Positions 1-64,000 of a stretch of 64,000 nucleotides of DNA are shown here, piece by piece. A program made the translations under genes and the position numbers. Source of the DNA: Methylotenera sp. (GTDB taxonomy: Bacteria > Pseudomonadota > Gammaproteobacteria > Burkholderiales > Methylophilaceae); assembly GCA_005777825.1 (NCBI GenBank), contig SXLB01000073.1, positions 24,658 through 88,657 of the forward strand, given 5' to 3'. Each line of letters begins with the position of its first letter. Positions within the stretch are counted from its first letter, which is position 1. Under the pieces are notes generated by a model. It ran no database searches. It was not told the origin of the DNA and saw nothing but the letters and a program-made list of their open reading frames with translations.

Positions 1-1058
1 GTGATCAGATCGATGCCATAGACGAGCAAGTGCTCAAGTTGGTGAATGAGCGTGCGCAACTGGCTAGGCAAATTGGCGCCTTAAAAGACGACGGCGTGAT
101 ATATCGCCCTGAGCGTGAGGCGCAAGTATTACGCCGTTTGCAAGCCAACAACACCGGTCCTCTTTCTAACGAAGCCGTTAGCAATATCTTTCGTGCGGTG
201 ATGTCCAATTGCCGTGCCTTGGAAAAAGAATTGTCCATCGCATTTTTAGGGCCATTAGGCACCTACAGCGAAGAGGCCGCGCTTAAGCAATTTGGCTTGG
301 GAAAAATGGCCGTTGTTTGCGCTAGTATCGATGAGGTGTTTCGCAGTGTGGAAGCCGCCCAAGTCGATTACGGTGTGGTGCCAGTGGAAAATTCCACCGA
401 GGGAGCCATAGGCTTAACCTTGGATTTGTTGTTGGCCAGTTCGCTCAAAATTTGCGGGGAAGTTACCTTGCCTATCCATCATTGCTTGTTGTCCAAGCAA
501 ACCGATATCAGCCAAATTTCCCATGTGTTCTCGCACACACAATCCTTGGCGCAGTGCCACGAGTGGCTAAGCAAGCATTTGCCAAAAGCAGAACGTGAAG
601 CCGTGACCAGTAATGCCAGGGCGGCGCAAATGATACACGATCTGGTTTCCACAGACGGGACCTTTGCTGCAGCGATTGCCAGCAAACGTGCGGCCGATTT
701 ATTTGGTTTGAACGTGTTGGCGGAAAACATAGAAGACGACGCGAAGAATACCACGCGCTTTTTGGTGCTAGGTACGCACGATGTGGCGCCATCGGGCCAC
801 GACAAAACCTCGCTGGTCATGACTTCTAAAAATACCCCGGGCGCCATGGTGCAGTTGCTAGAGCCACTGGCTAGACATGGCGTGAGCATGACTAAATTCG
901 AGTCGCGGCCATCCAAGCAAGGCTTATGGGATTACGTGTTCTTTGTTGACGTCGACGGCCATCAACATGACGCTAAAGTTAAAGCTGCTTTGGCAGAATG
1001 CGCGCAGCGAGCGTCCTTTCTAAAAGTGTTGGGTTCGTATCCAGCGGCTATTATTTAA
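1..1058 (+). CDS. pheA: Bifunctional chorismate mutase / prephenate dehydratase (P-protein), 5' truncated by window edge
   Basis: Frame stays open to base 3 upstream of the listed start (DQIDAIDEQVLKLVNERAQLA, chorismate mutase helix); then AFLGPLGTYSEEAA, VPVENSTEGAI and C-terminal ACT-like ESRPSKQGLWDYVFFVD. Confidence 0.95.
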   Translation, partial: DQIDAIDEQVLKLVNERAQLARQIGALKDDGVIYRPEREAQVLRRLQANNTGPLSNEAVSNIFRAVMSNCRALEKELSIAFLGPLGTYSEEAALKQFGLGKMAVVCASIDEVFRSVEAAQVDYGVVPVENSTEGAIGLTLDLLLASSLKICGEVTLPIHHCLLSKQTDISQISHVFSHTQSLAQCHEWLSKHLPKAEREAVTSNARAAQMIHDLVSTDGTFAAAIASKRAADLFGLNVLAENIEDDAKNTTRFLVLGTHDVAPSGHDKTSLVMTSKNTPGAMVQLLEPLARHGVSMTKFESRPSKQGLWDYVFFVDVDGHQHDAKVKAALAECAQRASFLKVLGSYPAAII

Positions 1059-1098
1059 TGCGCATGCCCATCGCATTAGTGCTCAAGGTTAACCCTGT

Positions 1099-2214
1099 AT
1101 GAATTCAGCCCAATCTGCTTTATCCCATTTAGCACCGGAGTACATCCGTGCGATTGCGCCTTATCAAGGCGGCAAACCCATTAGTGAATTGGCCAGGGAA
1201 ATGGGTTTGCAGGAAGCTGACATCGTTAAATTGGCATCCAACGAAAATCCCTTAGGCATTAGCCCTAAGGCGGAGAGTGCCATACAAGAAGCCTTGCTAG
1301 ACATCGCACGTTACCCCGATGGCAATGCCTTTGCGCTGCGCACCGTGGTGGCGGGAAAATTTCAGCTTGCACCCGAACAAATTGTCTTTGGTAATGGCTC
1401 GAACGACATTTTAGAGCTGGCGGCCCGTGCTTTTTTAAGCAGCGAGTCGGAAGTGATTTATGCGCAACACGCCTTTGCCGTTTACCCTTTGGTGACGCAA
1501 GCAATGGGGGCAAGGGGTGTGGAAGTGCCGGCAACGAACTATGCACACGATTTGCCGGCTATGTTGGCGGCCATTTCGCCTAAGACCCGGCTGATCTTTA
1601 TCGCCAATCCAAACAACCCAACCGGTACCTTGCTTGCCAAAGAAGCCTTGTTAACATTCATGCGGCAGGTGCCTAAGCACGTACTGGTGGTGTTAGATGA
1701 AGCCTATGACGAGTATTTGTCGGATCAAGATAAATCGCTGGCCTTTAGCTGGTTGGCTGACTTTGATAATTTGATCGTATCCCGTTCCTTTTCTAAGGCC
1801 TACGGTTTGGCGGGCTTGCGTATCGGTTTTGGCGCATGCCATCCTAGCGTGGCGGACATGATGAACCGTGTGCGTCAGCCCTTTAACGTCAACAGCGTGG
1901 CTCAAGCAGCGGCCATCGCTTCCTTGCAAGACGATGATTTTGTTGCCCGTTCTTATGCACTCAATCAAGCGGGTATGTTGCAAATCACCCAAGGCCTATC
2001 CCAACTTGGACTCAGCTTCATTCCGTCCTACGCTAATTTTGTCAGTTTTGCCGTTAACGAGGCAGCGAAAGTCAATCAGGCTTTGTTGCAAAATGGCGTT
2101 ATCGTTAGACCTATTGCCAATTACGGTATGCCGAATTACCTACGTGTCAGCATAGGCTTATTCAGTGAAAATGCGCGCTTTCTAAGCGTGTTAGCGCAAA
2201 TATTAAAAAAGTAA
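1099..2214 (+). CDS. hisC: Histidinol-phosphate aminotransferase
   Basis: Class I/II aminotransferase motifs: SNENPLG, FIANPNNPTGT, DEAYDEY, SRSFSKAYGLAGLRIGFG. Confidence 0.93.
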   Translation: MNSAQSALSHLAPEYIRAIAPYQGGKPISELAREMGLQEADIVKLASNENPLGISPKAESAIQEALLDIARYPDGNAFALRTVVAGKFQLAPEQIVFGNGSNDILELAARAFLSSESEVIYAQHAFAVYPLVTQAMGARGVEVPATNYAHDLPAMLAAISPKTRLIFIANPNNPTGTLLAKEALLTFMRQVPKHVLVVLDEAYDEYLSDQDKSLAFSWLADFDNLIVSRSFSKAYGLAGLRIGFGACHPSVADMMNRVRQPFNVNSVAQAAAIASLQDDDFVARSYALNQAGMLQITQGLSQLGLSFIPSYANFVSFAVNEAAKVNQALLQNGVIVRPIANYGMPNYLRVSIGLFSENARFLSVLAQILKK

Positions 2215-2221
2215 TCAATAA

Positions 2222-3292
2222 ATGAGCCATTACCAAAAACTTGCTACCGATGACGTACGCATACGCGAAGTAAAAAAACTAATCACGCCTTTGGCTTTGC
2301 TAGACAAGCTTAAGGAGAGCGCCAGTTCCACCAAAAATATCTTGGCGACGCGTAAGCAAATACATCAGATTCTGCATCAAGAAGACGATAGATTGCTGGT
2401 AGTGGTTGGCCCATGCTCGATACACGATAGCCAAGCCGGATTGGATTATGCCCGTCGATTGATGAACGTGCGCAATGCCTTAGCCCAAGACTTGTTAATC
2501 GTGATGCGCGTTTACTTTTAAAAACCAAGAACCACCGTCGGTTGGAAAGGTTTGATTAACGACCCGCATTTGGACGGCAGCTATCAGATTAATGAAGGCT
2601 TAGAGATTGCGCGTAAATTCTTGTTGGATGTCAATGAGTTAGGCATGCCAGCAGGGGCCGAATTTTTGGACATGATCACGCCACAATACACCGCCGATTT
2701 GGTCAGCTGGGGCGCGATAGGGGCTCGTACCACGGAGTCGCAGGTGCATAGAGAGTTAACTTCCGGCTTATCGTGTCCGGTTGGCTTTAAAAATGGCACG
2801 GATAGCGGCGTTAAAGTGGCCATTGATGCGATTAAAACGGCGTCCAGCCCGCACCATTTTTTGTCGGTGACCAAGGAAGGCCAATCGGCCATATTCTCGA
2901 CTACCGGTAACGACGATTGCCATGTCATCCTGCGCGGTGGCAAGAAACCCAACTACGATAAAGACAGCGTCAACGAAGCTTGCGCAAAGCTTAACGATGC
3001 CGGTTTAGCGCCGATATTAATGATAGATTGCAGCCACGGCAACAGCAGTAAAAATTATTTGTTGCAAAAAGACGTGGCCTTAGACATTGCCGGTCAATTG
3101 GCTGCCGGTGACAAGCGCATAGTCGGCGTCATGGTCGAGTCACACCTAGAAGAGGGCAGGCAAGACCACACGCCTGGCTGTCAATTGACTTATGGCCTAT
3201 CTATCACTGATGCTTGTTTGGGCTGGTCTGACACGGTGGCCTTGCTAGAAAACCTAGCCGCAGCCGTACGCCAACGACGACTAAAAAAATAA
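2222..3292 (+). pseudogene. aroG: 3-deoxy-7-phosphoheptulonate (DAHP) synthase, class I, interrupted by in-frame TAA at 2519-2521
   Basis: Track ORFs 2222-2521 and 2552-3292 are in the same frame. Joined reading VVVGPCSIHD...[36 protein letters not shown] is a full-length DAHP synthase except for one stop where family members have Glu (YFEKPRTT). Confidence 0.85.
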
Positions 3293-3428
3293 GCGGCATC
3301 ATGAATTTCATTAGGCTTTAATCAGTAAGTTCGCAGTGTTACGTACCTGCCTTAAAGCGCATGATTCGTATCGCGTTGTGAGCTTAATCACGGCGATATT
3401 TTTAACTAATTAAAAAAGGATCACTATC

Positions 3429-3500
3429 ATGTGGACAACTCCAGCTGCTACAGAAATGCGTTTTGGCTTTGAAGTAACTATGTACGTAATGAACAAATAA
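3429..3500 (+). CDS. pqqA: PQQ precursor peptide PqqA (23 aa)
   Basis: Not in ORF track. ATG at 3429 gives MWTTPAATEMRFGFEVTMYVMNK*, with the conserved E-x3-Y (EVTMY); AAAAGGA ribosome-binding site upstream; directly precedes pqqB. Confidence 0.95.
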   Translation: MWTTPAATEMRFGFEVTMYVMNK

Positions 3501-3515
3501 TTAGTTTATTACTAT

Positions 3516-3549
3516 TAAAAAAAGGCTGCCGTTAGACAGCCTTTTTTTT
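3516..3549 (+). terminator. Hairpin plus T-tract between pqqA and pqqB (terminator/attenuator)
   Basis: AAAAAAAGGCTG CCGTTAGA CAGCCTTTTTTTT. Confidence 0.8.
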
Positions 3550-3612
3550 CATGAAAACCTTGCAGGCTAGCTAGCACTGCATGCATACAGTTAACATCGG
3601 AACAGCATAATT

Positions 3613-4539
3613 ATGCACATACACGTTTTAGGCGCAGGCGCAGGTGGCGGTTTTCCACAATGGAATTGCAACTGCTTCAATTGTGACGGGCTACGCAAGG
3701 GCACGATCAAAGCCACCAAGCGCACGCAATCCTCTATCTGCGTGAGCAGTGATGGGATCAACTGGGTGTTGTTTAATGCCTCGCCGGACGTGTTACAGCA
3801 AATACAAGACTTTGCACCATTGCAACCTGGCCGTGCGGTCAGGGATACCGGCATACAAGCCATAATCCTCATTGATGCGCAAATAGACCACACCACTGGT
3901 CTATTTATGTTGCGTGAGGGTCAGGTCAAACGCGAAATATATTGTACCGACATGGTATACGGTGACCTGACATCGGGTAATCAGATATTGAACATATTGG
4001 GCCACTATTGCGGCATCAATCATCACCAAGTACCTACAGACGGTAAAACCAGTTTTACCATTCCTGGTGTACCAAATTTAAAATTCACTTCAGTCGCACT
4101 TAAAAGTGCCGCGCCGCCGTATTCCCCTCACCGCAACAACCCTCAGTCTGGTGACACCATAGGCGTGTTAATAGAGGAAATCAGCACCGGTAAAAAATGT
4201 TGGTATTCCCCAGGATTGGCAGAAATCGAACCGCATTTACCGGCATTGATGGATCAAGCCGATTGCATCATGGTGGACGGAACATTTTGGACCAATACGG
4301 AAATGATAGACCTGGGTTTGATGACGAAAACCGCTCGCAGCATAGGCCACAATCCGCAATCCGGTGAGGGCGGCATGATGGAAGATTTGGATAAATTTGG
4401 TCAGACTAAGAAAGTCCGCAAAGTGTTGATACACATCAATAACACCAACCCAATATTGCGTGAAGATTCTGCTGAGCGGGCAATATTAAGCCAGCACAAC
4501 ATCGAAGTGGCTTTCGATGGCATGGACATCATACTTTAG
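3613..4539 (+). CDS. pqqB: PQQ biosynthesis protein PqqB
   Basis: MHIHVLGAGAGGGFPQWNCNCFNC; metallo-beta-lactamase-like fold family; operon position. Confidence 0.95.
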   Translation: MHIHVLGAGAGGGFPQWNCNCFNCDGLRKGTIKATKRTQSSICVSSDGINWVLFNASPDVLQQIQDFAPLQPGRAVRDTGIQAIILIDAQIDHTTGLFMLREGQVKREIYCTDMVYGDLTSGNQILNILGHYCGINHHQVPTDGKTSFTIPGVPNLKFTSVALKSAAPPYSPHRNNPQSGDTIGVLIEEISTGKKCWYSPGLAEIEPHLPALMDQADCIMVDGTFWTNTEMIDLGLMTKTARSIGHNPQSGEGGMMEDLDKFGQTKKVRKVLIHINNTNPILREDSAERAILSQHNIEVAFDGMDIIL

Positions 4540-4548
4540 GAGCGAACA

Positions 4549-5310
4549 ATGACTGCAATGACAAACAAGGCCTTACCATGGACACGCGAAGAATTTGAAG
4601 AAAAATTGCGCGAGAAGGGCAAGGGCTACCATATTTACCATCCTATACACGTGATGATGTACGAAGGCAAGCTGTCTAAAGAGCAGTTGCAATCTTGGGT
4701 AGCTAACCGCTTTTACTACCAAATAGCCATTCCTATGAAAGACGCGGCCATTTTGTCTAATTGCCCGGATAAGGAAGTGCGCAAGGAATGGATAGTGCGT
4801 ATTACCGATCACGATGGCGTGGATGGTCAGGTTGGCGGTATAGAAGCTTGGATACAATTGGGTATGGCGGTGGGCTTAAGCCGCGAAGACGTCACCTCGC
4901 TTAAGTATTTAAGCCCGGGCGTGAAATTTGCCGTGGATGCCTACGTTAATTTTGCCCGTCAACGGCCTTGGCAAGAATCGGTATGCTCTTCCCTAACTGA
5001 GTTGTTTGCGCCGCACATACACCAGCAACGCATTAGTTCTTGGCCCAGCATGTACCCATGGATAGACGAATCCGGCTTAACTTACTTTAAAAAACGCTTG
5101 ACCGAAGCCAGGCGTGATGTGGAGCAGGGCTTAAGCGTTACCTTGGATTACTTTAGCACCTCGCGCGACATGCAACTAAAAGCCTTGGATATATTGCAGT
5201 TTAAATTGGACGTGTTGTGGGTCATCGCTGATGCGATTATGTTGGCCTGTACAGACGTGAAGGTTGAGGGTAAGGATTATTTACGTCAGCCTAGAATTGA
5301 TTTTAAATAA
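4549..5310 (+). CDS. pqqC: Pyrroloquinoline-quinone synthase PqqC
   Basis: [53 protein letters not shown]-4-like PqqC family. Confidence 0.95.
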
Positions 5311-5322
5311 GCGTGGCATGCC

Positions 5323-5604
5323 ATGAGTAATCAGATAAAACACACAGACTGTTACGCCCTAGCACTCCATCACCGTTTTCAATGGGAAGAAGCGCAGCAA
5401 AATTACGTGATTCTCTTTCCAGAAGGCATGGTTAAGCTGCACGGCGGTGCAGGTGAAGTGCTTAAGCGTTTGGATGGCAAAGCCACTGTAGGCGATGTGG
5501 TGGCCGACTTAAAAGCCACTTTTCCTGATGCCGTTAACATAGAAGCCGATATTATCGGTATGTTCGAATTAGCACTAAATAAGGGTTGGTTGCGTCAGCT
5601 TTAA
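5323..5604 (+). CDS. pqqD: PqqA binding chaperone PqqD
   Basis: 93-aa protein between pqqC and pqqE; WEEAQQNYVILFPEGMVKL..AGEVLKRLDGKATVGDVV. Confidence 0.93.
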   Translation: MSNQIKHTDCYALALHHRFQWEEAQQNYVILFPEGMVKLHGGAGEVLKRLDGKATVGDVVADLKATFPDAVNIEADIIGMFELALNKGWLRQL

Positions 5605-5640
5605 TACCATGAATGAAAGTCTAAATTTAGGAGTAGCAAG

Positions 5641-6870
5641 ATGACACAAGCTTCATTAGGGCTATCGGCAGTGCAAAAAACCGTGCAGGCCCTGCAAAAT
5701 AACGGCGTGGCAGCATCGGTAACCCACACGCAACCACTTTGGTTGCTGGCGGAAGTGACTTACCGCTGTCCTCTGCATTGTGCTTTTTGCTACAACCCAA
5801 CCGATTACGATAAGCATACGCAAAACGAATTGTCTACCGAGCAATGGATACAAGCCTTACGCGACGCCCGTAAATTGGGTGCCTTGCAGCTGGGTATTTC
5901 AGGCGGTGAACCGTTGCTGCGTGATGACATAGAAGACATCGTGGTGGAAGCGAAAAAGCTAGGCTATTACAGTAATCTCATCACCTCGGGTGTGGGTCTT
6001 ACAGAAAAGCGCATACAAGCTTTCAAAGAAGGCGGCCTGGACCATATTCAATTGTCCATGCACGACATTACCGAAGAGATCAATAATTTCATTACCAACA
6101 CCAAAACGTTTGAATTAAAGAAAAAAGTCGCAGCCATGATCAAAAATCACGGCTACCCCATGGTGTTAAACGTGGTGATACACCGCTATAACATAGGGCA
6201 TTTGCGTGAAATACTGGACATGGCAGAGGCTTTGGGCGCCGATTACATAGAGCTGGCCAATACCCAATATTACGGTTGGTCATTGGTGAATCGCAGTCAA
6301 TTGATGCCTACCAAAGAACAAGTGGATGAGGCCGAGGCGATTGCTAACGAGTTTAGGGCCAATCCGAACAACAAAATGAAGGTTTTTTTTGTGGTGCCGG
6401 ATTACTTCTCGGATAGGCCAAAAAAATGCATGAACGGTTGGGGTGAGGTGTTCATGATAGTGACGGCTAATGGGGATGTCTTGCCATGCCATTCTGCTCG
6501 AGTGTTGCCCAATATGACTTTTCCTAATGTGCGTGACGACGGTCTGGCTTATGCCTGGCAAGATTCGCCAGCCTTTAACAAATACCGTGGCGATGCTTGG
6601 ATGAAAGAGCCATGTCGCAGTTGTTCGGAAAAAGAAAATGACTTGGGTGGTTGCCGTTGCCAAGCCTTTCTTTTGTCTGGTGATGCGGAAGCAGCCGACC
6701 CAGTATGCAGCAAATCACCGCACAGGCATTTGATTGATCAAGCCATTATTGATTCGCGCAACCCTCAAGCCGTGGCTCAGCCCATCGTTTTCCGTAATGA
6801 TAAAAATTCCAAAAAGATTTTAGCCGGGGAGTTGGATGATAGGGTGAAAGCCTTTCATGCCGTGCCCTAA
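5641..6870 (+). CDS. pqqE: Radical SAM PqqA peptide cyclase PqqE
   Basis: CPLHCAFCYNP radical-SAM Cx3Cx2C motif, GISGGEPLLR, C-terminal SPASM cysteines. Confidence 0.95.
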   Translation: MTQASLGLSAVQKTVQALQNNGVAASVTHTQPLWLLAEVTYRCPLHCAFCYNPTDYDKHTQNELSTEQWIQALRDARKLGALQLGISGGEPLLRDDIEDIVVEAKKLGYYSNLITSGVGLTEKRIQAFKEGGLDHIQLSMHDITEEINNFITNTKTFELKKKVAAMIKNHGYPMVLNVVIHRYNIGHLREILDMAEALGADYIELANTQYYGWSLVNRSQLMPTKEQVDEAEAIANEFRANPNNKMKVFFVVPDYFSDRPKKCMNGWGEVFMIVTANGDVLPCHSARVLPNMTFPNVRDDGLAYAWQDSPAFNKYRGDAWMKEPCRSCSEKENDLGGCRCQAFLLSGDAEAADPVCSKSPHRHLIDQAIIDSRNPQAVAQPIVFRNDKNSKKILAGELDDRVKAFHAVP

Positions 6871-6908
6871 TGAGTGCTTCATAAGAACGCTAGGCTGTGG
6901 TTAAATAG

Positions 6909-6947
6909 AACGCGCTGGGTGAGACAAGCTTACCAGCGCGTTTTTTA
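6909..6947 (+). terminator. Rho-independent terminator after pqqE
   Basis: AACGCGCTGG loop CCAGCGCGTT TTTTAT. Confidence 0.8.
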
Positions 6948-6961
6948 TCGGTGACTTATTC

Positions 6962-8146
6962 ATGCGTGCATCTTCAGCGTTTACCCTATCATTAGTCTTA
7001 GCCGGCCTAGCCGCCTTAGCGCCGTTTGCCATAGACACCTATTTGCCGGCCTTCCCTGGCTTGGAAACAGCGCTCATGGCCAGTCCATTGCAGTTGCAAC
7101 AGAGCCTTACTTTTTACTTATTGCCCTATGCTTTAATGACCTTATGGCACGGCGCCATTTCCGATTCTATAGGCCGTATCACCACCATTAAATGGGGCTT
7201 GGGCGTGTTTGTGCTTGCCTCCATAGGCTGTGCTTTTGCCAACAACATTGAAACCTTGTGGTTTTTTCGCGTATTGCAAGGCTTGTCGGGTGGGGCGGGC
7301 AACGTGGTGGCACGTGCCATGGTTCGCGACTTATTTGAAGGCCCGCAAGCTCAACGCGTCATGGCTACCGTGCAAATGTTATTTGGTATTGCACCGGCCG
7401 TGGCGCCAATTATCGGCGGCCTGTTATTGGGCATACATTGGCAAGCCATCTTTGTCTTTTTAGCCCTGTATGCCGCCATCAGTTTATGGGCGGCCGTGCG
7501 CTATTTGCCGGAAACCATGCCTAAGGAAAAACGCTTGCCCTTGTCTGCCAAAAAGGTCTTGAGCAGCTATCGCCTTATTTTCTCTGATAAAGAGTTTAAT
7601 TTAGTGGTGCTGGCATCCGCAGCCAATTTTGCCGCTTTCTTCCTATACGTGCTGGCCAGTCCGGTTTTTTTAGTTAAACACTTAGGCTTAAGTGATCAGC
7701 AATTTGGCTACATGTTTATTCCTACCGTTTGCGGCATGGTCTTGGGTTCGTATTTGGCTAAACGTGCGGCGGGGGTCTACACCAGCCAGCAAGTACTGAA
7801 AGTTGCATACGCCTGGATGGGCGCTACGGTGCTGCTTAATTTAGCGGTGTGCTCAAATCTGGCGGTATCGCCGTTTAACAATATTTTACCGGTTGCCTTA
7901 TTTAACGTGGGCATGGCCTTGGCCATGCCCATACTGTCACTGGCCGCGCTGGATAGGCATGCAAAAATACGCGGCACGGCGGCTTCTGGTCAAGCCTTTG
8001 TGCAGATGTTGCTGTCCACTGTATCGGCTGGCTTGATCGTTCCATTGGTCTGGACCGAGCCCTTGGGTTTGGCGATGGCGATGGCTGCCTACCTGTTGTT
8101 TAGTGGCTTGGTGTTGCGCTTAAGTGCGCTGTGGCGCAATCAGTAA
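6962..8146 (+). CDS. MFS transporter, Bcr/CflA drug-resistance family
   Basis: 12-TM-like hydrophobic protein with LAALAPFAIDTYLPAFP, GAISDSIGR and RVLQGLSGGAGNVVARAMVRDLF. Confidence 0.85.
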   Translation: MRASSAFTLSLVLAGLAALAPFAIDTYLPAFPGLETALMASPLQLQQSLTFYLLPYALMTLWHGAISDSIGRITTIKWGLGVFVLASIGCAFANNIETLWFFRVLQGLSGGAGNVVARAMVRDLFEGPQAQRVMATVQMLFGIAPAVAPIIGGLLLGIHWQAIFVFLALYAAISLWAAVRYLPETMPKEKRLPLSAKKVLSSYRLIFSDKEFNLVVLASAANFAAFFLYVLASPVFLVKHLGLSDQQFGYMFIPTVCGMVLGSYLAKRAAGVYTSQQVLKVAYAWMGATVLLNLAVCSNLAVSPFNNILPVALFNVGMALAMPILSLAALDRHAKIRGTAASGQAFVQMLLSTVSAGLIVPLVWTEPLGLAMAMAAYLLFSGLVLRLSALWRNQ

Positions 8147-8223
8147 AAGCCTGTAGATTGTGGCCTGTCGGGTGACGGTGTATAGTCATTTTATGTACTT
8201 GAACTGCGTGCTAAGGAGTCAAT

Positions 8224-8538
8224 ATGAAACCGTTCAATAATGAATACAAAGAAGAGCAGTTGGTGGAGGATTTTAAATCCGTGCTTGCCGATTTAGAAGC
8301 CTTGTTGCAAGAAACCGCCCAGACCGGCGGCGAGAGATTGACGGCCATAAGGGCTAAAGCCGAACAATCGCTGGATGCAGTTAAGGCCAATATGGCCGAT
8401 GCGCCCGCATCCGTGTTAAATAAAGCCAAGGAAGCGGCAACGGCTGCAGACGATTACGTACAAGACAACCCATGGCGCTCCATAGGCTTGGCTGCTAGCG
8501 TTGGCCTCATTGTTGGTTTGCTGATTAGTCGTCGTTAG
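8224..8538 (+). CDS. ElaB/YqjD (DUF883)-like protein
   Basis: Amphipathic helix followed by C-terminal DDYVQDNPWRSIGLAASVGLIVGLLISRR, typical of YqjD/ElaB. Confidence 0.85.
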   Translation: MKPFNNEYKEEQLVEDFKSVLADLEALLQETAQTGGERLTAIRAKAEQSLDAVKANMADAPASVLNKAKEAATAADDYVQDNPWRSIGLAASVGLIVGLLISRR

Positions 8539-8546
8539 GCGCAGCC

Positions 8547-8930
8547 ATGACTGATAGCAATCAAGCAGGGGGCGTGCTGGATAGGTTGGCGAAGTTTGCG
8601 GCGGGCTTAGTCGCCATAGCGCATACCCGATTAGAGCTGTTATCCACGGACATAGAAGAAGAGCGCGAGCATCTGCTGTCTTTGATTCGATGGTCGCTTA
8701 TTTCCCTTTTTTTGTTGATGCTGGGCTTGCTGTTAGTGGCTGTTTTGTTAATCGTGCTGTTATGGGAAAATTACCGTTTAACCGCCATTGGGGGCTTGGC
8801 AGGCTTTTTTTTAGCGGCCGGTGCGATCACCTGGTATTGTGCAAAACGCAAAGCTAAACTGAAGCCTAAACTGTTTTGGTCTAGTTTAATGGAGTTGGAA
8901 AAAGACCGGCAACACTTAGACCGCTCTTGA
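8547..8930 (+). CDS. YqjE-like / phage-holin-superfamily membrane protein
   Basis: GVLDRLAKFAAGLVAIAHTRLELLSTDIEEER followed by two TM segments; syntenic with the yqjD-like gene. Confidence 0.75.
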   Translation: MTDSNQAGGVLDRLAKFAAGLVAIAHTRLELLSTDIEEEREHLLSLIRWSLISLFLLMLGLLLVAVLLIVLLWENYRLTAIGGLAGFFLAAGAITWYCAKRKAKLKPKLFWSSLMELEKDRQHLDRS

Positions 8931-8961
8931 TTATCCTCGGCCTATATTGAGTGCCTAAATA

Positions 8962-9255
8962 ATGAACACTACCCTAGTTAAACTAGCTAAGAAGCGCCAA
9001 CGCTTAGTTGAAGAAGCGCAAATGCAACGTAGGGCTGTGGCTGATCAATTTCAGGCTTGGCATAAACCCATCAGCATGCTCGATTACGCAATCAATATGT
9101 TGCGTTACCTGAAGCAGCATCCCGTTTTGGTCGCCAGCGGCGGCAGTGCTTTGCTATCTATGTTTAAGCCCAATGCCTTAAGTCTATGGTTGCAGCGTGG
9201 CTTGCTGGCTTGGCAAATACTCAGCAAGTTTAAAAAAAAGCGCCAGAGTAATTAG
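8962..9255 (+). CDS. YqjK-like protein
   Basis: KRQRLVEEAQMQRRAVADQFQAWHKPI; third gene of the yqjD-yqjE-yqjK order. Confidence 0.6.
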   Translation: MNTTLVKLAKKRQRLVEEAQMQRRAVADQFQAWHKPISMLDYAINMLRYLKQHPVLVASGGSALLSMFKPNALSLWLQRGLLAWQILSKFKKKRQSN

Positions 9256-9356
9256 CAGCGTATTTAAATGGAATTTAATACTAGGTCGTGCACTCATAGC
9301 TGCGGCCTTTCTTTTTGATGGGCAACAAGGAGCCGGTCTAGCCTGGTTTTTAAATA

Positions 9357-10421
9357 ATGCAAACACCGAATACACGCAAACAAAATGACAACGATTGGGG
9401 CTCAAAAAACCACGTGCAGACCTTGGTGATGATGCTGCTTACGGTCTTAGGTTTGTACTTATGCTATAAGATGGCTATACCGTTTTTGGCCGTGTTGGTC
9501 TGGGCCTTGACTCTAGCGGTCTTGTTTTCGCCCCTGCAAAGGTATTTGGAAGGCAAGCTAAAAGCGAGCGGATTGGCGGCCATGGTATCGGTTTTAATCA
9601 TAGGCTTGATTGTGGTTATACCAGCGGTTTTCGTAGGTCAGCAGTTGTTGTACCAAGCGGTAAAGGGCGCGCAATCGATAGAAGTGAAACTCAGTTCCGG
9701 CGAGTGGCAGCAAAAATTAGAGGCGCAACCGCAGCTAGGCCCACTATTTGAAAAGATTGAGCAGCGTATTGATTTTCCAGGGGCCTCTGCGGCCTTCACG
9801 CAATGGGTTAATACCAGCGCGGCGGATATCGTCAAAGCATCGGCCGTGCAAATCTTGGGCTTGTGCTTAATTTTTTATGTGTTGTTTTTCTTCCTGCGTG
9901 ACCGTCGAATGTTTTTACATGCCATTGTCCGGCATTCGCCTTTGTCGCCCTTGCAAATGGAAGGCCTGCTTGAGCGCATAGGTGACACCATACACGCCAC
10001 CGTCTATGGCACTTTTGCCGTGGCATCGGTGCAAGGTTTGCTAGGAGGCTTAATGTTTTGGTGGTTGGGCTTGCCTGCCCCATTGCTGTGGGGCCTCATT
10101 ATGGGGATGTTGGCGGTGATTCCTATGTTGGGCGCTTTCGTGATTTGGGCCCCGGCGGCCTTATTCTTGTTGCTGGAAGGGGCATGGCATGATGCCTTAA
10201 CCTTGAGCTTATGGGGGATGTTGGTGGTGGGCACGGTGGATAACTTGCTCAGACCCGTCTTAGTGGGTGACCGTTTACGCTTGCATACCGTGCTAACATT
10301 TTTGTCTGTGGTTGGTGGTTTAATGGTGTTCGGTGCGGCCGGTTTGATTTTAGGTCCGGTTATTCTGGTGATCACCATGGCCATGTTGGAATTTTGGAGC
10401 GCTAGAAACGCAGTTTTATAA
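9357..10421 (+). CDS. AI-2E family (PerM-like) transporter
   Basis: Eight-TM-like protein with FLRDRR, GLPAPLLWGLIMGMLAVIPMLGAF and VDNLLRPVLVG. Confidence 0.85.
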   Translation: MQTPNTRKQNDNDWGSKNHVQTLVMMLLTVLGLYLCYKMAIPFLAVLVWALTLAVLFSPLQRYLEGKLKASGLAAMVSVLIIGLIVVIPAVFVGQQLLYQAVKGAQSIEVKLSSGEWQQKLEAQPQLGPLFEKIEQRIDFPGASAAFTQWVNTSAADIVKASAVQILGLCLIFYVLFFFLRDRRMFLHAIVRHSPLSPLQMEGLLERIGDTIHATVYGTFAVASVQGLLGGLMFWWLGLPAPLLWGLIMGMLAVIPMLGAFVIWAPAALFLLLEGAWHDALTLSLWGMLVVGTVDNLLRPVLVGDRLRLHTVLTFLSVVGGLMVFGAAGLILGPVILVITMAMLEFWSARNAVL

Positions 10422-10624
10422 ACCCTAAGCGTGGCCAGCATCGCTCACCATTTTGTCATAATGTTTACTTAAAATTAGTTGGGCTTGGCTAGCTAGCCAT
10501 GAGGGTATTGGGTTATAATCTGGGATTACGCGGCATTGCCAAGGTGTGCACTTGGTAGAGTTAGCAAGCGCTTATCCGGTTTTTTCAAAAAAGATTTTTC
10601 AGTTATTGGGTCTGGGGCTAGTAA

Positions 10625-10981
10625 GTGTTAGAAAATTACTTTCCGATATTGATGTTTATCCTTGTAGGCATAGCCGTCGGTGTCGGTCCTCTCGTTCTTG
10701 GCCTCATTGTTTCCCCAAACAAGCCCGATACGGCAAAAAACTCCCCCTATGAATGCGGTTTTGAAGCCTTTGAGGACGCGCGCATGAAATTTGATGTGCG
10801 TTATTACTTGGTGGCCATACTGTTTATTTTGTTTGATTTAGAAATAGCCTTTCTTTTCCCTTGGGCCGTGGTGCTGCAAGAAATAGGTTTGTTCGGCTTT
10901 ATAGCCATGCTGGTGTTCTTAAGTGTGCTGGTGATAGGCTTCATTTACGAATGGAAAAAAGGTGCCTTAGAGTGGGATTGA
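10625..10981 (+). CDS. nuoA: NADH-quinone oxidoreductase subunit A (start codon GTG at 10625)
   Basis: [40 protein letters not shown]. Confidence 0.95.
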
Positions 10982-10988
10982 GTCTGCT

Positions 10989-11465
10989 ATGAGTATAGAA
11001 GGGTTGTTGGAAAAAGGTTTTGTCACCACCACGCTGGACACCGTGATTAATTACACACGTACTGGCTCAATGTGGCCCATGACGTTTGGCTTGGCCTGTT
11101 GCGCGGTAGAGATGATGCATGCCGGTGCCTCGCGTTACGATTTGGATAGATTTGGTATCGTCTTCCGGGGCAGCCCACGTCAGTCCGATGTGATGATAGT
11201 GGCGGGTACCTTGGTCAATAAAATGGCGCCGGCCTTACGTAAGGTTTACGATCAAATGGCTGAGCCGCGTTGGGTTATCTCCATGGGCTCTTGCGCCAAC
11301 GGCGGCGGCTATTACCATTACTCCTATTCAGTGGTGCGTGGTTGCGACCGCATCGTGCCGGTTGATGTCTATGTGCCAGGCTGCCCACCTACCGCTGAGG
11401 CCTTGTTGTACGGCATCATCCAATTGCAAAATAAAATTAAACGCACCAATACTATCGCCCGCTAA
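10989..11465 (+). CDS. nuoB: NADH-quinone oxidoreductase subunit B
   Basis: [52 protein letters not shown]. Confidence 0.97.
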
Positions 11466-11470
11466 AACCC

Positions 11471-12067
11471 ATGTCAGCTAAATTAGATCAACTACATCAA
11501 GATGTGCAATCGGCCTTAGGCGCGAAGCTTATACAAGCCAGCATTGCGCTAAACGAACTGAATTTGCTGTGCCGTGCGGAAGATTATTTAGCCGTGTGTT
11601 TATGCTTGCGCGATGACCCACGCTTTAAGTTTGAACAATTAATCGATTTGTGCGGTGTGGATTACCAGACTTACGCGGACGTCGAGCAGTCAGGCCCACG
11701 TTACGCGGTGGTATGCCATTTGCTGTCGGTCAGCTTGAACCAACGTGTTCGATTGCGTGTGTTTGCTGCGGATGAAGCCTTCCCCATTTTGCCGACCTTG
11801 GTCGATGTTTGGCCGGTAGCCAATTGGTATGAACGCGAAGCCTTCGACATGTACGGCATTATGTTTGAAAATCACCCCGATCTACGTCGCTTGTTAACCG
11901 ATTATGGCTTTGTAGGCCATCCATTCCGTAAAGATTTTCCCATGATAGGCTTAGTTGAAATGCGCTACGACCCAGAGCAGCAGCGCGTGATTTATCAGCC
12001 AGTTAGCATAGACGAGCGTAATAATGTGCCGCGCGTCATACGTAATGAAGGGGCGCACGCTAAATAG
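11471..12067 (+). CDS. nuoC: NADH-quinone oxidoreductase subunit C
   Basis: [41 protein letters not shown]. Confidence 0.96.
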
Positions 12068-12070
12068 GCG

Positions 12071-13330
12071 TTGATTATGGCTGAAATTAGAAATTACACG
12101 ATGAACTTTGGTCCGCAGCATCCGGCTGCGCACGGTGTGCTGCGCTTGGTATTGGAGTTGGACGGCGAAGTCATACAGCGCGCCGATCCGCACATAGGCT
12201 TATTGCACCGTGGCACGGAAAAGCTAGCGGAAAACCGCACTTATTTGCAGTCTATCCCGTATATGGATAGGTTGGACTACGTGTCCATGATGTCCAATGA
12301 GCATGCTTATGTGATGGCCATCGAGAAGATGATGGGCATAGACGTCCCATTGCGTGCGCAATACATCCGCGTTATGTTTGATGAAATCACCAGGGTGTTA
12401 AATCACTTGCTGTGGTTAGGTGCGCATGCATTGGATGTGGGTGCCATGACGGTGTTTTTGTACGCCTTCCGCGACCGTGAGGATTTGTTTGATTGCTACG
12501 AGGCGGTTTCCGGTGCACGCATGCACGCAGCTTATTACCGTCCGGGTGGCGTCTATCGAGATTTACCCAATCGCATGCCGCAGTATGCCGTGTCGCCATT
12601 GCGCAACGCGAAAACCGTGGCCAAGCAAAACGAAAATCGTCAAGGTTCCTTGTTGGATTTCATTGAAGACTTTACCCAGCGTTTTCCGAAATACGTGGAC
12701 GAATACGAGACCTTGTTAACCGACAACCGTATCTGGAAGCAGCGCACCGTGGACGTGGGCATCGTCACCCCAGAGCGCGCCTTAGCGCTAGGCATGACCG
12801 GTCCGATGTTGCGTGGTTCTGGCATAGCCTGGGATTTGCGTAAAACCCAGCCTTATGAAGTGTATGCCGACATGGATTTTGATGTGCCGGTTGGTGTTAA
12901 TGGCGATTGCTACGACCGTTACTTGGTGCGCATGGAAGAGTTTAGGCAATCCAATCGCATCATTCAACAATGCGTGAATTGGTTGCGTGCCAACCCTGGC
13001 CCAGTCATTACTAGCGATAATAAAGTCGCACCGCCCGATCGTGCTGGCATGAAAAGTAATATGGAAGATTTGATCCACCATTTCAAATTGTTTACCGAAG
13101 GCTTTCATGTGCCAGCGGGTGAGGCTTATGCGGCAGTGGAACACCCTAAAGGCGAGTTCGGTATTTACATGGTGTCCGATGGCGCCAATAAACCTTACCG
13201 TCTAAAAATTCGTGCACCTGGCTTTGCCCATTTAGCAGCCTTAGATGAAATGACGCGTGGCCATATGATTGCTGACTTGGTGGCCATCATAGGCACGCAA
13301 GACATCGTATTTGGCGAAATAGATCGATAA
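12071..13330 (+). CDS. nuoD: NADH-quinone oxidoreductase subunit D
   Basis: [38 protein letters not shown]. Start may be the second ATG at 12077. Confidence 0.97.
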
Positions 13331-13344
13331 AAATTGAGTTAGCT

Positions 13345-13818
13345 ATGTTAAGTCCAAAAATTACAGAAAAAATTGATTACGAGCTGACTAAATACCCAGC
13401 CGATCAGCGCCAAGCCGCGGTCATGAGTGCTTTGCGTATCGTGCAAACCGAACGCGGATGGTTGTCACAAGATAGCATGAGCGAGGTGGCCGCCTACCTT
13501 GGTATGCCAGAGATTGCCGTCATGGAAGTGGCCAGTTTTTACAATATGTACGATTTGGCACCAGTGGGTAAATACAAAATCAGCGTCTGTACCAATATTT
13601 CCTGCATGTTGCGTAATAGCGATGAAATTGTCGATCACCTTAAACACAAGCTAGGCGTGGAGTTTAATCAAGTCAGCGCAGACGGCAAGTTTTGCCTTAA
13701 AGAAGGCGAGTGCATGGGTGCATGCGGTGGCGCTCCCCTAATGATCATTAACAACCACACCATGCACGAATTTCTAACGCCGGCTAAGGTTGATGCTATT
13801 TTGGATGAGTTGAAATAA
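13345..13818 (+). CDS. nuoE: NADH-quinone oxidoreductase subunit E
   Basis: [10 protein letters not shown]...[15 protein letters not shown], 2Fe-2S thioredoxin-like. Confidence 0.96.
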
Positions 13819-15155
13819 TGGCCAAACAAGTAGCAAAATTCCCAGCGCCTGTCATGACCGATCCTAAGGGTCAAACCTTAGTCTGTTTGCGTACCTTGAG
13901 CGAAAGTGAGCCGGCCGCACTAGCAACTTACCTGAAGTTGGGCGGATACCAATCCTTAAAGCGCCTTGTCACAGAAAAAACCAAGGCCACTGATATCATC
14001 ACCGAGGTGAAAATTTCCGGTCTGCGTGGGCGTGGTGGAGCAGGGTTCCCTACCGGTCTTAAGTGGAGCTTCATGCCACGCTATTTTGACGGCGTTAAAT
14101 ACTTGGTATGCAATACCGACGAAGGCGAACCCGGCACATTTAAAGACCGTGACATCATTCGTTATAACCCGCACCAACTGATAGAAGGCATGGCCATTGC
14201 TGCTTATACGCTAGGCGCACGCGTTGGCTACAACTACATACACGGGGAAATTTGGCAGGATTACGAAACCTTTGAAGCTGCGCTAAAAGAGGCTAAACAA
14301 GCCGGCTACCTGGGTGAAAATCTATTTGGCACGAATTTTAGTTTTGATTTGTATGCCGTGCACGGTTACGGCGCCTACATATGCGGTGAAGAAACGGCAC
14401 TGATAGAGTCCATAGAGGGCAAGAAAGGCCAGCCGCGCTTTAAACCGCCATTCCCAGCCAGTTATGGGGTGTTTGGTAAACCGACCAATGTAAACAATAC
14501 CGAAAGTTACGCTTCCATTCCATGGATCATGCTGCACGGCGGGCAAGCGTTTGCCGACTTGGGTGTGGCTAATTCAGGCGGTACTAAATTATTTTCTGTG
14601 TCCGGTCACGTGGAAAAGCCCGGCAATTACGAAGTAAAAATGGGCACGCCTTTCACTGAGCTGTTGGCCATGGCCGGTGGTGTTTGGCATGGTCGCAAGC
14701 TAAAAGCGGTGATCCCAGGTGGCCCGTCGACGGCAGTCATACCGGCCAGCGTGATGGAGTCCACCACCATGGATTATGACGGCTTAAGCAAGGCTAGATC
14801 AAGCTTAGGCGCAGGCTCCATGATAGTCATGGACGACAGTACCTGCATGGTGAAAGCCTTGCACCGCTTGTCCTATTTCTTTTACGAAGAAAGTTGCGGT
14901 CAATGCACGCCCTGCCGTGAAGGCACGGGTTGGGTCTACCGCGTGTTGGATCGCATTGTCAAAGGTCAAGGCAAGATGGAAGACTTGGATCTTCTAACTG
15001 ACATCAGTAAAAATATTTCTGGTCGTACTATTTGCGCATTGGGCGAAGCAGCTGCAACGCCAGTGATTAGCTTTATTAAGCATTTTAGAGCGGAATTTGA
15101 GTACTACATCGAGCACGGTAAAAGTATGGTTGAGAGTAAGGCGGAGCAAGCTTAA
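13818..15155 (+). CDS. nuoF: NADH-quinone oxidoreductase subunit F
   Basis: [33 protein letters not shown]. Confidence 0.97.
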
Positions 15156-17590
15156 TGTTAAACATAGAAATTGACGGCAAAGCGTTAGAAGTCGAGCACG
15201 GCAGTTCCATCATAGACGCGGCCGACAAAGTCGGCATCGCCATTCCGCGTTTCTGCTACCACCCGAAATTATCCGTGGCGGCCAATTGCCGCATGTGTTT
15301 GGTTCAGGTTGAAAATTTCAACAAGCCTTTGCCGGCTTGTGCCACACCAGTAGCCGATGGCATGAAGATATTCACGCGCTCCAAATCGGCCATAGAGGCA
15401 CAAAAAAGCGTGATGGAGTTCTTGCTGATTAACCATCCCTTGGATTGCCCTATTTGCGACCAAGGTGGCGAATGCGATCTGCAAGACGTGGCGGTGGCTT
15501 ATGGCACCAGCGGTTCACGCTACACCGAAGAAAAACGCGTGGTGTTCAATAAAAACATCGGGCCATTAGTCAGCACCGACATGACGCGCTGCATACAATG
15601 CACACGCTGCGTGCGCTTCTTGCAAGAAGTCGGCGGCATCATGGAGTTGGGCATGGTAGGGCGTGGCGAACACGCTGAAATCACTGCTTACGTCGACAAG
15701 AGCGTGAATTCCGAATTGTCCGGCAACATCATCGATTTGTGCCCAGTCGGCGCATTGACCAGCAAGCCATTTAGGTATTCTGCCCGCAGTTGGGAATTAA
15801 CCCGCAGGCCCAGCATAGCGCCACACGATGGCTTGGGTTCACACATAGAAGTGCACGTTAAAGATAATAAAGTCATGCGCGTGTTGCCACGGACAAAAGA
15901 CAGCATCAACGAATGCTGGTTGTCGGATCGCGACCGTTTTTCCTACGAAGGCCTCAATAGCCCAGATCGCCTAAAAGTGCCCATGATTAAGCACAACGGC
16001 AACTGGGTGGAAACGGATTGGAAAACCGCGCTGGAATTTGCCGCAGGTCAGATCAAAGACATCACCAACGAGCACGGCGGTGACGCCCTAGGTGTGTTGG
16101 TTTCACCTAATAGCACCATGGAAGAAGGCTATTTAGCTAAACAACTGGCCACGGCGCTCAACTGCGGTAACGTCGATTACCGTTTGCGTCAAACTGACTT
16201 TAGGTTAGACGGCAAACGCATGGGTACACCGTGGATGGGTTGCAATATCCACGAGATAGAAGACTTGGATCGCATCTTGGTGATCGGGTCCAACCTAAGA
16301 AATGAACACCCGCTTCTGGCTAAGCGTTTCCGTAAAGCCGTGGCCAATGGCGCAGAATTGTCCGTGATCAGCCCATTGGACAACAACCCGCTGATGGATA
16401 TCGCTCATAAAGTCATAGTGCGCCCTAATGACATGGTGAATGTCTTGGGCCAAGTGCTAAAAGCCATGTCCGGTTTACAGCGCCTGTCCTTGTGCTTGCC
16501 GCCATCGCTCAACCATTTACTGGAAGAAATTAAAGTCAGGCCGAATACCCAAGCCATTGCCGAGAGCATGGCCGGCCATGGTAAAGACTACGATTTAATC
16601 GCACCTAAAGTCGGTATCTTTATCGGTAACATGGCATTGAGCGATCCGCGCTTTACTGAAATGTACAGCATGGCTGAAGCCATAGGCGGTATTTCCGGTG
16701 CGAAAGGCGGCATCTTGCCGGCTGCATCGAACAGCACCGGCATGCACATGATGGGTGTGATGCCCAGCAGCAGCGGCATGCATGCAAGAGCCATGTTAGA
16801 AGTGCCACGTAAAGCTTACCTAATAGTTAACATAGAGCCGGAGTTGGATTGTCAGCACGCGGCATTGGCCAAAGCCGCCATGCAAAAAGCCGAATGCGTG
16901 GTCGCGTTAACCGCCTACAAATCCAGCGCCCTAGAGCATGCCGATATCTTGTTGCCTATTGCCCCCTTTAGCGAAACCTCAGGCACCTTTATGAGCATGG
17001 AAGGGCGCGTACAAAGTTTTGCCGCAGCGGTTAAGCCATTAGGTGAATGCCGTCCTGCATGGAAAGTGCTGCGCGTGTTAGCCAATACGCTGGGCTTGCC
17101 AGGTTTCGACTACGATACCAGTGAGCAAGTTAAACAGGCTATTTTTGCCGGTGAAAAACCGTCGGCGGTGGTGTGGCGTAGCCTCAATAACAACCTAAAA
17201 GATTTGGTGGAGATACAAATCAACATCAAACACGATGGCTTGCAACGTATCGGTGAAGTGCCACAATACGAATCCGACCCCATCGTGCGTCGGTCTATGC
17301 CGTTGAAAAAAACCAAGTACAACATCAAGCCTATGGCGCGCATGAGTGCCGCTCAGTTAGCCGATTTGGGCTTGCAAGAAGGCGATCAAGTTTTGGTGAA
17401 ACAAGACAAAGGCAGTGCGGTGTTGACTGTTAAATTGGATAATCACGTGGCTAAAGGTTGCGTACGCGTGGCGGCCGCCCATGAAGACACCATAGGTTTG
17501 GGCGATTTAATGGGCGACATCACAGTGGAAAAACTCACAGCAAAACAATTGGCGGCGTATCAAGCTGGCCTTAAGGAAGTGCACGCGTAA
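15155..17590 (+). CDS. nuoG: NADH-quinone oxidoreductase subunit G
   Basis: 2Fe-2S ferredoxin N-terminus, [24 protein letters not shown], molybdopterin-oxidoreductase-like C-terminus. Confidence 0.97.
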
Positions 17591-18618
17591 TGGAATGGCT
17601 AGTTCAATTATTCGGGGTTTATTGGCCAGGCGTTGAGCTGACGGCTTGGACCTTAATTAAAATTGTCGCTATCGTGCTGCCCTTAATGGGCGCGGTGGCC
17701 TATTTAACCTTGGCTGAACGCAAAGTCATTGGTTACATGCAGGTGCGCATAGGCCCCAATCGTGTCGGTTACTTTGGCTTACTGCAACCCTTGGCCGATG
17801 GCATCAAGTTGTTGTTTAAAGAAATCGTCATTCCCACCGCCTCTAATAAAACTTTATTTTTATTGGGTCCGGTATTGGCCATTGCCCCTGCCTTTGCCGC
17901 TTGGGCGGTGGTGCCGTTTGATATGACCATGGTATTGGCCGATGTCGATGCCGGATTGTTGTACATACTGGCCATGACCTCGGTAGCCGTATACGGTGTC
18001 ATTATTGCCGGTTGGGCCTCCAACTCCAAGTATGCTTTCCTAGGTTCACTGCGCTCAGCGGCACAGATCGTGTCCTATGAAATTGCCATGGGCTTTGCCT
18101 TGGTCGGCGTGTTGATGTGCGCTAACTCATTGAATTTAGGCAAGATAGTCATGGGTCAGAGCGGCGGTTTTTGGCATTGGTACTTCTTGCCCTTGTTCCC
18201 CTTGTTCATTGTTTACTTTATTAGTGCGGTGGCCGAGACCAATCGTGCGCCATTTGACGTGGCCGAAGGTGAGTCAGAAATCGTCGCCGGTTTCCACGTT
18301 GAGTATTCCGGCATGGCCTTTGCTGTTTTCTTCTTGGCCGAATACGCCAACATGATATTGGTTTCCATGCTGGCTGCTTTAATGTTCTTGGGTGGTTGGT
18401 TGTCGCCTGTGCCGTTTATTGCGGATAGCTTTGTTTGGCTATTAGCTAAAGTAGCGTTCTTATTGTTCCTGTTCTTATGGTTTAGGGCCACGTTTCCTAG
18501 GTACCGCTACGACCAAATCATGCGTTTGGGCTGGAAGGTCTTTATACCCATTACCATCGTCTGGATAGTCGTGGTAGGTGGCATGATGCAAACCCCATGG
18601 GCTTACTTATTCCATTAA
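17590..18618 (+). CDS. nuoH: NADH-quinone oxidoreductase subunit H
   Basis: [66 protein letters not shown]. Confidence 0.97.
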
Positions 18619-18623
18619 ATCTT

Positions 18624-19115
18624 ATGATTAAAACTATAAAAAAATCGCTGTCTAGCTTAATGCTGATAGAGCTGTTAAAGGGTATGGCCTTAACCGGCCG
18701 CTATTTCTTTGCACCCAAAATTACCGTGCAATACCCAGAAGAAGTGACGCCGCAATCCAACCGTTTTCGTGGTTTGCATGCGCTTAGGCGTTACGCCAAT
18801 GGCGAAGAGCGTTGCATCGCTTGTAAATTATGCGAAGCGGTATGCCCGGCTATGGCCATCACCATAGAATCGGAACAGCGTGAAGACAATACCCGCCGCA
18901 CCACGCGGTACGACATCGATTTAACCAAATGCATTTTTTGTGGCATGTGCGAAGAATCCTGCCCGGTCGATTCCATCGTGGAAACGCGGGTATTTGACTA
19001 CCATGGCGAGCAAAGAGGCGACTTGCTGTACACCAAGGAAATGCTATTGGCCGTGGGTGATAAACACGAGAAGCAAATAGCCGCAGACCGCGATTTAGAC
19101 AAAGCCTTTAGATAA
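18624..19115 (+). CDS. nuoI: NADH-quinone oxidoreductase subunit I
   Basis: Two 4Fe-4S motifs [13 protein letters not shown] and [16 protein letters not shown] at 18624 preferred over 18597, which lies inside nuoH. Confidence 0.96.
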
Positions 19116-19134
19116 GAGAGAGCCTAGGCCTACC

Positions 19135-19791
19135 ATGACATTTTTTGGGTTACATTTTCAAGACCTGGTTTTTTACAGCTTAGCGCTTATTCTGCTGTAT
19201 GCCGCCCTAAGCGTAATTACTACACGCAATCCTGTGTACGCCGCGCTTTTTTTAGTGCTGGCTTTCTTTACTGCTGCCGGCATATGGCTATTATTGGAAG
19301 CGGAGTTTTTAGCCATCACCTTGGTGCTGGTCTATGTTGGCGCCGTCATGGTCTTGTTCTTATTCGTGGTGATGATGTTGGACATTAATTTAGACCGCCT
19401 GCGTGAGGGGTTTTGGCAAGCGCTACCGGTGGCCTTGCCCGTAGGTGGCTTAATGGCAGTAGAGATGGTCATGATAGTAGGGGTGAATAATTTCGGTGCG
19501 GACAAAGTGTTGGCACCTGCGGCTAAACCGGCTGACTACAGCAACACGGCCGCCTTGGGTCATGTGCTGTATACCGATTATTTGTTGGCCTTTGAATTGG
19601 CCGCCGTGGTGCTGTTGGTGGCCATCGTGGCTGCCATTGCACTCACATTAAGAAGTCGTAAAGAAAGCAAGCCTACCGATGCCAATAAGCAGGTGGCAGT
19701 TAAAAAAGCCGACAGGCTGCGTATTGTCAAAATGGCCGCCTTGCTGGAGCCTAAAGCCGAGCCCACTGGCAGCACTGAGGAGAAAAAATAA
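19135..19791 (+). CDS. nuoJ: NADH-quinone oxidoreductase subunit J
   Basis: [52 protein letters not shown]. Confidence 0.95.
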
Positions 19792-20096
19792 TGGTCGGTT
19801 TATCCCATTACCTAATTCTTGGTGCCTTGCTGTTTGCCATCAGTGTGGTTGGTATCTTTTTAAATCGTAAAAACGTCATCATTTTATTGATGGCCATAGA
19901 GCTGATGCTGTTAGCGGTGAACCTCAACTTTATCGCTTTCTCGCATTACATGAACGACATCGCTGGGCAAGTGTTCGTGTTTTTTATTTTGACCGTAGCC
20001 GCTGCTGAATCGGCCATAGGCTTGGCTATCTTAGTGGTGCTGTTTAGAAACTTACGCACCATTAATGTTGACGATTTAAATCGCTTAAAAGGGTAA
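19791..20096 (+). CDS. nuoK: NADH-quinone oxidoreductase subunit K
   Basis: [45 protein letters not shown]. Confidence 0.96.
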
Positions 20097-20103
20097 GTTC
20101 AGA

Positions 20104-22131
20104 ATGACCATGCAACAGATTTACTTAGCGATACCGATACTGCCTTTATTAGCTGCTGCCGTGGTGGGCCTATTTAGCAAATTCCTGCCCAGAGCGGCCG
20201 CGCATGCATTAACCATCTTGGGTGTGGCTTTATCATTTGCCTTGTCTCTTTATGTGCTCAACCATGCTATGCACAGTGCGCCGTATAACGAAACGGTGTA
20301 TTCCTGGTTAAAAACCGGTAACCTTAGTTTTGAAATTGGCTTTTTGATCGATAATTTGTCGGCCATGATGATGGTGGTGGTGACCTTTGTTTCCCTCATG
20401 GTGCACATCTACACCGTGGGTTACATGGCTGAAGACCCAGGTTACGCGCGCTTTTTTAGCTACATCTCGCTGTTCACCTTTGCCATGTTAATGCTGGTCA
20501 TGAGCAATAACTTCATGCAGCTGTTCTTTGGTTGGGAAGCGGTGGGCTTGGTTTCCTATTTACTCATTGGTTTCTGGTACACACGACCAACCGCCATCTA
20601 CGCCAACCTAAAAGCCTTCCTGGTTAACCGGGTAGGGGATTTTGGTTTTCTATTAGGCATAGGCTTGGTCCTCATGCATTTCGGCAGTTTGGATTACGCG
20701 TCGGTGTTCTCGCTGGCCCCACAAATGGCCGACGTGCAAATCAATTTAATTGGCAGCAGTGCTTGGTCCTTGCTGACCGTCACCTGCATATTGCTGTTTA
20801 TTGGCGCCATGGGTAAGTCGGCGCAAGTGCCGCTGCATGTATGGTTACCCGATTCCATGGAAGGCCCGACGCCTATCTCGGCATTAATTCATGCGGCGAC
20901 CATGGTCACTGCGGGTATTTTCATGGTGGCCAGAATGTCGCCACTGTTTGAGTTTTCGTCCACTGCGCTATCTTTCATTATTGTTATCGGCAGCATCACG
21001 GCCTTGTTTATGGGCTTTTTGGGCATCATACAAAACGACATTAAACGGGTGGTGGCGTATTCCACGCTCTCGCAATTAGGCTACATGACCGTAGCGCTTG
21101 GCGCGTCGGCTTATTCCGTGGCCATCTTCCACTTAATGACGCACGCCTTCTTTAAAGCCTTGCTGTTCTTGGGGGCGGGTGCCGTCATCATGGGCATGCA
21201 CCACGATCAAGACATACGCAATATGGGTAACTTGAAAAAATACATGCCGGTGACGTGGATCACGTCTTTAATCGGTTCATTGGCCCTAATTGGTACACCG
21301 TTTTTTGCCGGTTTCTATTCTAAAGACAGCATCATAGAAGCCGTGCATGCATCGACCATACCTGGCAGTGGCTTTGCCTATTTTGCCGTGTTGGCCGGGG
21401 TGTTTGTTACGGCTTTTTATAGTTTCCGTATGTATTTCTTGGTGTTTCATGGTGCGGAAAAATGGCGCATTACGCATCACGATGCCGAGCACGACGCCCA
21501 TCACGATGACCATGACCACCATCATGGTCTGGCACCCACAGACGATCCGCATGAACCGGGTTGGGTGATCAAGTTGCCTTTAATCCTCTTGGCCATTCCC
21601 TCTGTTTGGATAGGCTATGTGGCCATAGAACCTATGCTATACGGCGACTTCTTCAATGGCGTCATAGTCGTAGACCATGCTGCGCACCCGGCCATGCAAG
21701 CCATGACTCACCATTGGCATAGCACCATGCACAATGCTGCTGGCATGGCCATACACGGCTTGCTTAGTGTGCCGTTTGCCTTGGCCGCCTCCGGCGTGCT
21801 ATTAGCCTGGTTCTTCTATACGCAGCGTCCAGACATACCGGCTAGCATACAAAGCAAGTTAAGCTGGCTTAACCACGCGTTGGAAAACAAGTACGGGTTT
21901 GATGCGTTTAATGACAAAGTCTTTGCTGCCGGCTCGCGTTTGCTAGGTCATAAACTATGGCAAATTGGGGACGTGACCATCATCGATGGTGCCCTGGTCA
22001 ATGGCACAGCCAATCTGATTGGTAAGGCGGCGGCTGTCGTGCGTAAGTTGCAAACGGGGCTGATTTACCACTACGCATTCGCCATGATCATAGGCGTGTT
22101 TTTAATGCTTACTTTCTTCACTAAAGTTTAA
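20104..22131 (+). CDS. nuoL: NADH-quinone oxidoreductase subunit L
   Basis: Antiporter-like subunit: FGWEAVGLVSYLLIGFW; LIHAATMVTAGIFMVAR; DIKRVVAYSTLSQLGYM. Confidence 0.97.
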   Translation: MTMQQIYLAIPILPLLAAAVVGLFSKFLPRAAAHALTILGVALSFALSLYVLNHAMHSAPYNETVYSWLKTGNLSFEIGFLIDNLSAMMMVVVTFVSLMVHIYTVGYMAEDPGYARFFSYISLFTFAMLMLVMSNNFMQLFFGWEAVGLVSYLLIGFWYTRPTAIYANLKAFLVNRVGDFGFLLGIGLVLMHFGSLDYASVFSLAPQMADVQINLIGSSAWSLLTVTCILLFIGAMGKSAQVPLHVWLPDSMEGPTPISALIHAATMVTAGIFMVARMSPLFEFSSTALSFIIVIGSITALFMGFLGIIQNDIKRVVAYSTLSQLGYMTVALGASAYSVAIFHLMTHAFFKALLFLGAGAVIMGMHHDQDIRNMGNLKKYMPVTWITSLIGSLALIGTPFFAGFYSKDSIIEAVHASTIPGSGFAYFAVLAGVFVTAFYSFRMYFLVFHGAEKWRITHHDAEHDAHHDDHDHHHGLAPTDDPHEPGWVIKLPLILLAIPSVWIGYVAIEPMLYGDFFNGVIVVDHAAHPAMQAMTHHWHSTMHNAAGMAIHGLLSVPFALAASGVLLAWFFYTQRPDIPASIQSKLSWLNHALENKYGFDAFNDKVFAAGSRLLGHKLWQIGDVTIIDGALVNGTANLIGKAAAVVRKLQTGLIYHYAFAMIIGVFLMLTFFTKV

Positions 22132-22134
22132 ACA

Positions 22135-23646
22135 ATGCTAAATTATTTCTACCATCATCTCTTGAGTTTTGCGATTTGGTTGCCGGTAGTGGCCGGGGTA
22201 GTGGTGCTTGCAAGCGCCAACGAAAACAAAGCTAACACCACCCGTTGGATAGCCTTGCTTGGCGGCTTGCTCAGCTTTTTGGTGACCATTCCGCTTTACA
22301 CTCAATTTAATTTTGCGGATGGCGGCCTGCAATTTCAAGAAGGCTTTAGCTGGATACCGGCCTTTAACATCAACTACCATTTAGGGGCCGACGGCTTAGC
22401 TGTGCCCTTAATTTTGCTCACCAGCTTCACCACGCTGATAGTGATTATTGCCGCCTGGGAAGTGATAGAAAAGCGCGTGGCGCAATACATGGCTTGTTTC
22501 TTGATTATGAGCGGCTTAATGATAGGGGTGTTCAGCGCGCTGGATGCCATACTCTATTACGTATTCTGGGAAGCGATGCTCATCCCCATGTTCTTGGTGA
22601 TTGGCATTTGGGGTGGCCCTAACCGCGTTTACGCCACGGTTAAATTCTTCCTCTATACCTTGCTCGGTTCACTCTTGATGTTGGTGGCCTTTATCTATTT
22701 GTATTTAAATACCGGTAGCTTTGAAATTGCCGATTTCTACCGTTTTCCTATGCCATTGCAAGTGCAGATTTTAGTGTTCTTGGCTTTCTTTGTGGCCTTT
22801 GCCGTCAAAATTCCCATGTGGCCAGTGCACACCTGGTTGCCTGATGCCCACGTGGAAGCGCCGACAGGCGGTTCCGTGGTGTTGGCGGCGATTGCCCTGA
22901 AACTAGGTGGTTACAGTTTTCTGCGTTTCGCCATGCCCATCGCACCAGATGCGGCACACCATTTAACGCCTTACATGATCAGCTTGTCTTTAATTGCCAT
23001 TGTTTACATTGCCTTGGTGGCCTTGGTGCAAAAAGACATGAAAAAGTTGATTGCCTATTCATCCATCTCACACATGGGTTTCGTGACATTGGGCTTTTTC
23101 TTGTTTAACAACATAGGCCTAGAAGGCGCGATTGTGCAGATGCTTTCGCACGGTTTTATCTCAGCGGCGATGTTCTTGTGCGTGGGCGTCTTATACGACC
23201 GTGTGCACAGCAGGCAAATTGAAGCTTACGGTGGCGTGGCTAATACCATGCCAGCGTTTGCTGCCTTTGCCGTGTTCTTCGCCATGGCCAATACCGGTCT
23301 GCCCGGTACCTCGGGTTTTGTGGGGGAGTTCATGGTGATATTGGGCGCCATACAAATTAATTTTTGGTATGCATTCTTGGCCGCTTTCACCCTGATATTC
23401 GGTGCGGCGTATACCCTTTGGATGGTGAAGCGGGTATTTTATGGGGCGGTGGCTAACGATCAGGTAGCAGCCTTAAGCGATTTAAATAAACGTGAATTTT
23501 TCATCTTGGCTACATTGGCTGTATTGGTGTTGGCTCTTGGCGTATACCCGCAAGCGGTTACCGACATGACCAATGCCACGGTGAATGAACTTCTTACTCA
23601 TTTCGCACAAAGCAAGCTGCCTACCAGCCTGCCAGCAGGTTTATAA
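22135..23646 (+). CDS. nuoM: NADH-quinone oxidoreductase subunit M
   Basis: FWEAMLIPMFLVIGIWGG; PVHTWLPDAHVEAPTGGSVVLAAIALKLGGY. Confidence 0.97.
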   Translation: MLNYFYHHLLSFAIWLPVVAGVVVLASANENKANTTRWIALLGGLLSFLVTIPLYTQFNFADGGLQFQEGFSWIPAFNINYHLGADGLAVPLILLTSFTTLIVIIAAWEVIEKRVAQYMACFLIMSGLMIGVFSALDAILYYVFWEAMLIPMFLVIGIWGGPNRVYATVKFFLYTLLGSLLMLVAFIYLYLNTGSFEIADFYRFPMPLQVQILVFLAFFVAFAVKIPMWPVHTWLPDAHVEAPTGGSVVLAAIALKLGGYSFLRFAMPIAPDAAHHLTPYMISLSLIAIVYIALVALVQKDMKKLIAYSSISHMGFVTLGFFLFNNIGLEGAIVQMLSHGFISAAMFLCVGVLYDRVHSRQIEAYGGVANTMPAFAAFAVFFAMANTGLPGTSGFVGEFMVILGAIQINFWYAFLAAFTLIFGAAYTLWMVKRVFYGAVANDQVAALSDLNKREFFILATLAVLVLALGVYPQAVTDMTNATVNELLTHFAQSKLPTSLPAGL

Positions 23647-23649
23647 GTT

Positions 23650-25098
23650 ATGGAAACGATACGTTACGACCTCATTACCGCCTTGCCTGAGCTGATTGTG
23701 CTGTGCATGGCCATGGTGATTTTATTGACTGACTTGTTCATCTCACCAGCCAGACGCATGGTGATATACAGCATGGCGCAGTTGACCTTATTGGCCGCCG
23801 CTTACTTTAGTTTTTCTAGCCATGCACCGAGTGTCAGCACCGCATTTAGCGGAGCGTTTATCGACGACGCGATGGCGGATGTGCTGAAGCTCATGATGTA
23901 CCTTGGTACCTCGTTTATTTTCGTATACAGCAGGCAATACCTGCAGCATCGCGGCATGTTCCGTGGCGAGTTTTACGCCTTGGTCTTGTTCTCATTATTG
24001 GGCATGATGATCATGGTGTCAGGTCAAAGCATGCTAACGCTGTACGTGGGTTTAGAACTGCTGTCCCTTAGCTTGTATGCCTTGGTGGCGATGGACCGAG
24101 ATAACGCTAAGGCCACTGAAGCCGCCATGAAGTATTTTGTCTTGGGTGCCCTGGCGTCGGGTATGCTGTTGTACGGCATGAGCATGGTGTATGGCATGAC
24201 CGGCAGCTTGAACTTGGCTGAAATTAATATGGCTTTAATGTCGGGCGCTAAGATCCATGCCGTCATGATATTAGGCTTGGTCTTTATCGTTGCTGGCTTG
24301 GCCTTTAAATTGGGTGCCGTGCCTTTCCAAATGTGGGTGCCGGATGTCTATGAAGGCTCACCTACTGCCGTGACCATGTTAATCAGTTCGGTGCCTAAGT
24401 TAGCCGCCTTTGCCTTCGTTATTCGGATGTTGGTGCAGGCTTTGCCAACGCTAGCGGTCGATTGGCAGCAAATGCTGATGATCATGGCGGTGCTGTCCAT
24501 ACTGATAGGTAACATCACGGCCATTGCGCAAACCAATCTAAAGCGTATGTTGGCTTACTCGACTATTTCACATATCGGTTTTGTCTTATACGGTTTAATG
24601 AGCGCGACCATGAACGGCTTTATTTTTGCCATGTTCTACGTGGTCAGCTATGTGCTGATGACGCTAGCCGGTTTCGGGATTATTTTACTGCTGTCACGCC
24701 CAGGCTTTGAAGCCGACAAGCTCGATGACCTTAAAGGCCTCAATCAACGCAGCCCATGGCACGCTTTTTTGATGTTGATTGTGATGTTCAGCATGGCCGG
24801 TGTGCCACCTACATTGGGCTTCTATGCAAAGTTTAGCGTATTGCAAGCGGCCTTGGCAGCGGGCTATATTTGGTTGGTGGTGTTCGCCGTGTTAATGGCC
24901 GTGATAGGAGCGTTTTATTACCTACGCGTCATCAAGTTGATGTATTTTGATGACCCCTTGGATACGCATGCCATCAGCGCGCCCATGGACACACGCGTCG
25001 TGTTGGGCTTCAATGCCTTGGCTTTATTGGTGATAGGGTTGATGCCAGAAAAGCTTATGGAGATCTGCATTTACGCCATCACCAGCAGCTTGAGTTAA
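23650..25098 (+). CDS. nuoN: NADH-quinone oxidoreductase subunit N
   Basis: VGLELLSLSLYALVAM; WVPDVYEGSPTAVTMLISSVPKLAAFA. Confidence 0.97.
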   Translation: METIRYDLITALPELIVLCMAMVILLTDLFISPARRMVIYSMAQLTLLAAAYFSFSSHAPSVSTAFSGAFIDDAMADVLKLMMYLGTSFIFVYSRQYLQHRGMFRGEFYALVLFSLLGMMIMVSGQSMLTLYVGLELLSLSLYALVAMDRDNAKATEAAMKYFVLGALASGMLLYGMSMVYGMTGSLNLAEINMALMSGAKIHAVMILGLVFIVAGLAFKLGAVPFQMWVPDVYEGSPTAVTMLISSVPKLAAFAFVIRMLVQALPTLAVDWQQMLMIMAVLSILIGNITAIAQTNLKRMLAYSTISHIGFVLYGLMSATMNGFIFAMFYVVSYVLMTLAGFGIILLLSRPGFEADKLDDLKGLNQRSPWHAFLMLIVMFSMAGVPPTLGFYAKFSVLQAALAAGYIWLVVFAVLMAVIGAFYYLRVIKLMYFDDPLDTHAISAPMDTRVVLGFNALALLVIGLMPEKLMEICIYAITSSLS

Positions 25099-25129
25099 AC
25101 GACTCATTTGATACGCTAGCCCGTCAACC

Positions 25130-25705
25130 ATGCTCACCACGCTTAATGACCTGACGGAAAGCTGCATCACTACTGAAACCATACGTAGCGGTGGCATGTT
25201 AACCCTAAAGGTAGACCAAGTGGCGTTGCCTAGCGGCCGCACCGGCCAGCGCGAATACGTGGTTCACCCAGGCGCGTCGGTAGTCGTCGCGCTATTGCCA
25301 AACGGCCATGTCTTGCTGGAAAAACAATTCCGCTACCCCTTGCATCAAGTCTTTATAGAATTGCCGGCCGGTAAAATCGATGCATCGGAACCGCCTTTGC
25401 TAACGGCGCAGCGCGAGCTGTTGGAAGAAACCGGTTACAGCGCAAAAGAATGGGTGGCATTGGGTAGGCAACACCCTTGCATAGGTTATTCAGACGAAGT
25501 CATCCATATGTATTTGGCCGTAGGTTTAATGGCGGGCCAGCACAAGCGTGACGAAGACGAGGCGTTGGAACTGTTCGATCTGAGTTTATCCGATTGCCTA
25601 GGCTTAATAAAAAGCGGTCAAATTAGCGACGGCAAAACCATGCTGGCTTTGTTTATGGCGGAGCGGTATCTGGCCGAGCACCCGCATTTATTAGCCGCTG
25701 GCTAA
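25130..25705 (+). CDS. NUDIX hydrolase, ADP-ribose pyrophosphatase type
   Basis: NUDIX box: GKIDASEPPLLTAQRELLEETGYSA. Confidence 0.88.
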   Translation: MLTTLNDLTESCITTETIRSGGMLTLKVDQVALPSGRTGQREYVVHPGASVVVALLPNGHVLLEKQFRYPLHQVFIELPAGKIDASEPPLLTAQRELLEETGYSAKEWVALGRQHPCIGYSDEVIHMYLAVGLMAGQHKRDEDEALELFDLSLSDCLGLIKSGQISDGKTMLALFMAERYLAEHPHLLAAG

Positions 25706-25718
25706 AACAGAGGCGCCC

Positions 25719-26576
25719 TTGGCTAAGATACTCATAGTCGGTTGCGGTGATTTAGGCTTGGCCATAGCCGATCTTTTAGCTAATAAGCACGCGGTATTTG
25801 GTTTAAGGCGGCAGTCACAAGGCCGGTCATTACAGGGTCAGTCATCTAATTTCAGCATGTTGCAAGGCGATGTCACCGACCCAGCCAGCCTGCAAATTTT
25901 GCATGCGCTCAAACCCGAATTGATTCTTTATTGCGTGGCTGCGGATGCGCAAACCGATGCGGCCTATCAGGCGCAATATGTAATGGGCTTAGCTAATGTG
26001 TTGGCAACTCAGCGGGAAAACACGGCATTGCGCCATGTGTTTTTTGTTTCCAGCACGCGCGTCTATGGTCAAGATGCAGGCGAGTGCTTAGACGATGCTA
26101 CACCGGCTAGTCCGGTGGATTTTGGTGGGCAGCGTTTGTTGGAAGCGGAGCAATTGTTAAAAAGCCTGGCATGCCCAGCCACGGCTTTGCGTTTGTCTGG
26201 GATCTACGGCCCAGGCCGTCTACGCATGATTAATTTGGCTAAAAACCAAACCTGGCCTATGCAAAACACGTGGAGTAATCGTATACACCGTGACGACGCA
26301 GCGGCCTTTACGGTTTATTTGATGGAGCAAGTGTTGGCTGCTAAGGCTGTCTTAGCATGCTACATAGTCAGTGATGCTACTCCCGTTTCGCTTTATACGG
26401 TTTTGGCTTGGTTGGCCGAGCAATTGCAGTTAACCAAGCCGGAAAATTGGCAGCAAGTTGCTAAATCGGGCAAGCGTCTTAGCAGCCGGTTGATGCAGGC
26501 TAGTGGTTATAAATTACGCTACCCAAATTACCAAGCCGGTTATCAAACCTTGTTGCATGATCAGCCCCAGGAATGA
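25719..26576 (+). CDS. NAD-dependent epimerase/dehydratase (SDR) family protein
   Basis: N-terminal GCGDLGLAIADLL nucleotide-binding motif; SSTRVYGQ; LRLSGIYGPGR. Confidence 0.8.
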   Translation: MAKILIVGCGDLGLAIADLLANKHAVFGLRRQSQGRSLQGQSSNFSMLQGDVTDPASLQILHALKPELILYCVAADAQTDAAYQAQYVMGLANVLATQRENTALRHVFFVSSTRVYGQDAGECLDDATPASPVDFGGQRLLEAEQLLKSLACPATALRLSGIYGPGRLRMINLAKNQTWPMQNTWSNRIHRDDAAAFTVYLMEQVLAAKAVLACYIVSDATPVSLYTVLAWLAEQLQLTKPENWQQVAKSGKRLSSRLMQASGYKLRYPNYQAGYQTLLHDQPQE

Positions 26577-26710
26577 GGCTTATGCGCTTGCATGTTTGCC
26601 AATAGCCATCTAGAAGGTTTGCGCCCAAGGCCACAATCAGCTAAAATCGCGCTCTGTTTGAATTTAAGCCAAATGGTTGCTTTAAGCGCTTAAAAAAACC
26701 TAAAAAACAC

Positions 26711-26787
26711 AGGCGGTTAGCTCAGTTGGTTAGAGCGCTTGGTCGACATCCAAGAGGTCAGCAGTTCGAGTCTGCTACTGCCTACCA
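26711..26787 (+). tRNA. tRNA-Val (anticodon GAC)
   Basis: Cloverleaf: AGGCGGT/ACTGCCT acceptor, D arm GCTC..GAGC, anticodon arm CTTGG-TCGACAT-CCAAG, T arm AGCAG-TTCGAGT-CTGCT, encoded CCA end. Confidence 0.95.
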
Positions 26788-26820
26788 GTAACATGTTTTA
26801 AGTAGTCCTAAGTAGTCCAC

Positions 26821-26846
26821 AAAACCAGCCTAAGTGCTGGTTTTTT
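26821..26846 (+). terminator. Rho-independent terminator downstream of tRNA-Val
   Basis: AAAACCAGC CTAAGT GCTGGTTTTTT. Confidence 0.75.
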
Positions 26847-26908
26847 AATGACTATTTGTCTTGTATCGTCCAAAGAGTTGCTATCACAGCCTAAATAATT
26901 TACAGTAT

Positions 26909-26953
26909 AATTTACGGTATTTTGAAAATACCGTATTTAAAATACCGTAAATT
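26909..26953. promoter_or_regulatory. Inverted-repeat operator or arm-type recombinase sites upstream of int
   Basis: Perfect 15-bp arms AATTTACGGTATTTT (26909-26923) / AAAATACCGTAAATT (26939-26953), with a third copy AAAATACCGTA at 26925-26935. Confidence 0.8.
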
Positions 26954-26973
26954 GTCGATTGTGAGGTTGCCTA

Positions 26974-28194
26974 ATGGCTTTAACCGATATTGCAGTGAAA
27001 AGTAGCAAGCCTAAAGAAAAGGCTTACAAGCTAAGTGATGGCAACGGCTTGTATTTATTTGTCAGTCCAGCAGGTGGTAAATTATGGCGATATGACTATG
27101 CCTTTAATGGCACACGAAAAACGCTTGCGCTTGGTAAATATCCTCTTATGACTTTGTTAGAGGCGCGTGAGGCGCACTTGCAGGCGCGTAAAGGCATAGC
27201 GGCTGGCAGAGACCCTGGCGATTTGAAAAAGCAAACCAAAGCCGATAGCGCAATTAATAATGCCAATACTTTTGAAGTGTGGGCTATTCAATGGCTGGCA
27301 CATTGGCGGGTAGGTAAAAGTCCACGCCATGCCGATATTATTAGCAAACGATTAACGGCTAATGTACTGCCTGTTTTAGGCGCGATGCCAATACTAGATA
27401 TTACAGCGGTTGATATTGCTAATGTAATGCGTGGCATAGCAGGGCGTGGCGCTTTAGATGTTGCTACAAGCGCTTACCAAACCATTAGCCAAATATTCCG
27501 CTATGCGATTGCTAACGATGCAACCGCACGGATTGCCCGCAACCCTGCAACCGATATTAAGCCTAGTGATATTGTTCAATCGCGCCCTGTGGTAAATCAA
27601 GCCCGTGTCGATATTAAAGAGCTACCTGTTTTATTGCGGGCGATTGATACCAGCGAAACAAGAGCGGTGACACGCATTGCCATTAAGTTAATGGCTTTAA
27701 CTTTTGTGCGTACTAGCGAGCTGATAGGCGCAGAATGGCACGAAATAGACTTAGAAGCTAAACAATGGCGCATTACAGCCGAGCGCATGAAAATGAAAAC
27801 ACCGCATATTGTGCCATTGGCACAGCAAGCGGTTGAATTGCTAACAACACTTAAAGACATAACAGGCTGGAGTACGTTTTTATTCCCACACCAGCACGAC
27901 CCTAAAAAAACCATGAGTAACAATACCATTTTGCAAGCCCTTAAGCGCATGGGCTATCAAGGCAAAATGACTGGCCACGGCTTTAGGGGTATTGCCAGCA
28001 CGGGGTTGCATGAGCAAGGTTACGCGCATGAACATATCGAGCTACAGCTTGCCCATGCGCCCCGCAATGCAGTAAGTGCGGCTTACAATCATGCGCTATA
28101 TTTACATCCACGCACGGTGATGATGCAGCAATGGGCGGATTATTTAGATGAACTCAAAGCCGGTGCAAAAATAATAGAATTTAAAAAGGCGTAA
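26974..28194 (+). CDS. Tyrosine recombinase/integrase, P4-type with N-terminal Arm-DNA-binding (DUF4102) domain
   Basis: ALTDIAVKSSKPKEKAYKLSDGNGLYLFVSPAGGKLWRYDY; catalytic VRTSELIGAEW, HGFRGIASTGLHEQG, HAPRNAVSAAYNHALY. Confidence 0.95.
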   Translation: MALTDIAVKSSKPKEKAYKLSDGNGLYLFVSPAGGKLWRYDYAFNGTRKTLALGKYPLMTLLEAREAHLQARKGIAAGRDPGDLKKQTKADSAINNANTFEVWAIQWLAHWRVGKSPRHADIISKRLTANVLPVLGAMPILDITAVDIANVMRGIAGRGALDVATSAYQTISQIFRYAIANDATARIARNPATDIKPSDIVQSRPVVNQARVDIKELPVLLRAIDTSETRAVTRIAIKLMALTFVRTSELIGAEWHEIDLEAKQWRITAERMKMKTPHIVPLAQQAVELLTTLKDITGWSTFLFPHQHDPKKTMSNNTILQALKRMGYQGKMTGHGFRGIASTGLHEQGYAHEHIELQLAHAPRNAVSAAYNHALYLHPRTVMMQQWADYLDELKAGAKIIEFKKA

Positions 28195-28343
28195 GGGTAA
28201 AAGCTTGGGCAATTGAACTGAAGCCTTATTTAGTACAAATAATGTAGTAAACCTTAAAATTGAAGGCACCGTGTTAATAATGGTAAGATAGCAAAAAATT
28301 TTTGTAAAAAAACAATAGGCGTGAAAACCCCAAGCAAACTATT

Positions 28344-28363
28344 ACAGCACAGCACAGCACAGC
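28344..28363 (+). repeat. Pentanucleotide tandem repeat (ACAGC)x4 immediately upstream of a surface-protein start codon
   Basis: ACAGC ACAGC ACAGC ACAGC GCGCCT ATG. Confidence 0.9.
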
Positions 28364-28369
28364 GCGCCT

Positions 28370-31300
28370 ATGCCTAAGTTCAATAAGCCCATCCTTGCCG
28401 GCTTATTGGCCTTGCTTCTTTTCTCGCTTCCCTTTGGATTTGCCCAAAGCGCCGATGAAATCAGCCTGCCCGATTTAGGCGAACCTGCGCTTAACAGTGC
28501 CTCCGTGCAACCCAACATCAGTGCCCAAGGCGCAGGTTTTACTTACCATGACAGCAGCAATGGCAAACGTATCACCCTTACCCCGCAATACACTACCGAT
28601 AACGGCACGACCATAGGCGGCAGCTTCGCCGGTCCGCTGGCTAAAAGTATGGCGGTGGGGGTATTGCTGTCTGTTGGTTCGGATAAGAACGAATGGTTAC
28701 TCAACACTGGCTTTGATTTAAGTAGCAATCAACGCTTTATCTTCTCGGTGGGGCAGTTACGGCAAAAACAAAACTTTAACTTTAATTCTTCAGACACCCA
28801 AAAAACCCAAATCAGACAAAACAATGTTGCTGCCAGTTACCAATACTATTTAGCTAAGAACTGGCTTAATGCCGCTGAGGTGGATGCGTATATCAGCAAC
28901 ACCAACAGCGTCAATTTAAGCGATAAAACCTACTTCACCGATACCACGTCTTTGTATGAACTGTGGAGTGACCCACGTCGTATTGCTGGGGGCCGTGTCA
29001 GTGGCGTGCAAGGTCGCTTGGTATTTACCCCAACGGCCCAATCCAACCTTAAGCTAGGCTTCGGTGGCGAGCGCCTGGAGTATGACTTATTAAGCGGTAA
29101 CGACCGTGCCACCCGTGCCACCGGCAGCGCCGAATTCAATCAACGCCTGGACCAAGGTTTTAACTTCCGCGCATCCGTCAATGCCGGTGCTGCGCAAAAT
29201 CGGTATGCCTTAGGCCTAGCTAAAAGCTTTAAAGACGCCCAACTGGGTATTGATGTGGCGACCATTCAAGGTCGTAACAACACCTTTAATGACCAACAAG
29301 TGATGCTCAGTTACACCCAAAGCTTTGGTAGCAATGCCAGCACACCACTGAACCTAACATCTAACACCGACCAAAACCTCAACCAAACCCCCAACCAAAC
29401 CCCCAACCCTGTAGACGCAGCAGGCGCACCGATTCATTCGCCCGCTATGAATACAACAGCGACTGACGACACTGCCACGCCTTGGGCCAGCTCTTTGGTT
29501 GACCAAGTGGCGCGCCGCCCCAGTTTCTTGCCTGCCCAAGCAGTGGCTAAAGTTGATATGACGACCACCCCAACACGGCTCATTGCCATTGATAAGATGG
29601 CAGTGCCCGTGGGTAGCAGCATCAACACGGTCACGGGTAATTTAATTGCACCCACTGGTACTACTGTATCCGTGATTGCGGGCATCACCAAGAATGGTGC
29701 TGCCTTTACCAATGGGGGCCAATTTGCCTTATCCGATAGCACCAATCTTGTCATTAATCCTAAGCTCATTGCGCACCCGGCCGTGGGCATTACGGACACT
29801 TACATCGTCACTATGGGCAACAGTTCCGGTGGCGGCACTACCTTAGCCACCATTACGGTGGTTCATGGCTCAACACACATCATCAGCGTGGTCATGAGCC
29901 ATCGGCTTGCTCAAACAATCAGCTTCGCTACTTTATCTGCCAAGGTCATTACCGATGCTACTTTTAATCTAAGCGCTACGGCCAGTTCAGGGTTAGCGGT
30001 AAGCTTTACTTCTAACAGTAGCTCGGTTTGTACGCTATCAGGGAATACCGTGATTTTAGTGGCCATCGGCACTTGCTCCATTACCGCCAGTCAAGCGGGC
30101 AATGCGGAGTACAGTGCGGCCGCCAGTGTGACGCAAACCTTTAGCGTGAATGTTATGCCTACCTTAACTGGTTTTGCTTTAAGTTCATCCAGCGTGATGT
30201 TGGGCGCAACCGCCCCTACTATTACCGCACCGACTTCCGCTAGCAGTGGAGCGATTACCTACACCAGTAGCAATCCTGCTGTCGCAACCATCAGCGGTAG
30301 CATTATTACCATCGTGGGGGTGGGCACCACCACGTTTACTGCCACCCAAGCGGCTAACGGCAATTATGCCAGCGCTACCGCTACCGCAAGCTTGACGGTA
30401 ACCGCTGTACCCATTGAAGCGCCCGTAGCTCCGCCGGTTCTTCCAACGCAACCGACACCCACCTTTAGCCCAGTAGCGGGTCCCATTGCCTTTGGTAGCA
30501 CGGTGACCATTGCATCAGCCAACGCGGATGCGATTTACTACACCACTAATGGTGCAGATCCAACGATTGCATCCACCAACCAAGCCACCACGGCGTTAGT
30601 GATTAATGCCGGTGTGACCGTTAAAGCCCTGGCTGTGCGTGCGGGTTACCCTAACAGTGCTATTGGCACGGCGACCTATACGCAAGCGATGGCCACGGCA
30701 CCTGCCGTCATCACCTTAGCAGTGGGCGACGCGCAGCCTGTGGGCGGGGTGACCAATGTGACCATACCAATTGCCGGTGACACGGATAGCACCGGTGCCG
30801 TTACCGGTTGGGTGACGACCACGGCTGATAAGATTAAATTTACGGTCACTGCGGGTGCAGCAGGCACGTCTACCATCACCATCAACGGCGGGGCTTACAC
30901 CAGTGGTGCGGCTTACACCATTGGTGCAGTCGGTACACTTACCATTGTTGTGACCACGACGGAAGCGGGTAAAACCAATGCGGTGCGTACCTTTAGTGTG
31001 GGTGTGACGGGTGATTACATCATACATGGCGGACTCACTTGGGCGCCTATAAATACAACAGTAGCAAATTGGTCTGCCGCTTCATCAACTTGTAGCAGTT
31101 TAAGCAATGCGGTTTTTGCCTCTGGTTGGCGTCAAGCAACTGTTACGGAACTTTTAGCACTACGTAACGATAGCCTTGTTGTTGGCACGCCAGTTTACCC
31201 AGCTGGCTGGGGCGTTCTTAATGGCATCCCAAATGCTGGCTTCTCGACTGCCGGTGTATGGACGTCTACGGTATCTGCTGCGCCATACGCTAATGGTAAT

Positions 31301-31396
31301 TGGCACGACTATGTTGCTCTGAATCTGGCTGCTGGTGGCACTGGCCCCGCTGTAAACAGTATCGCCAATGCCTATACGGCGTGTGTTCACCCATAG
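28370..31396 (+). CDS. Large modular exported protein: signal peptide, N-terminal beta-strand-rich (barrel-like) region, Ig-like repeats, CHB_HEX-like domain, C-terminal DUF1566/Lcl-like domain
   Basis: Signal peptide MPKFNKPILAGLLALLLFSLPFGFAQSA; alternating-residue beta-strand pattern to about residue 320; Pro/Gln/Asn linker; SAKVITDATFNLSATASSGLAVSFTS..CTLSG Ig-like; IAFGSTVTIASANADAIYYTTNGADPT; C-terminal GWRQATVTELLALRND..WTSTV..ACVHP. Confidence 0.7.
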   Translation: MPKFNKPILAGLLALLLFSLPFGFAQSADEISLPDLGEPALNSASVQPNISAQGAGFTYHDSSNGKRITLTPQYTTDNGTTIGGSFAGPLAKSMAVGVLLSVGSDKNEWLLNTGFDLSSNQRFIFSVGQLRQKQNFNFNSSDTQKTQIRQNNVAASYQYYLAKNWLNAAEVDAYISNTNSVNLSDKTYFTDTTSLYELWSDPRRIAGGRVSGVQGRLVFTPTAQSNLKLGFGGERLEYDLLSGNDRATRATGSAEFNQRLDQGFNFRASVNAGAAQNRYALGLAKSFKDAQLGIDVATIQGRNNTFNDQQVMLSYTQSFGSNASTPLNLTSNTDQNLNQTPNQTPNPVDAAGAPIHSPAMNTTATDDTATPWASSLVDQVARRPSFLPAQAVAKVDMTTTPTRLIAIDKMAVPVGSSINTVTGNLIAPTGTTVSVIAGITKNGAAFTNGGQFALSDSTNLVINPKLIAHPAVGITDTYIVTMGNSSGGGTTLATITVVHGSTHIISVVMSHRLAQTISFATLSAKVITDATFNLSATASSGLAVSFTSNSSSVCTLSGNTVILVAIGTCSITASQAGNAEYSAAASVTQTFSVNVMPTLTGFALSSSSVMLGATAPTITAPTSASSGAITYTSSNPAVATISGSIITIVGVGTTTFTATQAANGNYASATATASLTVTAVPIEAPVAPPVLPTQPTPTFSPVAGPIAFGSTVTIASANADAIYYTTNGADPTIASTNQATTALVINAGVTVKALAVRAGYPNSAIGTATYTQAMATAPAVITLAVGDAQPVGGVTNVTIPIAGDTDSTGAVTGWVTTTADKIKFTVTAGAAGTSTITINGGAYTSGAAYTIGAVGTLTIVVTTTEAGKTNAVRTFSVGVTGDYIIHGGLTWAPINTTVANWSAASSTCSSLSNAVFASGWRQATVTELLALRNDSLVVGTPVYPAGWGVLNGIPNAGFSTAGVWTSTVSAAPYANGNWHDYVALNLAAGGTGPAVNSIANAYTACVHP

Positions 31397-31533
31397 TTTT
31401 AACGTGTGAATAAGGCGCTTGCACGCATGAATAACCTGTATTAGCAGATGTGTTCTAAGGGGATGCTCTCGTGTTATTACGGTCTATATTTGAATGTTGA
31501 GCAAGCATTTGGGATGAGGCAACCATTAATTAG

Positions 31534-31629
31534 CTAAAGCCCAGCCAAATCTTGCTGCCCAGCTTTAATTTTCTGCCGCGCTTTCTCAACTTTGATGGCT
31601 TTCTGTGTATTTTCAACCTGAGTTTGCAT
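31534..31629 (-). other. Possible 31-aa ORF or gene remnant in gap between cargo and replication genes
   Basis: Minus strand reads MQTQVENTQKAIKVEKARQKIKAGQQDLAGL*; the frame stays open further upstream without an obvious start. Confidence 0.25.
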
Positions 31630-31747
31630 GGATACAATTCTCGCCTTCTCGGACGTAAGTGATTTTTTTAGCGAGTGATTACTGTGAGTTTGGAAACCAT
31701 GAAAATTGTAAGAGCATTACCGAGATTAGATATTTAACATACGGCGA

Positions 31748-32557
31748 ATGATGGCAATGAGTAAATTGATTAATCTAAAAAAATGGCTAACTATTGAAGA
31801 TGCCTCAAGGCACTTATCATCAATTTTTGATGAACCTGTAAAAAATTACGACATTTACCGATTTGCATTAGATGGTCATTTGAAGCTTTCAGTAAATTTG
31901 GTAAATCATGCTATTGCAAAAAAATGTAGAGTAGCTTCATTAGAAAATGTCCCCAAAATAAAAGCATTAGACGGCGATGATCTAATTCCTCTTGGGATGC
32001 GACTTGATGATGATAATTATTTAGTAAAAGATAAGGACATCATATCTATCAGTGGTGTAATGGATTTAATGATGTTAGGTAATGAGGCGCTGGACATAGA
32101 GCATGAATATCAGCGATTAACTAGCGGGGTAAAGGTTACGCTAGTGTGTCTAGAAGGTGCATATGTCCAAGACCCTAATAATGGTGGCATTTACGAGCTG
32201 CAAGACCATTTCAAAAATGATGTTGAAAGCATGAAGAATAAAAATAACTATTATCCCGCTGCTAGTCTCCCCAATGATGCAGCTTTGGTGCTGAGAACAA
32301 GGGCTATATCAGAATTTATTGAATCTGTAAGTGATATTAAAAAATCAGAAAAACCTCTTATAGAAACTGAGCGCAGCACACTATTAACCATTATTGCAGC
32401 GCTCGCCAAAGAGGCCCATATTGATATTGGGAAAACATCAAAAGCAGGTGAGCTAATCGCCAATATGACACAGCAATTAGGCGCAGCTGTTGGCGCAACC
32501 ACCATTGAAACACATCTAAAGAAAATCCCTCAATCCCTTAAAAACCGCGCTAAATAA
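31748..32557 (+). CDS. Conserved hypothetical protein of the type found in genomic islands
   Basis: KKWLTIEDASRHLSSIF N-terminus and ETERSTLLTIIAALAKEAHIDIGKTSKAGELIANMTQQLGA..TIETHLKKIP C-terminus. Confidence 0.6.
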   Translation: MMAMSKLINLKKWLTIEDASRHLSSIFDEPVKNYDIYRFALDGHLKLSVNLVNHAIAKKCRVASLENVPKIKALDGDDLIPLGMRLDDDNYLVKDKDIISISGVMDLMMLGNEALDIEHEYQRLTSGVKVTLVCLEGAYVQDPNNGGIYELQDHFKNDVESMKNKNNYYPAASLPNDAALVLRTRAISEFIESVSDIKKSEKPLIETERSTLLTIIAALAKEAHIDIGKTSKAGELIANMTQQLGAAVGATTIETHLKKIPQSLKNRAK

Positions 32558-32673
32558 GGGTTGTTTCGCCTGCTGGCTATTTGCCGCCGCCCACGGGCGC
32601 TTAAGAGATGCCATTTTTTATAAACTGCAAAAAAATCAGCATTTCGCTGGTTTATTTAGGAGTTATAGAGAAT

Positions 32674-32880
32674 ATGACAGACATCAAAATGAATCAAAAA
32701 ATCCTGCGCCTCAGCGCTGTAAAAGATTGGACGGGCTTATCCCGCAGCACCATTTACGCGATGATGAAGTCTCACACATTCCCGCAAAACATTCAGATTG
32801 GTATGAGGTCGGTCGGCTGGCTGGAAAGCGACATTCAAGCGTGGATTGATTCCCGTATCACTGCATCTAAAGCAGCATAG
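32674..32880 (+). CDS. AlpA-family transcriptional regulator/excisionase-like protein
   Basis: ILRLSAVKDWTGLSRSTIYAMMKSHTFPQNIQIGMRSVGWLESDIQAWIDSRI; start at 32674 preferred (RBS upstream). Confidence 0.88.
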   Translation: MTDIKMNQKILRLSAVKDWTGLSRSTIYAMMKSHTFPQNIQIGMRSVGWLESDIQAWIDSRITASKAA

Positions 32881-32890
32881 GGAGTTTAAT

Positions 32891-33190
32891 ATGATTAACG
32901 CGAAACCCAGATACGCGGGTAAGTTCTCACGCAAAGCCTTGCCTGACGCAATTCAATATTACGAAACTCAAAACATCAAACTTAAAGGTGGCGGCGCATG
33001 GCGTGATGCTATCTGCCCATTTCATAAAGACACCAAGCCTAGCCTGCGCATCAATGTAGAAAAAGGCGCATATCGCTGTATGGTTTGCGGCGCACATGGT
33101 TGTGATGTGCTGGCTTTTCACATGCACAAACACGGGCTTAACTTTGTGGAAGCGTGCAAGCAGTTAGGCGCATGGGTGGTGCAATCATGA
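32891..33190 (+). CDS. CHC2 zinc-finger (DnaG-type) domain protein
   Basis: CPFHKDTKPSLRINVEKGAYRCMVCGAHGCDVLAFHMHKHGLNFVEACKQL; ATG at 32891 with GGAG upstream. Confidence 0.85.
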   Translation: MINAKPRYAGKFSRKALPDAIQYYETQNIKLKGGGAWRDAICPFHKDTKPSLRINVEKGAYRCMVCGAHGCDVLAFHMHKHGLNFVEACKQLGAWVVQS

Positions 33191-34936
33191 CAACTAGCGA
33201 AAAGTATATTTACGTAGATACCGATAACAAGCCATTATTTACTAAAGAGCGCTATGTAAAAAAAGACGGCAGTAAAGGCTATGCTTATAGCCATGTAATG
33301 GATGGTGAAACAATTAACACCATGCCACAGTTTGCCAGTGGCACGCCGCTTTATAATTTACACAGACTAGCCAAATACCCCACTGCCACCGTGTATTTAG
33401 TCGAAGGTGAAAAGTGCGTAGATGCGCTCACTAAACTAAAGCTACTGGCAACCACCAGCGGCGGCGCACAAAGTGATGATAAAGCAGACTGGCAACCACT
33501 AGCAGGGCGTGAAGTCATTGCGTGGGCAGATAATGACGATGCAGGCATAGGTTATATGCAGCGTGCAACAAAAAAGCTAACTGTGCTTAATGCCACAGTT
33601 AAGCATATTGATATTGCGCAGCTTAATCTAGCGGTAAAGGGTGATTGTGTGGACTGGTTGCAGCAATTCGACCAGTTTAATGGACGCAATGCTATACCGT
33701 ATGACATTGAGGCTTTGCCGCTTAAACCTGACGGCATACAAAGCCCTGCAAGCGATTTAAATGACAGGCTTGATACCAACCAATTGGCTATAAATATCAG
33801 TTTACGTTGTGCCGCAGACATTACCCCAGAGCCTATACATTGGTTATGGGATGGTTGGTTAGCAAAAGGTAAGTTACACATATTTGCTGGCATGGCTGGA
33901 ACAGGTAAAACAACCATAGCCATAGCACTAGCTTCAACAATCACGACTGGCGGTAGATTCCCTGATGGCAGTCAATCGCCTATTGGCAGTGTTTTAATTT
34001 GGTCAGGTGAAGACAGCCCAGCAGACACACTTGTACCTAGGTTAATGGCGGCAGGTGCAGATTTAAGCAAGGTGCATTTTGTTGGCGATATAACCGCCGA
34101 TTATGAATTGCGAAGTTTTGACCCTGCAACGGACATGCCATCATTGATGATTAAGGCAGCATCAATACCTGACCTGTCCTTGTTAATTATTGACCCGATT
34201 GTGAATGCCGTTGCTGGTGACAGTCATAAAAATGGTGAAGTAAGAAGGGCTTTGCAACCCGTTGTTGATTTCGGTGAAAAACTCAATTGTGCTGTATTGG
34301 GTATCACGCACTTTAGTAAAGGCGGGCAAGGTAAAGACCCATTAGAGCGGGTAACGGGTAGCCTTGCCTTCGGTGCGCTGGCACGCATTGTTTTAGCCAC
34401 CGCCAAAATAGTGGATGGGGATAGTGCCAAGCGTATTGTATGTCGTGCTAAAAGCAACATTGGGGTTGATACGGGCGGCTCAACAACAAGATGTAGGCAA
34501 TGGGATATTCTCAAGTTATGCCTTGTGGGGTGATTCGGTTGATGGAAGCGCTAGGGAATTATTGGCTGAACCTGATAACCGTGAAACGGGTGAAAACGGC
34601 AATAGTGCGCTAGATGAGGCCAAGGACTTTTTGCAAGAATTGTTAGCCGATGGTGAAATGGCACAAAAAGAAATTGAAGTTGAAGCCAAAGGCGCAGGGT
34701 TAGCGATGCGCACTATCCAAAGAGCTAAAAAAGAACTGAACATTCATTCAAGTAAAAGCCTATTAGATAAACGCTGGTATTGGAAATTAACCATCAACAT
34801 CGCCAAAGATGACCAACATTGCCAACATCGCCATATAAATTATGTGGCAACCTTGGCGACCTTACATGAAATTAAGCATATTTCACAAGAAAATAGCCTA
34901 ATCAGCAGTAGCGTTGATGAATCCATGAGGTTTTAA
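33187..34936 (+). pseudogene. Toprim-like + RepA-type AAA ATPase (primase/helicase), apparently frameshifted near 34470-34490
   Basis: Toprim-like VYLVEGEKCVDAL..VIAWADNDDAG; Walker A GMAGTGKTTIA; IWSGEDSPADTLVPRL. Frame ends at 34533 in non-family sequence, while the +1 frame continues with GNGIFSSYALWGDSVDGSARELLAEPDN..SALDEAKDFLQELLADGEMAQKEIEVEAKGAGLAMRTIQRAKKELN, typical of this family's C-terminus. Confidence 0.7.
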
Positions 34937-34938
34937 CC

Positions 34939-35169
34939 ATGACCACACCACAAACAGCAAATGAACTATTGGATGCTATGCGCGGTTGTGGGTTTACCAT
35001 CAACCTCAGTGGCGATTCGCTAGAGGTAAGGTGGGCGCGATGGGTTGATGACGAACTGGCAGAGTTAATCAAAACGCATAAAACAGGCTTAATCAAATTA
35101 TTAGAAAGTGAGGTAAAAAATGACGAGCAAAAAGAAAACACCACTAGCAAAACAAGACAAGCAATCTGA
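34939..35169 (+). CDS. Small hypothetical protein resembling TubC N-terminal docking-like domains
   Basis: TANELLDAMRGCGFTINLSGDSLEVRWARWVDDELAELIKTHKTGLIKLLESE; correct operon spacing. Confidence 0.45.
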   Translation: MTTPQTANELLDAMRGCGFTINLSGDSLEVRWARWVDDELAELIKTHKTGLIKLLESEVKNDEQKENTTSKTRQAI

Positions 35170-35719
35170 AAGCGAGAAATATGCAAAAGTGAGTTTGTCA
35201 GCTTCATACATGGGTGCGATATTAACGGACAGCTTCACCAGCGCCATATTACCAAAAGCTGAATTAGCCGATGTAGCTAGTGAGTTAAGTGAAAAAATAA
35301 AGACTATTCAAGCGGGTGATATGCAACCGATTGAAGCCATTCTGATTAGCCAAGCCCAAACACTGCAAACAATGTTTGTGACCTTAGGGCGCATGGCAGC
35401 AAGTAAAACGGGCTTGCAACAATATACCGCGTTTATGAATATGGCACTTAAAGCCCAAAGCCAAAGCCGTGCAACCATTCAAGCATTAACCGAGCTTAAA
35501 TATCCGAAACGGGCAACCTTTGTAAGACAAGCGAATATTTCACATGGGCATCAACAAGTGAATAACGGGACTAGTACGCAAGCACCCGCGCACGCGAAAG
35601 CAATTGAAAATCAACCAAACGAACTATTAGAGGCTAATCATGGCGGCAAGAAAATGGACAGAAGATCAGCGCAAACAGCAATCACAAAAGATAAGGCAAT
35701 GGCAACCGTGGCAACATAG
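35120..35719 (+). CDS. Hypothetical element protein
   Basis: 199-aa ORF with C-terminal FVRQANISHGHQQVNNGTS; same strand as the element genes. Confidence 0.55.
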   Translation: MTSKKKTPLAKQDKQSESEKYAKVSLSASYMGAILTDSFTSAILPKAELADVASELSEKIKTIQAGDMQPIEAILISQAQTLQTMFVTLGRMAASKTGLQQYTAFMNMALKAQSQSRATIQALTELKYPKRATFVRQANISHGHQQVNNGTSTQAPAHAKAIENQPNELLEANHGGKKMDRRSAQTAITKDKAMATVAT

Positions 35720-35852
35720 CACAGGGGCTAAAACTATTGCAGGTAAGGCAATAGCTTCACGCAATGCTTTTAAAGGTGGATTTAGGCAACAATTAAAAGA
35801 GCTTAGGCAATTGCTGCGTGACCAGCGCGGTGCGCTTAATGAAATAGGATAA
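35640..35852 (+). CDS. Small basic hypothetical element protein
   Basis: RKWTEDQRKQQSQKIRQWQPWQHSTGAKTIAGKAIASRNAFKGGFRQQLKELR, a pattern recognised from island/phage proteins. Confidence 0.55.
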   Translation: MAARKWTEDQRKQQSQKIRQWQPWQHSTGAKTIAGKAIASRNAFKGGFRQQLKELRQLLRDQRGALNEIG

Positions 35853-36020
35853 CTTGCTTTGTTAGTGGGGTGGCTGGAAAGTCTGTTGCGTTTGCACTAA
35901 CAACCAATGCGAGTGCTTCATTAATTCTAAATCACTAGTTTTTAGATTTTTTAGTCGTGTATAATCCCGCCTCAAGCCGTTAAATGCAATTAATTAAAAA
36001 ATAGTCAAATTTTGTATTTG

Positions 36021-36049
36021 CGGTATTTTTAACGGTATCTGTATTTTTA
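36021..36049. repeat. Right-end repeats CGGTATTTTTA / ACGGTAT / TGTATTTTTA, candidate arm-type integrase sites
   Basis: CGGTATTTT at 36021-36029 is identical to the core of the int-proximal repeats (26915-26923); ACGGTAT again at 36032-36038. Confidence 0.5.
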
Positions 36050-36123
36050 TACAATCATAATTATCAATTAAAACAATTTATTGCATTGTTAATTAGGATT
36101 AGCTACTGACCAGATATGCCAGC

Positions 36124-36147
36124 AAAAGCCGTTGATTAACGGCTTTT
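36124..36147 (+). terminator. Hairpin upstream of thrS
   Basis: AAAAGCCGTTGATTAACGGCTTTT. Confidence 0.55.
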
Positions 36148-36167
36148 CTATTTGAGATGAGGGTGTT

Positions 36168-38075
36168 ATGCCTATAATTCGTTTGCCAGATGGCTCTGAA
36201 CGTAGTTTCCCAGCTGCAGTAACTGTAGCGGAGGTGGCCATGAATATTGGTGCCGGCTTAGCCAAAGCGGCCTTGGCCGGTAAGGTTGATGGGGTGTTGG
36301 TCGACACTTCCCATCTGATCACCCAAGACGCAGACCTAGCCATCATTACCGATAAAAGCGACGAAGGTTTAGACGTCATCCGTCATTCCACGGCACACCT
36401 TTTAGCTTATGCGGTTAAAGAGTTATTCCCCGATGCGCAAGTGACCATAGGCCCGGTTATTGAGCACGGCTTTTTCTATGACTTTTCATACAAGCGCCCC
36501 TTTACTCCTGAAGATTTAATTGCCATAGAAAAGAAAATGCTGGAGTTGGCGAAAAAAGACGAGCCTGTCGTTCGTCAAGTTCTGCCACGTGATGAGGCTG
36601 TCGCTTATTTCAAATCCATCAACGAACTGTATAAAGCGGAAATCATTGCCAGCATTCCGGCTGGCGAAGACGTTTCTTTGTATAGCGAAGGTAGTTTTAC
36701 CGATTTGTGTCGTGGCCCGCATGTGCCTAATACGGGTAAGCTAAAAGCCTTTAAGTTGATGAAGTTGGCCGGTGCATATTGGCGCGGTGACAGCAACAAC
36801 GAGATGCTGCAGCGCGTTTACGGAACAGCATGGCGCAATAAAGAAGAATTAGAAGCGCATTTGTTTCAGTTGGAAGAAGCGGAAAAGCGTGATCACAGGA
36901 AGTTGGGTAAGCAGTTGGATTATTTCCATATGCAAGACGACGCGCCCGGCATGGTGTTTTGGCATCCACGTGGTTGGAGCATTTGGCAGGAAGTGGAACA
37001 GTACATGCGTAAAATGTTCCGCGAATACAATTACCAAGAAGTGCGCACGCCCACCATCATGGATAAAACCTTATGGGAGAAATCCGGCCATTGGCAAAAC
37101 TACCGCGAGGGCATGTTTGTCACGGCCTCGGAAAGCCGTGATTACGCCGTCAAGCCGATGAACTGCCCTGGCCACGTGCAAATTTTAAATAGCAGCTTGC
37201 ACAGTTACCGCGATTTGCCCTTACGCTTGGCAGAGTTTGGTTCTTGCCATCGTAATGAGCCGTCCGGATCTTTGCATGGCCTCATGCGTGTACGCGGCTT
37301 TACCCAAGACGATGCGCATATATTCTGTGCTGAAAACCAAGTTGAGGCCGAAGTGGCCGATTTCATTAAGATGCTCTACAAGGCCTACGGTGACTTTGGC
37401 TTTAGTGACGTCTTGGTTAAGCTTTCCACTCGCCCGGAAAAGCGCATAGGCAGCGATGCCGATTGGGATAAAGCCGAAACGGCTTTGGCCAATGCGCTTA
37501 AATTAAACAACTTGGATTTTGAATACCAAGCGGGTGAGGGCGCATTTTACGGTCCTAAAATTGAATTTACCCTCAAGGATTCATTGGGCAGGTTGTGGCA
37601 GTGCGGCACCATACAGTTGGATTCCAACTTACCCGAGCGCCTTGGTGCCGAGTACGTTGCGGAGGACAACAGCCGTCAACGTCCGGTCATGTTGCACCGA
37701 GCCATAGTCGGCTCCATGGAGCGCTTTATAGGCATATTGATAGAGCATTACGCCGGCGCCATGCCACTTTGGTTAGCGCCAGTGCAGGTCATGGTGTTGA
37801 ATATTTCCGAAAACCAAGCTGATTACGTGCGCCAAGTGGTTGAAAAGCTGAAGAAAAATGGCATACGTTGCGAATTTGACTTGAGAAATGAGAAGATAAC
37901 CTATAAAATACGCGAACATAGTATGCAAAAAATGCCTTACTTGTTAGTAGCAGGTGAGCGTGAGATGCAAACAGGACATGTGGCCGTGCGTACCAGAAAA
38001 GGCGAAGACTTAGGTTCTATGCCGATTGAGGCGCTAATTGAGCGCTTAAAAGCAGAATTGGAAACTAAGGTTTAG
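36168..38075 (+). CDS. thrS: Threonine-tRNA ligase
   Basis: TGS N-terminus [48 protein letters not shown]; class II aaRS motifs. Confidence 0.97.
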
Positions 38076-38144
38076 CTTGTTAAGTATTAGCTTTAATACT
38101 TAATCATCTGAAAATGCGCGGCTTAACTATTTGGAGAATTTGAT

Positions 38145-38669
38145 ATAGCACAGGAAAAAGAAACGCGAATTAACGGCGATATAACAGGATCGCAAGTTCG
38201 CTTGGTGGGCATAGAAGGTGAGCCTTTAGGCATCATGTCTTTAACGGAAGCGTTTGCAAAAGCCGAAGAAGCGGACATTGATCTTGTGGAAATCGCGCCG
38301 AATGCTGAGCCGCCTGTGTGTAGGTTGATGGATTACGGTAAGTTTAAATACGCTGAAAGTAAAAAACAGCACGAAGTTAAACTTAAGCAAAAGCAAGTAA
38401 GCATAAAAGAAGTGAAGTTTCGCCCAGGAACGGATGACGGGGATTACGCCATTAAAGTGCGCAACATCATTCGATTTATCCAAGATGGCGATAAAGCAAA
38501 AATTACATTGCGTTTTAGAGGACGGGAAATTACCCATCAAGAGTTCGGTTTGGCTCTGTTAAGACGGGTAGAGGCTGACACTAAAGACGTAGCAGTGGTG
38601 GAGCAATTTCCTAAAATGGAAGGCCGCCAAATGGTGATGGTTTTAGGCGCACCAAAAAAGAGTTCATAG
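38145..38669 (+). CDS. infC: Translation initiation factor IF-3, probable AUA start
   Basis: Frame extends upstream of the listed ORF: ATA GCA CAG GAA AAA GAA ACG CGA ATT AAC ([10 protein letters not shown]) with GGAG 8 nt upstream; then [16 protein letters not shown]. Confidence 0.9.
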
Positions 38670-38743
38670 TTTTAGTAGGATCCCGAGTGATACGGCTTAA
38701 CGGCATGCCTAAGCACTCATAACTTAAGTTCAAGGAGAACAAA

Positions 38744-38941
38744 ATGCCAAAAATGAAAACCAAGAGTGGCGCTAAAAAGCGCTTCAAATTCTTGGGTAAT
38801 GGTAAAGTGAAACGTACTCACTCTCACTTACGCCATATCCTAACCAAAAAGACCACCAAGCAAAAGCGTAAACTACGCGGCACGGCGATCATCTCAGCAA
38901 CAGACGTCAAACGCGTTCGCGCAATGATGCCTACACGATAA
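38744..38941 (+). CDS. rpmI: 50S ribosomal protein L35
   Basis: [24 protein letters not shown]. Confidence 0.97.
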
Positions 38942-38951
38942 GGAGACCGAT

Positions 38952-39311
38952 ATGCCTAGAGTAAAACGTGGTGTCATCGCTCGCGCAAGACACAAGAAAG
39001 TATTAAAAGCCGCAAAAGGTTACCGCGGTCGTCGTAAAAACGTTTACCGCGTTGCCAAGCAAGCGGTAATGAAAGCCGGTCAATACGCATACCGTGACCG
39101 TAGACAGAAAAAACGTCAATTCCGCACCTTATGGATTGCCCGTATTAATGCCGGTGCTCGTGAGTGTGGTTTAACTTACAGCCGCTTCATGAATGGCTTG
39201 AAAAAAGCCGCAGTGGAAGTGGATCGTAAAGTGTTGGCTGACTTAGCAGTATTCGACAAAACGGCATTTGCTCAGTTTGTTGAAATGGCTAAAAAGGCCT
39301 TGGCTGTTTAG
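38952..39311 (+). CDS. rplT: 50S ribosomal protein L20
   Basis: [51 protein letters not shown]. Confidence 0.97.
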
Positions 39312-39340
39312 TTAGCAAACTTATTTAAAAAATAAGTAAA

Positions 39341-39366
39341 AAAAGAGGCTTAGGCCTCTTTTTTTT
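39341..39366 (+). terminator. Rho-independent terminator after rplT
   Basis: AGAGGC TTA GCCTCT followed by a T-tract. Confidence 0.75.
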
Positions 39367-39391
39367 GCTGTAAAATTATGCACTTAAATAA

Positions 39392-40420
<1,029 letters not shown>

Positions 40421-40466
40421 GGCTAGCTAGCGTTAATTCACCCCTCAGTTAAGGTTAAAAAGCATT

Positions 40467-42845
40467 ATGCAGTTTTCAGAAAATTGGTTACGCAGTCTGG
40501 TCGGTACGGATTTGGACAGTCAGGCACTCAGTCATGCCTTGACCATGGCCGGGCTAGAGGTGGAGGACATGCAGCCTGTCGCTGCGCCATTCACCAAGGT
40601 CGTGGTGGCCAAGATAGTTAGTGTGGAAAAACACCCGGATGCCGACCGCTTGCAAGTCTGTTCGGTTGATGTGGGTCTGGCGCAACCCATACAAATAGTT
40701 TGCGGTGCAGCCAACGCACGCGCCGGCCTAATTGCACCCTGTGCTTTGGTGGGTGCGCAATTGCCTGGCATTGATATCAAGCAAGCCAAAGTGCGTGGCG
40801 TCGAGTCATTTGGCATGATGTGCTCTTCCAAGGAGCTGGGTTTGACGACTGAGGCCACTGGTTTACTAGAGCTAGATAGCCTCGCGCCCGTAGGCCAGGA
40901 TATACGTCAATATTTAGATCTAGACGATCACTTGCTTACACTGAAGTTGACACCTAACCGCAGCGATTGCTTGAGCTTGACTGGAATCGCGCGTGATGTG
41001 GCCGCTATTACTGGCGCCGCCACTTGCTTTGAAGAAATTAAATCGGTGCCCAGCGACACGGCAGATCGCTTAAATGCAGTGGTGGCGGAGCAGCAAGCTT
41101 GCCCGCGCTATTGCGGTCGCCTTATAACGGGTGTGAATGCCAAGGTGAGCACGCCGGCATGGATGGTAAAGCGACTAGAGCGCAGTGGTTTGCGCAGCAT
41201 TAATGTGCTGGTTGACGTGACTAACTATGTCTTGCTAGCGTTAGGGCAACCCATGCATGCATTTGATGCCAGCAAGTTAAGTGGCGACATCATCGTGCGT
41301 TTTGCACAAGAAAACGAAAACTTACGTTTATTAAATGAGCAAGAAGTTAGTCTAAAAAGCGATGACTTAGTGATAGCCGATGGCAATGGGGCGATTGCCT
41401 TAGCCGGCATTATGGGCGGTCAATCAACCTCAGTCGACGAGGCCAGTACCGCAGTGTTTCTAGAGAGCGCCTATTTTTCGCCAACGGTGATTGCCGGTAA
41501 GGCACGTAGATTGGGTTTAAGTACCGATTCATCCTATCGCTTTGAGCGTGGCGTGGATTTCGCCAACACCCGTCTGGCTTTGGAATACGCCACGCAATTG
41601 ATTAAACAGTTGTGCGGCGGCAAAGCCGGCGAGGTGACCGAGTGTCTAGGGGTGCTGCCAAACAGGCTGCCAGTTAAATTGCGCCTAAGTCGTTTGGTTT
41701 CAGTGTTAGGCATTCCCTTTGCTGAGGATAAAGTCGCACAATTGCTATCGCAATTAGGCTTTACATACACCCTAGAGCAAAGCGTGTTCACCGTGTTGCC
41801 ACCTAGCTACCGCTTTGATATCAGCATAGAAGAAGATCTAATTGAAGAAATTGCTCGCTTGCATGGCTACGATCACATTCCAGCGCAAGCGCCTGTCGCG
41901 ACTTTAAGCATGTTAGAAGCGCCAGAAGCGCGTGCCCATCAAGCCGTATTGCGCGATTCACTGGTTGCTGCCGGTTACCAAGAATTAGTGAATTACAGCT
42001 TTGTTGATGAGGCTTGGGAGACCGACTTGCTGGCCAACCCTAGGCCCATAAAACTTAAAAACCCGATTGCTAGCAACCTTAGCGTGATGCGCAGCAGTTT
42101 ATGGGGCGGCTTATTGGATAGCTTGGTTTACAACCTAAATCGCAAACAAGACCGAGCCATGCTGTTTGAACTAGGCGCTAGCTACCATTATGCAACTGCG
42201 CAGCAAACATCATTTACTGAAACAAGGCGCATTGCAGGCTTGGCTTATGGCAGTGCTAAACCTGAGCAATGGGCTGCAGCAGGAGACGACGTAGATTTCT
42301 TTGAAATTAAAGCCCACGTTGATGCCTTGCTTAGCGATGCGTCCGCCTTATTGCCAGTCAGCTACGAGAAAGCCGAGCACAGCGCCTTGCACCCAGGTCA
42401 AACTGCCCGCATCCTGATCGATGGCAAAGCGATAGGTTGGTTAGGTAAACTGCATCCAAAATGGCAGCAGCATTATAGTTTAACTAAAAGCACTTTTTTG
42501 TTTGAGTTAGACGTGGATGCCATATTGAATCGCCCCATTCCAGCTTACCAGGAAGTCTCTAAATTGTTACCCGTGCGGCGCGATTTGGCAGTAGTGGTGG
42601 ATGAAAATATGCCTGTTAGCGCCATGATGGCTGCCATTAATAAAGCGGCCATTCCCATGCTGATGGACGTAGCCTTGTTCGACATTTACCAAGGTCAGGG
42701 TGTGGCTGAAAACAAAAAAAGCCTTGCGTTATCAGTACTTATGCACGATACTCAAAAAACATTAACGGATAGCGATGCCGATAGCGTCATGGCAAATCTG
42801 CTACAATTATTGCAAAATGAGTGCAATGCAACACTGAGAAATTAA
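40467..42845 (+). CDS. pheT: Phenylalanine-tRNA ligase beta subunit
   Basis: VGTDLDSQALSHALTMAGLEVED; VEKHPDADRLQVC; full-length 792 aa. Confidence 0.97.
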   Translation: MQFSENWLRSLVGTDLDSQALSHALTMAGLEVEDMQPVAAPFTKVVVAKIVSVEKHPDADRLQVCSVDVGLAQPIQIVCGAANARAGLIAPCALVGAQLPGIDIKQAKVRGVESFGMMCSSKELGLTTEATGLLELDSLAPVGQDIRQYLDLDDHLLTLKLTPNRSDCLSLTGIARDVAAITGAATCFEEIKSVPSDTADRLNAVVAEQQACPRYCGRLITGVNAKVSTPAWMVKRLERSGLRSINVLVDVTNYVLLALGQPMHAFDASKLSGDIIVRFAQENENLRLLNEQEVSLKSDDLVIADGNGAIALAGIMGGQSTSVDEASTAVFLESAYFSPTVIAGKARRLGLSTDSSYRFERGVDFANTRLALEYATQLIKQLCGGKAGEVTECLGVLPNRLPVKLRLSRLVSVLGIPFAEDKVAQLLSQLGFTYTLEQSVFTVLPPSYRFDISIEEDLIEEIARLHGYDHIPAQAPVATLSMLEAPEARAHQAVLRDSLVAAGYQELVNYSFVDEAWETDLLANPRPIKLKNPIASNLSVMRSSLWGGLLDSLVYNLNRKQDRAMLFELGASYHYATAQQTSFTETRRIAGLAYGSAKPEQWAAAGDDVDFFEIKAHVDALLSDASALLPVSYEKAEHSALHPGQTARILIDGKAIGWLGKLHPKWQQHYSLTKSTFLFELDVDAILNRPIPAYQEVSKLLPVRRDLAVVVDENMPVSAMMAAINKAAIPMLMDVALFDIYQGQGVAENKKSLALSVLMHDTQKTLTDSDADSVMANLLQLLQNECNATLRN

Positions 42846-42946
42846 CACATTAATTAGCTCGCTAAGGTGGGCTGTTTTTTATAGTTTAACTGCGTTACAA
42901 ATTAGAAATTAAGCCTAAAAAGGCTGGCAATGAATGGGAGTAGGGT

Positions 42947-43240
42947 ATGACCTTAACAAAAGCTGAACTTGCGGATTTGCTTTACGAGCAAGTTGGTTTA
43001 AATAAGCGTGAAGCAAAAGACATGGTTGAGGCCTTTTTTGAAGAAGTGCGTATCGCTTTGGAAGCGGGCGACAGCGTTAAATTATCCGGTTTTGGTAATT
43101 TTGAGCTGCGTAAAAAATCAGAGCGCCCCGGGCGCAATCCAAAAACAGGCGAAGAGATTCCTATTTCCGCACGCCGTGTGGTGACCTTCCACGCTAGCCA
43201 AAAACTAAAAGCCAAGGTAGAGGCCAACTACCAGAATTAA
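42947..43240 (+). CDS. ihfA: Integration host factor alpha subunit
   Basis: [60 protein letters not shown]. Confidence 0.95.
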
Positions 43241-43308
43241 AAATCGGCCTCTATATTGAGGCTGGATTAATGGATTATCCATTTACCTGTTAAGTGAGAA
43301 GATGCAGC

Positions 43309-43728
43309 ATGAGTGAGCCAGTGCCAAAATTGCAGTTGCCGCCTATCCCCGCCAAGCGCTACTTTACCATCGGTGAAGTCAGTGAGCTTTGTGGTGTTAA
43401 GCCGCACGTACTGCGTTATTGGGAACAAGAGTTTACTCAACTTAAACCGGTCAAACGTCGCGGCAATCGCCGCTATTATCAGCACCACGAAGTATTGTTA
43501 ATTCGTCGCATACGCGAGTTGTTGTATGAGCAAGGCTTCACCATAAGCGGTGCGCGTAATCGCTTAGAGGGTGCTGAGACAGACAGCAGTAAATCTCAAG
43601 CAAATCAAGTTGGGGCTCAGTTAGAGTTGGTAGCCAGCGCCGATGACGGCGTACCAAGCTACAATTTTGCGCATGCGAAATCAGAGTTGCAAGCTATCAT
43701 CCAGTTGTTGCGTACCCAATTAAATTAA
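43309..43728 (+). CDS. MerR-family transcriptional regulator
   Basis: RYFTIGEVSELCGVKPHVLRYWEQEFTQLKPVKRRGNRRYYQHHEVLLIRRIRELLYEQGFTI; start 43309. Confidence 0.93.
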   Translation: MSEPVPKLQLPPIPAKRYFTIGEVSELCGVKPHVLRYWEQEFTQLKPVKRRGNRRYYQHHEVLLIRRIRELLYEQGFTISGARNRLEGAETDSSKSQANQVGAQLELVASADDGVPSYNFAHAKSELQAIIQLLRTQLN

Positions 43729-43809
43729 GCTTATTTCCCTTGCTGTTTTAATGCGCTACGGCTTTTGCGTTATAATGGCGCCCTGTTGTGGCATGCCATG
43801 ACATCGGTT

Positions 43810-43886
43810 CGGGGCATAGCGCAGCCTGGTAGCGTACTAGTCTGGGGGACTAGGGGTCGCAAGTTCGAATCTTGCTGTCCCGACCA
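43810..43886 (+). tRNA. tRNA-Pro (anticodon GGG)
   Basis: CGGGGCA...TGTCCCG acceptor, anticodon arm CTAGT-CTGGGGG-ACTAG, T arm GCAAG-TTCGAAT-CTTGC, CCA end; TATAAT upstream. Confidence 0.95.
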
Positions 43887-43895
43887 ATTTAAATC

Positions 43896-43931
43896 ATGGC
43901 TTACAGTCAACATGCTGTAAGCCATTTTTTA
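43896..43931 (+). terminator. Terminator after tRNA-Pro
   Basis: ATGGCTTACAG TCAACATG CTGTAAGCCAT TTTTT. Confidence 0.8.
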
Positions 43932-44042
43932 TGCACGCGTGCTGGCTATTAGGATCACTTTTGTCGCTTGGGTTATGAGTCGGAAGTCGCTACAATAACA
44001 AGCTAATTAATCCTAACTAGCCTCGCTGCCAACCCCTCAAAC

Positions 44043-45149
44043 ATGTCGCGTCCCACCACAGTCCAAATACGCTTAGATGCTTTTAGGCACAATTACCGGC
44101 TGGCTAAAACTTTATGGCCTGGTAAAGCCATGGCGGTGATCAAAGCCAATGCCTACGGTCACGGTGCCGTGCATTGTGCCCGTGCATTAAGCCAAGAAGC
44201 TGACGGCTTTGCCGTGTCTAGTTTAGAGGAGGCCATGCAACTTAGGGATGCAGGAGTGAGGCAACCCATATTGTTATTAGAAGGATTTTTTGCTGAAGCC
44301 GAGTTGAAATGCATAGCCGAGCAAGACTTGTGGCTAGTCCTGCATGCGCAATGGCAAGTGGATGCATTGCTCGCTGCTAGCCTACCTTGTGCACTGCAAG
44401 TTTGGCTAAAGATGGACAGCGGCATGCACCGTTTAGGCTTGTCGCCTAAGGATTACCAATTCGCTTACCAGCAACTAAGCGGGCATAAAAATGTGGCTAG
44501 CATAGTGCCGATGACGCACTTAGCCAATGCCGACAATCTTGATTCTGATCACAGCAATCAGCAAGCCGCGCTTTTTCAGCGCACCTTGGCTAATTTAGCG
44601 CCATGCCATGCTAGCAGCTTAGCCAATTCTGCCGCCTTGTTGGCCTGGCCTCAATTACAGCCAATTCTTCATAACCATGAGCATTGGTCTAGGCCTGGCA
44701 TTATGTTGTATGGCGCCCATCCCAACATAGCCTCTAGCCAAGCCTCTGTTTTAGAACCGGTGATGCAGTTTAGCTCACGCATCATCGCATTGCGGCATTT
44801 AGAAAAAGGCGATGCCATCGGCTACGGCAGCTTATATCAGGCTGAGCAAGCCATGCGCGTGGGGGTGGTGGCCTGCGGTTACGCGGACGGCTACCCAAGA
44901 TCAGCTAAGACTGGAACCCCAATAGCCGTGGACGGTCATATAACGCGATTGTTAGGACGCGTTTCCATGGACATGCTTTATGTTGATTTAACTGCTATTC
45001 CATCAGCCGGCATCCATAGTCATGTTGAGTTATGGGGTAAGCAAGTATCGGCCAACACGGTGGCGCAAAGTGCCGGCACCATAGCCTATGAGCTTTTTTG
45101 CAACGTTAAGCGTGCCCATTTTGATTATTTTGATCCAGCCAATATTTAA
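44043..45149 (+). CDS. alr: Alanine racemase
   Basis: AVIKANAYGHGAVHCAR (PLP-lysine motif); WLKMDSGMHRLG; RPGIMLYGAHP. Confidence 0.96.
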   Translation: MSRPTTVQIRLDAFRHNYRLAKTLWPGKAMAVIKANAYGHGAVHCARALSQEADGFAVSSLEEAMQLRDAGVRQPILLLEGFFAEAELKCIAEQDLWLVLHAQWQVDALLAASLPCALQVWLKMDSGMHRLGLSPKDYQFAYQQLSGHKNVASIVPMTHLANADNLDSDHSNQQAALFQRTLANLAPCHASSLANSAALLAWPQLQPILHNHEHWSRPGIMLYGAHPNIASSQASVLEPVMQFSSRIIALRHLEKGDAIGYGSLYQAEQAMRVGVVACGYADGYPRSAKTGTPIAVDGHITRLLGRVSMDMLYVDLTAIPSAGIHSHVELWGKQVSANTVAQSAGTIAYELFCNVKRAHFDYFDPANI

Positions 45150-45172
45150 TTTCTTTTACTCTAAGGTTAGCT

Positions 45173-45547
45173 ATGCACGTTATTCAAACTCCTAACGCAC
45201 CGGCCGCAATCGGCCCATACTCACAAGCCATGGTGGTCGGTGATTTATTGTTCACTTCTGGGCAAATTGCCCTCAGGCCTGATGGCAGCTTGAACGATGG
45301 CGACATCGTGGCGCAGACTCAGCAAGTGCTTGGGAATTTAAAAGCCGTCATTGAAGCGGCGGGTGCCGACCTGTCTAAAGTAGTGAAAACCACCGTATTT
45401 TTAAAAAATTTAGACGATTTCGTTGCCATGAACACCATCTACGGTGAGGCCTTTGCGGGACACACACCGGCTCGCTCAACCGTGCAAGTGGCTAAATTGC
45501 CACGTGACGTGTTAGTGGAAATTGAAGCCATCGTCTCCTTGCGTTAA
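45173..45547 (+). CDS. ridA: RidA family enamine/imine deaminase
   Basis: IQTPNAPAAIGPYSQAMVVGDLLFTSGQIAL; FAGHTPARSTVQVAKLPRDVLVEIEAIV. Confidence 0.93.
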   Translation: MHVIQTPNAPAAIGPYSQAMVVGDLLFTSGQIALRPDGSLNDGDIVAQTQQVLGNLKAVIEAAGADLSKVVKTTVFLKNLDDFVAMNTIYGEAFAGHTPARSTVQVAKLPRDVLVEIEAIVSLR

Positions 45548-45594
45548 CGCATTAAGGTCTTAGGCCTTTAACTTATTATTCATTAAGGAAACAC

Positions 45595-46677
45595 ATGGCA
45601 TTGGATTTATTTAGCCCGGTTAATTTAGGCGCGATAGCGCTAAAAAATCGCATGGTGATGGCACCATTAACCCGGAATAGGGCAGCCGAGGGCGGTTTGC
45701 CTCAAGCCATGAACGTCACCTATTACGAGCAACGCGCCAGCGCCGGTTTGATTATTAGCGAGGCGACGCCTATCACTTTAATGGCGCACGGCTACCCAGC
45801 ATTGCCAGGTATTTATACCGATGCGCAGGTGGTGGCTTGGCGTAAGGTGTGCGATGCCGTGCATGCTAAGGGCGGTAAGATGGTCATGCAGCTTTGGCAT
45901 GTGGGTCGTATATCGCACCCCAGTTTGTTGCCAAATAACGCCACGCCTGTTGCGCCTTCAGCCATTAAGCCAGCCGGCAAGGCGTTCACCTATCAAGGCT
46001 TGGTTGATTACGTCACGCCTCGTGCAATGCAAGCCAATGAATTGCCAGCAATAGTTAATGATTATGTGCACGCGACCAAAAATGCTTTAGCTGCAGGCTT
46101 TGACGGCGTGGAGATTCATGCCGCCAATGGCTATTTATTAGACCAATTTCTGCGTGATGGTAGCAATCAGCGCACCGATAACTACGGTGGTAGTTTTGAA
46201 AACCGCAGTCGCTTGTTATTAGAAGTAACGGCCGCCGTAGTCGCTGTGGCGGGTACCGATCGAGTCGGTTTGCGTCTCTCCCCGGTGAATCCTTTTAACG
46301 ACATGAAAGACAGCCATCCTCAAGCGCTGTTTAACTACGTAGTCGATGCCCTTAACCCGTTTAAGTTAGCTTACCTGCATGTGGTGGAAGGCGGCATACA
46401 CGGTGGTGGGGTAGCCGATCCGTTTGACTTCGCTGCCTTGCGTCAACGTTGTACCAGCCCCTACATGGCTAATTTGTCTTACGACAAGGCGCGGGGTAAT
46501 GCCGCCATCGCCAGTGGCCATGCCGATGCCGTGGCCTATGGTGTGCCGTTTATTGCCAACCCGGATTTGGTTGAGCGCTTCAAGCAAGATGCGCCGCTTA
46601 ATCAGGCAGATGCAAAAAGCTTTTACGGCGGCACTGAAAAGGGTTACACCGATTACCCATTTTTGTCGGTTTCTTAG
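45595..46677 (+). CDS. Old yellow enzyme family alkene reductase (NemA-like)
   Basis: KNRMVMAPLTRNRA; MQLWHVGRISHP; GFDGVEIHAANGYLLDQFLRDGSNQRTDNYGGS. Confidence 0.92.
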   Translation: MALDLFSPVNLGAIALKNRMVMAPLTRNRAAEGGLPQAMNVTYYEQRASAGLIISEATPITLMAHGYPALPGIYTDAQVVAWRKVCDAVHAKGGKMVMQLWHVGRISHPSLLPNNATPVAPSAIKPAGKAFTYQGLVDYVTPRAMQANELPAIVNDYVHATKNALAAGFDGVEIHAANGYLLDQFLRDGSNQRTDNYGGSFENRSRLLLEVTAAVVAVAGTDRVGLRLSPVNPFNDMKDSHPQALFNYVVDALNPFKLAYLHVVEGGIHGGGVADPFDFAALRQRCTSPYMANLSYDKARGNAAIASGHADAVAYGVPFIANPDLVERFKQDAPLNQADAKSFYGGTEKGYTDYPFLSVS

Positions 46678-46687
46678 GCCTTGAATC

Positions 46688-47287
46688 ATGGATAAACCGG
46701 CCATTACCCAAGTTGCCATTAATGAGATCCTAGCTAAGCGCTGGAGTGGGAGGGCTTATGATGCGCAGCAGGATTTAAGTCCTGAGCAGATCAAGGCCTT
46801 ACTGGAAGCCGCGCGCTGGGCACCGTCCTGTTTTGGCGATCAGCCGTGGCGTTTTATTGTTTGGCAGAAATCAAGCAACCTGGATGCCTGGCAATCGGCT
46901 TTTGATTGCTTGTCGGAAGGCAATCAGGGCTGGGTTAAAAACGCACCGGTCTTAATGCTGCTCTGTGCGAACAGTTTGTTTAATCACAATCAACAGCCCA
47001 ACCGTTGGTCCCAGTACGATTGCGGTGCGGCGGCAGAAAACCTTTGTTTGCAAGCCACTAGCATGGGCTTAAGTGCCCATCAGTTGGGTGGATTTAACGT
47101 CGATTTGGCACGTAAAACATTCCAGGTACCCGAGCAATTTAGTTTAATGGCCATTATCAGTGTCGGTTACCCAGGCGATTTATCTAAACTTAGCGCGGAA
47201 GCCTTGGCCCGTGAACAAGCCGCGCGATCTCGTCGGCCATTAAGTGAATTGGTTTACGCCAACACCTGGGGCGCAGGCATAGAGTAG
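46688..47287 (+). CDS. Nitroreductase family protein
   Basis: KRWSGRAYD; ALLEAARWAPSCFGDQPWRFIV; WSQYDCGAAAENLCLQATSMGLSAHQLGGF. Confidence 0.9.
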   Translation: MDKPAITQVAINEILAKRWSGRAYDAQQDLSPEQIKALLEAARWAPSCFGDQPWRFIVWQKSSNLDAWQSAFDCLSEGNQGWVKNAPVLMLLCANSLFNHNQQPNRWSQYDCGAAAENLCLQATSMGLSAHQLGGFNVDLARKTFQVPEQFSLMAIISVGYPGDLSKLSAEALAREQAARSRRPLSELVYANTWGAGIE

Positions 47288-47404
47288 CGTTTGCATGATG
47301 CCGTCGTGTTGACGGCTTATGCTTAACTATTGGCGCCAGGTCTGATAAACTCTCGTTCGCAAATAAAAATTAGCAAGTTAACCCATTAAATTTAGGATTT
47401 CGTC

Positions 47405-47776
47405 ATGGCCGTTGTTGCATTAACTAAAGCAAATTTCAAAGAGACCATAGAAAAAAACAATTTTGTTATTGTTGATTTCTGGGCACCTTGGTGTGATCCT
47501 TGTCTGGCATTTACGCCTACTTTTGAAGCGGCCGCTGCAGCCAATCCTGACATCGTGTTTGGTATGGTTAATACCGAAGCCGATCCTGAAATCGGTGAGT
47601 ATTTCCAAGTGAACCAAATCCCAGGTATTTTAGTAATACGCGAGCAAGCAGGCATCCATGCTCAGGTAGGTGAAATTGGTGCGCCGGCGTTTGCAGAAAT
47701 TATTAAGTGGGCGCGTGATTTTGATATGAACGGCGTGCGTTCCTACTATGCCGATGAGGCGAAAAAAACGAAGTAA
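47405..47776 (+). CDS. Thioredoxin-like protein with WCDPC active site
   Basis: NFVIVDFWAPWCDPCLAFTPTFEAAA thioredoxin fold; CDPC instead of CGPC. Confidence 0.88.
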   Translation: MAVVALTKANFKETIEKNNFVIVDFWAPWCDPCLAFTPTFEAAAAANPDIVFGMVNTEADPEIGEYFQVNQIPGILVIREQAGIHAQVGEIGAPAFAEIIKWARDFDMNGVRSYYADEAKKTK

Positions 47777-47796
47777 TACTTCGGCATTAATGAAAT

Positions 47797-47824
47797 AAAA
47801 AAGCGGCTTATGGCCGCTTTTTTA
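47797..47824. terminator. Bidirectional terminator between thioredoxin and nlpD genes
   Basis: AAAAAAGCGGC TTAT GGCCGCTTTTTT between convergent genes. Confidence 0.75.
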
Positions 47825-47842
47825 TTGGATTGTTTTATTGGT

Positions 47843-48754
47843 TTATTGCAAGGCAGCTAAGTACTTGAGTGGGTCGACCGATTTGCCTTGGCGGCGGATT
47901 TCAAAGTGCAATTTGACTATATTGCTGTCGGTACTGCCCATCTCGGCAATTTTTTGCCCTAAAGTGATTTGTTGACCTTCTTTGACCAAGATTTGATTGT
48001 TGTGTGCATAAACCGACAGGTAATTGGGGTTGTGTTTAATGATGACTAATTTACCGTAGCCGCGTAAATCCGAGCCACTGTAGATCACGCGGCCTGGGGC
48101 GGCGGCATTCACTGGTTGACCAAGCGTGCCGGCTATGTCCACGCCTTTGTTGCTGGATTCATTAAAATTCGCCACCACCTTACCTTTGGTTGGCCATGAC
48201 CACTCCATGTTTTCAGATGGGTCGGCCAAGGCTTTGCTGTCGGTTTTGACCTCTGCTGGCTGGCTGGCTTGGCTGGGTTTGCTTGTTTGGACTTTGTTTA
48301 AGGCTTCGTCGCTGTATGGCTCACGCACACCTTTGGGCTCAGTGATGTTGATGCTAGTAAGTCCAGCGTCGGATTTGATGGGGTTAATTTCCACTGCGCT
48401 GTTGTCGGTGCTCAGGAGCTTGTCTTTGCCTGCATTTAATTTCAGCACCTGACCGACTTTGATGTTGTATGGGGCGCTGATGTTGTTGGCTTGCGCGATG
48501 TCTTTGTAATAATAGCCAAACTCCAGGCCTATGCTGTAAAGGTTATCGCCTTTTTTGACGGTATAGGTGTCGGGGCGCCAATCGCCGGCTTTGTATAGTG
48601 GGCGGACTGGTATGCTTTGTTTTTTAATGTTGCTGGGCTCGCTCTTGCCGGCATTGGCTGGCAAGCGGTCTATGACAGGGGCAGGCGGGCTGGTGCTGCA
48701 AGCCGCTAGATTGAGTATGAAGCCTAAGCCAAGTAATGCTAGGGAATGACGCAT
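47843..48754 (-). CDS. nlpD: NlpD-type lipoprotein: LysM + M23 (LytM) peptidase-like domain
   Basis: Lipobox LNLAACS; LysM YTVKKGDNLYSIGLEFG; WSWPTKGKVVANFNESSNKGVDIAG M23-like domain. Confidence 0.92.
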   Translation of the reverse strand: MRHSLALLGLGFILNLAACSTSPPAPVIDRLPANAGKSEPSNIKKQSIPVRPLYKAGDWRPDTYTVKKGDNLYSIGLEFGYYYKDIAQANNISAPYNIKVGQVLKLNAGKDKLLSTDNSAVEINPIKSDAGLTSINITEPKGVREPYSDEALNKVQTSKPSQASQPAEVKTDSKALADPSENMEWSWPTKGKVVANFNESSNKGVDIAGTLGQPVNAAAPGRVIYSGSDLRGYGKLVIIKHNPNYLSVYAHNNQILVKEGQQITLGQKIAEMGSTDSNIVKLHFEIRRQGKSVDPLKYLAALQ

Positions 48755-48756
48755 CG

Positions 48757-49428
48757 TTATTGAGTGCCACCAAGTAAAGGGACGAATTTTACCGCTTCCA
48801 ATTTGCTGGTGCGGTAATCTTCTTCGCTTAGTCGTTCCACCAAATGCAAGATTTGCTCCTCCGTGCCTACTGGGATGACTAAGCGTCCACCGACCGCGAG
48901 TTGATCCAGCAAGTCTTGAGGAATGTGGCTAGCGGCGGCTGTTACGATAATGCCATCAAAGGGCGCCAGTTCTGCCAGTCCCATGTTGCCATCGGCATGG
49001 CCTAATTTTACATTGGTGCATTTAAGGTCGCGCAAATGCTCGCGGGATTTCATGACCAGTGGTCGTATGCGCTCTACCGAATACACTTCTTTGGCTAACT
49101 TGGATAAAACCGCAGTTTGGTAACCGCAACCGGTGCCTATTTCCAAGACTTTTTTTAAATTGGAACCGTTACGTAGGATTTCCGACATGCGGCCAACGAT
49201 GTAAGGTTGCGAGATGGTTTGCCCGTAACCTATGGGTAAAGACACGTCTTCGTAGGCGCGTATGGACAAGGCTTCGTCGACAAAGATATGCCGGGGAATA
49301 GCGCTAATAGCCGATAACACCACTTCATCGAGCACGCCCTGTTCGCGCAAGCGCACCAGCATGCGATCGCGCGTGCGCTGCGATGTCATGCCTATGCCGG
49401 TTTGGGTTGCGCTTCTTAGAATGGCCAC
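48757..49428 (-). CDS. pcm: Protein-L-isoaspartate O-methyltransferase
   Basis: ISAIPRHIFVDEAL..AYEDVSLPIGYGQTISQPYIVGRMSE..VLEIGTGCGYQTAVLSKL. Confidence 0.95.
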   Translation of the reverse strand: MAILRSATQTGIGMTSQRTRDRMLVRLREQGVLDEVVLSAISAIPRHIFVDEALSIRAYEDVSLPIGYGQTISQPYIVGRMSEILRNGSNLKKVLEIGTGCGYQTAVLSKLAKEVYSVERIRPLVMKSREHLRDLKCTNVKLGHADGNMGLAELAPFDGIIVTAAASHIPQDLLDQLAVGGRLVIPVGTEEQILHLVERLSEEDYRTSKLEAVKFVPLLGGTQ

Positions 49429-49443
49429 GTGCTTGTGCTCGCT

Positions 49444-50205
49444 TTATGCTTCATGATAGACGTTTAGCCAATCATTAATTTCAGTTAATTGTTGGTGGTT
49501 GGTGAGGTCGACCTGTATAGGCGAGATCGATACCTGCTTGTTGGCCACCGCATAAAAATCCGTACCTGGGCCGCCATCATTAGGCGCACCAGCCGCACCA
49601 ACCCAATAAACCGTTTCGTTACGAGGGGTTTTAAGCTGCACAACCGGCTCGGCTTTGTGGCGTTTACCTAGACGCGTGACCACGCGACCTTGCAGTTCGT
49701 GGTAAGGCATGTCCGGCACATTAACGTTCAGTAAAGTGGGGGAGGAGAAGCCGTGTTTTTGGTAGTGTTGAATTAATTCCACCGCCACTTTGGCGGCCGT
49801 TTCAAAATGGGTGGCGTTGTGCTGTGACATGGATAGGGCGATAGACGGTATGCCCAATAAATAGCCCTCCATGGCAGCGGCAACCGTGCCGGAGTAGATG
49901 GTGTCATCGCCCATGTTGGCACCGTCGTTAATGCCACTGATGACCATGTCTGGCATCTCATCCATGAGGCCAGTTAAGGCTATGTGCACGCAGTCGGTTG
50001 GCGTGCCATTGACATAAAAAAAACCGTTAGCGGCTTTTTTAACGCTCAATGGTCTGTCCAAGGTTAATGAGTTGCTCGCGCCACTTCTGTTGCGCTCTGG
50101 TGCGACCACGGTAATTTCTGCCAATTGTGCGATGTGTGCAGCCAACACGCTTAAGCCAGGGGCAAAATAGCCGTCGTCGTTTGAGAGTAAAATTTTCATA
50201 GGCAA
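49444..50205 (-). CDS. surE: 5'/3'-nucleotidase SurE
   Basis: [43 protein letters not shown]-type [28 protein letters not shown]. Confidence 0.96.
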
Positions 50206-50272
50206 ATTATAGTAGAAGACAGCCGATTTAGTTGAGTGCAGGTTTAAAAAACCTAAAACTTATTGGCTGTTA

Positions 50273-50497
50273 CTACTGCTTTGTATCTGGCGGGCTGGGC
50301 GTAATGGCCGGGCTTAATTCGACCGGCTTTTCTGGCAACAAAGTAATATCGGCTGGGCTGAGTATTTTTATCTCGTCTGCACTAGCAGATGCCGAACCGC
50401 TTGATGTTTCAGTCGGTTTGGCACTGAATTGGGCTAGATTAAAATAAGCCCATATGGCCAAGTTGAGAATTAATAATAAAGCTATCCATTTTTTCAT
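50273..50497 (-). CDS. Small membrane-anchored hypothetical protein
   Basis: Overlaps coaX stop by 4 nt; MKKWIALLLILNLAIWAYFNLAQF TM anchor and Pro/Ser-rich tail. Confidence 0.6.
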   Translation of the reverse strand: MKKWIALLLILNLAIWAYFNLAQFSAKPTETSSGSASASADEIKILSPADITLLPEKPVELSPAITPSPPDTKQ

Positions 50498-51255
50498 TGC
50501 GATTCACTTTGCAGGTTACGGTCTATGAAATACAGGCCGTGTAAAACTAAATTATCCACGATGCTGCAGGGTGTTGTCACCGCTAAGCCGTTTTTTATTA
50601 AGGCTGCATCGCCGCCACTAATGATAATGTCGGGTGGTTTGTTGTCGTGTGCCGCTAAGGCTGCAGACATTTCCTTAATGGCACCTACGACGGCGTTTAA
50701 GGCGCCGAATTGCATGGCATCCTCTGTGCTACGGGCAAATTTTGTTTGCTCAGTGAGTTTGCTGCTAAAGCTTGTTTCCGGTAATTGCGCAGTGGCTTGC
50801 GTCAAACTCTGTTGCATCAAATGCAAGCCTGGCAGTATCCAGCCCCCCAGAAAATCAGCTTGCACGCCACGGACGGAGAGAGCGTCTATGGTAACGGCCG
50901 TGCCTGCGCACACCACCACGCAAGAGGTTTTTTGCATGCAATAAGCGGCCATCATGGCAGCGAAACGGTCGCTGCCTAATGCCTGCGCTACTTGATAGTG
51001 GTTGCGAAGGCCGGCCATGTCGGCTGGCGATTGCACTGTGTGCATGGGTGCTGGGCTACCGGCCAAGCGTTTGATTATACTGGCTTGATGCGCCGCACCT
51101 GCAACATTAGAGACGATAATGCGTTGGTATGCCGATGGGAAGGCTAGGTTGGCTAATTCGCTGTTTAAGCCGCTGCCGAAGTCGACGATTTCCCCTGCGC
51201 TGTTAAACACTGCCCATTTGGTTTTGCTGTTACCGTTGTCTATGCATAAAAGCAT
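50494..51255 (-). CDS. coaX: Type III pantothenate kinase
   Basis: LLCIDNGNSKTKWAVF; CVVVCAGTAVTIDAL; GGWILPGLHLMQQSL. Confidence 0.93.
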   Translation of the reverse strand: MLLCIDNGNSKTKWAVFNSAGEIVDFGSGLNSELANLAFPSAYQRIIVSNVAGAAHQASIIKRLAGSPAPMHTVQSPADMAGLRNHYQVAQALGSDRFAAMMAAYCMQKTSCVVVCAGTAVTIDALSVRGVQADFLGGWILPGLHLMQQSLTQATAQLPETSFSSKLTEQTKFARSTEDAMQFGALNAVVGAIKEMSAALAAHDNKPPDIIISGGDAALIKNGLAVTTPCSIVDNLVLHGLYFIDRNLQSESQ

Positions 51256-51376
51256 GCTAAGTCTAACCCCTGTTGGTTTGGCAAAAATGCCGCATAGTTA
51301 TGTGCGCAAAGTCTATACAATCTGACGCAATTTAATCTTAATGAACGGTAAAAAAATTCCAATTCTAGCACCATGA

Positions 51377-52375
51377 TTAGTCAGCTTTACGTAGGCTGAT
51401 TTCACCTGACGAGAAGCGTTGTTCGCCCAATGCGCTGTTCACCAACAAAATCCCGTCATCGGCCACGCCCACGACCGTGCCTACCGTCTCTCTGCCATCT
51501 GGATGCAGCATGCGCACGGCTTGCTGATGAAATGCATGGTGGCCCGTCCATTCATCACGCAAACTGGTGAAGCTTTGCTGTTCAAACTGGCTTAATACTT
51601 GCGCGAGGTGTTTGAGTAGGGTGCCAAGTAAAAGGTTGGGGTCTATGCTTTGTGAGGCAGCGCTGGCGATATCGGTCACCGCCTGGTCTATCTGCTGCTT
51701 TAGTTTGGATGGCAAATTCAAGTTTATGCCTATGCCTATCACGGCTGCGCTGGGGCCTTCCATGTCGCCTTGCAGTTCTATCAGTATGCCGGCTAATTTC
51801 TCTGGCACCCGTTGTGAGTTAAGAATTAATACGTCGTTTGGCCATTTAAGTTGAGCACGGCTGATGCCTAGGCTGTGTAGGGCGCGTATTAAGGCCAAGC
51901 CTACAGCTAAGCTTAAGCCAGATAGTGCCGATGCCCCACACTGAAACCGCCATAGCAATGAAAAAGTAAGGCTAGCACCTAAGCCGGCCTGCCAATTACG
52001 CCCGCGTCTGCCGCGGCCGTTGCTTTGCAAATTGGCGGCGACACAAGTGGCATGCGCTAAGCCTTCGTTGAGCTTTTTCATCATGTAGCTGTTGGTGGAG
52101 GCTAGGTGGTCGTGCACTTCCAATTTAAACCAAGCGCGTTGCTCGCCTATGGCCTGTGCGATGGATTGTTCGTTTAATAAGGTCAGCGCTTGCGGCAATT
52201 TATAGCCGCGGCCACGTACCGAATACAATTCCACCCCTAACTTTTCTGCCTCCTGCAAGGCATTCCAGACCGTGGCACGCGAGACTTTACATTGCTTGGC
52301 AATGGCCTCACCGGAATGGAATTTACCATCGGCGAGCAAACGTAAAATTGGAAAGGTTAGGGCGTTCATAGGCAA
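51377..52375 (-). CDS. birA: Bifunctional biotin-[acetyl-CoA-carboxylase] ligase / biotin operon repressor
   Basis: N-terminal HTH, then QSNGRGRRGRNWQA and LKWPNDVLI biotin ligase motifs. Confidence 0.95.
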   Translation of the reverse strand: MPMNALTFPILRLLADGKFHSGEAIAKQCKVSRATVWNALQEAEKLGVELYSVRGRGYKLPQALTLLNEQSIAQAIGEQRAWFKLEVHDHLASTNSYMMKKLNEGLAHATCVAANLQSNGRGRRGRNWQAGLGASLTFSLLWRFQCGASALSGLSLAVGLALIRALHSLGISRAQLKWPNDVLILNSQRVPEKLAGILIELQGDMEGPSAAVIGIGINLNLPSKLKQQIDQAVTDIASAASQSIDPNLLLGTLLKHLAQVLSQFEQQSFTSLRDEWTGHHAFHQQAVRMLHPDGRETVGTVVGVADDGILLVNSALGEQRFSSGEISLRKAD

Positions 52376-52492
52376 ACGCAGTTTATCACAGCCGCAACAG
52401 CCATGGCATGGCCTGCGGCTAATTGGCCTAGAGGCCAGATATTTGCCGACTATGGTGTAAAATAAGCGACATTATTTTTAATTAAGTCCATC

Positions 52493-54259
52493 ATGGCATC
52501 AGAAAAAGCACCCATTCCATTAGGCTCGAATTTTATCCGCGCCATCGTTGAAAAAGACATAGAGCAAGGCGTGTATCACACCCGAAAATGGGCGGGCAGC
52601 CCTGGGGACGCGGCGCATCAGTCAGCAGGCCAGGTGGATCAAGCAAAAATCCGCACGCGTTTTCCGCCTGAACCGAACGGCTATTTGCACATAGGCCATG
52701 CCAAATCCATCTTTTTAAATTTTGGTTTAGCGCGCGATTACGCTGGCGTTTGCCATTTGCGTTTTGATGACACCAACCCAGAAAAAGAAAGCCAAGAATA
52801 CGTAGACAGCATCACCGATGCAGTGAAGTGGTTGGGTTTTGATTGGCATAATGGTGGCGAACAAAATCTGTATTTTGCTAGCAATTATTTCGACTTCATG
52901 TACCGTGCAGCCGAGTGTTTAATCGAACACGGCCACGCCTACGTGGACAGCCAAACAGCAGATGAAATGCGTCTTAATCGGGGCAGCTTGACCGAAGCCG
53001 GTAAAAATTCACCGTGGCGTGATCGCAGTGTGGCTGAGAATTTAGCCTTATTCCGTGCCATGCGCGACGGCCAGCATGCCGACGGCAGTTTGGTGCTACG
53101 GGCCAAGATAGACATGGCTTCAGCCAACATCAACTTGCGCGACCCGGCTATGTACCGCGTGCGCCGTGCGCACCATCACAATACCGGCGACAAGTGGTGT
53201 ATTTACCCCATGTATACCTTTGCCCATCCGATTGAGGATGCCTTGGAGCAGATTAGCCATTCCATTTGCACCTTGGAGTTTGAAGATCAACGTCCTTTTT
53301 ACGATTGGCTATTAGGCCGTCTGGCTGAAGCCGGTTTGCTGGCTCAGCCTTTGCCTAAGCAATACGAATTTGCCCGTTTAAATCTGACTTACGTGGTGTT
53401 ATCCAAACGTAAATTGATCCAGTTGGTGGAAGAGAAGCACGTGGCTGGCTGGGATGACCCGCGCTTGCCTACCCTGGCCGGCGCGCGTCGCCGTGGCTAC
53501 ACAGCAGAAGGCTTTAAATTGTTCACCGATCGCATAGGCGTGTCCAAAGCCGATTCTTGGATAGATTACAGCACCTTAGAGGATTGCATGCGCGAAGTGC
53601 TCAATGAATCAGCCGAGCGCCGCATAGCGGTGTTAGACCCCATCAAGCTGGTGATTGATAATTACCCGCTTGATCAGGTTGAGGATTGCTTTGCGCCTAA
53701 TCACCCGCTTAAGCCTGAATTGGCTAAGCGCGTGGTACCGTTAAGCCGCGAGCTATGGATAGAGCGTGAGGATTTTATGGAAGAGCCCAGCAAAGGCTTT
53801 TTTAGGTTGATGCCCGATGGTTTGGTTCGCTTACGCTACGGATACGTGGTGAAATGCACAGGTTTTGAGAAAGACACTACTGGCAATGTCACTGTGGTGC
53901 ATTGCGAGTATTTACCCGAAACCAAATCAGGCACGCCAGGTGCCGATAGTATTAAGGTGAAAGGCAATATCCATTGGGTGTCGGTGGCCCATGCCTACGA
54001 GTGCGAAGTGCGTTTGTACGACAGGCTGTTTAAGGAAGCGCATCCGGGTGAGGGCGATAAAGACTTTTTAGATGACATCAACGCCGATTCGGTGAGCGTG
54101 ATACGTGCGCAGTTAGAACCCAGCTTGAAAGAAGTGCAGGCGGAGTCGCGTTTCCAATTTGAGCGTCACGGTTATTTTGTGGCCGATAAAAAAGACAGCT
54201 TGGCTGGCATGCCGGTGTTTAACCGCACCGTCACTTTACGTGATGCATGGCAAAAATAA
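52493..54259 (+). CDS. glnS: Glutamine-tRNA ligase
   Basis: RTRFPPEPNGYLHIGHAKSIFLNFGLARDY; YVVLSKRKL. Confidence 0.97.
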   Translation: MASEKAPIPLGSNFIRAIVEKDIEQGVYHTRKWAGSPGDAAHQSAGQVDQAKIRTRFPPEPNGYLHIGHAKSIFLNFGLARDYAGVCHLRFDDTNPEKESQEYVDSITDAVKWLGFDWHNGGEQNLYFASNYFDFMYRAAECLIEHGHAYVDSQTADEMRLNRGSLTEAGKNSPWRDRSVAENLALFRAMRDGQHADGSLVLRAKIDMASANINLRDPAMYRVRRAHHHNTGDKWCIYPMYTFAHPIEDALEQISHSICTLEFEDQRPFYDWLLGRLAEAGLLAQPLPKQYEFARLNLTYVVLSKRKLIQLVEEKHVAGWDDPRLPTLAGARRRGYTAEGFKLFTDRIGVSKADSWIDYSTLEDCMREVLNESAERRIAVLDPIKLVIDNYPLDQVEDCFAPNHPLKPELAKRVVPLSRELWIEREDFMEEPSKGFFRLMPDGLVRLRYGYVVKCTGFEKDTTGNVTVVHCEYLPETKSGTPGADSIKVKGNIHWVSVAHAYECEVRLYDRLFKEAHPGEGDKDFLDDINADSVSVIRAQLEPSLKEVQAESRFQFERHGYFVADKKDSLAGMPVFNRTVTLRDAWQK

Positions 54260-54303
54260 GCCCTAATTAAGCCCTAAGTCGGCTGCTATCTAGCCAAATT
54301 TAA

Positions 54304-54654
54304 ATGAAAAAATTTATTACTTATCAATTGTTTATTGAAGTAACTGAATTTTTAACATTAACTGTAGGCAAGTTGGGAAAATTCGATTTTCCCGCTGGCC
54401 ATTACGTTTACACCGGCAGCGCCAAAGCCAATCTAGAGGCGCGCATTGCCCGCCATTTAAGTAAAGATAAAAAACTCAAATGGCACATTGATTATTTGCT
54501 TAATGCCCCCGGTGTGCATGTCACCCAGGTTACCCGTGCAATTGAAAACGAATGCGCTTGCAACCAAAATACGCCAGGCAATTGTTTGGTAGCTAAGTTT
54601 GGTGCCAGCGATTGTCGGGCTGGTTGCATTAGTCACCTAAAGTACCAAGCTTAA
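54304..54654 (+). CDS. GIY-YIG-like DUF123 domain protein
   Basis: GHYVYTGSAKANLEARIARHL..KLKWHIDYLL..GASDCRAGCISHL. Confidence 0.8.
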   Translation: MKKFITYQLFIEVTEFLTLTVGKLGKFDFPAGHYVYTGSAKANLEARIARHLSKDKKLKWHIDYLLNAPGVHVTQVTRAIENECACNQNTPGNCLVAKFGASDCRAGCISHLKYQA

Positions 54655-55133
54655 GCTGATTTAGGCCGCCGTTTGTGTTGATAACGGTAAGCCAGCAAAA
54701 TGATCAGGCCGGCCACATTGGGTAGCCACACTTCAGGGTTAGACCAAGGTATGCCGTCTATGGTGAAATCCGAAATAGGCCAAAATATCGGTGTGGGAAA
54801 GTAGCTTAGGCTATGAAAAGGGAAGTCCAAGACGATGTGAAATGGCCAAGCTAGCATGGCAAAGGCAATATCCCGACGCCAGTACGCCACCAAGGCGATG
54901 ACGGGTATGCACACGACAAAGCTGTGCCAGATGTCATAGGAAATAAACAGCCAGCTAGGCATGCCTATGATGGAAGGTGGACCAGCTTGAAAGCTGCCAT
55001 CGATTAATCTGCTTAGCAGATAAGCCCCGAACGAACATAAGTCTGGTAATGCGCCAAATAGCAAGGCTAGGCGGGCGTGCTTGCGGTAGCCAAATAATCC
55101 GTAGCCCCATAAGGCATGACTTAAGGTATCCAT
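54651..55133 (-). CDS. Membrane protein, possible YdjM-like putative metal-dependent hydrolase
   Basis: MDTLSHALWGYGLFG..GALPDLCSF; multiple TM segments with conserved-looking His/Asp. Confidence 0.5.
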   Translation of the reverse strand: MDTLSHALWGYGLFGYRKHARLALLFGALPDLCSFGAYLLSRLIDGSFQAGPPSIIGMPSWLFISYDIWHSFVVCIPVIALVAYWRRDIAFAMLAWPFHIVLDFPFHSLSYFPTPIFWPISDFTIDGIPWSNPEVWLPNVAGLIILLAYRYQHKRRPKSA

Positions 55134-55267
55134 AGTTTATCCGTGTTATTAAATTGAGGCATTGCGCAAGCCGAATCATTGCTGGCGGTTAAAAATTGTA
55201 CAGGCTATTTTTATATCCCCGAAGCCTAGCACTAGCAAGTAAAATCTAGGCTAATTATTTTTATTAA

Positions 55268-56233
55268 GTGCATGGCGTGAACATTACCGTAGATTGCGAT
55301 TTAAATGCCAGTTGGCTGCATGGTCTAGGCAGCCCGACCTTGTTGCAATTGCTGGCAAAAGGTCAGGTGCAGCAGCATGCGATGCCGCTTGAGGCCTTGA
55401 TAGCCGAGGAGTTTGGCCTGAAGGCAACGCCGGATTACCCCTTGGCTGCCATAGCGGCCCATGCTGACGGCGTCAGCGTGGATGGCCGGTATTGCTTGCG
55501 AGCCGATCCCGTGCACATGGTTTTGCAGCGCGATTGTTTTAGTTTGCACGAATCGTTTCCTTTGCCGCTAAGCCAGGTCGAAGCCCAGGCGCTGGTCGCC
55601 AGCCTAAATCAACACTTCAGTCGGGACGGCCTGCATTTTATGCTGGGCGCGTCCGGTGCATGCTATTTGTTATTAAACGGTACGCCGCAAATACAAACCA
55701 CCTTGCCCAGCGTGGCTTTGGATAAAAATAGCCACGATTTTTTGCCGCAAGGAAACGACGCCTCGTATTGGCTGGCTTTGCTCAATGAAGTGCAAATGCT
55801 CTTGCACGAACACCCGATTAATTTAGCGCGTGAAGCCGCTGGCCAATTGGCTTTAAATAGTTTGTGGTTTTCTGCAGGCGGCACTTTGCCGACTAAGGCA
55901 TCGCTATTGGCTCATCATGCTAGCTTGATGGCTAACAGCAAACTCTACGAGGGCATGGCTAAACTAGGCGCGCTGCCTTATGCGCCGCTGCCAGATAGCT
56001 TGGCACATGGTTTACAGCAGTCGGCCTCGACTATGCGTTTGCATGTGCCCTGCACAGAGGCGTTGGATGCGCTATGGCTGACGCCACTTTGGCAGGCCTT
56101 AAAGCAAGCAAAGATCAACCAGCTAACCTTAAATTTAGGGTTTTATGAGCGCATGTTACAGCTCAGTATCAGGCCGCGTGATGTGTATAAATTTTGGCGC
56201 CGACCCCGTGCGCTAGAGGCGTATTGGTCATGA
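55268..56233 (+). CDS. Conserved hypothetical protein adjacent to recJ
   Basis: 321-aa ORF overlapping recJ start by 4 nt; LRADPVHMVLQRDCFSL. Related proteins are often loosely annotated as phosphoglycerate mutase. Confidence 0.6.
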   Translation: MHGVNITVDCDLNASWLHGLGSPTLLQLLAKGQVQQHAMPLEALIAEEFGLKATPDYPLAAIAAHADGVSVDGRYCLRADPVHMVLQRDCFSLHESFPLPLSQVEAQALVASLNQHFSRDGLHFMLGASGACYLLLNGTPQIQTTLPSVALDKNSHDFLPQGNDASYWLALLNEVQMLLHEHPINLAREAAGQLALNSLWFSAGGTLPTKASLLAHHASLMANSKLYEGMAKLGALPYAPLPDSLAHGLQQSASTMRLHVPCTEALDALWLTPLWQALKQAKINQLTLNLGFYERMLQLSIRPRDVYKFWRRPRALEAYWS

Positions 56234-57945
56234 CAAAAATAATACAGCGCAGCCAACATCCTGATGCGGCTTTGGCCTTACAAGAAAGCGGCCTTAGTCC
56301 GCTGATGGCAAGATTACTGGCTGCCCGCGGGCTAGAGCGCGCTCAGCAAATACGGGCTAATTTAAGCGATTTACTTGCTCCGCAAACGCTGACGAATAAC
56401 ACCAGTATGGCGAAGTTATTAGCCGACGCCATCGCTGCTGATAAAGCCTTGTTGATAATAGGCGATTACGACGCCGATGGCGCCACCGCAACGGCGGTCG
56501 CAGTGAAAGGCCTGAGGGCATTTGGCGCCAGAGTGGATTTTTTGGTACCTAACCGTTTTGAATACGGCTACGGATTGACTCCGGAAATCGTTGCCTTGGC
56601 AGCCACCAGAAAGCCGGATGTAATTATTACAGTAGACAATGGCATTGCCAGTGTTGACGGGGTAGAGGCAGCCAATGCCTTGGGTTTGCAGGTGTTGATT
56701 ACCGATCACCATTTGCCTGGGCAAATTACGCCAGCGGCGACCTGCATTATTAATCCCAATCAGCACGGCTGCCAATTTGCCAGCAAGCATTTGGCCGGCG
56801 TGGGCGTGATCTTTTATGCCTTACTGGCCTTACGGGCAGAGTTGCGTTTGCGCGGTGCCTACCTAAGTCAGCCCGAGCCCAATCTAACTGAGTTGCTTGA
56901 TTTAGTGGCCTTGGGTACGGTGGCCGATTTGGTTAAATTGGACGACAACAATCGCATCTTGGTTGAGCAAGGCTTGCGCAGAATACGCGCCGCTGCATGC
57001 TCACCAGGCATATTGGCTTTATTGCGTGTCAGTGGTCGACAAGCCCAAGCGTGCAATGCGCAAGATTTGGGTTTTTATGTTGGCCCACGCTTAAATGCGG
57101 CTGGCAGGCTGGATGACATGAGCTTAGGCATACGTTGTTTGTTGGCTGAGAGTGAGGCAGAGGCAAACGCCATGGCCCAACAGTTGCAGGATTTAAACTT
57201 GGAGCGACGCAATATAGAGGCGGATATGCAAGAGTCAGCCAATGTAAGCTTGGATGGCATCAAGGTGGCGGATCAATTCGCTATTTCCTTGTATCAAGCC
57301 GATTGGCATCAAGGGGTGATTGGTATTTTGGCCTCTCGCATAAAAGAGCGTTACCATAGGCCGGTGATTGCTTTTGCTGATGCCGGTGATGGCGTGTTGA
57401 AGGGGTCGGGGCGTTCGATAGCCGGCTTGCATCTTCGGGATGCCCTGGATGCCTTAAGTAAGCAGCAGCCTAGCTTGATTTTAAAATTCGGCGGTCATGC
57501 CATGGCAGCGGGCTTGAGTATCAAAGGGGAGGATTTTGCCGCCTTTGTTACAGGTTTTGAGGCCGTGGTTAGAGGGTTGATCAGTGAAGCGGATTTGCAA
57601 GCGGTGCTGGAGGTGGATGGCAATTTGACGCCGGCTGAAATGAATTTCACTACCGCGCAGCAACTGGAAAAGCAGGTTTGGGGCCAGGGTTTTGCGCCGC
57701 CTTTGTTTTACGATGAATTCACTGTGCGCTCTCAGCGCTTGCTTGCAGACAAACACCTTAAGTTAAGCTTGGCGCTGACCTCAGACACAAGTGGTTTAGA
57801 GTGGGATGCTATCTATTTTAACCGTACCGAATTTCTGGATGGCACGATACAGGCGGCCTACCAATTGCAGGCCAATAGCTACAATGGCAATCAAAAAGTA
57901 CAATTAAATATACGCTACGTAGCCCAGCCAGACAGCCATGACTAA
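56230..57945 (+). CDS. recJ: Single-stranded-DNA-specific exonuclease RecJ
   Basis: IIGDYDADGATATA, TVDNGIAS, LITDHHLPG DHH-family motifs; ATG at 56230 overlaps the preceding stop. Confidence 0.95.
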   Translation: MTKIIQRSQHPDAALALQESGLSPLMARLLAARGLERAQQIRANLSDLLAPQTLTNNTSMAKLLADAIAADKALLIIGDYDADGATATAVAVKGLRAFGARVDFLVPNRFEYGYGLTPEIVALAATRKPDVIITVDNGIASVDGVEAANALGLQVLITDHHLPGQITPAATCIINPNQHGCQFASKHLAGVGVIFYALLALRAELRLRGAYLSQPEPNLTELLDLVALGTVADLVKLDDNNRILVEQGLRRIRAAACSPGILALLRVSGRQAQACNAQDLGFYVGPRLNAAGRLDDMSLGIRCLLAESEAEANAMAQQLQDLNLERRNIEADMQESANVSLDGIKVADQFAISLYQADWHQGVIGILASRIKERYHRPVIAFADAGDGVLKGSGRSIAGLHLRDALDALSKQQPSLILKFGGHAMAAGLSIKGEDFAAFVTGFEAVVRGLISEADLQAVLEVDGNLTPAEMNFTTAQQLEKQVWGQGFAPPLFYDEFTVRSQRLLADKHLKLSLALTSDTSGLEWDAIYFNRTEFLDGTIQAAYQLQANSYNGNQKVQLNIRYVAQPDSHD

Positions 57946-58813
57946 ATCCAACACCCATATTGCTCAGCCATTGCTGGCGAGCTTGTTTCAGCCGGCACTG
58001 CCGCCAAGAAAAATAGACGCGCATAAAGGCGATGCCGGCAGTGTGGCTATCGTTGGCGGGGATAAGGGTATGTTAGGTGCAGTCTTGCTAGCCGCGCGGG
58101 CTGCTTTGCTGATGGGGGCAGGGCGCGTCTATGCTGCCATGCTAGCAAACGATGGCCTTGATGTAGACATGCATTACCCGGAAATTATGTTTCGGCCCAG
58201 TGCCGAGTTAACGCTATTAAAGCAGTTGGATGCCTTGGTCATTGGGCCGGGCTTAGGCCTATCGGATGCGGCTGAGGCAATCTTAGCCTTCTGGCTGACA
58301 CAGGACGTGAAGCTTTTGCTCGATGCCGATGCGCTCAATTTATTGGCAATCCACCCGCATTTACAAGCCTTGTGTCGCGCCCGTAGCGCGGATACCGTTA
58401 TTACGCCGCATGCGGCTGAGGCGGCTAGGCTATTAGGCACCAGCAGCGATGCCGTGCAAAAAAATCGCAGTGACAGCGCATTGAATTTAGCCTCTCAGTT
58501 TCATGCCAGTTGCGTGCTCAAAGGGCCGGCTAGTATCTGTGCGCACCACACCGGTAGTTATTTTATTAACACCAGTGGCAACCCAAGTTTGGCTGCGGCT
58601 GGTATGGGCGACGTGCTAAGTGGCATGGTCGGCAGTTTTATGGCGCAAGGCCTAGATGGATTGGCGGCTATTAAATTGGCGGTGTTTGTGCATGGTGCGG
58701 CGGCCGATAAGCTGGTGGACGATGGCGTGGGGCCATTTGGTATAACGGCCTCGGAATTAACATTATCGGCGCGGGCCGTGCTTAATCAATTAAATCTAGC
58801 CGGACGGATATAG
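57938..58813 (+). CDS. nnrD: ADP/ATP-dependent NAD(P)H-hydrate dehydratase
   Basis: HKGDAGSVAIVGGDKGMLGAVLLAARAAL; DADALNLL; TPHAAEAARLLG; GMGDVLSGMVGS. Confidence 0.9.
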   Translation: MTKSNTHIAQPLLASLFQPALPPRKIDAHKGDAGSVAIVGGDKGMLGAVLLAARAALLMGAGRVYAAMLANDGLDVDMHYPEIMFRPSAELTLLKQLDALVIGPGLGLSDAAEAILAFWLTQDVKLLLDADALNLLAIHPHLQALCRARSADTVITPHAAEAARLLGTSSDAVQKNRSDSALNLASQFHASCVLKGPASICAHHTGSYFINTSGNPSLAAAGMGDVLSGMVGSFMAQGLDGLAAIKLAVFVHGAAADKLVDDGVGPFGITASELTLSARAVLNQLNLAGRI

Positions 58814-58930
58814 TCTGGCGACTAAGGCCAGCATACTGCCAACAAGCAAGCTTAAGGTTTTTGCGTATAATTGGCGATAATTTATAAACTGCTGCAGTTA
58901 AGGTGGTTTAAACTAAGGAAAAAGGGTGTT

Positions 58931-59683
58931 ATGCGTCAAAAAATAGTCGTGGCGAACTGGAAAATGCACGGTAGCTTGGCGGCAAACAAGCAGTTGCTGA
59001 GCGATTACCTGCATCAATTATCCGCACTGCATACTGCTAAGGTAGTCGTCTGCGTGCCGTACCCTTATCTTGCTCAAGCGCAAGCCATGCTGCAAAACAG
59101 TGCGATTGCTTGGGGTGCACAAAACCTTAGTAAAGATGCCGTGGGCCCATACACCGGTGAAGTCAGTGCCGCTATGCTCAAGGATTTCGGTGCTAGCTAC
59201 GTTATTATTGGGCATTCAGAACGGGCCACGGCATATTGTGAATCCGATGAAAATATCGCCACCAAATTCATGCAAGCTCAAGCCCATGGACTCACCCCCA
59301 TACTCTGCGTGGGTGAAACCTTAATTGAGCGCGAAGCGGGCGTTATGCAAATGGTGGTGGCCAAGCAATTGGATACCATTATTAAGTTGCATGGCGCTTC
59401 TGTGTTTGCCAATGCGGTGGTTTCTTATGAGCCAATTTGGGCCATAGGTACGGGTCTTGCTGCCAGCGCGGAGCAAGCGCAAAGCATGCACGAGTTTATT
59501 CGTGGCAAGGTGGCCGCACTGGATGCATCGGCTGCTGCTAGCCTCAAAATCCTCTACGGAGGCAGCGTAAACCCACAAAATGCGGTACAATTGTTGGCTA
59601 TGCAGGATATAGACGGTGGTCTTATCGGTAAGTGTTCGTTAAACGCGCAAGAATTTGAGAAAATATGCCTGGCAGCCGCTTAA
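58931..59683 (+). CDS. tpiA: Triosephosphate isomerase
   Basis: VVANWKMHGS; IIGHSERA; VSYEPIWAIGTGLAAS; ILYGGSVNPQNA. ATG at 58931 preferred. Confidence 0.97.
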   Translation: MRQKIVVANWKMHGSLAANKQLLSDYLHQLSALHTAKVVVCVPYPYLAQAQAMLQNSAIAWGAQNLSKDAVGPYTGEVSAAMLKDFGASYVIIGHSERATAYCESDENIATKFMQAQAHGLTPILCVGETLIEREAGVMQMVVAKQLDTIIKLHGASVFANAVVSYEPIWAIGTGLAASAEQAQSMHEFIRGKVAALDASAAASLKILYGGSVNPQNAVQLLAMQDIDGGLIGKCSLNAQEFEKICLAAA

Positions 59684-59719
59684 TAGTGGATTTAGCGTAA
59701 ATGGCATGAGGTTAATAAA

Positions 59720-60061
59720 ATGGAAAAATTAGTATTAGTCATACACGTAATCGCTGCGCTGGGCGTGATTGTTTTGGTCTTGTTGCAACATGGCAAAGGG
59801 GCTGATATGGGCGCTTCATTTGGCAGTGGCACATCGGGCAGTTTGTTTGGTGTGTCAGGTTCAGCTAACTTTATGAGCCGTGCGACCGCTATTTTTGTGA
59901 TGATTTTTTTCGCAACCAGCTTAACGCTTGCCTATATGGCCAGTCATAAAGATGGCGGCGGTAGTGTGGTAAAGGCGAACGCGGCTAAGGTGTTGCCTGT
60001 TAATCCAGTTGGTGCTGCCACCAATACAGCGCCTTCTGAGACAAAAGCTATCCCAAAATAA
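59720..60061 (+). CDS. secG: Preprotein translocase subunit SecG
   Basis: VLVLLQHGKGADMGASFGSGTSGSLFGVSGSANFMSRATAIF. Confidence 0.95.
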   Translation: MEKLVLVIHVIAALGVIVLVLLQHGKGADMGASFGSGTSGSLFGVSGSANFMSRATAIFVMIFFATSLTLAYMASHKDGGGSVVKANAAKVLPVNPVGAATNTAPSETKAIPK

Positions 60062-60090
60062 CCTTTGCAAGCTTGCATGCTGATTGAGAA

Positions 60091-60118
60091 AAAAATGCCG
60101 GATATACCGGCATTTTTT
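60091..60118 (+). terminator. Terminator after secG
   Basis: AAAAATGCCGG ATAT CCGGCATTTTTT. Confidence 0.8.
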
Positions 60119-60212
60119 ATTTGGTGTGTTTAGCGAACAACCATAACATAAAAACGATTACTACCACGATAGCGGCAAATGTCACTATGCCTTGCCAACC
60201 TAAAAAGGTCAT
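60117..60212 (-). CDS. Possible 31-aa single-TM membrane microprotein
   Basis: Not in ORF track. Minus strand: AAGGATATCGAT ATG... = MTFLGWQGIVTFAAIVVVIVFMLWLFAKHTK*; SD-like AAGGA and TM-like hydrophobic core. Confidence 0.5.
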   Translation of the reverse strand: MTFLGWQGIVTFAAIVVVIVFMLWLFAKHTK

Positions 60213-60299
60213 ATCGATATCCTTAGTCTAATTTGATTGAATGATGAAGCGTGATGCTATTCTGAAATCAATTGCTAGGCTGGTCAATTATACCAAGGG

Positions 60300-60773
60300 C
60301 TAATTCATGTAACGCTTGTAGGCTTCTATCCAGTTTTCTGCCATCGCTTGCCTAGCTTCGTCTAGCGGCACCTTTCCCTCGCACACTAAACGGTATATTT
60401 TAAATTCCAAACGGTCTTTTTTCTCGGCATTCCACTCACTAAGTCTTGGTTGCGGCCATAGGTTTTTTGGATGATCCGGGCTGCCGCCTATGCTAAGTGG
60501 TATCAAATGGTCTTCTTCATAGTGCTGTGGGTTGGCGTCGGTATAACCGTATTCGGCTAACTGTTTTTTCTTAAGCTTGTTTGTGTAGTAACTGGGCGGG
60601 CGTATGGATTTACTGTAGCCCTTAACGCAAACGGTGCTGTGGATGTTTTCTTGGGTTACTTCGGGGTTGATGTAGCCTGTCGTTAAACGGCTGTCAGGAA
60701 GGTCGCGAGCGCTAGCCAATTGTGCGGCAAGCGCAATGGCTAATGCAAACATTAGTTGTTTGAAGGTATGCAT
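60300..60773 (-). CDS. Exported protein with HNH-like nuclease motif
   Basis: Signal peptide MHTFKQLMFALAIALAAQLASA; EEDHLIPLSIGGSPDHPKNLWPQPRLSEWNAEKKD. Confidence 0.65.
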   Translation of the reverse strand: MHTFKQLMFALAIALAAQLASARDLPDSRLTTGYINPEVTQENIHSTVCVKGYSKSIRPPSYYTNKLKKKQLAEYGYTDANPQHYEEDHLIPLSIGGSPDHPKNLWPQPRLSEWNAEKKDRLEFKIYRLVCEGKVPLDEARQAMAENWIEAYKRYMN

Positions 60774-60855
60774 GGGGTGGATATAAAAAAGGGTAGGTGA
60801 CAATAACAAAAGGGAGCGCTGGGCTCCCTTTTGTTAGAAATGCATGCTTAGCTAA

Positions 60856-61128
60856 TTAATTAACTGCATCTTTCAATGTTTTACCAGCTGAGAAGCCAGG
60901 AGCTTTACGAGCAGCGATTTTCAATTCAGCACCAGTACGTGGGTTGCGGCCTACGCGAGCAGCACGTTTAGATACTTTAAATGTACCGAAACCAACTAAA
61001 GTTACTGTGTCACCTTTTTTAAGTGCAGCAGTGATAGCAGAAGTTGTAGCATCAATAGCGCGACCAGCATCAGCTTTTGTTAAGCCAGCACTTGCGGCAA
61101 TTGCATCAATCAATTCAGATTTGTTCAT
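60856..61128 (-). CDS. hupB: DNA-binding protein HU
   Basis: [64 protein letters not shown]. Confidence 0.95.
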
Positions 61129-61336
61129 ATTTTTATTCCCTTAAGTTAAATGGTTTTGAAAAGCATGTTTACTTTGTCTGAATTTTTCTTACGCGTCAAT
61201 GATATCAACGAACAATCAAGCAATAAAACTGGTTTTTTCATGCATTTTTATTTGATTTAATATCAAAATGATAAGTATGTTCAGTGGCATGGTTTTATTA
61301 GGCATAATTTAAGCAGGGTTAATTTTAATTTATGTC

Positions 61337-61621
61337 TTACCTTCCTAATTTATATTGGGTGGGGCAGTAGGCTCTGGTTACTTCTTTAGAGCGTAGGCTG
61401 AGGTGTTTGATAGACTTGGTTTTTACACGTTTACGCCATAATTTATAGCTGCTGAATTTAAGATTGGCGCGCATTATTTTCATCAATGCGCTTTCATCTA
61501 AATTGTAATTGCTCAATATGGCTTCAAATGGGGTGCGATCCTCCCATGCCATCTCTATGATCCTTGATAGGTCATGTTCAATTAAATTTTTTTGCACATC
61601 TGGTTTTTCTGTTTTTTTCAT
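61337..61621 (-). CDS. DUF2805/TIGR03643 family protein
   Basis: DLSRIIEMAWEDRTPFEAILSNYNLDESALMKIMRANLKFSSYKLWRKRV. Confidence 0.8.
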   Translation of the reverse strand: MKKTEKPDVQKNLIEHDLSRIIEMAWEDRTPFEAILSNYNLDESALMKIMRANLKFSSYKLWRKRVKTKSIKHLSLRSKEVTRAYCPTQYKLGR

Positions 61622-61731
61622 TTTTTATCTCGTTCATTTTTTTTATGGATTCAGTCTTCTTTATTTAAGTTCCATCGCTATTCACTTTCTATTTAAATGA
61701 AATTTAGGTTCAGTTAAAATAAAGTTATTGC

Positions 61732-61753
61732 AAATAATAATGATTATCATCTA
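61732..61753. promoter_or_regulatory. Fur-box-like palindrome upstream of TonB-dependent receptor
   Basis: AAATAATAATGATTATCATCTA closely resembles the Fur consensus GATAATGATAATCATTATC; 44 nt upstream of preferred ATG 61797. Confidence 0.75.
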
Positions 61754-61796
61754 TAATTGTATTCATCAAACTATTGCGAATGCAAATAGGTTAATT

Positions 61797-63872
61797 ATGA
61801 AAAACCCCTCAGTTCATTTAAACTTTAGAAAGATAGCAATAGCAGTGCACGCGGTATTTGTAGTCAATTGCTCAGTGCTGGCTGATGAGATGAATTTACC
61901 GCGCATCAATGTTTTAGGAAGCGAAGAACAAGCCATCAGCAAGCTGCCTGGTTCCGTGGCAGTAATTGAAAAAGAAGCGCTAGCGCTTAAGCAGCCTTTA
62001 TCCACTCAGGATGCATTAAAAGCTGTGCCTGGTATCGTTATTCGAGAAGAGGAAGGTTACGGGTTTATTCCTAATATTGGCATGCGTGGATTAAATCCCA
62101 ATCGCAGTCAAAAGCTACTCGTGCTTGAGGATGGCGTGCCAGTGGCGCCGGGCTTGTTCCTAGCTAATGAATCCTACTACAGTCCAAGAATAGAACGCAT
62201 GCAAAGCATAGAGGTGTTAAAAGGAGCGGCTGGATTGCGTTACGGACCCACCACCATAGGCGGGGTAATTAACTACAAAACCAAGGATCCACAAGAGGGC
62301 GTTAAATTAACCGCAAAAACCGGCTCGCATGGTTACGGTTTGTTAGGGATAGATGCAGGCGGTGTCAGTGAGTCAGCTGATAGCATCGTCGGCATCAGTG
62401 CTATCACTTCGCGAGGTGATGGCTTCCGTCATAATGGCTTCGATATGAATGATGTGGTGCTAAAAGGCGGCAGGCAGATTAATGAAAACCAGTGGTTAAG
62501 CGCTAAATTCACGCACTATGATAATGACGTGAATACCTCCTACGTGGGCTTACGGAAAAATGAGTACCGCAACGATCCCAATAAAAATCCGGCACCAAAT
62601 GATTACTTCATAACTGATAGAGAGTCGTTCGATATTAACCATGAGTGGCATATCAGCAGTGCAATAAAACTTAATACCTTGATGTATTGGACGCAATTGA
62701 GTCGTGATTTTTGGCGCCGCGATGTGCAATCTAAAACTGCCAATGGCACTGTATTTCGTGCCTGCGATTCCAGCTTAACGGCTAGCCAATATTGCATGAC
62801 AGGGCGTAACCGTGACTTTGAAATGATGGGCGTTGATAGCCGGTTGTTCATTGCGCACAGCAGTTTTGGCCTAAAAAATGAAACGGAAATAGGCGTGCGC
62901 TTACACAGCGACCATTTAAGCAATCAAACGGTGCGTTCTAAAACCGATCCTAATGCGCGTAGCGGCACTTTAACCGGCAATGTGACGGAAAAGGCCGATG
63001 GCCTCGCATTGTACGCACAGAATCGTTTCGAATTAAGCCCGCAGCTAGCTTTGACCCCAGGCTTGCGCGTGGAAAATTATCAACAAAGCCTTAAAAACGA
63101 ATTAACTGGCAGCAATGGCCAAACCAGCAACACCGAGTTTATGCCTGGCATAGGCGCCACTTGGCAGCTTGTGCCGCAGGCTCAGTTGTTTGCCGGGGCA
63201 TTTAGAGGGTTTTCTCCAGCCATGACAGCCACAGCGATCAGTAGCGATGGCGTGGATCAGCAATTGGATGCCGAGCGTTCCATCAATTATGAAATAGGTT
63301 TGCGTGGTGCCATGCAAAAATTAAGCTACGAAGCCACGGTTTTTCACATGGATTTTTCTAATCAAATCATTAACCAAAGCCTATCCGGTGCGACCGATAT
63401 GGCCAATGCCGGTAAAACCCTAAATCAAGGTTTGGAGTTTGCGTTAGCCTATGACATAGGCTCGGGCTGGCAAATAGATGGTAATGGTACGTATGTGGCG
63501 ACGGCGGAATTTAAAAATGCTGCCCTCGGGCCTATAGGAAACCGTTTACCCTATGCGCCTGAATTCACTGCCAATCTAAATATTGGCTATAAAGTCGGGG
63601 AGCTCAAGCTTAACCTTGGTACTTACCATGTAAGCAGCCAGTTCGCCGATGGGGCGAATACTGTAATTGAGACCGATGACGGTACCAAGGGCAAAATTGC
63701 GGCTTACACGGTCTTTAATTTAAGCGCCAATTACACGTTTGATAAACACCTGTCCTTGTTTGCGTCGGTGCGTAACCTAGCCAATAAGAATTACATTGCC
63801 AGCCGCAACCCTGATGGTATTTTTCCTGGGGTAGAGCGCAATCTTGAAATCGGCGGCAGTTATAAGTTCTAA
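61797..63872 (+). CDS. TonB-dependent outer membrane receptor (FecA-like, siderophore type)
   Basis: Plug EEGYGFIPNIGMRGLNPNRSQKLLVLEDGVPVAPG; RIERMQSIEVLKGAAGLRYGPTTIGGVINYKTK; C-terminal aromatic beta-signal SYKF. ATG 61797 preferred over 61728, which overlaps the Fur box. Confidence 0.92.
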   Translation: MKNPSVHLNFRKIAIAVHAVFVVNCSVLADEMNLPRINVLGSEEQAISKLPGSVAVIEKEALALKQPLSTQDALKAVPGIVIREEEGYGFIPNIGMRGLNPNRSQKLLVLEDGVPVAPGLFLANESYYSPRIERMQSIEVLKGAAGLRYGPTTIGGVINYKTKDPQEGVKLTAKTGSHGYGLLGIDAGGVSESADSIVGISAITSRGDGFRHNGFDMNDVVLKGGRQINENQWLSAKFTHYDNDVNTSYVGLRKNEYRNDPNKNPAPNDYFITDRESFDINHEWHISSAIKLNTLMYWTQLSRDFWRRDVQSKTANGTVFRACDSSLTASQYCMTGRNRDFEMMGVDSRLFIAHSSFGLKNETEIGVRLHSDHLSNQTVRSKTDPNARSGTLTGNVTEKADGLALYAQNRFELSPQLALTPGLRVENYQQSLKNELTGSNGQTSNTEFMPGIGATWQLVPQAQLFAGAFRGFSPAMTATAISSDGVDQQLDAERSINYEIGLRGAMQKLSYEATVFHMDFSNQIINQSLSGATDMANAGKTLNQGLEFALAYDIGSGWQIDGNGTYVATAEFKNAALGPIGNRLPYAPEFTANLNIGYKVGELKLNLGTYHVSSQFADGANTVIETDDGTKGKIAAYTVFNLSANYTFDKHLSLFASVRNLANKNYIASRNPDGIFPGVERNLEIGGSYKF

Positions 63873-63874
63873 GC

Positions 63875-63909
63875 AAAAAATAGGCTGGTTGACATGCTGG
63901 CCTATTTTT
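63875..63909 (+). terminator. Terminator after TonB-dependent receptor
   Basis: AAAAATAGGC..GCCTATTTTTA inverted repeat. Confidence 0.65.
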
Positions 63910-64000
63910 AGCGAGCTGGAGTAAAACTTAAATTAATAAAAATTCAAAGTGGGGGTGAACGTAAAATAAATTGCTTAAGTCATAAAAGGCGGATTTAATG

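Follow-up and report, generated by a model that had tools for sequence, protein, structure and literature searches.

The window, a 64-kb stretch of Methylotenera DNA analysed here as a whole, carries at 28370..31396 a gene for a predicted barrel-first surface protein of 1008 aa (from ATG 28370; all features given here lie on the forward strand). Our preferred reading, held with moderate confidence, is that the protein acts as a surface adhesin, subject to phase variation and operating in the manner of an inverse autotransporter, whose gene a small integrase-AlpA-primase element moves between strains. In such a mechanism, the signal peptide would carry the protein across the inner membrane, the 14-strand N-terminal barrel would be inserted in the outer membrane, and the downstream chain would pass through or beside the barrel, so that the Ig-like domains make up the stalk and the tip is a lectin-like domain, closed by a disulfide, which binds a glycan or another surface. 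In several relatives, the number of repeat units near the start would shift during replication, bringing a leader in or out of frame and giving ON and OFF cells, while the small element would transfer the gene between strains. Surface display of the passenger and binding by it are what we infer; the protein family itself is real, well bounded and undescribed, with a plan of known kind and a probably different barrel. As a surface adhesin the family is ordinary; what sets it apart is the barrel, the repeats and the way it is carried.

A sequence-only reading of this DNA had described the 1008-aa open reading frame and most of its domain order, and both are present as described. By inspection, residues 1-28 (28370..28453) form a signal peptide (MPKFNKPILAGLLALLLFSLPFGFAQSA followed by DE). 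The modelled barrel (residues about 66-319, 28565..29326) leads into the expected Pro/Gln/Asn linker, an Asn/Pro/Gln/Thr-rich segment of low confidence (residues 320-371, 29327..29482; pLDDT below 50) that bears a 12-bp tandem repeat at 29370-29408. Next comes a beta domain peculiar to the family, which includes a short helix (SLVDQV...RPSFLPAQ) and spans residues 372-512 (29483..29905), delimited from the family alignment and the model and conserved in every relative extending that far. Ig-like (Big-type) repeats occupy 29906..30472 and differ in number among relatives. They are followed by an Fn3_assoc/CHB_HEX_C_1 domain (residues 702-770, 30473..30679), the previously noticed CHB_HEX-like segment, which exceeds the Pfam cut-offs (39.2 bits versus 22 for PF13290 and 39.8 versus 23 for PF13287). 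The protein ends in an Lcl_C/DUF1566-type domain with conserved Cys908 and Cys1005 (residues 887-1008, 31028..31393). NCBIfam and PHROGs gave no match for the gene product. Complete relatives share the same plan of signal peptide, barrel, linker, family-specific domain, variable Ig/Fn3-like repeats and C-terminal Lcl_C domain; the signature of their family-specific domain is RPSFLPAQ...GQFAL...GGGTTLATV and their Lcl_C domain terminates in CV[HR].

The barrel-like character first noticed at the N-terminus is confirmed by structure prediction. AlphaFold2 run on the family alignment (13 sequences) returned an all-beta structure (pLDDT 69, pTM 0.63), and the barrel region alone, modelled from these 13 sequences only, was predicted with 14 strands (pLDDT 74, pTM 0.72). 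Its last strand, QVMLSYTQSF, has the terminal Phe expected for a barrel-ending signal. Foldseek matched the barrel model to OmpG, FadL, TodX and CymD with E-values down to 6e-9 (OmpG TM 0.62-0.65 by target length; FadL family E about 1e-8). Classical autotransporter barrels ranked below OmpG and the FadL-type channels, and intimin and invasin were absent from the 50 best fold matches. Even at an E-value limit of 10, no Pfam family covered the barrel; a search of PDB sequences with the full profile returned nothing, and a separate search gave only an irrelevant match (E 0.81). The most conserved stretch of the family, YELWxDPRRxAGG (28862-29020, residues about 165-217), lies outside any strand in a predicted loop between strands 7 and 8, which may fold into the pore.

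Inverse autotransporters (type Ve) have an N-terminal barrel, an Ig-like stalk and a lectin-like tip placed last (PMC6555100). The window protein resembles intimin, invasin and YeeJ in having its barrel N-terminal to the passenger, an Ig-like stalk and a lectin-like tip, but its barrel lacks detectable sequence kinship with theirs, and the model gives it 14 strands where theirs have 12; moreover, the family has a domain of its own after the linker, and no LysM-type periplasmic domain was found in it. Thus, of the suggested resemblance to inverse autotransporters, the barrel-first, passenger-last order stands, whereas membership among the intimin/invasin/Zir proteins does not. Because the barrel has no sequence match in Pfam or the PDB and its model has 14 rather than 12 strands, we call the protein inverse-autotransporter-like, and, as modelled, not a type Ve member.

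The even strand number puts both barrel ends in the periplasm, and the passenger would therefore either leave via the pore, like that of intimin, or fail to be exported. This topology counts against our preferred reading, as the passenger could remain in the periplasm, and it favours an OmpA-like anchor, in which the barrel is embedded in the outer membrane while the rest is periplasmic, with the Ig-like and Lcl-type domains binding cell-wall or periplasmic sugars: barrel-first order together with an even strand number places the C-terminal side of the barrel there by default. We nevertheless consider such an anchor unlikely, given that Pfam detected no peptidoglycan-binding family in the window protein or its relatives and given the properties of stalk, tip and start region described below. 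The nearest solved folds, OmpG and the FadL/TodX/CymD channels, suggest another arrangement, an open channel whose C-terminal domains capture a polymer or sugar for the pore, so that the protein would serve uptake and not adhesion. The conserved loop between strands 7 and 8 could line or gate such a pore, and CHB_HEX-type domains are known in carbohydrate enzymes. However, the window barrel shares the 14-strand fold of OmpG and FadL, its best structural matches, at only 8-12% identity, a general barrel likeness that says nothing of function, and those channels carry no comparable passenger. Long Ig stalks with a variable number of repeats are typical of adhesins, and no transport or sugar-use genes adjoin the barrel gene within the element (Pfam, PHROGs). 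We regard an uptake function as improbable.

The Ig-like segments recognized in the sequence-only reading do form a stalk ahead of a lectin-like tip, as judged from Pfam, relatives and alignment. Across relatives, the stalk varies from about one to six domains while both protein ends are conserved, a wider range than expected of a tether spanning a periplasm of constant depth, which argues against the OmpA-like anchor. The passengers of relatives also gave a weak InvE_AD match. The proposal that the C-terminus is an Lcl/DUF1566 domain draws its support from the relatives and not from the window copy itself, which alone has no Pfam match to Lcl/DUF1566. Five relatives matched PF07603 (Lcl_C), with E-values between 1e-8 and 1e-9; against a curated cut-off of 34.9 bits, L049 scored 35.6 and L045 37.8, while the window copy falls below detection. 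It aligns with the Lcl_C relatives at 29-37% identity and shares with them GGLTW, WR..T..EL..L, GW and two cysteines. These cysteines, Cys908 and Cys1005, are kept in all nine sequences of the C-terminal alignment and could close the tip domain. From this alignment, and not from the Pfam profile alone, the window tip is recognized as a diverged Lcl_C/DUF1566 member. Lcl is a DUF1566 protein whose C-terminal domain binds sulphated glycosaminoglycans; the fold of that domain is C-type-lectin-like and resembles the invasin and intimin tips (PMC11162425). The DUF1566 domain of Lcl acts extracellularly (PMC11162425), which again disfavours a periplasmic anchor. Legionella Lcl likewise carries its C-terminal DUF1566/PF07603 tip on a repetitive stalk, but that stalk is collagen-like and Lcl has no barrel and no disulfides, in contrast to the two conserved tip cysteines of the window family.

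The present analysis adds a feature that is new for the family: simple repeats between the start codon and the barrel. Such a repeat was found in 5/13 loci, the tracts being (AACCG)18, (AACCG)13, (GCCAA)7, C11 and, in the window, (ACAGC)4. The two AACCG tracts occur in two Gallionella metagenome-assembled genomes (MAGs; L044 and L045), where each immediately follows a short leader peptide (MARLLQ or MAHLLR); (GCCAA)7 of G069 is positioned in the same way. In L043, the C11 tract, of a type prone to sequencing error, lies between an out-of-frame signal-peptide open reading frame and the barrel, and no other long run of C occurs in 17 kb. In three relatives (L044, L045 and L043), the leader start and the barrel are thus in different reading frames. 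We searched nine genomes for AACCG x4 and for GCCAA (reversed-pentamer control); because match counts equal those expected from single tracts, the AACCG and GCCAA tracts are unique to the barrel gene in their own genomes. Separately, the Gallionella contig of L045 contains a (CTAACGG)4 at L045:13847, possibly marking another variable gene.

The window tract, (ACAGC)4 at 28344..28363, which the sequence-only reading had overlooked, is the only pentamer run of at least four copies in the 64 kb, and a run of this type occurred in none of 200 Markov-simulated 64-kb sequences (12.8 Mb). The true start codon of the barrel gene may lie upstream of it: a possible leader starting at GTG 28321 (28321..28369, VKTPSKLLQ...) resembles the Gallionella MARLLQ and MAHLLR leaders and, with four ACAGC copies, does not read in the barrel's frame, whereas two, five or eight copies would place it in frame. 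Because ATG 28370 is downstream of the tract, the window copy may also be made regardless of the repeat, and this arrangement suggests that it may be constitutively made or fixed.

In Neisseria, the Opa leader contains CTCTT pentanucleotide repeats, and the number of units sets the reading frame (PMC3960869). A short repeat between the start and the mature protein, with unit number setting frame, is found in L044, L045 and L043, the four-copy window tract being a weaker instance; as read from the DNA, the barrel-gene repeats have the layout of Opa-type phase variation. The likeness to Opa is that an outer-membrane barrel protein has, in its leader region, a pentanucleotide repeat that sets the frame (PMC3960869), but the Opa barrel is unrelated and lacks a large passenger, and the window family, known from sequence alone, has several different repeat units at the equivalent place. 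Phase variation predicts just such selection for repeats at an equivalent site across lineages, with the unit differing from one to another. We infer actual ON/OFF switching, less firmly for the window copy than for its relatives; that the window repeat has just four copies with an ATG after it, and that 8/13 loci have no repeat, weighs against the preferred reading, as do the base of the barrel model (13 sequences, pLDDT 74) and the draft metagenome origin of every sequence. Start-proximal repeats are also typical of surface-exposed proteins, which further argues against the OmpA-like anchor.

The barrel gene lies within an element of 9,325 bp (26789-36113) inserted at a tRNA-Val (gac) gene (26711..26787, ARAGORN) and missing from close relatives. 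In two congeners, G064 and G062, whose thrS is 93-94% identical to that of the window, the thrS flank directly follows the tRNA with the junction CTACCAG/ATATGCC (empty sites L052/L054). The halves of this junction are split in the window, at 26788 and 36114, which sets the element ends at 26789 and 36113 and places the barrel gene inside. The left end has the core ACCAG at the tRNA 3' end (26784..26788), and the right end (36109..36113) reads GCTACTG-ACCAG followed by the empty-site flank ATATGCCAGCAAAAGCC. A repeat search of the window did not pick up these att sites, the repeat being short and imperfect, and the ends were settled by the empty site. The window comes from a draft assembly of 1.36 Mb with 83% completeness.

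Within the element, the barrel gene is placed between a tyrosine integrase (26974..28194; Arm-DNA-bind_3, Phage_int_M and Phage_integrase by Pfam; PHROG 1) and a block encoding a 269-aa protein of unknown function present in other genus members (31748..32557), an AlpA-type excisionase/regulator (32608..32880, Pfam), a CHC2 zinc-finger primase fragment (32846..33190, Pfam), for which an internal ATG near 32891 is probably the true start, and a Toprim/AAA_25 primase-helicase (33154..34533; Pfam, PHROGs). The Toprim/AAA_25 frame is shorter than in relatives, and a frameshift was considered; no sign of one was seen, and only the first ~225 residues are common to the G006 protein. In G006 (C12, L115:6482-12011), a related integrase-AlpA-CHC2-Toprim backbone occurs at a tRNA-Leu (integrase 33%, CHC2 85% and Toprim part 52% identical to the window's). 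Because this related backbone lacks the barrel gene, the gene is cargo. The two backbones also present the cargo position of the element family as exchangeable. A second integrase-linked family copy is found in G019 (C60, L024:8617-14574), on a contig that stops within the barrel-family gene; its integrase differs (24% identical) and a large primase-like protein adjoins.

The tRNA site, tyrosine integrase, AlpA and primase-helicase are shared with P4-like satellites and AlpA-primase integrative elements; unlike P4-like satellites, the window element has no recognized gene for packaging, capsid sizing or helper dependence. The satellite-like carrier proposed in the sequence-only reading is therefore upheld as carriage on an integrase element, by the empty site in relatives, but not as a satellite proper: Pfam and PHROGs revealed no gene or site for the use of helper-phage particles. 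Promoter and terminator scans gave no more signal than shuffled sequences.

The barrel gene family is undescribed, sporadic and betaproteobacterial (Methylophilaceae, Gallionella, Rhodocyclales). Within the genus, besides the window's own genome (G000), the barrel is present at 68-80% identity in G019, G020 and G031, and G069 has a diverged, frameshifted (broken) copy, giving 5/52 carrier genomes, a count that takes in the window's genome and the broken copy. Among 398 further genomes drawn evenly from the order, a narrow profile found no barrel relative. A scan of GTDB species genomes added relatives at 35-47% identity in the two Gallionella MAGs (L044, L045), in Rhodocyclales (L049, L050) and in further MAGs (L043, L046, L048); these distant relatives were reached by an alignment query, and scanning genome contigs with the window protein alone found none. 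All family sequences come from draft metagenome assemblies. Among viral contigs, phage records and plasmids, there was no barrel relative and only generic Ig-like matches, and no description of the barrel family, its repeats or such a protein on an AlpA-primase element was found in open-access papers. Most relatives adjoin ordinary chromosomal genes (rplI, cyanophycin synthetase, fabF, rnf) with no integrase in the DNA read there, so the architecture is not peculiar to an integrase element.

This distribution also bears on whether the protein is a shield made by the element that covers or replaces a phage receptor and so excludes competing phages. That integrase elements carry the gene in both the window and G019 would fit a shield, as would the start-proximal repeats, which occur in phage-receptor genes generally. 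On the other hand, most family members are located away from any integrase, PADLOC reported no defence family, and the family has no relative among phage records or viral contigs, making this role highly unlikely. Receptor blocking or altered phage attachment, as suggested in the sequence-only reading, thus finds no support here.

More tentatively, and with less than even confidence, we propose a separate barrel-first class, defined by a 14-strand barrel unrelated to that of type Ve and by start-proximal repeat switching with changing units, and spread among freshwater betaproteobacteria by small AlpA-primase elements. If true, the intimin-like plan of barrel, stalk and lectin tip would have had several origins, each starting from a different barrel. 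Phase variation of the Opa kind is best known in host-adapted pathogens; it would then also operate in iron-oxidising and methylotrophic bacteria that live free in fresh water, with grazers or phages and not immune systems as the selecting force. A named and testable cargo would also become available for small AlpA-primase elements, most of whose cargo is unknown.

Several observations were made on the margins of the family. G020 has at least three family copies, counted from C-terminal fragments at contig ends (L026:13818-14570, L027:8626-10116, L028:8679-9140), where repeats probably break the assembly. A weak profile match in G721 was discarded as antisense to a TonB-receptor open reading frame. 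Finally, a wider profile applied to 398 genomes of the phylum found one distant relative, in G480 (E 1e-29; C117, L094:4442-8339), a 930-aa barrel protein with a different passenger that is preceded by a possible outer-membrane protein of 363 aa and that takes the barrel-first plan beyond the betaproteobacteria sampled.
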